DNA of 30,004 nucleotides from a virus: positions 1-30,004 of the IMG/VR virus record IMGVR_UViG_3300042567_000787. One strand, given 5' to 3'. Shown here piece by piece: positions 1-30,004 of this stretch (the stretch's first letter is position 1; each line of letters begins with the position of its first letter). The position numbers and the translations under genes are program-made. A model generated the notes under the pieces. That model saw nothing but the letters and a program-made list of their open reading frames with translations, was not told the DNA's origin and searched no databases.

Positions 1-116
1 TATTCAGTAGTTCCCTCAAGTGGAGCGGGCGATATGAATGTTGTTCGTGCTACAACAGCAACGAGAGTAAATAGTTTAGGATTGATTGAAGTAGTTCCAA
101 GAAATTTAGCTTTATA
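1..116. repeat. Terminal direct repeat, left copy
   Basis: Bases 1-116 match 29889-30004 at 115 of 116 positions. The only difference is A57 versus T29945, a third-position change (ACA/ACT, both Thr) in the spike gene. This indicates a circular map of about 29,888 bp, or less likely a short direct terminal repeat. The reading frame continues correctly across the join. Confidence 0.9.
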
Positions 117-1632
117 TAGTGAAGATTTTACTAATGTAATTTGGCCTAAATTAGAATGTTCTATAACCTCTAATTCTACAAATTCTCCAACAGGCACATT
201 AACTGCTGATTCTTTAATAGAAAATTCTGCCAATGGTAGACATATGATTTATAGGTCTTTTGCTTCTGTTGTAGGTACAACATATACATTAAGCTTATTT
301 TGCAAACAAGGTACAAGAAGATATATAAATATAAATTTTAAAACTTCAACAACTGCAAGTCCAAGATTTTCAGCTCTTTTTGATTTACAAACAGGAACAA
401 ACGTTTCTACAAGTTCTGTAGGTTCTCCAACAGGAACTTCTTTTGGTATAGTTTCTTTATCTGATGGATGGTATAGAATTAATATTTCTATGAATTCAAC
501 AACAACTTCAACAGAATATGAAATTGCACCATCAAATAGTGCTACTCCAACATTAAGCGAAGGTACTCCAACATATTTAGGAAATGGAACAGGTAGTGTT
601 TTTATTTGGGGCGCACAATTAGAAGAGGGAACAACAGCAACAGAATATTTTCCTACAACAACACGTTTAAATATACCTCGTATTGATTACACAAACGGAA
701 GTTGCCCGAGTTTATTGGTAGAGCCACAGAGAACGAATTTATATTTTCCGTCAATTCCTTCAAATGGTGCAAATGGAACATATACTTTAAATGATGCAAT
801 TTCTCCCGACGGAACTCAAAATGCATCTTCTTTTGTGCCAAGTGGTAACGGTCTTGTTTATTCTAATGCAATAATTACTACAGTTCAAACTTATACTTTT
901 AGCGTTTATTTAAAAGGAACTGTTAATGGTCAAAAAGTTGGATTAGGCGATAATGTAAATATATTAAATAATTTTACAATAACAACGTCTTGGCAAAGAT
1001 ATACTTTCACTTTTACAGGTAGTATTCAAGTCACTCCTTTTTATCTTTTATCAGGTAATTATTTTAGTCCCGCTGAAAATAATAAGTTTTATATTTATGG
1101 CGCTCAATTAGAAGTAGGTAGTTATGCCACGTCACTGATACCAACCCAAGCCTCTTCAGTAACTCGTAACGCTGATGTTATTTCTAAAACAGGAATAAGT
1201 AGTTTAATAGGGCAAACAGAGGGAACTGTATTTGTTGATATTAATGTTGATTTATCTTATACTCAAACTGATATGAGGTTTATAAATGTTTCAGACGGAA
1301 CTTCAACAAATTGGTGGTTTATAGGAACAAACGTTTCAAATCAAATAAGATTTTATTATAAAACAGGTGCTACTACCTATGTTTCTCAATTAATAACACT
1401 AACAAGTGGTAGACACAAACTTGCTTTTGCTTATAAAAGTAATGATTACGTTGCCTATGTTGATGGTACACAAGTTCATAGTTTAACTTCTTTAATTGTT
1501 GGGGCAACTTCACAAGTTGATTTAGGAAATAATTTTGCAGGAAGTGGTGTATCAAAACAATTTATTAATTCAGCACAATTATATAAAACACGTTTAACAA
1601 ACGCAGAAATTGCTTCATTAACAACACTATAA
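1..1632 (+). CDS. Phage spike / receptor-binding fibre, 3' part of a gene spanning the window junction
   Basis: The reading frame is open from base 1. It joins in frame to the segment that starts at 29826 if the window is closed into a circle, giving about 564 residues. From residue ~60 there are two related beta-rich modules, each closing with a WGAQLEEGTTATEYFPTT- or YGAQLEVGSYATSLIPTQ-like signature. This is the phage head-spike-fibre / carbohydrate-binding-like repeat common in Bacteroidota phages. The last ~170 residues look like a LamG/concanavalin-type lectin domain ending in LYKTRLTNAEIASL. By family, these are virion surface proteins that bind host glycans. The gene is followed after one base by 1634. 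The stretch ~100-660 is markedly more AT-rich than the 660-760 linker, suggesting mosaic exchange of binding domains. An ATG at 34 is internal, not the true start. Confidence 0.8.
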   Translation, partial: YSVVPSSGAGDMNVVRATTATRVNSLGLIEVVPRNLALYSEDFTNVIWPKLECSITSNSTNSPTGTLTADSLIENSANGRHMIYRSFASVVGTTYTLSLFCKQGTRRYININFKTSTTASPRFSALFDLQTGTNVSTSSVGSPTGTSFGIVSLSDGWYRINISMNSTTTSTEYEIAPSNSATPTLSEGTPTYLGNGTGSVFIWGAQLEEGTTATEYFPTTTRLNIPRIDYTNGSCPSLLVEPQRTNLYFPSIPSNGANGTYTLNDAISPDGTQNASSFVPSGNGLVYSNAIITTVQTYTFSVYLKGTVNGQKVGLGDNVNILNNFTITTSWQRYTFTFTGSIQVTPFYLLSGNYFSPAENNKFYIYGAQLEVGSYATSLIPTQASSVTRNADVISKTGISSLIGQTEGTVFVDINVDLSYTQTDMRFINVSDGTSTNWWFIGTNVSNQIRFYYKTGATTYVSQLITLTSGRHKLAFAYKSNDYVAYVDGTQVHSLTSLIVGATSQVDLGNNFAGSGVSKQFINSAQLYKTRLTNAEIASLTTL

Positions 1633-1633
1633 A

Positions 1634-1993
1634 ATGATATATAAATTAAACTATACAAACAAAGAAACTGCAATAAAAGACTTCTTAAAAAAAGGAGTCT
1701 ATATTGAGGTTGAGGATTTAAACAAAGAAAAGCAACTTGTTTACGGAAAAGGCATCCAAGCTATTGTTGAAATTGGTAAAATTGTTTTGACTAATGGCGT
1801 TTATGATGCAGACTTTAAAGAAATAACCGCACCTGTTTACGCAGATGGTTACGCTTATGATGTGATGAGTGATATTGAGTACAAGTTTGAAAGCGAAATA
1901 TTTCCTAACAATCCGAAGCATAATTTTGCAGGATGTGAACCAATTAAAGAAATTGATTTTAATTTATTAAGCGATGAGCCGACAGCAATTTGA
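1634..1993 (+). CDS. Hypothetical protein downstream of spike
   Basis: 119 residues, beginning MIYKLNYTNKETAIKDFLKK. The start codon follows the spike stop by one base, so the two are probably translationally coupled. The protein is acidic at its C-terminus, has no signal peptide or membrane segment, and has no motif I can assign. Similar small proteins often follow spike genes in Bacteroidota phages. A role in spike assembly (chaperone) is possible from position alone but is not shown by the sequence. It overlaps the next small membrane protein by 20 bases. Confidence 0.7.
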   Translation: MIYKLNYTNKETAIKDFLKKGVYIEVEDLNKEKQLVYGKGIQAIVEIGKIVLTNGVYDADFKEITAPVYADGYAYDVMSDIEYKFESEIFPNNPKHNFAGCEPIKEIDFNLLSDEPTAI

Positions 1994-2156
1994 TGTTATA
2001 TTAAACAAGTTAATCTCTCGTAAATTATCCGTTTTCGTGATCGCTTGTATTGGATTGTTTAATCAAACATTAACCTCGTCGGATTGGGTTGTTATTGCGA
2101 CGGCTTATATCGGTATCGAGGGAATTACAAATATAGTTGAACGATTAAGAAAATGA
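1974..2156 (+). CDS. Small membrane protein, candidate holin
   Basis: 60 residues with two predicted hydrophobic helices (about residues 18-30 and 36-52), a basic N-terminal region and a basic C-terminal tail (VERLRK). Size, two-helix topology and position two genes upstream of the lysozyme fit a class II-like holin that would let the signal-less lysozyme cross the inner membrane. The start overlaps the preceding gene by 20 bases, and the stop overlaps the next start (ATGA). The neighbouring gene at 2153 is also a small membrane protein. Which of the two is holin and which antiholin or accessory protein cannot be told from sequence. Confidence 0.6.
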   Translation: MSRQQFDVILNKLISRKLSVFVIACIGLFNQTLTSSDWVVIATAYIGIEGITNIVERLRK

Positions 2157-2326
2157 GACAGTACTTTTTAGATTTGAAATTATCACTATTAACCGGAACT
2201 TATTTTATTATATCATTCGCAGAGGTTGACGTTGCAATGAAAATTATTGCTTTTATTTTAGCCTCCGGTTACACTTTACGCCGTTGGTATTTAATGGAGA
2301 AAAATAAAAATAATGAGGTTAAATAA
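2153..2326 (+). CDS. Second small membrane protein of the lysis cassette
   Basis: 57 residues (starts MRQYFLDLKL, ends NKNNEVK). It has two hydrophobic stretches, about residues 10-22 and 28-42, then a charged tail rich in Arg, Lys and Asn. The start shares ATGA with the stop of the preceding gene, and the end overlaps the lysozyme start by 14 bases, so all three are tightly coupled. The arrangement suggests a holin/antiholin-like pair. The assignment rests on context and hydrophobicity only. Confidence 0.55.
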   Translation: MRQYFLDLKLSLLTGTYFIISFAEVDVAMKIIAFILASGYTLRRWYLMEKNKNNEVK

Positions 2327-2768
2327 CGCTGGTTATCTTTTAATTTGTAAATTTGAGGGCTTGAGCTTGACTCCGTACCTTTGTAGCGCCAAAGTTCCGA
2401 CAATCGGATACGGGAATACTTATTATCCAAATGGTAAAAAGGTAATGATGCAAGACAAAGCAATTACAAAGCCACAGGCGTTTGAAATGTTTAAATTTAT
2501 AGCCGATAAATTCGCCGTCAAAGTAAATGAATTAATAAAATCAAACGTCAATCAAAATCAATTTAACGCTTGCGTTAGTTTGAGTTATAATATAGGCCTT
2601 AACGCATTTTCAAAAAGTACATTATTAAAAAAGGTAAATTTTAATCCGGACGATTTAACCATTAAAAACGAGTTTTTAAAATGGAATAAGGCCGGAGGTA
2701 AAGAAGTAAAAGGATTGACAAATAGAAGAGAACAGGAAAGCCAAATTTATTATGAAAGTAACTTATAA
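2313..2768 (+). CDS. GH24 lysozyme / endolysin (T4- and lambdoid-phage type)
   Basis: 151 residues. The enzyme would cut the glycan strands of peptidoglycan for host lysis. The N-terminal GH24 signature is clear: E15 in KFEG, eight residues to C24, five more to T30 in PTIGYGNTYY. This is the E-8-(D/C)-5-T catalytic spacing with Cys in the usual Asp position. Further matches are FNACVSLSYNIGLNAF around residues 84-99 and the C-terminal GLTNRREQE near 140, both typical of the family. There is no signal peptide or SAR helix, so export probably depends on the upstream holin-like genes. The 3' end overlaps the next gene by 17 bases. Confidence 0.88.
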   Translation: MRLNNAGYLLICKFEGLSLTPYLCSAKVPTIGYGNTYYPNGKKVMMQDKAITKPQAFEMFKFIADKFAVKVNELIKSNVNQNQFNACVSLSYNIGLNAFSKSTLLKKVNFNPDDLTIKNEFLKWNKAGGKEVKGLTNRREQESQIYYESNL

Positions 2769-3744
2769 GGGTGAAATTGTTAGAGAATATTTACTTAAAT
2801 TTCCACACGCATCCACGAACGCAATCAGTCGTCTATTGGTTGCAGATTATCCGCTCGACTTTAATAGTGTAGAAAGCGCTCGAGGGATTGTAAGATCGCA
2901 TCGAGGCGAACTCAATAATAGTGTTAAACAAACGACCTCAGTAAGAACAGCAAAGGAAAAAAAACAATTTATGGAAAAAAATTTTGAGTTACCAGTCTCG
3001 GACTATGAAAAGCAAAGCGAAGTAATAGTTCCCAACAAAAACATTTTATTTTTATCGGACATTCATTTCCCTTACCAAAACAACGACGCTCTTAAATTAG
3101 CGCTCGATTATGGTAAAAGCGAGAAAGTCGACTGCGTTTATTTAAACGGAGATACTATCGATATGTATATGTTGAGCCGATTTATTAAAGATAGGCGATT
3201 GAGAAATATGGCCGACGAGTTAGAAATGACTCGAAACTTTTTAAAGAATTTACAGGATCACTTCCAAGCTCCAATTTATTACAAAATTGGAAACCACGAG
3301 GATCGTTGGCAAAACTTTTTAAAGTTGCAAGCTCCGGAACTTTTAGGAATACCGGATTTTGAACTCTCAACGATTTTAAGATTTGGAGAGAGTGGCGTTC
3401 AAGAAGTAAAAAGTAAACAAATTGCCAAAGCCGGTAAATTGCCACTACTTCACGGACACGAATTTTTTAGCGGTTTTGCTCCTCCTGTTAATCCGGCGCG
3501 AGGGCTTTATATGAAAGCAAAGGAAAGCTCAATTATAGGGCATCACCATAGAACGTCCGAACATACGGAGGTTTCGTTGAGCGGAAACGTAACGACAACC
3601 TGGAGCGTTGGTTGTCTTTGTGGATTGCAGCCGGAATATATGCCTTTTAATAGTTGGAATAATGGCTTTGCTCATATTTTAGTGGAAAAAAATGGCGATT
3701 ACGAGGTGAATAACCTTAGAATAGTGGAAAATAAAATCCGATAA
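2752..3744 (+). CDS. Calcineurin-like metallophosphoesterase with N-terminal helical domain
   Basis: 330 residues. The C-terminal two thirds carry the full binuclear-metal motif set: D103-x-H105 (LSDIHF), G133-D134 (NGDTID), G180-N-H-E183, H234/H236 (LLHGHEF) and GHHHR at 263-267. It should hydrolyse a phosphoester, nucleotide or nucleic acid, with the substrate unknown. Residues 1-55 form a separate helical, possibly DNA-binding segment (reads like a winged-helix: EIVREYLLKFPHASTNAISR), then a charged linker. It sits between lysozyme and spanin genes, overlapping the lysozyme by 17 bases, so it is late-expressed by position but has no obvious lysis role. Phage members of this family are seen in many Bacteroidota phages. 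Confidence 0.85.
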   Translation: MKVTYKGEIVREYLLKFPHASTNAISRLLVADYPLDFNSVESARGIVRSHRGELNNSVKQTTSVRTAKEKKQFMEKNFELPVSDYEKQSEVIVPNKNILFLSDIHFPYQNNDALKLALDYGKSEKVDCVYLNGDTIDMYMLSRFIKDRRLRNMADELEMTRNFLKNLQDHFQAPIYYKIGNHEDRWQNFLKLQAPELLGIPDFELSTILRFGESGVQEVKSKQIAKAGKLPLLHGHEFFSGFAPPVNPARGLYMKAKESSIIGHHHRTSEHTEVSLSGNVTTTWSVGCLCGLQPEYMPFNSWNNGFAHILVEKNGDYEVNNLRIVENKIR

Positions 3745-3754
3745 TTGAGTTATA

Positions 3755-4237
3755 ATGGAAAATAAAATCAAATTAATAGCTACCATTTTCCTAATCTCGG
3801 GAATATGGTCTTGCGGAACTCGTAAAGTAAACAAAAGCGATACCGAAAACAAGACAAAAACGGAGGTAACTATCTTCGACACTACTAAAATTGTCACAAA
3901 TACGGCCTATAATATCGACAAAGTCGTTAATGATTTTGAAATTGAGCCTATTGATAGCACAAAAGCGATAGTGATAATAGACAATACCGGTAAAAAAACA
4001 TCGTATATTAATGCTAAAATACGTCACAGACGTGAAATAAGCCGAAATAAGACACTAAAAACCGAGATTGTACAAAGTAGTCGTAAAGAAAATATTAAGC
4101 AAACAGCGCAAACGAAAACAAGCGTTAAGCAAATAGAGAAAAAAGCGTCGATAATTACCGAGCTTTGGTGGTTATGGTTGTTAATATTCGTTATCTTATT
4201 ATATTACCTCAATAAGAAACTAAATTTATTCGCTTAA
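3755..4237 (+). CDS. Candidate unimolecular spanin (lipoprotein plus C-terminal membrane anchor)
   Basis: 160 residues. The N-terminus is a lipoprotein signal: basic start, hydrophobic core and Cys20 in GIWSC. The C-terminus has a transmembrane helix (about residues 136-152, WWLWLLIFVILLYYL) followed by a short basic tail. Between them lies a charged, Thr/Lys-rich periplasmic region. An outer-membrane lipid anchor and an inner-membrane helix on one chain is the defining architecture of u-spanins (T1 gp11 type), which fuse the two membranes as the last lysis step. It is the last gene of the lysis cassette, before a terminator. The lipobox (IWSC) is relaxed compared with LAGC, as is common in Bacteroidota. 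Confidence 0.7.
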   Translation: MENKIKLIATIFLISGIWSCGTRKVNKSDTENKTKTEVTIFDTTKIVTNTAYNIDKVVNDFEIEPIDSTKAIVIIDNTGKKTSYINAKIRHRREISRNKTLKTEIVQSSRKENIKQTAQTKTSVKQIEKKASIITELWWLWLLIFVILLYYLNKKLNLFA

Positions 4238-4265
4238 CTGTAGACGTCACAGACTTAAGCAAATC

Positions 4266-4292
4266 AAAGCCACTTTTATAAGTGGTTTTTTT
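4266..4292 (+). terminator. Intrinsic terminator after lysis cassette
   Basis: Stem CCACTT (4270-4275) with AAGTGG (4280-4285) around a 4-base loop, extended by AAAG pairing into the T-rich 3' side, then T to 4292. It closes the late lysis transcript. Confidence 0.8.
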
Positions 4293-4299
4293 ATGGCCT

Positions 4300-4359
4300 A
4301 TTGCGTATAATTTCGAATAAATACGGATAATTATACCCGATTGCATATAATTTTAATAT
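4300..4359. repeat. Operator-like direct repeats with central near-palindrome
   Basis: ATTGCGTATAATTT at 4300-4313 recurs as ATTGCATATAATTT at 4340-4353, exactly 40 bases apart, with similar flanks. Between them 4324-4339 reads CGGATAATTATACCCG, a near-palindrome off by one base. The cluster lies upstream of the early promoter at 4412 in a 215-base gene-free gap (4238-4452). It is a candidate regulator-binding site, and no binding protein can be assigned. Confidence 0.45.
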
Positions 4360-4411
4360 GTTAAAGTTTTGTTAAAATTTAATTAAAGGCCTTTTAATTA
4401 AAAATTGATTG

Positions 4412-4419
4412 TATATTTG
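4412..4419 (+). promoter_or_regulatory. Bacteroidota -7 promoter element TATATTTG (early genes)
   Basis: TATATTTG matches the TAnnTTTG -7 consensus of Bacteroidota primary sigma promoters. It lies 34 bases before the ATG at 4453. No convincing -33 TTTG is visible at 17-23 bases upstream. Its position argues against a TTG start at 4405 for the next gene, because that start would lie upstream of transcription initiation. Confidence 0.6.
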
Positions 4420-4452
4420 TACTCAGATAACAACAACATAAAAAAACAAATT

Positions 4453-4656
4453 ATGACAACTTTAATTAAAAATTTAGAAAAAGAATTAGTAAAATCACAA
4501 GCTAACATTTATAAAGTAGAAGTTAAATATAATAATTCAAAAAACGAATCAAACGAATTTTGGGGAGATAATAAACTTTATGAAGATTTTACCAAAGCAA
4601 TTAGAGTTAGAGATATTTTAGAAAGCACTATTGAAGATTTAAAAAGAAACATTTAA
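4453..4656 (+). CDS. Small hypothetical protein, likely coiled coil
   Basis: 67 residues starting MTTLIKNLEKELVKSQANIY. Charged, helical, with heptad-like leucine spacing and no Cys or membrane segment. I chose ATG 4453 because it follows an A-rich leader. The in-frame TTG at 4405 lies upstream of the promoter's -7 element. First gene of the early cluster. Its codon use is AT-rich compared with the genes further downstream. Function not recognised. Confidence 0.6.
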   Translation: MTTLIKNLEKELVKSQANIYKVEVKYNNSKNESNEFWGDNKLYEDFTKAIRVRDILESTIEDLKRNI

Positions 4657-4669
4657 AACAAACAAAACT

Positions 4670-4756
4670 ATGAAAACAAAAAAATTTTATTACAGCTTTT
4701 GCGTAATGGCAGCGAGTTATTTTTTAATTCAAATAATTTTGCGTTATGGACACTAA
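4670..4756 (+). CDS. Very small membrane peptide
   Basis: 28 residues: a basic start (MKTKKFYYSF) then a hydrophobic helix through about residue 24, ending LRYGH. It has an A-rich upstream region and overlaps the next start by 11 bases, as real genes in this cluster do. Too short for homology-based assignment by eye. Confidence 0.4.
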   Translation: MKTKKFYYSFCVMAASYFLIQIILRYGH

Positions 4757-4940
4757 AAGATTAATTCACGAACACCGCAAAAAAATTGCAATCTTAAAAA
4801 TGATTGAGAACGCAGAGCTTAAGTTTCAAAACCACATTAAAATGGTTGGACTCGGTTTAAATTTAAACGACAATTTAGACAAAGCAAAAAAATTAATAGC
4901 AATACAGGACAGACTAATCACTTATTATTTTAAATTATGA
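4746..4940 (+). CDS. Small hypothetical protein
   Basis: 64 residues, strongly helical and basic, starting MDTKRLIHEHRKKIAILKMI. Overlaps the preceding 28-residue gene by 11 bases and shares ATGA with the next one. No motif recognised. The coupled layout supports it being translated. Confidence 0.55.
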   Translation: MDTKRLIHEHRKKIAILKMIENAELKFQNHIKMVGLGLNLNDNLDKAKKLIAIQDRLITYYFKL

Positions 4941-5152
4941 CTTTATTAGAAAAATTAAAACCGAAGTATTTAAAAAAATTAAATTTATTAGAGGAGCAAT
5001 ATCCGACCTCAGTTGAAAAAATTAAATTGAGTTTAAAAGAAAATCAAAGTGTTTTTGGTTTAACAATTAGCGAGGCAAGTTCCATTTGTTTATATTTTGA
5101 TATTGAAATGAATATAAATAATTTGCTTAATTTAATTAAGGACGATGAATAA
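4937..5152 (+). CDS. Small hypothetical protein
   Basis: 71 residues starting MTLLEKLKPKYLKKLNLLEE and ending LLNLIKDDE. Leucine-rich, helical and soluble. Coupled to both neighbours (4-base overlap upstream, 8-base overlap downstream). No family recognised. Confidence 0.6.
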   Translation: MTLLEKLKPKYLKKLNLLEEQYPTSVEKIKLSLKENQSVFGLTISEASSICLYFDIEMNINNLLNLIKDDE

Positions 5153-5288
5153 AAAAAACGCCGGACGCAAGTCAAAATTTAAAGAGGGAACTCAAACCAA
5201 AATAATAAAAAGGTTGATCCCAATAGAGTCAGAAAACGAAATCAAACAAACAATCGAAAAAATCTTAGAAAAATGGAAGAGAAACTAA
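5145..5288 (+). CDS. Small basic protein, possible ribbon-helix-helix-type DNA binder
   Basis: 47 residues: MNKKNAGRKSKFKEGTQTKI, then a strand-like RLIPIESE and a helix NEIKQTIEKILEKW. The GRKSKFKEGT start followed by one strand and one or two helices resembles small phage and plasmid proteins with an RHH-like fold. A transcriptional regulator is possible but unproven, and the second helix of a full RHH is short. Overlaps the next gene by 16 bases. Confidence 0.5.
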   Translation: MNKKNAGRKSKFKEGTQTKIIKRLIPIESENEIKQTIEKILEKWKRN

Positions 5289-5392
5289 AACAAATCAAAA
5301 AATTTGACAAATGGATGCGTAAAACCGTCCAATCAATTCACTACTCAAACAATGAAAAAATGTGTAACGCTTATCAAAAAATAAATTCATAA
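5273..5392 (+). CDS. Very small hypothetical protein
   Basis: 39 residues starting MEEKLKQIKKFDKWMRKTVQ. Basic and helical. The start lies inside the preceding gene and the stop (TAA) shares its last base with the next ATG (TAATG). The coupling supports translation. No function recognised. Confidence 0.45.
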   Translation: MEEKLKQIKKFDKWMRKTVQSIHYSNNEKMCNAYQKINS

Positions 5393-5835
5393 TGGGAGCA
5401 AGTTCAAAATTATTTTTAGAAAATTCAGAGCAAGTGCTAACAATGTACGAGCCAACCTTTACAAAAAAAGACGCAATCTTAACCGGTAAAAGAATGGTTG
5501 ACAATGTAATCGAAAGCGGCGAGGTAGATAAGCACCATTTTATGGCTAATATATGCCGTTTAAAAGAGGTTATTAATTCGGCCGACTCAGAGATGCGAAA
5601 ATACTTACCATTTGAAAAATTGAAATATTACGGCGTTGAGTTCGTTCCGACAAATGGAGGCGACTCAATCAATTATGCTGAGGACGAAATTTATTGCCAA
5701 TTAAAAGCCGATCTCGACGCAAGGGTTGAGTTATTAAAGCTCGCACAAAAACAGCCAATAATTGACGCATACGGTAACGACGTTCCCAAAGTGGGAACAA
5801 CACCTCGCAAAAATTCAATATCACTAAAATTTTAA
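5392..5835 (+). CDS. Hypothetical early phage protein
   Basis: 147 residues starting MGASSKLFLENSEQVLTMYE. Mixed charged and helical, without membrane segments. The internal stretch DEIYCQLKADLDARVELLKLAQ is probably a long helix. Its C-terminus includes PKVGTTPRKNSISLKF, a flexible basic tail. It has the GAC/GGC-richer codon use of the core genes, in contrast to the next gene. Function not recognised. Confidence 0.65.
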   Translation: MGASSKLFLENSEQVLTMYEPTFTKKDAILTGKRMVDNVIESGEVDKHHFMANICRLKEVINSADSEMRKYLPFEKLKYYGVEFVPTNGGDSINYAEDEIYCQLKADLDARVELLKLAQKQPIIDAYGNDVPKVGTTPRKNSISLKF

Positions 5836-5890
5836 TAAACAGGGTATCCGAAAACTGAATAGAGTAGGAAAATTTTAAAATTAAAAAATT

Positions 5891-6640
5891 ATGTTTCAAA
5901 CAAAAAATGTACCAATGAATGATATTCAAATACACACAACAAAAGATTATTCTTTATTTAAAACATTAAACGGAAATAGAGATATTAATTATCTTCATTT
6001 ATCTAGATTAAAAGAAAGTATGAAAAAAAACCATTTAACTACAATTATAATGGTTAATAAAAATTTTGAAATTATTGATGGTCAACATAGATTTTTAATA
6101 AGTAAGGAATTAAATTTACCTATAAATTATATAATTTCAAAAGATTATGGACTAGCAGAAGTTCAAATTTTAAATGCTAATATGAAAAATTGGCAAACTA
6201 TTGATTATGTAAATGGATATTGTGATTTAGGATATAAAGATTATATTATTTATAGAGATTTTGTAAATAAATATGGTTTTCAAAATCAAGTTGCTATTTT
6301 ATTATTAACCGGAGAAGAAACAAAAGGGAGTGGAACAGAAAATGTAACAACTAAATTTAAGGATGGTAAATTTAAAATAAAAGATTTAAACAATGCTAAT
6401 AAAATGGCTGAAAAAATATTAATGATTGAGCCATATTATAAAGGATATTTAAGAAGAAGTTTTATTTATGCATTAATTGGAATGTTTAAAAATGAAAACT
6501 TTGAATTTACTGAATTTTTAGCAAAATTAAAGCAACAACCAACAACAATGCAAGATTGTACTAGTAGAACTCAATATAAAGTTTTGATTGAGGAAATATA
6601 TAATTATAGACGTAGAGATAAAGTAAATTTAAGATTTTAA
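5891..6640 (+). CDS. ParB/sulfiredoxin-fold protein (ParB-like nuclease domain)
   Basis: 249 residues. Residues 9-75 carry the ParB N-terminal pattern: a beginning NDIQIH, helix LSRLKESMKK, strand TTIIMVN, and the box I-I-D-G-Q-H-R at 61-67. The rest (VNGYCDLGYKDYIIYRDFVNKYG) is helical and reminiscent of the helical part of phage ParB-like proteins. No ParA partner is visible, so DNA partition is unlikely. Nuclease, NTP-binding or regulatory roles are all known for such proteins. Its bases are strikingly poorer in G+C than its flanks (almost all A/T third positions), which suggests recent acquisition. It is separated by 55 non-coding bases from the preceding gene. Confidence 0.75.
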   Translation: MFQTKNVPMNDIQIHTTKDYSLFKTLNGNRDINYLHLSRLKESMKKNHLTTIIMVNKNFEIIDGQHRFLISKELNLPINYIISKDYGLAEVQILNANMKNWQTIDYVNGYCDLGYKDYIIYRDFVNKYGFQNQVAILLLTGEETKGSGTENVTTKFKDGKFKIKDLNNANKMAEKILMIEPYYKGYLRRSFIYALIGMFKNENFEFTEFLAKLKQQPTTMQDCTSRTQYKVLIEEIYNYRRRDKVNLRF

Positions 6641-6654
6641 AAAAAATTAAAACA

Positions 6655-6867
6655 ATGAGAATAGGACAAAAAGTAAAACTAAAAGAGACAAGCGTTTTCG
6701 CAATGGAAATTGATAAACACAATCCAACCGATAAAATCGGAGTGATTGTCGAAATAGGCAACGAGTTTCAAAATCCAAAACGAACTCAAGCGCTGCCGGT
6801 TTTGGTTGACTGGGGAAAGTTTACAAATAGTTATCGATATTTAGATTTGGAGGCGATATATGAGTAA
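6655..6867 (+). CDS. Small hypothetical protein, SH3-like barrel possible
   Basis: 70 residues starting MRIGQKVKLKETSVF. The pattern of short strands (GQKVKLK, KIGVIVEIG, LPVLVDWG, YRYLDLEAIYE) resembles KOW/SH3-type small barrels. Its codon use returns to the GC-richer style of the core genes, which marks the 3' edge of the AT-rich ParB-like insert. Overlaps the next gene by 8 bases. Confidence 0.6.
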   Translation: MRIGQKVKLKETSVFAMEIDKHNPTDKIGVIVEIGNEFQNPKRTQALPVLVDWGKFTNSYRYLDLEAIYE

Positions 6868-6991
6868 GCAAAGCGAATTAACCAGGATCAAAAGAGTATT
6901 AAATTTTTATTATAAACGAGGCGTAAATTCCGAGAGAGTTAATAATTTATACCGAAAAATTTTGTTAATTAAAAAGAATTATATAATTTAG
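6860..6991 (+). CDS. Small basic hypothetical protein
   Basis: 43 residues starting MSKQSELTRIKRVLNFYYKR. Highly basic, helical, possibly nucleic-acid-binding. Overlaps the preceding gene by 8 bases. The short structured leader of the putative SSB gene begins just after its stop. Confidence 0.5.
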   Translation: MSKQSELTRIKRVLNFYYKRGVNSERVNNLYRKILLIKKNYII

Positions 6992-7006
6992 CAATATCAT
7001 AATACC

Positions 7007-7038
7007 GATGCAAGGTTTTGGCATCTTAATTCAAGACC
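7007..7038 (+). promoter_or_regulatory. H-type RNA pseudoknot in the leader of the putative SSB gene
   Basis: Stem 1: GATGC (7007-7011) with GCATC (7021-7025), 5 bp. Stem 2: GGTTTTG (7014-7020) with CAAGACC (7032-7038), 7 bp with one G-U. Loop 1 is AA, no bases lie between the stems, and loop 3 is TTAATT. These lengths fit a compact coaxial pseudoknot. It is followed by 17 bases of pure A/T to the ATG at 7056. The arrangement recalls the T4 gene 32 translational operator. Confidence 0.6.
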
Positions 7039-7055
7039 ATAAATAAAATAAAATT

Positions 7056-7742
7056 ATGAGTACAACTTCAAACCGCAGACAAGCGTTTGCACAGCCACAA
7101 ACAAATCCCTCAACTAAATTTATTGAGTGGAAATCAAACGACAAAGGTTTCAGCTATTACGACAAAGAAACCAAAGAAAACGTCGCAATCCCTTTACCTT
7201 TTAAATTCTTAGTCCTTGACGAATTACACACTGTAAAAGGTTGGAACGACGCAAGCTCGAGTCAAATCAATTCCAACGAGGTAAAATTTATCTCACGTGA
7301 CGAAATGGTTGTCAAACCATTCAAAGGAAACGAAATCGCTAAGGGACTTTACAAAGACATTAAGGAGAAAATTAAGGCTGCCGGAGGGCATTATGTTAAG
7401 AGCGTGTATTGCATGCTTGAGGACGGCTCAATCGCTAACTTACAACTTAAGGGCGCAGCGTGCCAAAGTTACGGAGATTTTACAGCGAAGACTCGATCAC
7501 GTTTAACGGACGAGTGGGTTATAGTAGCCAAAGCAATAGACGGCAAAAAGGGAGCTGTAAAATATACGACGCCAGGCTTTGCGTTTGATAAGTCATTAAG
7601 CGAGTCGGAGGCTGACTTAGCGGACGAGGCTTATAATGTATTGGAGGCCTATTTAAAAACGTATTTAACAAAGGCCGAGCCAATTGATACAATCGTTCCA
7701 AGTGAGACCGATGAGGATATCGAGGACGACTTAGACTTTTAA
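7056..7742 (+). CDS. Putative single-stranded-DNA-binding protein
   Basis: 228 residues. The body is mixed beta with many aromatic and basic residues (KGFSYYDKETKENVAIPLPF, HYVKSVYCMLEDGSIANLQLKG), compatible with an OB-like fold. The last residues, ETDEDIEDDLDF, form an acidic tail ending in Phe, as in T7 gp2.5 and many bacterial SSBs, where it recruits replication partners. It lies immediately before the candidate origin and the primase-helicase, and ends at a strong terminator, as expected for an abundant replication protein. No family motif is decisive. Another replication or recombination accessory protein (for example an annealing protein) is possible. Its own leader contains a pseudoknot that may allow autoregulation. 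Confidence 0.5.
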   Translation: MSTTSNRRQAFAQPQTNPSTKFIEWKSNDKGFSYYDKETKENVAIPLPFKFLVLDELHTVKGWNDASSSQINSNEVKFISRDEMVVKPFKGNEIAKGLYKDIKEKIKAAGGHYVKSVYCMLEDGSIANLQLKGAACQSYGDFTAKTRSRLTDEWVIVAKAIDGKKGAVKYTTPGFAFDKSLSESEADLADEAYNVLEAYLKTYLTKAEPIDTIVPSETDEDIEDDLDF

Positions 7743-7770
7743 ATTATTTGTTTGGTTAATAATGGAAATC

Positions 7771-7795
7771 GGAGGCTTTGTGCCTCCTTTTTTTT
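7771..7795 (+). terminator. Intrinsic terminator after the putative SSB gene
   Basis: Perfect stem GGAGGC (7771-7776) / GCCTCC (7782-7787), 5-base loop TTTGT, followed by eight T. Strong, GC-rich stem in an AT-rich genome. It ends the early transcript before the candidate origin. Confidence 0.9.
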
Positions 7796-7797
7796 GC

Positions 7798-7904
7798 AAT
7801 AGTACACATTTAAACCGTTTTCCTATACTCCCCTAGAAAACAAAATTTATAATTTAATAGGGGGGGGTATAAATTGAAAAAAAATGTGTTGAATGTGTAC
7901 TATT
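7798..7904. repeat. Nested inverted repeat with G8 run, candidate replication origin
   Basis: Outer arms AATAGTACACATT (7798-7810) and AATGTGTACTATT (7892-7904) are perfect reverse complements. Inner arms TATACTCCCCTA (7824-7835) and TAGGGGGGGGTATA (7858-7871) are near-complements around an AT-only centre. The 9-mer AATGTGTAC is tandemly preceded by AATGTGTTG at 7883-7891, giving three iteron-like copies counting the left arm. The position, between the putative SSB and primase-helicase genes, suits an origin. A transcriptional operator is an alternative. It lies in the 310-base gene-free gap 7743-8052. Confidence 0.5.
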
Positions 7905-7924
7905 AAAAAAAATATTAAAAAAAA

Positions 7925-7955
7925 TTAGTATTTTAAAAATTAATTATTATCTTTG
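7925..7955 (+). promoter_or_regulatory. Bacteroidota-type promoter for primase-helicase leader
   Basis: TATCTTTG at 7948-7955 fits the TAnnTTTG -7 element. TTAG at 7925-7928 is a one-base-off -33 box, 19 bases upstream. Expected transcription start is about 7960, which places the whole pseudoknot/terminator leader (7961-8047) at the 5' end of the mRNA. Confidence 0.65.
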
Positions 7956-7960
7956 AAAAT

Positions 7961-8047
7961 CAATTGGAGTGGTAGCCATATTAACTTTTTATTAAGTCCC
8001 TATTACCACGCAACTACCACTGCTGGTATTAGGGACTATTTTTTTTT
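7961..8047 (+). ncRNA. Pseudoknot/terminator leader RNA (candidate attenuator) before primase-helicase
   Basis: AGTCCCTA (7995-8002) pairs with TAGGGACT (8030-8037), then, after a T-T mismatch, TACCA (8004-8008) pairs with TGGTA (8024-8028). Nine T follow at 8039-8047, forming an intrinsic-terminator hairpin. Its 15-base loop contains CTACCACT (8014-8021), perfectly complementary to AGTGGTAG at 7968-7975 near the expected 5' end. The topology is an a-b-a'-b' pseudoknot. GTGGTA (7969-7974) can alternatively pair with TACCAC (8004-8009) in the terminator stem, so a switch between forms is possible. It could control read-through into the gene at 8053 or release a ~87-base RNA. Confidence 0.6.
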
Positions 8048-8052
8048 ACATT

Positions 8053-10383
8053 ATGATAGTATCAGTATTTAAAGACTTGTATAAGTCAACCGACGTCCCC
8101 TTTCACGTTCCAATTGAAAAAATAGTCAATAGGATTAAAAAAGGAACTTCAAAAGAGATTATCGATTTAATTCGAAACGGCCAATTACAATTAAAAAGCT
8201 CTTTGCCTTGTATTATTTTTGGAGGGATTTTTAATGAGCGAAACTCAAACTCACTTCAACAACATTCCGGATTAATGGTTGTGGATTTTGATAAATATCC
8301 AGACGTTGAAACGATGCTCTCACAATTTGAAATTTTAAAACAAAATAAACATTTTTGTTTACTTTTTATTAGTCCCTCAGGAATGGGAATTAAGGGCGTT
8401 TTAAGGGTTTCAAATGAACTAACTAAGGAAACGCATCCAAAAGTATTTAAAGAGTTTCAAAAGCAATTTAATTTTGATTATTTTGATATAAGTAACTCCA
8501 ACGTCGACCGAGTTTGTTATGAGTCATACGATCCAAATATTTATTTTAATAAAGAGGCTGAGATATTTGATCCAATACTAAAAGAGGAGGGATTTAACGT
8601 TTCGGAACGAGTTCCACTTTTACCAGTTACCGACCAGGATAAAATTATCGCTAAGATAATGGAGTGGAATTGGCAAAAAGATTTTAGAGAGGGAGAACGA
8701 AACGCTTTTATTTTTGATTTGGCCGGAGCTTTTTGCGAGTATGGTATCTCTCAAGCCAATGCAGAGGGTTACATTCTTAATAATGTAGTGATAGGAGACT
8801 TCTCTGACACAGAGGCTAAAACCACAATAAAATCGGCTTATAAAAAACGTAACTTCGATATAAAATACTTTGAGAATTATAATAAAATAGACTCAATAAA
8901 AGTAGATTTAAAAAAAGGTAAAAAGGAAGTAATTGAAAAATACGGTATCACGGAGGATACATTCAACGAAATAAAGGAAGCATCCGAACACGAAGACTTT
9001 TGGCAATATGGCGAAAAAAATAAGCTGAGAATTGATAATTTAAAGTACCGATTATTTTTAGAGCGTAATGGATTTAAAAAATATTTTCAATCTGAGGCAC
9101 AAAAGGCAACGTGGATATATATAAGCTCCAATAAAGTAGTGGAAACCTCAGCCGAAAAAATAAAAGATTTTGTCCTTAATTATTTAATGGATCGAGGAGA
9201 GATTGACGTTTGGAATTATTGCGCAAGTTATCAAAATATATTCTCAGAGAATTATTTATCAATGATTGAGAGCGTCGATTTAATGATGCTAAAAGATACC
9301 AAAACCAAATCCTATATTGCGTTTGAGAATGGTATTTTAGAAGTCACAAAAGACACTATTAAATTGGTTGACTATATCGACGTGGACGGATACGTTTGGA
9401 AGTCTCAAATTATTCAAAGAGATTTTAATCAAAGCGAGAATTTAGAAAATGAATATAAAACCTTTATAAATAACATAAGTAATAATGAGCCAATAGCTAT
9501 TGAGTGCGTTGTTGGGTATCTTTTAAGCACTTATAAAAACAAAATGAATAATAAGGCTATAATCTTAAACGATGAGGTTATAAGCGAAAATCCGGAGGGT
9601 GGAACTGGAAAGGGTTTATTTGTACAAGGTTTAAAACAAATTAGAAAAATATCAATATTAGACGGAAAGTCTTTTGACGATAAAAAATCGTTTCCGTATC
9701 AAACCGTATCACCAGAGACTCAAGTTTTAGTATTTGACGACGTTAAAAAGAATTTTGACTTTGAGAGTAAATTTAGTTTGGTAACTGAGGGAATGACTCT
9801 CGAGCGTAAAAACAAAGACGCTATTAAATTGAAAGTTGAGGAGAGTCCGAAAATGGTTATCTCTACAAATTACGCAATCAAAGGAGAGGGAAATTCTCAC
9901 GATCGTCGTAGATTTGAGATTGAGTTCGCTCAATTTTACGGAAAGGCTTTGACGCCTTACGACGAATTTAATCGCCAATTATTTGACGACTGGGACGAGG
10001 AGGATTATAAACGCTTTGATAATTATATGGTTTATTGTTTACAATCTTATTTAAAATTAGGCTTAGTGCCTCAAAACGCCAAAAATATTAAAATGCGTAA
10101 ATTTATTGCTGAGACTTCTATGGAGTTTTTGGAGTGGGTTAAGGATATTGAAAACGTACCTCACAATCAAAGACTCGAAAAATCTTTTTACTTCAATAAT
10201 TTTACAACCGAGTACCAGGATTATAAAAAATGGTTGACAAATAAAAAGTTTAATATTTGGGTACAAAAATATTGCAATTTTATAGGGGCAAAATATAACG
10301 ACGGAAATACTAACGGGATGCGTTGGTTTATAATTATTACAAATGAAAATAAAATTGTCGAGGACGACGATATTGCTTTTTAA
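8053..10383 (+). CDS. Primase-helicase (BT4734-like N-terminal domain plus D5/SF3-type helicase)
   Basis: 776 residues. Residues ~1-190 resemble the BT4734/VirE-N primase-like domain (SGLMVVDFDKYP near 73-84, then LLFISPSGMGIKGVLRV near 110). A helical PriCT-like segment follows (~195-275). The C-terminal half is a helicase with Walker A EGGTGKG (515-521), Walker B VLVFDDV (558-564), and a sensor-like VISTNYAI near 600. It should unwind and prime phage DNA at the nearby candidate origin, presumably with the host polymerase, because no DNA polymerase gene is present. ATG 8053 lies right after the terminator-like leader. The stop is two bases from the next ATG. Confidence 0.82.
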   Translation: MIVSVFKDLYKSTDVPFHVPIEKIVNRIKKGTSKEIIDLIRNGQLQLKSSLPCIIFGGIFNERNSNSLQQHSGLMVVDFDKYPDVETMLSQFEILKQNKHFCLLFISPSGMGIKGVLRVSNELTKETHPKVFKEFQKQFNFDYFDISNSNVDRVCYESYDPNIYFNKEAEIFDPILKEEGFNVSERVPLLPVTDQDKIIAKIMEWNWQKDFREGERNAFIFDLAGAFCEYGISQANAEGYILNNVVIGDFSDTEAKTTIKSAYKKRNFDIKYFENYNKIDSIKVDLKKGKKEVIEKYGITEDTFNEIKEASEHEDFWQYGEKNKLRIDNLKYRLFLERNGFKKYFQSEAQKATWIYISSNKVVETSAEKIKDFVLNYLMDRGEIDVWNYCASYQNIFSENYLSMIESVDLMMLKDTKTKSYIAFENGILEVTKDTIKLVDYIDVDGYVWKSQIIQRDFNQSENLENEYKTFINNISNNEPIAIECVVGYLLSTYKNKMNNKAIILNDEVISENPEGGTGKGLFVQGLKQIRKISILDGKSFDDKKSFPYQTVSPETQVLVFDDVKKNFDFESKFSLVTEGMTLERKNKDAIKLKVEESPKMVISTNYAIKGEGNSHDRRRFEIEFAQFYGKALTPYDEFNRQLFDDWDEEDYKRFDNYMVYCLQSYLKLGLVPQNAKNIKMRKFIAETSMEFLEWVKDIENVPHNQRLEKSFYFNNFTTEYQDYKKWLTNKKFNIWVQKYCNFIGAKYNDGNTNGMRWFIIITNENKIVEDDDIAF

Positions 10384-10385
10384 TT

Positions 10386-11192
10386 ATGAAAACAATTAAC
10401 AGCATAAGCGGAGGCAAAACCTCCTCGTATTTAGCAAAACATTATCCGGCTGACTATAATATTTTTGCCTTAGTTCGAATTGAGGATTTGAGATGCGCTC
10501 CAAAGGATAAAAAATTAATTCAGTTAGTTTCGGATAAAATCGGAATGGATTTTATCGCAACGGCTGAAAACGATAAAACTTTAAAAGTTGTTTTAGATTT
10601 GGAGCAAGTTATAGGATCGGAAATCACTTGGCTAACTGGAGACACTTTCGAGCAAATTACGTCAAAAGGATTTTTACCAAATCAAAGGACTCGTTTTTGT
10701 ACTACCGAAATGAAAATCAAACCAATTGCCAATTTTTGCCGTAATGAAATTAAGGAGATTGTAAAAACTCGTTTGGGGATAAGATACGACGAAGAGAATA
10801 GAGTAAATTATGATAATACCGATTTTAAGTTTCACAATGGATATTCTAAAAACGGACGTAACAAATGGATAATTGAAAAATATAGAGAGTTAGAATATCC
10901 ACTGGTTGACGATAAAATCGACCATTATCAAATATATCTTTGGAGCTTGTCGACTAACTTAGATTTTCCAAACGATAGTAATTGCGTTGGATGCTTTCAC
11001 AAACCAAAACAGCAACTTCGTAAAAACTGGGACGATGAGCCTTTAAAAATGCAATGGTTTGCAGAACAAGAGGCAAACCGTCGCCGTTGGAAACAGGGAA
11101 CGTCTTATTTTAATATTAAAAAAATAGGCTTGCAAACCGATTTTATTTTCGGGGGCGGGGCAAATTGTAATAGCGGAGGCTGTACTGACTAA
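10386..11192 (+). CDS. PAPS-reductase-like / adenine nucleotide alpha-hydrolase family protein
   Basis: 268 residues. The N-terminus has the PP-loop SGGKTS (8-13), which binds ATP or adenylyl compounds in this superfamily. Residues 102-114 (RTRFCTTEMKIKP) match the conserved Cys/Lys segment of PAPS-reductase-like enzymes. Extra cysteines follow in NCVGCFHKPK (C200, C203, H205) and near the C-terminus (C261, C266), probably a metal or Fe-S site. Phage members are frequent but poorly characterised. Sulfur transfer to nucleic acid (as in DndC) or nucleotide modification are known for relatives. Here it sits between the primase-helicase and SF2 helicase in one operon, which favours a DNA-related role. 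Inference only. Confidence 0.75.
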   Translation: MKTINSISGGKTSSYLAKHYPADYNIFALVRIEDLRCAPKDKKLIQLVSDKIGMDFIATAENDKTLKVVLDLEQVIGSEITWLTGDTFEQITSKGFLPNQRTRFCTTEMKIKPIANFCRNEIKEIVKTRLGIRYDEENRVNYDNTDFKFHNGYSKNGRNKWIIEKYRELEYPLVDDKIDHYQIYLWSLSTNLDFPNDSNCVGCFHKPKQQLRKNWDDEPLKMQWFAEQEANRRRWKQGTSYFNIKKIGLQTDFIFGGGANCNSGGCTD

Positions 11193-11194
11193 TT

Positions 11195-12442
11195 ATGGAA
11201 CTAAGAGACTACCAAATTAAAATCTCAGCTCAGGCGGCTGAGGTTTTAGATCACAAAAAAATCGTTTATTTAGCAATGGAGGTGAGAACGGGAAAAACTT
11301 TGACGGCTTTAAATACGGCAAAACTATTCGGAGCTAAAAAAGTTTTATTCCTAACTAAGAAAAAAGCAATCTCGTCAATTCAGTGGGACTACGATAACTT
11401 TGGTTTTGACTTTGATATAACAATTATAAACGATGAGAGTTTGCACCTTGTCGCAAATATAGGCGATAATTGCGACAAATTTGATTTGATTATACACGAT
11501 GAGCATCACAGATTTGGAGCATATCCAAAGCCGAATAAAGTCGCTCAGTTATTTAAAAAGCGTTACTCTCATTTACCAATGATTTTCTTATCGGGAACGC
11601 CAACTCCGGAGAGTCATTCGCAATGGTTTAATCAATTTTGGGTTTCCGATTACTCTCCATTTAAACAATATACTAACTTTTATAAATGGGCGGTTGATTA
11701 CGTTGACATAAAAGAGAAACGCTTAGGCTATGCCGTTATAAAAGACTACAGCCAGGCAAATGAGCAGTTAATACGTAGAACTATACAGCACTATATTATA
11801 ACTTTTACACAAGCTCAGGCCGGATTTACGACCTCAGTTAACGAAATGATTTTAGAATGCGAGATGCAACCTATCACCAATTTGATAATTAACAAGCTCA
11901 AAAAGAATTTAGTCGTTAAAAATACCGACGGCCAGGTCATTCTCGGAGATACCGGAGTTAAATTGATGCAAAAAATTCACCAACTGTCAAGTGGAACTTG
12001 TAAGTTCGAAGACGGATCGAGTAAAGTAATTGATTATTCAAAGGCTGAATTTACTCTCGAAAAATTTAAGGGAGTAAAAATTGCTATTTTTTACGTCTTC
12101 AAAGAGGAATACAACGCTTTGCTCTCAGTTTTTGGCGTCGAGAACTTGACAAATGACGTCGAAGAGTTTGACAATTCTGATAAAAATATCGCTTTGCAAA
12201 TCGTCTCCGGACGTGAGGGAATAAGTTTAAAGAATGCGAAATACTTAGTTTATTATAATATCGCTTTTAGTGCAACGAGTTATTGGCAAAGCCGAGCAAG
12301 GTTAACCACAAAAGAGCGTTTAAATAACGAGGTATTTTGGATATTTAGCAAAGGAGGGATTGAACTTGACATTTATAAAACAGTATTAAAGAAAAAAGAT
12401 TATACTTTAAAAATTTTTAATCAAAATAATTTGCGTAATTAA
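11195..12442 (+). CDS. Superfamily 2 DNA helicase (SNF2/DEAD-like)
   Basis: 415 residues. It starts with a Q-motif-like MELRDYQIKI. Motif I is MEVRTGKT (28-35), motif II DEHH (102-105) and motif III SGTPT (133-137). The second RecA-like domain carries motif V SGREGISL (338-345) and motif VI QSRARL (365-370). It is compact compared with chromatin-type SNF2 proteins and resembles phage helicases of the same order. It probably acts in replication or recombination with the preceding genes. The upstream spacing is two bases, indicating one operon from 8053. Confidence 0.85.
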   Translation: MELRDYQIKISAQAAEVLDHKKIVYLAMEVRTGKTLTALNTAKLFGAKKVLFLTKKKAISSIQWDYDNFGFDFDITIINDESLHLVANIGDNCDKFDLIIHDEHHRFGAYPKPNKVAQLFKKRYSHLPMIFLSGTPTPESHSQWFNQFWVSDYSPFKQYTNFYKWAVDYVDIKEKRLGYAVIKDYSQANEQLIRRTIQHYIITFTQAQAGFTTSVNEMILECEMQPITNLIINKLKKNLVVKNTDGQVILGDTGVKLMQKIHQLSSGTCKFEDGSSKVIDYSKAEFTLEKFKGVKIAIFYVFKEEYNALLSVFGVENLTNDVEEFDNSDKNIALQIVSGREGISLKNAKYLVYYNIAFSATSYWQSRARLTTKERLNNEVFWIFSKGGIELDIYKTVLKKKDYTLKIFNQNNLRN

Positions 12443-12462
12443 AAATAAGTTTTATATATTTG
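12430..12462 (+). promoter_or_regulatory. Full Bacteroidota promoter (TTTG-N21-TATATTTG)
   Basis: TTTG at 12430-12433 and TATATTTG at 12455-12462 are separated by 21 bases, matching the -33/-7 consensus. The -33 box lies in the last codons of the helicase gene. The expected start, about 12466, places the second pseudoknot leader at the RNA 5' end. Confidence 0.75.
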
Positions 12463-12467
12463 TACAA

Positions 12468-12542
12468 CCGCCAAAGTAAAGTATTTAATAATTCCCTTTT
12501 CTTTTGCGCTTGGCGGTAGCAATCGAGGAGGGTTTATTTTTT
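12468..12542 (+). ncRNA. Second pseudoknot/terminator-like leader RNA
   Basis: CCGCCAA (12468-12474) pairs with TTGGCGG (12510-12516), 7 bp. Between and after them, AATAA-TT-CCCTTTTC (12487-12501) pairs with GAGGAGGG-T-TTATT (12525-12538), 5 plus 8 bp with two G-U pairs. A T run at 12537-12542 directly precedes the ATG region at 12548. The order a-b-a'-b', with a' inside the loop of b and a T run after b', is the same as at 7961-8047 although the sequences differ. This suggests a shared class of leader. The function (attenuation, translation control or release of a small RNA) is unknown. Confidence 0.55.
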
Positions 12543-12547
12543 ATATT

Positions 12548-12742
12548 ATGAATGAGATTAAAATTATTGATATTAAAATTGACGATTTGAATATTGACTT
12601 ATCCGACAAAGTATATTATTATGCCAAAATTGAAAAAAATAAAAAGCATTTTATTTGTCAAATGGTTACGGACGGAATTATTAATCCACATTTAAATATT
12701 AAAGAGTGGTCAGATTATGTAAAAAATTACAATCATGAGTAA
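12548..12742 (+). CDS. Small hypothetical protein behind pseudoknot leader
   Basis: 64 residues starting MNEIKIIDIKIDDLNIDLSD. Alternating hydrophobic pattern (beta) then a helical end with WSDYVKNYNHE. It is the first gene of the operon of small genes controlled by the 12455 promoter and its leader, so its expression is likely set by that RNA. Overlaps the next gene by 8 bases. No family recognised. Confidence 0.6.
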   Translation: MNEIKIIDIKIDDLNIDLSDKVYYYAKIEKNKKHFICQMVTDGIINPHLNIKEWSDYVKNYNHE

Positions 12743-12992
12743 AGAATTTTTCGAGACAATGACAAATCCATACGTCAAAAATAATTACGACGAAAATGGA
12801 GTTACAAAGCCAAAGCAATATCAAATCGGTATCGATACCTTTGAGCGAGCTGAGGCGAACTTAAGTAAAGAGGAAATATTAGCTATTTGCAAATTTAATA
12901 TTGACAAATATTGCTGGAGAAAAAAAGACCAAGACAAAGAGGATTTTAAAAAGATTATTGATTACGCCAATTGGGCGATAAAAAATTTATAA
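12735..12992 (+). CDS. DUF3310-like small phage protein
   Basis: 85 residues. The C-terminal half (YQIGIDTFERAE, EEILAICKFNIDKYCWRKK, EDFKKIIDYANWAIKNL) matches the layout of the DUF3310 / SaV-like family of phage proteins (GIxxF, FNxxKYxxR, KDxxDLxKAxxY). Some members are linked to nucleotide metabolism, but the reaction here is unknown. It stops one base before the next ATG. Confidence 0.6.
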   Translation: MSKEFFETMTNPYVKNNYDENGVTKPKQYQIGIDTFERAEANLSKEEILAICKFNIDKYCWRKKDQDKEDFKKIIDYANWAIKNL

Positions 12993-13250
12993 ATGGACTA
13001 TCTAATTATAAAGAATAATAAAATCGGTATTCACTTATTGCCTCAGGTTGGAACGGCTGGGCGTGAGTTCCGAATGATTGGAACGGCTAAAAATTTAGAC
13101 ATGCCGGAGAAGTGGAGCAATCAAAAAAAAGCCTTTTGCTCTCACTGGATTTATACATTTAAATATTTAGATAACTCCGAGATTTTTGAAATGGAGTTCG
13201 ATTATAATGATAATTTTGTAAAGAAAATATCTCTCAGTAATGAGAGATAA
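12993..13250 (+). CDS. Hypothetical small protein
   Basis: 85 residues starting MDYLIIKNNKIGIHLLPQVG. Beta-rich, with three aromatic-rich strands (FCSHWIYTFKYL, IFEMEFDYND). It begins one base after the upstream stop and is probably co-translated. No domain recognised. Confidence 0.6.
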   Translation: MDYLIIKNNKIGIHLLPQVGTAGREFRMIGTAKNLDMPEKWSNQKKAFCSHWIYTFKYLDNSEIFEMEFDYNDNFVKKISLSNER

Positions 13251-13261
13251 ATATTAAACCT

Positions 13262-13480
13262 ATGACAGCAAAAGAAAAAGCAAAAGATTTATTTTATAAG
13301 TATTTAATTTTTTTTCCTGAATTTCGCAATGATAAAGAATATGATTATAATATTGAGTCAGGAAAAACCTGTGCTTTTATTGCGGTAGAAGAAATTATTA
13401 ATAGTGTAGACAATGAACACGTTTCTGATATATATAATGAATTTTGGGAAGAAGTTAAACGAGAAATTGAAAAATTATGA
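13262..13480 (+). CDS. Small helical hypothetical protein common in Bacteroidota phages
   Basis: 72 residues starting MTAKEKAKDLFYKYLIFFPE, then CAFIAVEEIINSV and a Trp/Glu-rich C-terminal helix. The MTAKEKAxxLFxKY...CAxIAVxEIINS pattern is one I recognise as a recurrent small protein in Bacteroidota phages and prophages. The function is unknown. The third positions are nearly all A/T, unlike its neighbours, suggesting independent acquisition. Shares ATGA with the next micro-gene. Confidence 0.6.
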   Translation: MTAKEKAKDLFYKYLIFFPEFRNDKEYDYNIESGKTCAFIAVEEIINSVDNEHVSDIYNEFWEEVKREIEKL

Positions 13481-13569
13481 AATTAATTGCAGCGATTTTA
13501 TGTTATGAGTTTATAAGGCCGAAAATAGTTTGGTTGTGGTATTTTTTAATTAAAATAGGCTCAAAATGA
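13477..13569 (+). CDS. Micro-ORF, hydrophobic peptide
   Basis: 30 residues, MKLIAAILCYEFIRPKIVWL followed by WYFLIKIGSK. Amphipathic to hydrophobic and possibly membrane-associated. The start shares ATGA with the upstream stop, and the end overlaps the next start by 4 bases. The continuous chain of overlaps supports translation. The peptide itself is unassigned. Confidence 0.4.
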   Translation: MKLIAAILCYEFIRPKIVWLWYFLIKIGSK

Positions 13570-13739
13570 AAGGTAAAAGACACGTCCCAAAAGACGACGA
13601 CTTAATCGAAATCATTCAATTTGTCACCTGGTTGAGATTGGAGTGCGATTTTAATTCAATATACCTTTGGGATTATAAAGGTAAAAATTTAACAATTGAG
13701 GAATTATTAATTATTTACAGAAAATTAAATGGAAAATAG
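13566..13739 (+). CDS. Small hypothetical protein
   Basis: 57 residues starting MKGKRHVPKDDDLIEIIQFV. Helical, with a Trp/Tyr-rich centre (TWLRLECDFNSIYLWDYKG). Overlaps 4 bases upstream and 11 bases downstream with other micro-genes. No family recognised. Confidence 0.5.
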   Translation: MKGKRHVPKDDDLIEIIQFVTWLRLECDFNSIYLWDYKGKNLTIEELLIIYRKLNGK

Positions 13740-13821
13740 AGATAAAATAATTATTGAAATTTTGGCTTGGATTTCAGTAATCACGTTGGCCGTTGCTTTT
13801 ATTTTAATAATGACAAAGTAA
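13729..13821 (+). CDS. Micro-ORF, single membrane helix
   Basis: 30 residues, MENRDKIIIEILAWISVITL followed by AVAFILIMTK. A short charged N-terminus then one hydrophobic helix of about 20 residues. Overlaps the preceding gene by 11 bases. Its function is unknown. Single-helix peptides of this kind are common in phage early regions. Confidence 0.4.
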   Translation: MENRDKIIIEILAWISVITLAVAFILIMTK

Positions 13822-13829
13822 TAATTTTG
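13822..13829 (+). promoter_or_regulatory. Possible -7 element TAATTTTG before nuclease gene
   Basis: TAATTTTG fits TAnnTTTG and lies in the only gap (13822-13875) of this small-gene cluster, 46 bases before ATG 13876. No -33 box is found at the proper distance, so this is weak. Confidence 0.3.
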
Positions 13830-13875
13830 TCAGGTAAATGATGGAAAAAACTTGACATTTAAAAATTAAAAACAC

Positions 13876-14127
13876 ATGACAGAACAGCAAATACAAACTA
13901 AGATAAAAAAGAAACTCCAGGCGCAAGGGTATTTTGTAACCAAACTAATAAAGACCTCAACAAATGGCATTCCGGACTTATTGGCTATCAAAGACGGCCA
14001 GGCGACGTTTATCGAAGTAAAAAAAGAAAATGGTATATTGTCACCTTTACAGGAATTGAGGCTCTCAGAGCTTAAAAAACACGGCTGTATCGTTAAAGTA
14101 TGGTCTGATTTTGAAACGAATTTTTAA
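13876..14127 (+). CDS. VRR-NUC domain nuclease (PD-(D/E)xK fold)
   Basis: 83 residues, essentially only the VRR-NUC core. TNGIPDLLAIKDG contains catalytic D34. ATFIEVKKENG supplies E47 and K49, and SPLQELRLSELKKHG supplies Q59 and the following helix. Stand-alone VRR-NUC proteins of phages are thought to act on branched or flapped DNA (resolvase-like) during replication or packaging. It ends just before the motif that heads the sigma-factor operon, and is the last gene of the replication-type small-gene block. Confidence 0.85.
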   Translation: MTEQQIQTKIKKKLQAQGYFVTKLIKTSTNGIPDLLAIKDGQATFIEVKKENGILSPLQELRLSELKKHGCIVKVWSDFETNF

Positions 14128-14131
14128 CAAA

Positions 14132-14168
14132 TTTGTTACAAAATGACTTTTTACCGTTATATTAATAT
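14132..14168 (+). promoter_or_regulatory. Late-type bipartite promoter element, copy 1 (upstream of sigma-like gene)
   Basis: TTTGTTACAAAA (14132-14143), 12 bases, GTTATATTAATAT (14156-14168). Both blocks are identical in sequence and spacing to copy 4 at 26712-26748. In this copy the triplet at the +1 position is ATA rather than ATG, so an mRNA from it would have a ~20-base leader to ATG 14187. Confidence 0.65.
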
Positions 14169-14174
14169 ATTTAC

Positions 14175-14182
14175 TATATTTG
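14175..14182 (+). promoter_or_regulatory. Bacteroidota -7 element TATATTTG abutting the start codon
   Basis: TATATTTG ends only four bases before ATG 14187, so a transcript from it would be leaderless or nearly so. It lies six bases downstream of copy 1 of the late-type element, giving tandem promoters: one host-like and one possibly phage-sigma-dependent. Confidence 0.6.
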
Positions 14183-14186
14183 TCAA

Positions 14187-14420
14187 ATGATTAAACCTTA
14201 CACGATATCGACTCAAATGTGGTTGGAACAGGAAGACGACAATCTCGGACTCAACGGATCATTTGTGGATTTTAGAGTCAACGTCGATAGTATTGACGGG
14301 TTTTGGATTGAGTCACCGGACGAAATTGTGTTAATTATTCGAGGTACGGCCTATTATATTGAAAATGAAACTCACGTATTACATTTTTTAAGTGAGTTTT
14401 TTAATCCTATGCGATTGTGA
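14187..14420 (+). CDS. Hypothetical protein, first gene of sigma/terminase operon
   Basis: 77 residues starting MIKPYTISTQMWLEQEDDNL. Beta-rich (GSFVDFRVNVDSIDGFWIE, DEIVLIIRGTAYYIE) then a short helix. It reads like a small single-domain protein with no catalytic motif. The ATG lies four bases after a -7 promoter element. The stop overlaps the GTG start of the sigma-like gene (GTGA), so the two are coupled. An anti-sigma or regulator role is a guess from position only. Confidence 0.6.
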   Translation: MIKPYTISTQMWLEQEDDNLGLNGSFVDFRVNVDSIDGFWIESPDEIVLIIRGTAYYIENETHVLHFLSEFFNPMRL

Positions 14421-14845
14421 TAATCCACGAACTCGCTAAAAAGGACGCTCAGTGGCGAAAAATGGCTTTACAAATTTGTAAATGCAAGGACTTAGCAGAC
14501 GAGTTAGTTCAAAATATGTATATTAAATTATCGGAGAGGACTATTCCTGTCTCCGACGGCTATATTTTCGTAACTTTGAGATCATTATTTTATGACTCTC
14601 TTAAAAATAATGACATTTTAATCGACGATTTTAGTAAATTTGAGATTGAAGAGGAGGAATATAACGAGGGGATTGATTATAAGGAACTTTCAAAAGATTT
14701 AACCTGGTATGAAAGGACTCTTTTTGAACTCTCAACGCTACACGGTCAACGTGAACTCTCAAGACAAACCGGAATACACATTCAAACTATTCACCGAGTT
14801 AATAAAATGGTAAAAATTAAACTAAATGGCAAAAAGAAAAACTAA
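14417..14845 (+). CDS. Sigma-70-family-like transcription factor (ECF-like, phage-encoded)
   Basis: 142 residues, GTG start overlapping the upstream stop. Residues ~5-62 (WRKMALQICKCKDLADELVQ, then MYIKL and YIFVTLRSLFYDSLK) look like sigma region 2, where the DLADELVQNMYIKL helix matches the core-binding pattern. An acidic linker at 66-90 follows. Residues ~95-135 (LTWYERTLFELSTLHG, then ELSRQTGIHIQTIHRVNKMVK) form a region-4-type helix-turn-helix. The size is short for a sigma factor (~142 residues). It could direct host RNA polymerase to the four repeated bipartite elements, one of which heads its own operon. A terminase-linked DNA-binding protein is an alternative. Confidence 0.65.
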   Translation: MIIHELAKKDAQWRKMALQICKCKDLADELVQNMYIKLSERTIPVSDGYIFVTLRSLFYDSLKNNDILIDDFSKFEIEEEEYNEGIDYKELSKDLTWYERTLFELSTLHGQRELSRQTGIHIQTIHRVNKMVKIKLNGKKKN

Positions 14846-15203
14846 AAAAGAAATTCAAGGATTGGGCGACGTAGTTGCTGCCGTAACCTCAGCCGTTGGA
14901 ATTGAGCCTTGCGATAATTGCAAAGACAGACAATTCTCTTTAAACCGACTTTTTAACTTTAAAAAAGTAAAATCGGAAATGACTCCAAATGATAAGGAGC
15001 ATTTTAAAATATTTTTAGATGCAAAAGGTCAAAGAGTAATCGACGGAAAACGAACTGAGTTAATTTTTGAAGACGTTGACTATTTAAACGGACTTTATAA
15101 GTACTATTTTGGAATTGATAACTCAAATTGTCCGAATTGCTCCAAAGTTCACGAAACGATTATCAAAGATTTATATAAATTATACAGTTTTGAAAGTAAC
15201 TAA
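14826..15203 (+). CDS. Small protein with two CxxC pairs, upstream of terminase
   Basis: 125 residues. After a basic start (MAKRKTKKEIQGLGDVVAAV) it carries C29-x2-C32 (CDNC) and, near residues 102-105, NCPNCSKVH. Together these could hold one zinc ion. The GLGDVVAAVTSAVGIEPCDNC pattern is one I recognise from proteins preceding the terminase genes of Bacteroidota phages, with unknown function. Overlaps the sigma-like gene by 20 bases. Confidence 0.6.
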   Translation: MAKRKTKKEIQGLGDVVAAVTSAVGIEPCDNCKDRQFSLNRLFNFKKVKSEMTPNDKEHFKIFLDAKGQRVIDGKRTELIFEDVDYLNGLYKYYFGIDNSNCPNCSKVHETIIKDLYKLYSFESN

Positions 15204-15417
15204 AAAACAACAACAAGCCGAATTTTATCAATTCCTCGATGCTATAATCGAAAACGCACCAGCAGACCTCTCAGTGAACGAAATTTGGATGCCGGATAAC
15301 TTATTCAAGTTATTAAAAACGAAGTCTTATAAGGGGTTTAAAATGTTTACTTCGATGTTTTTAAAAGATAACGAGGTAATTTTGGGGAGATATAAAGGAG
15401 AGGCTCAAATTAATTAG
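15190..15417 (+). CDS. Small hypothetical protein, start uncertain
   Basis: About 75 residues from TTG 15190 (reads MKVTKKQQQAEFYQFLDAII, then ENAPADLSVNEIWMPDNLFK). The frame is open further upstream to a TTG at 15109, but that would overlap the preceding gene by 95 bases, so the 15190 start (14-base overlap) is preferred. No ATG is available. The FYQFLDAIIEN...PDNLFKLLK...SMFLKDN text resembles a small helical regulator or terminase-associated protein. Not assigned. Confidence 0.5.
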   Translation: MKVTKKQQQAEFYQFLDAIIENAPADLSVNEIWMPDNLFKLLKTKSYKGFKMFTSMFLKDNEVILGRYKGEAQIN

Positions 15418-15434
15418 TTAATTTGTGTTAAATT

Positions 15435-15731
15435 ATGGATAAAAGAAAATTAAACGGAGGACATTCAACCAAAGCGACAAGACCGGACGATAAAAGATTG
15501 ATGACAAAGTCCGAAATGCAAGACACTTACGAGCGATTGAAACCTTTTTTGCCGGAGGCGATATTACAACTCGAGGCAGCAATGCAAGCCGGAGAAAAAT
15601 GGGCGATTGAATTATGGTTTAAATACTTCTTTGGAATGCCAAAACAAACTATCGACCAACATATAAGTATTGAGAAACCTATTTTTAACTCCTTAGACTT
15701 AGATGTTCCAGAAAACAACGGCACAGAGTAA
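15435..15731 (+). CDS. Probable terminase small subunit-like protein
   Basis: 98 residues starting MDKRKLNGGHSTKATRPDDK. The basic, Gly-rich N-terminus, then a helical region (TYERLKPFLPEAILQLEAAM, EKWAIELWFKYFFGMPKQTI), resemble small DNA-binding proteins paired with phage TerL. The C-terminus overlaps the large-subunit start by 29 bases. The role is inferred from its place directly before TerL. No HTH is obvious. Confidence 0.5.
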   Translation: MDKRKLNGGHSTKATRPDDKRLMTKSEMQDTYERLKPFLPEAILQLEAAMQAGEKWAIELWFKYFFGMPKQTIDQHISIEKPIFNSLDLDVPENNGTE

Positions 15732-16866
15732 AATTGCCAAACTAAGAAAACGAGTTAGGATTGTTCAAGGTGGGACGAGTAGTTCCAAAACGTTTTCGAT
15801 ATTGCCTTTGCTTATTACTTACGCTATTCAAAATCCCTTTTCAGAGATTTCAATAGTTAGTGAGTCAATCCCTCATTTGAAACGTGGAGCTTTAAAAGAC
15901 TTCCAAAAAATAATGCTCCTAACTGACAACTATCGAGACGCTAATTTCAATCGGTCGTCACTTAAATATACATTCTCCAATAATTCCTATATTGAATTTT
16001 TCAGCGTCGACCAACCTGACAAATTAAGAGGAGCAAGGAGAGATATTCTATTCGTAAACGAGTGCAATAATATCGACTTTGAAAGTTACCAGCAACTCGC
16101 AGTCCGTACTAAAAAATTTATCTATTTAGACTACAACCCAACGAATGAGTTTTGGGTGCAAACGGAACTCATAAACGATGAGGACTCAGACTTTGTCATA
16201 TTGACGTACAAAGATAATGAGGCACTCGATCCGGCAATCGTCAAAGAGATTGAAAAAGCAAAAGACAAAGCGAGTACCTCAACTTATTGGGCGAACTGGT
16301 GGAATGTTTACGGACTCGGCCAACTCGGATCACTTGAGGGAGTCATCTTTCAAAATTGGGAGACAATCGACACAATACCAAATGAGGCTAAATTCTTAGG
16401 GAGTGGACTCGATTTCGGTTATTCGAATGATCCAACCGCTCATATTGCTGTATATGATTACAATGGTAAAATAATCGTTGACGAGTTAATTTATAGCACC
16501 TCACTTTTAAACTCCGATATAATTCGACTAATGAAACAGGAACGCACCGCTCCAATTTGGGCGGACTCGGCAGAGCCAAAATCAATTGAAGAGATAAGAC
16601 GAGCCGGTTACAATATCAAACCCGTTGTCAAAGGAGCGGACTCAATCAATTATGGTATCTCAGTACTTCAGCAAAAGGAAATCTTAGTCACTAAGTCAAG
16701 CACAAATTTAATAAAAGAGTTGAGAAGTTATAGTTGGGACGTTGACAAAACCGGTAAAAAACTTAACCGTCCAATCGACGAATTTAACCACGCAATAGAC
16801 GCCTTACGTTACTTCGCAATGATGAGCCTGGCGATAAACAAATCGAGACGCGTAATAATTACGTAA
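15703..16866 (+). CDS. terL: Terminase large subunit (PBSX-like)
   Basis: 387 residues. The N-terminal packaging ATPase has Walker A QGGTSSSKTF (22-31) and Walker B ILFVNE (115-120). The C-terminal RNase-H-like nuclease has GLDFGYSNDP (D237), WADSAEPKSI (D288) and FNHAIDALRY (D366). It cuts and packages phage DNA into the prohead. The length and the motif wording (SVDQPDKLRGARRDILFVNE) fit the Terminase_3/PBSX type. Its stop is followed 39 bases later by the late-type element and the tail chaperone gene. The portal gene is not next to it but lies ~10 kb downstream, which is unusual. Confidence 0.93.
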   Translation: MFQKTTAQSKIAKLRKRVRIVQGGTSSSKTFSILPLLITYAIQNPFSEISIVSESIPHLKRGALKDFQKIMLLTDNYRDANFNRSSLKYTFSNNSYIEFFSVDQPDKLRGARRDILFVNECNNIDFESYQQLAVRTKKFIYLDYNPTNEFWVQTELINDEDSDFVILTYKDNEALDPAIVKEIEKAKDKASTSTYWANWWNVYGLGQLGSLEGVIFQNWETIDTIPNEAKFLGSGLDFGYSNDPTAHIAVYDYNGKIIVDELIYSTSLLNSDIIRLMKQERTAPIWADSAEPKSIEEIRRAGYNIKPVVKGADSINYGISVLQQKEILVTKSSTNLIKELRSYSWDVDKTGKKLNRPIDEFNHAIDALRYFAMMSLAINKSRRVIIT

Positions 16867-16870
16867 AAAA

Positions 16871-16907
16871 AAATAAACAAATTCACTTTTTTTAGTTATA
16901 TATATAT
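16871..16907 (+). promoter_or_regulatory. Late-type bipartite promoter element, copy 2 (tail module)
   Basis: AAATAAACAAAT (16871-16882), 12 bases, GTTATATATATAT (16895-16907). The last A and T are the first two bases of ATG 16906. The ACAAA core and all spacings match the other three copies. Confidence 0.55.
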
Positions 16908-17598
16908 GAGAGTAGTAATTCCAACGGATTTAAAAGAGATTAAATTGTCTCAATATTTGAGATATTTAAAAGTATTAAAAGACAACCAGGACGATGAGAC
17001 TTTTGTTTGCATTCAAATGGTTGCTATATTTTGTAACCTCAGCGTGGCCGATGTTATGAAAATACCCGTTAACGATTTTGCTGAGATAGTCGAAAATTTG
17101 GCTAAGGTATTGGATCAAAAACCCGAGAGAGTTAAGACGTTTAAAATGGACGGCGTTGAGTACGGTTTTATACCGAACTTAGATAAGATTACACTCGGAG
17201 AGCATGCGACAATTGACTCGTTACTCGGTAGCGATGAGAATTTAAGTTTATTGATGTCGGTTTTATATCGTCCAATTATTAAAAAGGTAACGCCATTTTA
17301 TCAGATTGAGGACTACGACGGAGACGAGAGCAAAGCGGAATTATTTAAGGACGTGAGAATGGATGTAGTTACCGGAGCAATACTTTTTTTTTGGAGTTTA
17401 AGCAAGGAATTATTGAACAATATCCTATCGCATTTGGAGAGCAAATCGATGAGGGAGGGGAAATCTCTCGAGGAGGTTTTGGGGAGCGCTGGGGTTGGTA
17501 TCAATCATTTGTTAGACTTTCACGAGAACTTGGACTCAAGCCTCGAGAAGTTGGAAACGAGCCTCTTCACGAGTCACTCACGTTATTATCTTACTTAA
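16906..17598 (+). CDS. Tail assembly chaperone (short, non-frameshifted form)
   Basis: 230 residues from ATG 16906, directly at the late-type element. Starts MRVVIPTDLKEIKLSQYLRY, a pattern recognisable in tail chaperones of Bacteroidota siphophages. It binds the tape measure protein during tail assembly. A run of nine T at 17384-17392 permits a -1 slip onto an overlapping frame that carries a conserved WGWYQS domain, as in lambda G/GT. Residues after ~162 (SLSKELLNNILSHLESKSMR...) belong only to the unshifted product. Confidence 0.7.
   Translation: MRVVIPTDLKEIKLSQYLRYLKVLKDNQDDETFVCIQMVAIFCNLSVADVMKIPVNDFAEIVENLAKVLDQKPERVKTFKMDGVEYGFIPNLDKITLGEHATIDSLLGSDENLSLLMSVLYRPIIKKVTPFYQIEDYDGDESKAELFKDVRMDVVTGAILFFWSLSKELLNNILSHLESKSMREGKSLEEVLGSAGVGINHLLDFHENLDSSLEKLETSLFTSHSRYYLT
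17384..17392 (+). other. T9 slippery site for -1 programmed frameshift
   Basis: Codons in frame 0 read CTT TTT TTT TGG. The heptamer T-TTT-TTT (17385-17391) permits slipping of both tRNAs by one base. Translation then continues at 17391 in the -1 frame through to 17651. This frame has no ATG of its own. Confidence 0.65.
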
Positions 17599-17651
17599 TC
17601 GACGAAAGCAAAGAAGAGGCAAAACAAATTAAAAATCACTTTAAAAAATGA
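17391..17651 (+). CDS. -1 frame extension of the tail assembly chaperone (GT-type)
   Basis: 86 residues joined after residue 162 of the upstream frame give a fusion of about 248. The segment FGERWGWYQSFVRLSRELGL, then PLHESLTLLSYLIDESKEEA, is the conserved W-G-W tail-chaperone domain found downstream in many Bacteroidota phages. The frame has no ATG and begins right at the T9 run. Its stop (TGA) shares ATGA with the next gene, implying ribosomes reach this end. It overlaps the frame-0 gene for about 207 bases. Confidence 0.65.
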   Translation: MEFKQGIIEQYPIAFGEQIDEGGEISRGGFGERWGWYQSFVRLSRELGLKPREVGNEPLHESLTLLSYLIDESKEEAKQIKNHFKK

Positions 17652-18112
17652 GAGCATTTTATCAGGCAATAGAATATATTAAGAGTACGTTGGAAAACGC
17701 GCCACTTTTAAATACAATTACTCACGGCACAGACATAATCGACAATGTTAAAAAAAATATTTTTCCACTTGCTCATATTAATATCCTCAGCTCTTCGATT
17801 AATAACGGAGTTGTCAATTTTACTTTCGAGGTGGCTGTTGTCGATATTCGTAATATCTCAAAGATAAACGCAAACGATAAATTTCTCGGGAACGATAACG
17901 AACTTGACAACCTCAACACTTGTCACGCAATCCTCAATTATATGATTACTCAAATGAGATTGCAAAGAAGTGACGACGATATTGAACTTCAAAACGATCC
18001 AACTTTGCAACCGATATTATTAGCGTTTACGAATGCCTTAGACGGTTGGAAATGTGATATTGAAATAAGCGTTCCGAATAACGATTTTACTGTTTGCGAT
18101 TTTGGAGACTAA
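17648..18112 (+). CDS. Putative tail completion / terminator protein
   Basis: 154 residues starting MRAFYQAIEYIKSTLENAPL, then TITHGTDIIDNVKKNIFPLAH. This wording, followed by beta strands and VCDFGD at the end, matches a Bacteroidota phage protein found between chaperone and tail genes. Size and position suggest a tail terminator or minor tail component, by inference. Start coupled to the upstream -1 frame (ATGA). Confidence 0.55.
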   Translation: MRAFYQAIEYIKSTLENAPLLNTITHGTDIIDNVKKNIFPLAHINILSSSINNGVVNFTFEVAVVDIRNISKINANDKFLGNDNELDNLNTCHAILNYMITQMRLQRSDDDIELQNDPTLQPILLAFTNALDGWKCDIEISVPNNDFTVCDFGD

Positions 18113-18626
18113 ATTTGTACAGCAAGCGCTCAACGAGTTTGGTGCGTTAGTGGTTGAGAGAGCGAGACAGAATTTAAAAACCGGAGGGCGCTATGGAACG
18201 CATAACGCATCCGGCCAATTATCGAAGTCCTTAGATTACAAAGCCAAAGAGAATAAAAATTCTATTGAGTTTGATTTTTACGCTGAGAGTTATTGGAAGG
18301 AGTTGGACTTTGGAACGAAAGGAAGTGAGTCAAGTGCAAAAGCTCCGAACTCTCCATATAAGGCAAACGCGTCAAGGGGTGCGATTGATAAGTGGGTAAT
18401 CCGCAAAGGCATTCAAGGAGTGCGAGGCGCTGGAGGTCAATTTGCAAATCGTCGAATGATGGTGACGTCAATCACGAACTCGATAAATAGAACGGGAACT
18501 TTTGAGACTCGGTTTTTTAGAAATGCGTTTGACTTAGAGTATAAAGATTTTAATAATAATATAGTTGAAAAATACGGCTTAGATTTGGAGGCGTTTTTAA
18601 GATTTACACTAAAAGATAATTTATAA
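18102..18626 (+). CDS. Putative HK97 gp10-like neck or tail component
   Basis: 174 residues from TTG 18102, overlapping the preceding stop by 11 bases (no ATG available in this position). FGALVVERARQNLKTGGRYG, GQLSKSLDYKAKEN and FYAESYWKELDFGTKGSESS match the pattern of HK97 gp10-type proteins (long helix, then SG.L..SL and E.GT). This supports a head-tail joining or neck role. The unusual start might lower expression. The next ATG is directly adjacent. Confidence 0.55.
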   Translation: METKFVQQALNEFGALVVERARQNLKTGGRYGTHNASGQLSKSLDYKAKENKNSIEFDFYAESYWKELDFGTKGSESSAKAPNSPYKANASRGAIDKWVIRKGIQGVRGAGGQFANRRMMVTSITNSINRTGTFETRFFRNAFDLEYKDFNNNIVEKYGLDLEAFLRFTLKDNL

Positions 18627-19733
18627 ATGAAAGTAGTTGAAATAAGAAGTCCGTTTATAATTCAAGTCAATGAGCCTACTCAGTTGGGATCAAAGATTGA
18701 AGTTTTTATTTGGCGCAATGGAGACACAGAGCCAACCACTCCGACATACACACTAAGCAAACCAATTCCAACGACAAATCAAAGATTATCGTCTTATAAC
18801 GTATCAAATTTTGTAAAAGAGTACGTCGATAATATTGCGCCTCAGTATTCTAATGCGGTTGGATTTGATTACCAAGAGAATTACGCTTTATTTAAAGTGA
18901 AACGCTATTGGGATAACGCCGGAGTTTATACATTATTAGATACAAATACTTACGTTGGCGTTAATGGTTTTACCAATTATATTGACGGAATACAATATGC
19001 AGACAATACTCAAATTAAATTGCTATTTAATCCGGAGATAAAAAACAACTATCAAATACAAAGCACTTATCCTGAGGACACAATTCAATATTTAAACGTC
19101 TTAGTAGATTTTCAAACTGACGCCGATATTTTAGAGGTTATTTATTCTCGAATTGACGGAACTTCTTACGATTTCACTTTTACTTACGACGATATGACTG
19201 GCATTTATCTTTTTAAAATTCCAATATCTTTGGCGAAAGTTGATCCTGAATTTATTAATGGTTGCAATGTTAGAATATCATTCACTCCGGAGGGCGAAAG
19301 TCCAATTACAAATGATTTAATTACTTACCCAATTTGCGAGCCAAAATATACGCCGGTACTTTGTGACTTTATAAATAGACACGGAGGTTGGCAGACACTA
19401 ATATTTTACAAAGCTCAAACCAATACGGCGACAGCTAAAAGCGACGAATATAAATTGATGCCAAAAGAAGTCGATTATAATCCGCTTAGAGGCCAAAGCA
19501 AATCGTTTAATATTCAAGGTAGTCAAAATGTAATTTTAAACACAGGTTGGGTTGACGAGAATTATAGTGAATTGATAACGGACTTACTTTTAAGCGAGAC
19601 GATTTTATTAGACCGCAAACCGGTCAATTTAAAAACTCAAAGCTCTGAATTGAAAACTAAGCTAAAAAATAGAATGATTAATTACACAATGGAGTTTCAA
19701 TATAATTTCAATTTAATTAATGACGTAATATGA
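18627..19733 (+). CDS. Structural tail protein of Bacteroidota-phage type
   Basis: 368 residues starting MKVVEIRSPFIIQVNEPTQL. Beta-rich throughout (FIWRNGDTEP, YNVSNFVKEYVDNI, LTWYN-like strands), with HGGWQTLIFYKAQ near 250 and a C-terminal YTMEFQYNFNLINDVI. Several such proteins are annotated as hypothetical in Bacteroidota phages, between the neck genes and the large baseplate-like protein. Probably distal tail or baseplate. Overlaps the next gene by 4 bases. Confidence 0.6.
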   Translation: MKVVEIRSPFIIQVNEPTQLGSKIEVFIWRNGDTEPTTPTYTLSKPIPTTNQRLSSYNVSNFVKEYVDNIAPQYSNAVGFDYQENYALFKVKRYWDNAGVYTLLDTNTYVGVNGFTNYIDGIQYADNTQIKLLFNPEIKNNYQIQSTYPEDTIQYLNVLVDFQTDADILEVIYSRIDGTSYDFTFTYDDMTGIYLFKIPISLAKVDPEFINGCNVRISFTPEGESPITNDLITYPICEPKYTPVLCDFINRHGGWQTLIFYKAQTNTATAKSDEYKLMPKEVDYNPLRGQSKSFNIQGSQNVILNTGWVDENYSELITDLLLSETILLDRKPVNLKTQSSELKTKLKNRMINYTMEFQYNFNLINDVI

Positions 19734-21886
19734 TTTTAAATTTAGCTTTATTTTTAGAGACTAACGCTTTAATCGATCAAACTCAAGGCTATATCAATTC
19801 ATTTATTGACAGAGTTAGAGCAAATGGAGGAACTTTTGAGAATTATAATTGCTTAAATACTCAACTTCATTCTTTGGGCGGTGTGTTTGGCGTTGGCAAT
19901 CAATACCAAAGGACTGATTTATTCAACGATGAGACTATATCAATCACTCAAGTGATCCAAGACGTCAAAGATATAAGTCTAATTTTTACGAATTTTACTA
20001 AAAGTTTCTCAATTCCGGCAACCGATGAGAATAATAGACTCTTTAAACACTATTATAATTACGATATTGACGGAGGTTTTGATGCGAGAATTAAGATAAA
20101 CGCCTATATCGAGATCGATGCCAACCGATTTAACAGCGGAAAGGTCAAACTTGAGGGCGTTGAAATGAAAAATAATCAACCTTACGCCTATAAAATTACT
20201 TATTACGGCGATACTGTTAACCTAAAAGACAAAATCGGAGAGGATAAATTGAACGCTTTGCCTTTGTCTCAGTATAATTTGGCTTATAATAATACAACGG
20301 TTAAGACTAAGTTCCAAGCCAACCCAGCGACAACCGATGTAATTGCGCCTTTTATCTCGCACACAAATCGATTTTATTACGATAGCTCAAGCGGACACGC
20401 TGAGGACGTTCATAATTTATACTATCAAAGCGGAGTCGGACACAGTCACGGACTTTTGTGGAGTGACTTAAAATATGCTATTCGATTGGATGCAATTATC
20501 AAAGCGATTGGCATTCAATACGGGTTGACTTTTAGCGATGACTTTTTTAATAGTACCAATTTAGACTATTATAATTTATTTATGTGGTTGCACAGAAGTA
20601 AAGGAGCTGTTCAAGGAGCTGAGGCTAATATATTCCCTCCCGAATTAATTACGACTTTCCCTTTTGGAAATACGTTATCGGTAGGTTCTGGAGAATATGA
20701 CGCAACCGCAAATTTTAGTATTACTACAACTTCAGCGAGTGACTATAGATTTTCAATTTTTAGAAACGGAGCTTTGTGGTTTCAAAGCAATACTTTAAAC
20801 TCAAGCGTTTCAAATGTCCCAATGATTAATTTAAACGAGGCGGGCAATTATCAATTTTTTATACAAAGTCAGCCAGTTATTACAATAACAAATGTTAGAA
20901 TTAATTTAGGATATTTTGCACCTGACGGAGTTGGAGGAACTGAGGAGAGATTTACAACTTACGACGCCTCAACTTTCAACACAAATTCCACATTTATTTT
21001 TGATATTGCTCAACAAATTCCGGAGATAAAAGTTATCGATTTTTTAAGCGGTATTTTTAAAATGTTTAATTTGACGGCTTACGTTGAAAATGGAATTACA
21101 GTTGTAAAAACTTTAAACGATTTTTATAATACGGCAGACGTTTACGATATAACGCAATATATAAAAGTCGATAGCAATAGCGTAAACACGGCCTTACCAT
21201 TTAAACAAATTGAGTTTGGCTTTGAAGATACAAAAACATTACTCGCATTAAAACACGCACAGCAATTCAATTACGATTGGGCAAAGGAGATTTATAATGA
21301 AGTACCGGAAATTGAGGGGGAAATTTACAAAGTGACTCTTCCATTTTCTCATTTTAAATATGAGAGACTATTCGACGTAAACGCTCCGACAACTCCTTTA
21401 AAAATTCAGTGGGGATATTCGGCAAACGATAATTTTAACGCAGCAACCGGACATTATGAGGCCGAACTTGGAAAGCCGCTTTTATTTTATCCGATATTAG
21501 TAACGGGAGTTCCGAATTTTTCGTGGAGGCCGACAACCTCAAGTCACGAAAATATTACCTCTTATATTGCGCCGTCCAATTCTCGAAGTTTTGATTCGGC
21601 CGTAAGTAAGTCAAATATTAATTTCAAGGCCGAGCTTAACGAGTGGACTTTTACTAATGAATTTACCGACACTCTATTTTTAAAATATTATCAGGATTAC
21701 ATTTTGCAAGTTTTCAATCCTAAAAATAGACTGACAAAAATCAAAGCGATTTTACCTTTGTCAATACTTTTAAATTATAAGTTAAATGATAGGTTTAAAA
21801 TTGTGGATCGTCTTTTTAGAATAAATAAAATTACTACTAACTTAACAACCGGAGAGAGTGATATGGAACTCTTAAACGAATTATGA
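19730..21886 (+). CDS. Large tail/baseplate protein (Bacteroidota-phage type)
   Basis: 718 residues. The segment LFNDETISITQVIQDVKDIS, then FTNFTKSFSIPATDENNRLF and KLEGVEMKNNQPYAYKITYY, is the conserved N-terminal signature of large tail proteins of Bacteroidota siphophages. Later parts include a jelly-roll-like insert (TSASDYRFSIFRNGALWFQS), a region resembling gp27-like hubs (KVIDFLSGIFKMFNLTAYVE), and a C-terminus FRINKITTNLTTGESDMELL. It probably forms the distal tail hub. It overlaps the 48-residue gene at 21883 by 4 bases. Confidence 0.65.
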   Translation: MILNLALFLETNALIDQTQGYINSFIDRVRANGGTFENYNCLNTQLHSLGGVFGVGNQYQRTDLFNDETISITQVIQDVKDISLIFTNFTKSFSIPATDENNRLFKHYYNYDIDGGFDARIKINAYIEIDANRFNSGKVKLEGVEMKNNQPYAYKITYYGDTVNLKDKIGEDKLNALPLSQYNLAYNNTTVKTKFQANPATTDVIAPFISHTNRFYYDSSSGHAEDVHNLYYQSGVGHSHGLLWSDLKYAIRLDAIIKAIGIQYGLTFSDDFFNSTNLDYYNLFMWLHRSKGAVQGAEANIFPPELITTFPFGNTLSVGSGEYDATANFSITTTSASDYRFSIFRNGALWFQSNTLNSSVSNVPMINLNEAGNYQFFIQSQPVITITNVRINLGYFAPDGVGGTEERFTTYDASTFNTNSTFIFDIAQQIPEIKVIDFLSGIFKMFNLTAYVENGITVVKTLNDFYNTADVYDITQYIKVDSNSVNTALPFKQIEFGFEDTKTLLALKHAQQFNYDWAKEIYNEVPEIEGEIYKVTLPFSHFKYERLFDVNAPTTPLKIQWGYSANDNFNAATGHYEAELGKPLLFYPILVTGVPNFSWRPTTSSHENITSYIAPSNSRSFDSAVSKSNINFKAELNEWTFTNEFTDTLFLKYYQDYILQVFNPKNRLTKIKAILPLSILLNYKLNDRFKIVDRLFRINKITTNLTTGESDMELLNEL

Positions 21887-22029
21887 TAAATAACATTTTA
21901 GAAATGCTCAAACACGCAGAGCAATACGAAAACAATGAAATAATCGCATCCGCCAAAGGAAAATATGAACTTCCAAAATCTTATTTACAAATATTTAAAA
22001 AAGCACTCAAATGGCAATTGAAAAAATAA
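21883..22029 (+). CDS. Small hypothetical protein upstream of tape measure
   Basis: 48 residues starting MINNILEMLKHAEQYENNEI. Helical and basic at the end (KKALKWQLKK). Coupled on both sides (ATGA, then a 19-base overlap with the tape measure gene). No function recognised. Confidence 0.5.
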   Translation: MINNILEMLKHAEQYENNEIIASAKGKYELPKSYLQIFKKALKWQLKK

Positions 22030-24029
22030 TTGATATAAAAGTACAAGGCAATGTCCAAGAAGCCGTTGGAAGTTTACGCTCACAATTAAAAGAGGCTCAA
22101 GCTGAGGTTGCGATTTTATCTGAAAAATTTGGAGTTACTTCCGATGAGGCTGCTAATGCTGCAATGAAAGCCGCTGAATTACGAGACCGTATCGGAGACG
22201 CAAGCGCTTTGACTGATGCGTTTAATCCTGACGCTAAATTTAAAGCTGTGACTTCCTCTTTGGCTGGAGTTGCATCCGGTTTTGGAGCTATTCAATCCTC
22301 AATGGCATTATTTGGAGAAGAGTCTGAGAATGTAGAGAAAACGCTTTTAAAAGTTCAAAGCGCAATGCAATTAACTCAATTCTTACAACAATCCGGTGAG
22401 AGCATTGACTCCTTTCAACAATTGGGTGCGGTTATTCAATCAACAACAGTTTATCAAAAATTAAATACTCTCGCAACGGCTGCTGCTGCGGCCGTTCAAA
22501 AATTATTCACCGGTGCGGTAAATACTACGGCCACTTCGTTCAATGCTTTAAAAACCGCAATTGTATCGACAGGGATTGGAGCTTTGGTTGTAGGTATTGG
22601 ATATTTAATATCTAAAATGAATGAGAGCGCTGACGCGACGGAAAAATTAACCTTAGAACAAGAGCAACTTAATAAGCAACTTGAAATCACTAAAAAATTA
22701 ACAGACGATAATGCAAAGGCTATTGATTATGACACTCAGATAAAGTTAGCAAATGCTAAAAAACTTGGTGCATCGGATAAGGAGTTATTAAGAATACAAT
22801 TAGACGGTTACGAGGCAAAAGGGAAAGCTAACGCAAAAGAGATTGAGGACATTCAAAGAACTCAAAGCAAAGCGGTAAATTTAACAAAAGAGCAAAATAA
22901 AAGAATACAGGAATTACGAGAGCAAAATCTTGATTTGCAAAGGAAAGGAAATGTCGATATTGCTAATTTGGACGCTGACTTAGCTGAAAAAGGTAGGCAA
23001 AATCAGAAAAAAAGTGAAGACGAAAAAGCAGCACAAAAAAAGACAGATGAGGAAAATCTTGCAGCTCAAAGAAAAAAAGACGCTGAGGCTTTAAATGCAG
23101 CATTACAAGCGCAAAAAGATGCTGAATTATTACAAAGACAGGAAATATTAAAAGCAATCGGAGACGCTCAAGACAAACAAGCTGAGGCTAATATGACAGC
23201 AAGCGAGGTTGAGCAAAGAGTTGTTAAAGATAAATATTTTGGTTTAATTCAATTAGCAAAACAACAAAAACGATCTGAAGACGAAATCAATGTTTTAGAA
23301 GTTCAAAGATTAAAAGAACTCCAAGATATAAAGGATAAATATAGACTTGAAGACGACGAAAAAGCTGCGGCCAAATTAGAGAAAACTATAAGCGACGAAA
23401 GTCTTAGTTTTGAAAATAGACTTGCGGCGGTAGATGCAGAGCAAGCTATATTCCAAAAACAACTTGACGATAAACTTATTACTGAGGAGCAATTTAATGA
23501 TAAGGTAAAAACCTTATCGACTGCGAGACTTAATATTGACAAAGCTGAGGCAGCTGCAAAGCAAGCGTTATTTGCTAAGACTTCGGAAACCTTAAGCAAA
23601 GGCGCTGACTTATTGGGTAAAAATACGGCAGCCGGAAAGGCAATGGCAGCGGCAGCGGCTTTAATAAATACCTATCAGGGTATTACGGCGGAACTTGCAA
23701 CCAAGACCGTCACTCCTTTTGAAATTGGATTGAAAATTGCCAACGTTGCAATTATCGCAGCGACAGGATTTAAAGCGGTGCAAGACATCGTCTCAGTTCA
23801 AATTCCTGGCGGAGGTGGTGGCGGTGGAGGTAGCGCTCCGAGTGGTAGCGCTCCGAGTATGACAGCGCCAAGTTTTAACACAGTTGGCTCAAGTGCCACA
23901 AATCAAATTGCTCAAACTTTGGGAAGACAAAGTCAAGAGCCAATACGAAGTTATGTCGTAGCTTCGGACGTTAGTACGGCTCAGGCTCTCGATAGGTCAA
24001 TTATTACAAATGCGTCAATCGGAGGATAA
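22011..24029 (+). CDS. Tail tape measure protein
   Basis: 672 residues. The N-terminus (MAIEKIIDIKVQGNVQEAVG) is the start typical of such proteins. Long coiled-coil stretches occupy ~15-70 and ~210-540, with abundant Ala, Gln, Glu and Lys. A hydrophobic helix lies at ~182-203 and an Ala-rich, membrane-like segment at ~540-585. The C-terminal part has eight glycines (600-607), then a tandem GSAPS repeat. Tape measure length sets tail length, implying a tail of roughly 100 nm by the usual ~1.5 angstrom per residue rule. It follows the chaperone by several genes rather than directly. Confidence 0.85.
   Translation: MAIEKIIDIKVQGNVQEAVGSLRSQLKEAQAEVAILSEKFGVTSDEAANAAMKAAELRDRIGDASALTDAFNPDAKFKAVTSSLAGVASGFGAIQSSMALFGEESENVEKTLLKVQSAMQLTQFLQQSGESIDSFQQLGAVIQSTTVYQKLNTLATAAAAAVQKLFTGAVNTTATSFNALKTAIVSTGIGALVVGIGYLISKMNESADATEKLTLEQEQLNKQLEITKKLTDDNAKAIDYDTQIKLANAKKLGASDKELLRIQLDGYEAKGKANAKEIEDIQRTQSKAVNLTKEQNKRIQELREQNLDLQRKGNVDIANLDADLAEKGRQNQKKSEDEKAAQKKTDEENLAAQRKKDAEALNAALQAQKDAELLQRQEILKAIGDAQDKQAEANMTASEVEQRVVKDKYFGLIQLAKQQKRSEDEINVLEVQRLKELQDIKDKYRLEDDEKAAAKLEKTISDESLSFENRLAAVDAEQAIFQKQLDDKLITEEQFNDKVKTLSTARLNIDKAEAAAKQALFAKTSETLSKGADLLGKNTAAGKAMAAAAALINTYQGITAELATKTVTPFEIGLKIANVAIIAATGFKAVQDIVSVQIPGGGGGGGGSAPSGSAPSMTAPSFNTVGSSATNQIAQTLGRQSQEPIRSYVVASDVSTAQALDRSIITNASIGG
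23829..23858. repeat. 15-bp tandem repeat in tape measure gene
   Basis: GGTAGCGCTCCGAGT occurs twice in tandem (23829-23843, 23844-23858), directly after eight glycine codons. It encodes GSAPS twice, a flexible linker that can expand or contract by slippage. Confidence 0.9.
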
Positions 24030-24040
24030 ATGAAAAAAAG

Positions 24041-24077
24041 TTTATAACAAAACACTAAAAAAAAGTTATAGTAATAT
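24041..24077 (+). promoter_or_regulatory. Late-type bipartite promoter element, copy 3 (protease/capsid module)
   Basis: TTTATAACAAAA (24041-24052), 12 bases, GTTATAGTAATAT (24065-24077), ending on ATG 24076. Spacing is the same as in copies 1, 2 and 4. Confidence 0.6.
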
Positions 24078-25170
24078 GGAGACTTACAAAGTTTTATTTA
24101 ACGAAGAGGAAAACGAGGGAGTTTATGCTGTCTCTTTGGTTTCCGATCCAGCGATAGGAGTTAATTTTATAACACTATCAAAACAAAAAGAAATCAAACT
24201 TGCAACCGTAAACGAGGAGCAGAGGATTTTAATGGGTGCAATATTAATTCCAAACCAACCGATTTACAGAAATCAAGACGGCCACGAATATAATATCGTT
24301 TTCCCAAAAGAAACGATTAAACAAGTTCAACAAAATTTTGCATTAAAAGGGTATCAAAATAATTCAACTATTGAACACTCCGGAGAGCAAATTCAAAATG
24401 TGACATTTGTTGAAAGTTGGATTAAAGAAGACGAGGTACATGATAAGTCAGTTCATTACGGATTTAACGAAGAGGTCGGAACGTGGTTTGGATTAATGAA
24501 AGTTAATAACGACGAGATTTGGAATGACTACGTAAAGACTGGCAAAGTTAAAGGATTTTCGATTGACGGAGTCTTTGACATGGAAAAAGTAAATTTAAAA
24601 ACAGAGATTAATATGAATTTAGAGAGTATCGTTAACGCGATTAAAGACGGTTTCGCGTCGGTAAAATTAACGAGCGAAGTTGAGCAAGTTGAAGTTGTTA
24701 TTACAATGGCTACAATGATGCTAAAAGATGGTGTGACTATTTTAGAGGCTGAGTCTTTTGAGGCTGGGCAAGCGGTTTTTATCGTTGCTGAAAATGGTGA
24801 CAAAGTTGCTGCTCCAATTGGAGAGCATGAACTTGAAGACGGAAGAGTTTTAGTAATCACCGAAGAGGGTTTAATTGCTGAAATTAAAGAGGCAATGGTT
24901 GAAGAGGAAACTCCAGAGGCTGAGGTTGAGGTTGAGGTTGAAATGACAACTGAGGAAATGATAAAAGCTATCGTTACCAATATGAGCGTTGAAGTTTCAA
25001 AACAAATCGAGGCTATTCGCACAGAGTTAAGCGCTCAGATTGCTGAGGTTAAAACTACTCAAGTTGAGGTGAAAGCGTCAACAAAAGCAAAGCCGGAAGT
25101 TGCTCAAACTTCAACAAAAAACGTGAAACTTTCGAGATCACAAAAAATATTAAATAACTTAAAAAATTAA
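24076..25170 (+). CDS. XkdF-like prohead protease fused to scaffold-like C-terminus
   Basis: 364 residues. Residues 1-170 match the XkdF-type putative serine protease found in phage capsid modules: ILMGAILIPNQPIYRNQDGH, H101 in TIEHSGE, then FVESWI and S162 in KGFSIDGVF. Residues ~180-364 are acidic, Ala/Glu/Val-rich and helical, ending in a basic KLSRSQKILNNLKN, as expected for an internal scaffold. The major capsid gene follows 6 bases later. Cleavage of scaffold and capsid N-termini during prohead maturation is the known role of the family. Its ATG sits on the late-type element, so a leaderless mRNA is predicted. Confidence 0.8.
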   Translation: METYKVLFNEEENEGVYAVSLVSDPAIGVNFITLSKQKEIKLATVNEEQRILMGAILIPNQPIYRNQDGHEYNIVFPKETIKQVQQNFALKGYQNNSTIEHSGEQIQNVTFVESWIKEDEVHDKSVHYGFNEEVGTWFGLMKVNNDEIWNDYVKTGKVKGFSIDGVFDMEKVNLKTEINMNLESIVNAIKDGFASVKLTSEVEQVEVVITMATMMLKDGVTILEAESFEAGQAVFIVAENGDKVAAPIGEHELEDGRVLVITEEGLIAEIKEAMVEEETPEAEVEVEVEMTTEEMIKAIVTNMSVEVSKQIEAIRTELSAQIAEVKTTQVEVKASTKAKPEVAQTSTKNVKLSRSQKILNNLKN

Positions 25171-25176
25171 AAAAAA

Positions 25177-26076
25177 ATGCCTACAACTACAACTGTATCA
25201 TCAAACTACAATGGAACGGCAGCCGGTGCAATTATCGGTCAAGCGTTCAAAACTATTGACACAATAGAAAAAAACGCGGTTACTATCGCTGAAAATGTTA
25301 ATTTCAAATTATCATTAAGAAAAATCGCTTACACAGACGGAACAACTGCATACACTTGCGGATTTGCACCAGCTGGAACTATCGTATTAAACGAAAACAC
25401 TATCGAGCCTTTCAAATTCAAAAATGATTTTGACGTTTGTAAAGAAGATTTCAGACAGACTTGGTCTGACGGAATTATGGGAGCGGGAGCTGCTAACGGA
25501 ACAGCACCAAGCGATATTATGGACGCAATTCAAGCGGAAGTTTTAGGAGCTATCGGTGAAAAATTAGAAACTGACATGTGGCAATCGTCTACTAACTTTG
25601 ACGGTTGGTTGACTTTATTCGCTGACGATGCAGACGTTAACAAGCCAACTGCTGACGCTGCGGTTACTGAGGCTAACGTATTGCCTAAATATTTGAAACC
25701 AGCTTTAAACGCTGTACCGGTTGCTTTGAGAAATAAAGAGTTAATCGTTGCGGTTTCTCCGGACGTTGCTCAGGCTTACGCTTTTTACTTATCTACTCAA
25801 GGAATTACTTACGGAATGGGAAATACAGATTTTCCTTTGGCGTTTGGACGTCACACGTTAACTGTATTGAACGGTTTACCGTCAAACTCAGTAGTTATCT
25901 ACGAGCGTAAAAACTTAGTTTTCGCTACAGGTTTAACAGCTGACTACAACCAAGTGGCACTTGTTGACGAAGACGAAATCGGTTTATTGACTGGTAAAGT
26001 TAGAGGAAAAGTGGTTTACGCTGTAGGTGTTGGATATTACAACGCTGAGGAAATCGTTTGGTTATCATTAGACTAA
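25177..26076 (+). CDS. Major capsid protein
   Basis: 299 residues starting MPTTTTVSSNYNGTAAGAII. The DIMDAIQAEVLGAIGEKLET segment, then FDGWL and a C-terminal IGLLTGKVRGKVVYAVGVGY, is typical of HK97-fold capsid proteins of Bacteroidota phages. The codon use is unusually GC-rich at third positions (AAC, TTC, GAC, TAC), consistent with very high expression. It follows the protease/scaffold gene and is closed by a terminator. Confidence 0.85.
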   Translation: MPTTTTVSSNYNGTAAGAIIGQAFKTIDTIEKNAVTIAENVNFKLSLRKIAYTDGTTAYTCGFAPAGTIVLNENTIEPFKFKNDFDVCKEDFRQTWSDGIMGAGAANGTAPSDIMDAIQAEVLGAIGEKLETDMWQSSTNFDGWLTLFADDADVNKPTADAAVTEANVLPKYLKPALNAVPVALRNKELIVAVSPDVAQAYAFYLSTQGITYGMGNTDFPLAFGRHTLTVLNGLPSNSVVIYERKNLVFATGLTADYNQVALVDEDEIGLLTGKVRGKVVYAVGVGYYNAEEIVWLSLD

Positions 26077-26091
26077 TTAATTAACATAAAT

Positions 26092-26117
26092 ACCGCTCAT
26101 TAACTTGGGCGGTTTTT
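26092..26117 (+). terminator. Intrinsic terminator after major capsid gene
   Basis: ACCGCTC (26092-26098) pairs with GGGCGGT (26107-26113), 7 bp with one G-U pair, 8-base loop, then T to 26117. It may be leaky, because the tail tube gene 20 bases later has no separate promoter I can identify. Confidence 0.75.
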
Positions 26118-26137
26118 AATAAAAAAATCAAAATATT

Positions 26138-26665
26138 ATGTCAACATGCCTAATTAGCAAGGGAAAATTGCTTGGATGCAAGGATCAGCGTGGCGGTTAT
26201 AAAAATTTATATTTCGCCAATTACGACGATTATGGTTTTGTTATAGCTGCTCACCAAGTTACAAGTTTGGGATCTTTGGACGAAGTTTTCAAATACGAAG
26301 TTAAAGCGACCACAAACACATTAACAGAAACCGGAACAAGCTCACAGGATAACGGAACATTTTTAAACGCTCAATCTTTAGCGGTTACACTTCCAAAATT
26401 ATCTGCTGACTTGCAAGGTCAAATTCAATTAATTTGTGCGTCTCGTCCTTACGTTTTCGTTGAGGATTATAATGGAAATATTCTTTTAGTTGGTGCAGCT
26501 AACGGAACGATGTCAAACTGCACAAAAGTAACCGGAGGAGCTGGAGCGGATTTATCAGGTTTCACTTTGACAATTGCCGGAGAAGAGAGCAATTTAAGTC
26601 CATTTTTGGACTCAGCAACTAAAAGCGCATTAATGGCTTTGGTTAGCGACGTGGTTGTTTCCTAA
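26138..26665 (+). CDS. Major tail tube protein
   Basis: 175 residues. LYFANYDDYGFVIAAHQVTS, then FKYEVKATTNTLTETGTSSQ and FVEDYNGNILLVGAANGT match the conserved tail tube protein of Bacteroidota siphophages (ANwDDfGF, yKYELKGxxs, VVEDNNGNFFLAG). It forms the hexameric tube through which DNA passes. The gene follows the capsid gene behind a terminator and is closed by a second one. Confidence 0.78.
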   Translation: MSTCLISKGKLLGCKDQRGGYKNLYFANYDDYGFVIAAHQVTSLGSLDEVFKYEVKATTNTLTETGTSSQDNGTFLNAQSLAVTLPKLSADLQGQIQLICASRPYVFVEDYNGNILLVGAANGTMSNCTKVTGGAGADLSGFTLTIAGEESNLSPFLDSATKSALMALVSDVVVS

Positions 26666-26685
26666 TTTTCTTTCATAGTTTGTTT

Positions 26686-26714
26686 AAAAAAAAGTCACTT
26701 CGGTGGCTTTTTTT
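26686..26714 (+). terminator. cUUCGg tetraloop terminator after tail tube gene
   Basis: AAGTCAC (26692-26698), TTCG loop (26699-26702), GTGGCTT (26703-26709), then T to 26714. The A run before the stem pairs with the T run. The T run's last bases are also the start of the late-type element (26712). Confidence 0.88.
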
Positions 26715-26748
26715 GTTACAAAACGGTTTTTTTTAGTTATATTAATAT
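26712..26748 (+). promoter_or_regulatory. Late-type bipartite promoter element, copy 4 (portal module)
   Basis: TTTGTTACAAAA (26712-26723), 12 bases, GTTATATTAATAT (26736-26748), ending on ATG 26747. Both blocks are identical to copy 1. With the A of ATG as +1, TTTG falls at -35 to -32 and TTATAT at -10 to -5. Confidence 0.65.
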
Positions 26749-27055
26749 GTGGATATTTAATTTAACAGCGCCTTACCAATTTAAGTGCATTCCTCGTAAT
26801 TTTAACGAGGGCGAATTGACGTTTTTTTTACGCGATGAGCTTAGAGATATTACTTATAATGTCGATTTTTTGTCGGTATCTTATTCAAATAATATAATGA
26901 CTTTGCAATTTGACGAGCCAATACTAAAAGAGGGGCAAAGTTTTGAGATTACAATTAATGAAGACGACGTTTTAATATATAGAGGCAAGGCTTTTGCAAC
27001 CGCACAAACCGACCTTGAGAATTTTGAACTCAACAAAGGAGTTTTAAAAGTATAA
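26747..27055 (+). CDS. Hypothetical protein upstream of portal
   Basis: 102 residues starting MWIFNLTAPYQFKCIPRNFN. Beta-rich (ITYNVDFLSVSYSNNIMTLQ, SFEITINEDDVLIYRGKA) and reads like a small single beta-sandwich. The ATG lies directly at the late-type element. The stop is five bases from the portal start. Probably a minor structural component, with no recognised family. Confidence 0.6.
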   Translation: MWIFNLTAPYQFKCIPRNFNEGELTFFLRDELRDITYNVDFLSVSYSNNIMTLQFDEPILKEGQSFEITINEDDVLIYRGKAFATAQTDLENFELNKGVLKV

Positions 27056-27059
27056 ATTT

Positions 27060-28805
27060 ATGGAGAAATTACAAATTATAAACCTATCAAACTACATTCG
27101 TCCCGAGATTAAAGAGGTGAGCGGTAAAAAGTGGGTTTTGAACGGAGATAAAAATAGCTTTTATCAGGTTATTATTGACGCTTACAATGGCTCACCAACT
27201 AACTCGGCGATAATTGACTCTTATAGTCAGTTTATTTATGGTAAGGGTTTGACCTCAGACGACAAAGCAAAAAAGCCAAGCGAATGGGCTGCGATTATGT
27301 CGTTACTTTCAAAAAAAGATTTGCGTAAAATATGCAAGGATTTTGAAATGTTTGGAGAGGCTTCTATTGAAGTAAAATATATCAATAATAAAATACAACG
27401 CTGTTTTCATATTGCTAAGCAAAGGATTGCTCCGGAGGTTGCAAATGAAGAGGGAGACATTACAGGATATTATTATAGTTATGATTTCGCAAATGTAAAT
27501 AAATACAAGCCGGAACGCTTTGACGCTTTTGGTTTTGGTGACGGCTTAGGCGAACGCTCTGAAATTTATATTTTTAGAGATTACCAGGTTGGGCAATTTT
27601 ATTATTCAAATCCAAGTTACGTTTCCGGAATTTCGTGGGCGCGTATGGAGGAGGAAATAAGTAACTATTCAATCAATCACATTCAAAAGGGATTGTCATT
27701 CGGTCATATTATAAATATGAATTGCGGAATACAGGAAAGCGCCGAGACAATTCAAGAAAATACTCGACAAATTCGTAACCACTTAACCGGATCACAAAAC
27801 GCCGGAGCTTTCTTTTTAAATTGGAACGATAACAAAGATAGCGAGATCACAATCTCGGCCTTAGAAGTATCGGACGCTCACCAGCAATATGCTTATTTAA
27901 GTACTGAGGCGAGACAACAACTTTGCACCTCTCACAAATTAACGTCTCCGATGTTAGTAGGTATAAAAGAGGCCAACGGTTTTAGCTCAAACGCTGAGGA
28001 GATTAAAGTTGGTTTTGCTGAGTTAATGATTAATGTAATTCGTCCAAAACAGGAAATAATTTTAGACGGATTAATGGAGGTTTTCGCCGTTAACGGAATT
28101 ACTTTGGACTTACAATTTGAAAGCCTTAGAAGTGAAGAGCCAATGATTGTAGAAACTCCAACGATTGTAGAAACTCCAACGGTTGCACTTACACAATTAG
28201 CAAGTCAACACGTTTGCTGCTCAAAAGACGACAACGGACTTTCAGAGGTTGCAGACGCTTTAATTGAAATGGGCGAAATTGTAAACGAGGACGAGTGGGT
28301 TGAAGTTGACGCAATACCGGTGACTCAAGACTTAGAGATTAACGAAATAACTTTGAACTTAGCTAAGTCATTTGCAAGTTTTCCAAATGTAACGAGCGAA
28401 CAAGATACGGAGCTTTTTAAGATACGTTATTCTTACGAGGGTAGTTTGGGAGCGGAAAGGGAATTTTGTAGTAAAATGGTAAGCGCTGGGCGTACTTATC
28501 GCAAAGAGGATATTACTATTGCGGAGACGAAAGTAGTTAATCCAGGACTTGGGCCGGACGGAGCGGATAATTACTCAATTTGGCTTTATAAAGGTGGCGT
28601 TAATTGTAACCATTTTTGGATGAGAAAAATATATTTGCGTAAAAATAACGAGAGAATAACAGTAAACCAAGCTCGAAAAATGATTTTAGACTTAGATCCG
28701 GCAGACAGACCTCAAGCAAGGTGGCAAGAAAATGAAATTGAGGTGGCACAAATTGCCTCTCCGAGTAACAATTTCTGGTCATTAACTCCAAATTATAGAC
28801 AATAA
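27060..28805 (+). CDS. Portal protein with C-terminal extra domain
   Basis: 581 residues. Residues 1-360 have portal-type features: NSAIIDSYSQFIYGKGL, the acid-rich helices, and the clip/stem-like YLSTEARQQLCTSHKLTSPM, then VGIKEANGFSSNAEEIKVGF. Residues 363-374 are a tandem IVETPT repeat that acts as a linker. Residues ~436-581 form a separate domain (LFKIRYSYEGSLGAEREFCS, YRKEDI, NPGLGPDGADNYSIWLYKGG, CNHFWMRK) known as a C-terminal extension in some Bacteroidota-phage portals. A MuF-like role is possible because no separate MuF gene is seen. Its stop overlaps the next ATG (TAATG). Confidence 0.75.
   Translation: MEKLQIINLSNYIRPEIKEVSGKKWVLNGDKNSFYQVIIDAYNGSPTNSAIIDSYSQFIYGKGLTSDDKAKKPSEWAAIMSLLSKKDLRKICKDFEMFGEASIEVKYINNKIQRCFHIAKQRIAPEVANEEGDITGYYYSYDFANVNKYKPERFDAFGFGDGLGERSEIYIFRDYQVGQFYYSNPSYVSGISWARMEEEISNYSINHIQKGLSFGHIINMNCGIQESAETIQENTRQIRNHLTGSQNAGAFFLNWNDNKDSEITISALEVSDAHQQYAYLSTEARQQLCTSHKLTSPMLVGIKEANGFSSNAEEIKVGFAELMINVIRPKQEIILDGLMEVFAVNGITLDLQFESLRSEEPMIVETPTIVETPTVALTQLASQHVCCSKDDNGLSEVADALIEMGEIVNEDEWVEVDAIPVTQDLEINEITLNLAKSFASFPNVTSEQDTELFKIRYSYEGSLGAEREFCSKMVSAGRTYRKEDITIAETKVVNPGLGPDGADNYSIWLYKGGVNCNHFWMRKIYLRKNNERITVNQARKMILDLDPADRPQARWQENEIEVAQIASPSNNFWSLTPNYRQ
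28146..28181. repeat. 18-bp perfect tandem repeat in portal gene linker
   Basis: ATTGTAGAAACTCCAACG occurs twice in tandem (28146-28163, 28164-28181), encoding IVETPT twice between the portal core and its C-terminal domain. A third imperfect unit may follow. Confidence 0.9.
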
Positions 28806-29314
28806 TGGCAACGACAATACTTTTAAGAGAGAACGAACTTACTAAAAACACCCTTTTGGGTGGGAATATTGATATTGATTTATACATTCCTTGCATCGCA
28901 GACGCTCAAAGAATAAGACTTGAGGAGATTTTAGGGGAAACTCTTTATAATAAAATTTGCTTAGACTTTGAAAACGACGATTTGGAGGGAGATTATTTAA
29001 CTCTTTACGAGGGATATATTGTTCCGTTTATAATTGCAGCCGCAGCGGTTGAATATTTATTGATCGGAGCTTATAAAGTAAATAACAACGGAATTTTCAA
29101 AGCTCAACCGGATAACTCGGTGGCCGTAGATAAGACCGAAGTTGACTATCTCGTTAATAATATGAGATTAAAGTCGGAAATGTACCAAGATCGGATGTTA
29201 AGGTGGTTATATAAATTCAATTTGCCTGAGTACGTAAGTAGTTCGACAAACATAGTCAACCCAATGAGATCAAATTTAATTTGCGGAAAGTGGTGGCTCG
29301 ATAAACCATATTAG
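28805..29314 (+). CDS. Head-tail connector-like protein (DUF6712-type)
   Basis: 169 residues. DIDLYIPCIADAQRIRLEEI, LGETLYNKICLDFE and YIVPFIIAAAAVEYLLIGAY read like the gp6-type helical connectors (DUF6712) that follow portal or capsid genes in Bacteroidota phages. It would form the adaptor ring under the portal. Start overlaps the portal stop by one base. Confidence 0.65.
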   Translation: MATTILLRENELTKNTLLGGNIDIDLYIPCIADAQRIRLEEILGETLYNKICLDFENDDLEGDYLTLYEGYIVPFIIAAAAVEYLLIGAYKVNNNGIFKAQPDNSVAVDKTEVDYLVNNMRLKSEMYQDRMLRWLYKFNLPEYVSSSTNIVNPMRSNLICGKWWLDKPY

Positions 29315-29315
29315 A

Positions 29316-29423
29316 ATGAGGAAGACAGACAAAAGAACTGAGGTAAATATTAAGAAATTAAAAAAATTCATAGTTAAATTAAACAATAACAATAAAATAA
29401 AAAAAAATGAGCGTAGATATTAG
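29316..29423 (+). CDS. Small lysine-rich ORF
   Basis: 35 residues, MRKTDKRTEVNIKKLKKFIV, then KLNNNNKIKKNERRY. Highly basic. Overlaps the next gene's start by 17 bases. Plausible as a small coupled gene, but it could equally be a chance frame in A-rich leader DNA. Confidence 0.3.
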   Translation: MRKTDKRTEVNIKKLKKFIVKLNNNNKIKKNERRY

Positions 29424-29670
29424 AACAGACCACGAGTACCAAGTGGCAGAGTTTGGAGATTTTGGATTTAGAGTACTAACGGGAGCGTCAATTTCCGGAG
29501 AGCGTTTCGCTACTATTATGGCTTTGGAAGACAGTACGATTGGAGTTACTTCAACTCGTTACGGAGCTGCAAGTGCGACAATAACTCTATTGGCCGGAAT
29601 GTCAATTTATGGAGATTTGGCCGTTACTTCGGTAACTGGGAAAGTAATCGCATATTTAAGAGGTAAATAA
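29407..29670 (+). CDS. Small beta-rich structural protein, possible head decoration
   Basis: 87 residues starting MSVDIRTDHEYQVAEFGDFG, with ISGERFATIMALEDSTIGVT and a C-terminal GDLAVTSVTGKVIAYLRGK. Glycine- and beta-rich and of the size of head decoration or fibre-base proteins. It lies just upstream of the spike genes. Assignment is by context. The start follows nine A. Confidence 0.5.
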   Translation: MSVDIRTDHEYQVAEFGDFGFRVLTGASISGERFATIMALEDSTIGVTSTRYGAASATITLLAGMSIYGDLAVTSVTGKVIAYLRGK

Positions 29671-29829
29671 ATGAACGGCTTAGGATTAGGACTAGGAAAA
29701 AATACTTTTATTGATCGATTTGTTAGTAATTTAATAAAATCTTTCAAAGCGAGAGTGAGCGCTGACTCGGGTATTTTCGAGGCTGAAAGTTGCTTAAAAA
29801 ATACATTAAATAATTTAAATAGATTATGA
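29671..29829 (+). CDS. Small conserved protein before the spike gene
   Basis: 52 residues starting MNGLGLGLGKNTFIDRFVSN, then FKARVSADSGIFEAESCLKN, a pattern I recognise from small genes located just before spike genes in Bacteroidota phages. The ATG directly follows the preceding stop. It shares ATGA with the spike start at 29826. Function unknown. Confidence 0.6.
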   Translation: MNGLGLGLGKNTFIDRFVSNLIKSFKARVSADSGIFEAESCLKNTLNNLNRL

Positions 29830-30004
29830 GTTTATTAGACAAGGCGAGCTTAATAGTAACGCCAAACGCGTATAAAGAAAGCAAGTTATATTCAGTAGTT
29901 CCCTCAAGTGGAGCGGGCGATATGAATGTTGTTCGTGCTACAACTGCAACGAGAGTAAATAGTTTAGGATTGATTGAAGTAGTTCCAAGAAATTTAGCTT
30001 TATA
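29826..30004 (+). CDS. Phage spike / receptor-binding fibre, 5' part (continues at base 117)
   Basis: Start ATGAGTTTATTAGACAAG encodes MSLLDKASLIVTPNAYKESK, followed by LYSVVPSSGAGDMNVVRATT. This is the recognisable conserved head of Bacteroidota phage head-spike-fibre proteins, which attach to the virion by the N-terminus. It runs off the end of the window and, after closing the circle, continues in frame at 117. The first 21 codons lie here only, and 29889-30004 repeats bases 1-116. Confidence 0.82.
   Translation, partial: MSLLDKASLIVTPNAYKESKLYSVVPSSGAGDMNVVRATTATRVNSLGLIEVVPRNLAL
29889..30004. repeat. Terminal direct repeat, right copy
   Basis: Equals bases 1-116 except T29945 for A57. 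It begins inside the spike gene at codon 22. Confidence 0.9.

Follow-up and report, generated by a model that had tools for sequence, protein, structure and literature searches.

Leaders whose terminator loop is complementary to the RNA 5′ end recur before replication genes of Bacteroidota phages and probably act as conditional terminators

The window analysed here, the whole 30,004-base stretch of a virus record, carries terminase, tail, lysozyme and replication genes, and no integrase was found among its ORFs tested. Directly upstream of the gene for a primase-helicase lies a leader (7948-8047) made up of the following parts.

7948-7955, + strand: predicted Bacteroidota-type −7 promoter element TATCTTTG (TAnnTTTG), from the sequence and the published consensus
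7966-7977, + strand: conserved core GGAGTGGTAGCC around element a, as seen in class A leaders
7968-7975, + strand: 5′ element a, AGTGGTAG, exact complement of the terminator loop
7976-7994, + strand: A/T-rich spacer, loosely conserved
7995-8011, + strand: 5′ half of the terminator stem, including bulged C8009 and the inner GC, from the fold
8012-8013, + strand: two-nucleotide linker AA ahead of the loop element, the commonest geometry among the families
8014-8021, + strand: loop element a′, CTACCACT, complement of 7968-7975 (duplex −10.7 kcal/mol)
8022-8037, + strand: 3′ half of the terminator stem, from the fold
8039-8047, + strand: T tract of nine T
8053-10383, + strand: VirE/BT4734-like primase-helicase of 776 aa, ATG at 8053 (Pfam PF08800 and PF08708; phrog_28855 and phrog_18375)

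The initial annotation had placed a promoter at 7948, and an element of the TAnnTTTG type, a consensus documented for Bacteroidota (PMC7366714), is indeed found there. The perfect complementarity that it had described between the 5′ end of the transcript (7968-7975) and the loop (8014-8021) is likewise present. Within this region GGAGTGGTAGCCA is invariant across the 16 leaders of class A, the type to which the window's leader belongs. The octamer AGTGGTAG occurs four times in the window when both strands are counted, against 0.27 expected; two of these occurrences are the element itself, and two extra copies lie in coding regions (1405-1412 and 23841-23848).

Several other features lie upstream of the leader. 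A separate plain terminator at 7771-7795 (GGAGGCTTTGTGCCTCC followed by T8) closes the upstream operon, and a long inverted repeat at 7798-7904 (AATAGTACACATT ... AATGTGTACTATT) surrounds a G/C-run region just 5′ of the promoter. Relatives have similar inverted repeats, in other letters, and the repeat is a possible operator or origin. In a search against Rfam 15 the only match in the window was a DUF805b RNA (5838-5870, 38.2 bits) 5′ of a ParB-like ORF (5891-6640), and a literature search on DUF805 turned up nothing. The leader itself scored at best 19.9 bits, against a threshold of 55.

The leader has both sequence marks of an intrinsic terminator, a stable hairpin and a U tract. The outer stem (7995-8008 with 8024-8037) has 13 pairs and one T·T mismatch (8003/8029), inner pairs join 8010-8011 to 8022-8023, and nine T follow. 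The stem alone is calculated at −23.5 kcal/mol, and the fold of the 87-nt RNA has a z score of −4.1. A second conformation had also been proposed, in which GTGGTA (7969-7974) pairs with TACCAC (8004-8009); this alternative is present in the window and in class A, but it is absent outside that class and is thus not general. In stepwise folding of the window leader it is the best pairing until the loop complement emerges, a:a′ is best just before the 3′ half of the stem emerges, and the terminator then forms at −25.8 kcal/mol.

The same design is found a second time in the window, with a different pair of complementary elements.

12455-12462, + strand: predicted promoter element TATATTTG, from the sequence
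12467-12474, + strand: 5′ element ACCGCCAA, complement of its own loop
12494-12532, + strand: terminator hairpin with loop element TTGGCGGT at 12510-12517 (−17.6 kcal/mol when the loop element is kept unpaired)
12533-12542, + strand: T-rich tail, from the sequence
12548-12742, + strand: 64-aa ORF right after the second copy, of no known family (ORF list and family searches)

Several elements per genome also occur among the relatives: 38 loci have two or more, and in none of the 44 element pairs that they give do the two share an a sequence. Having distinct elements in one genome probably prevents leaders that are expressed together from docking with one another.

When the window leader was shuffled 20,000 times with its dinucleotides preserved, 0.5% of the copies showed an 8-nt stretch complementary to the loop (P ~0.005). 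We therefore looked to related phages, using a descriptor that asks for a promoter, an element a at most 35 nt further on and a hairpin with a T tail whose loop holds the complement a′. Across 80 viral loci with related primases (802 kb) it gave 68 matches, of which 64 have the orientation of the gene and 4 the opposite one. At the same score, three dinucleotide-shuffled copies gave 0-2 matches each, never more than 1 per strand. At that score, 400 kb of host chromosome from three Flavobacteriaceae genomes gave 0 matches. A looser geometry scan without the promoter was too permissive and was dropped. An element lies within 60 nt of the primase gene in 38 of the 75 loci with enough upstream sequence, and 16 different a sequences are represented. 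No element was detected directly upstream in the other 37, which indicates that the primase gene can do without it.

A further sample of hairpins came from class C. Scanning IMG/VR for patterns in which a/a′ were fixed had yielded many chance pairs. We therefore used a pattern in which only the hairpin flanks were fixed (AATGAARC...GTGGATTTA) and the loop was free, and hairpins were kept on their stem, T run and upstream TTTG, blind to complementarity. All 28 class C hairpins have an exact complement of at least 7 nt to their loop at the RNA 5′ end of their own leader, whereas the leaders of other members match at this length in only 12 of 366 comparisons (20 distinct loops). Of 29 class C hairpins, 28 have TAnnTTTG 38-56 nt upstream; among background windows the share is 9%. 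Judged by these comparisons, the lock-and-key leader is a real class across related phages, and its certainty comes via the relatives.

Homologous leaders also permit a test that had been set beforehand, the presence of compensatory changes in both helices. Such changes are seen in both helices of class C and in the stem of class A. In a 14-sequence alignment of class C the a:a′ helix is 100% paired and six of its eight pairs have changed on both sides; the outer stem of the terminator and an inner 3-bp stem also covary, and the structure as a whole is 98% paired, compared with 30-48% when the partners are slid. In class A the stem is 99.6% paired with five pairs changed on both sides, and the a:a′ pairs are nearly invariant, so that for docking in the window's own class the evidence is conservation together with what the other classes show. 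Pair counts were taken from alignments A1 and A3 only; in MAFFT alignment A2 the 5′ element was out of place, and that alignment was left out. The proposed pseudoknotted terminator with nine T thus has its parts in the window, and both of its predicted helices are kept in relatives.

The initial annotation had treated the leader as a single element, a view replaced here by a phage-wide class of about 58 a/a′ families, found before several genes, with a second copy in the window and with swapped cassettes. A minority of the families, such as those with long repeats of the AATAGTACACAT type, probably represent another kind of inverted repeat that lies upstream. The parts come in one fixed order: the promoter is followed by the 5′ element and a spacer, then by the terminator, which carries the complement in its loop, and lastly by the T tract and the ATG. 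In the commonest loop (22 of about 58 families) the inner stem is followed by 2 nt, a′, 0 nt and the inner stem again. The hairpin ends a median of 17 nt before the ATG (49 families), and the distance to the following ORF is nearly always 7-32 nt (62 nt in one case), a gap that leaves no room for a second promoter. The predicted promoter and the terminator both lie 5′ of the gene, as the earlier proposal of an attenuator ahead of a replication gene would have it. The genes that follow encode primase, DnaD-like and other replication proteins, ParB/methyltransferase, an HNH protein and small ORFs.

The design also has variants. In a subclass of class C the 5′ element a is itself in a hairpin loop (read by eye), an arrangement predicted to make a true kissing complex. 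The roles are exchanged in L440, L378, lillamy and tooticki, where the loop resembles the class C 5′ element and the 5′ element its loop. At four further loci (L041:10357, L242 on the − strand, L220 and L245) the 5′ module GGAGTGGTAGCC stands with unrelated hairpins that still have CTACCAC in the loop. In L026-L030, in the 100 nt 5′ of the primase, a hairpin with a short GGCGG/CCGCC complement and no T tract sits right before the ATG and is perhaps a translational form.

Leaders also appear to move as units. The primases of the window and of locus L002 are 98% identical and each is the other's closest neighbour in the tree, but the leaders in front of them differ in type (A in the window, B in L002). 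By global alignment the two leaders are 54% identical, which is close to unrelated, and they are flanked by an upstream region of 80% identity and a gene start of 95% identity. On this evidence phages that are otherwise nearly identical exchange entire leaders. The class A label requires at least four changes on supported branches of the tree, a count that is approximate because one locus with a class C leader (L014) was scored 'none' by the script.

Named phages and host genomes add to this distribution. The cultured Flavobacterium phages lillamy9-7 and tooticki9-1 have an element upstream of their replication operon, Flavobacterium phage elemoF has one before a small ORF, a replication protein and primase, and Polaribacter phage Leef_1 has a weaker candidate. 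In BLASTN against named phages the class A leader had no match and the class C leader chance matches only. Among 149 Flavobacteriaceae genomes the class C covariance model matched a single one, and the match is on a short contig (a locus of 1,911 bases). This locus (L458:300-420) has a class C-like element 5′ of a predicted replication protein, with an apparent second complementary pair upstream of it. A similar element (ACGCGAC, 18-bp stem) is present at L325:2400 on a contig binned as Ignavibacteria; the other loci have Flavobacteriia hosts. The ACCGCCAA pattern gave scattered, chance-like matches in 7 of 299 Flavobacteriaceae genomes and was rejected.

Comparison among the leaders thus establishes both predicted helices, their joint geometry, a phage-specific distribution and a placement between promoter and ATG. 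We further infer that the hairpin does terminate transcription, that polymerase gets to the gene by reading through it, that docking tips the balance towards termination and that some signal from outside lifts the block. The reading that we favour, with a probability of roughly 0.6, is that the leader is a cis-acting, phage-specific conditional terminator (attenuator) of Bacteroidota phages. Host RNA polymerase would start just 5′ of element a, which would pair with a′ (about 8 bp) once the loop element emerges. The terminator stem would then close round a′, giving a pseudoknot plus intrinsic terminator, or a kissing complex where a is in its own hairpin, and most transcripts would end ahead of the gene as an RNA of ~85 nt. 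A hypothetical factor or condition that blocks a:a′ docking or hairpin closure would allow read-through into the primase gene.

The main rival, to which we give a limited but real chance, is that a:a′ acts as an antiterminator, forming first and slowing closure of the terminator, with the gene on by default until a is taken away. The stepwise folding, which also suits the favoured reading, is consistent with such a role: a:a′ is most stable just before the 3′ half of the stem leaves the polymerase, so that the only contest would be kinetic, and class A leaders offer a further pairing of the 5′ element, with the 5′ half of the stem. Moreover, the window stem is so strong by itself that docking may be dispensable for termination and could instead delay it. 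The loop geometry speaks against this rival. In RNA, a 5′ linker of only a few nucleotides is able to cross the deep groove of a loop helix of this kind, so docking and hairpin should coexist, and the 2+8+0 loop fits docking with the stem closed. Unlike mutually exclusive antiterminators, in which one helix must give way, a′ here never has to invade the stem. Because the loop geometry allows both helices, our preferred view is that docking belongs to the terminating state.

A stable small RNA of ~85 nt, its 5′ end locked into the 3′ hairpin, might alternatively act elsewhere, its position before a gene being secondary. The predicted promoter and terminator, the closed ends and the several copies per genome would suit such an RNA, but the location, nearly always a short way before an ORF, the lack of a conserved single-stranded target-pairing region across classes and the complete difference in sequence between homologous loci make this doubtful.

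An equally doubtful explanation is that terminated leaders act in trans on nascent leaders of their own type, in RNA-based immunity or copy-number sensing. The CI RNA of phage P4, which acts on its primase operon, and the c4 RNA of P1 and P7 are the models: there, short complementary leader segments in a phage replication or antirepressor operon go with premature termination and with type-specific sequences. The window shares with these systems the short complementary leader segments, type-specific sequences and, probably, premature termination, and with P4 the primase gene; the exchange of leaders of different type between phages with 98% identical primases, and the elements within a genome that always differ, also agree with trans action. 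Here, in contrast, a single complementary pair is folded within one RNA that includes the terminator, and the host group and sequences are unrelated. Intramolecular docking should outcompete pairing in trans, and since the tested ORFs of the window include no integrase, lysogenic immunity is unlikely here. It would be a long shot that orthogonal RNA locks define phage identity, the terminated RNA recognizing only leaders of its own type and stopping replication of a sibling or superinfecting phage; if true, a phage that swaps its cassette would switch to another immunity type, much as in P4 or P1/P7, with the system spread across many Bacteroidota phages and genes.

A DNA-level replication origin hairpin, suggested by the adjoining replication gene and the upstream inverted repeats, is very improbable given the fixed places of promoter and T tract and the same design before many other genes. 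An ordinary terminator with a chance complement, for which the P of only about 0.005 within the window alone would leave room, is refuted for the class by covariation and the 28/28 recurrence.

Set beside other known RNAs, the conditional terminator proposed here resembles riboswitches of the preQ1-I pseudoknot type and intrinsic-terminator attenuators in having a 5′ leader, a pseudoknot and a terminator that together decide read-through into the gene. It differs in that the RNA 5′ end docks into the terminator's own loop, in having no aptamer common to the classes and in having no Rfam match; in Rfam 15 none was found for 12 class C loci either, nor for L360, which scored 14.1 against a gathering threshold of 44. 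With no sequence common to the classes and varied phage genes downstream, the leaders do not fit a metabolite riboswitch; nor does the window leader, which lacks tandem repeats and precedes a primase, fit a type III toxin-antitoxin RNA. Kissing-loop RNAs such as ColE1 RNA I/II and the HIV DIS have a nearly fully paired loop and a short 5′ linker, as here, except that the present interaction is intramolecular and one partner is a terminator hairpin. Searches of the open-access literature found no description of such an element, which is apparently a built-in gene switch of an undescribed kind.

The leaders would constitute a widespread, so far unannotated class of RNA switch in Bacteroidota phages, one that Rfam and other searches built on sequence families can readily overlook because it is defined by architecture and not by sequence. 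They would offer naturally orthogonal, programmable pairs of terminator and 5′ end for a phylum with few regulatory tools. Cultured carriers exist (lillamy9-7, tooticki9-1 and elemoF), and the timing of replication genes in these phages would also become testable.
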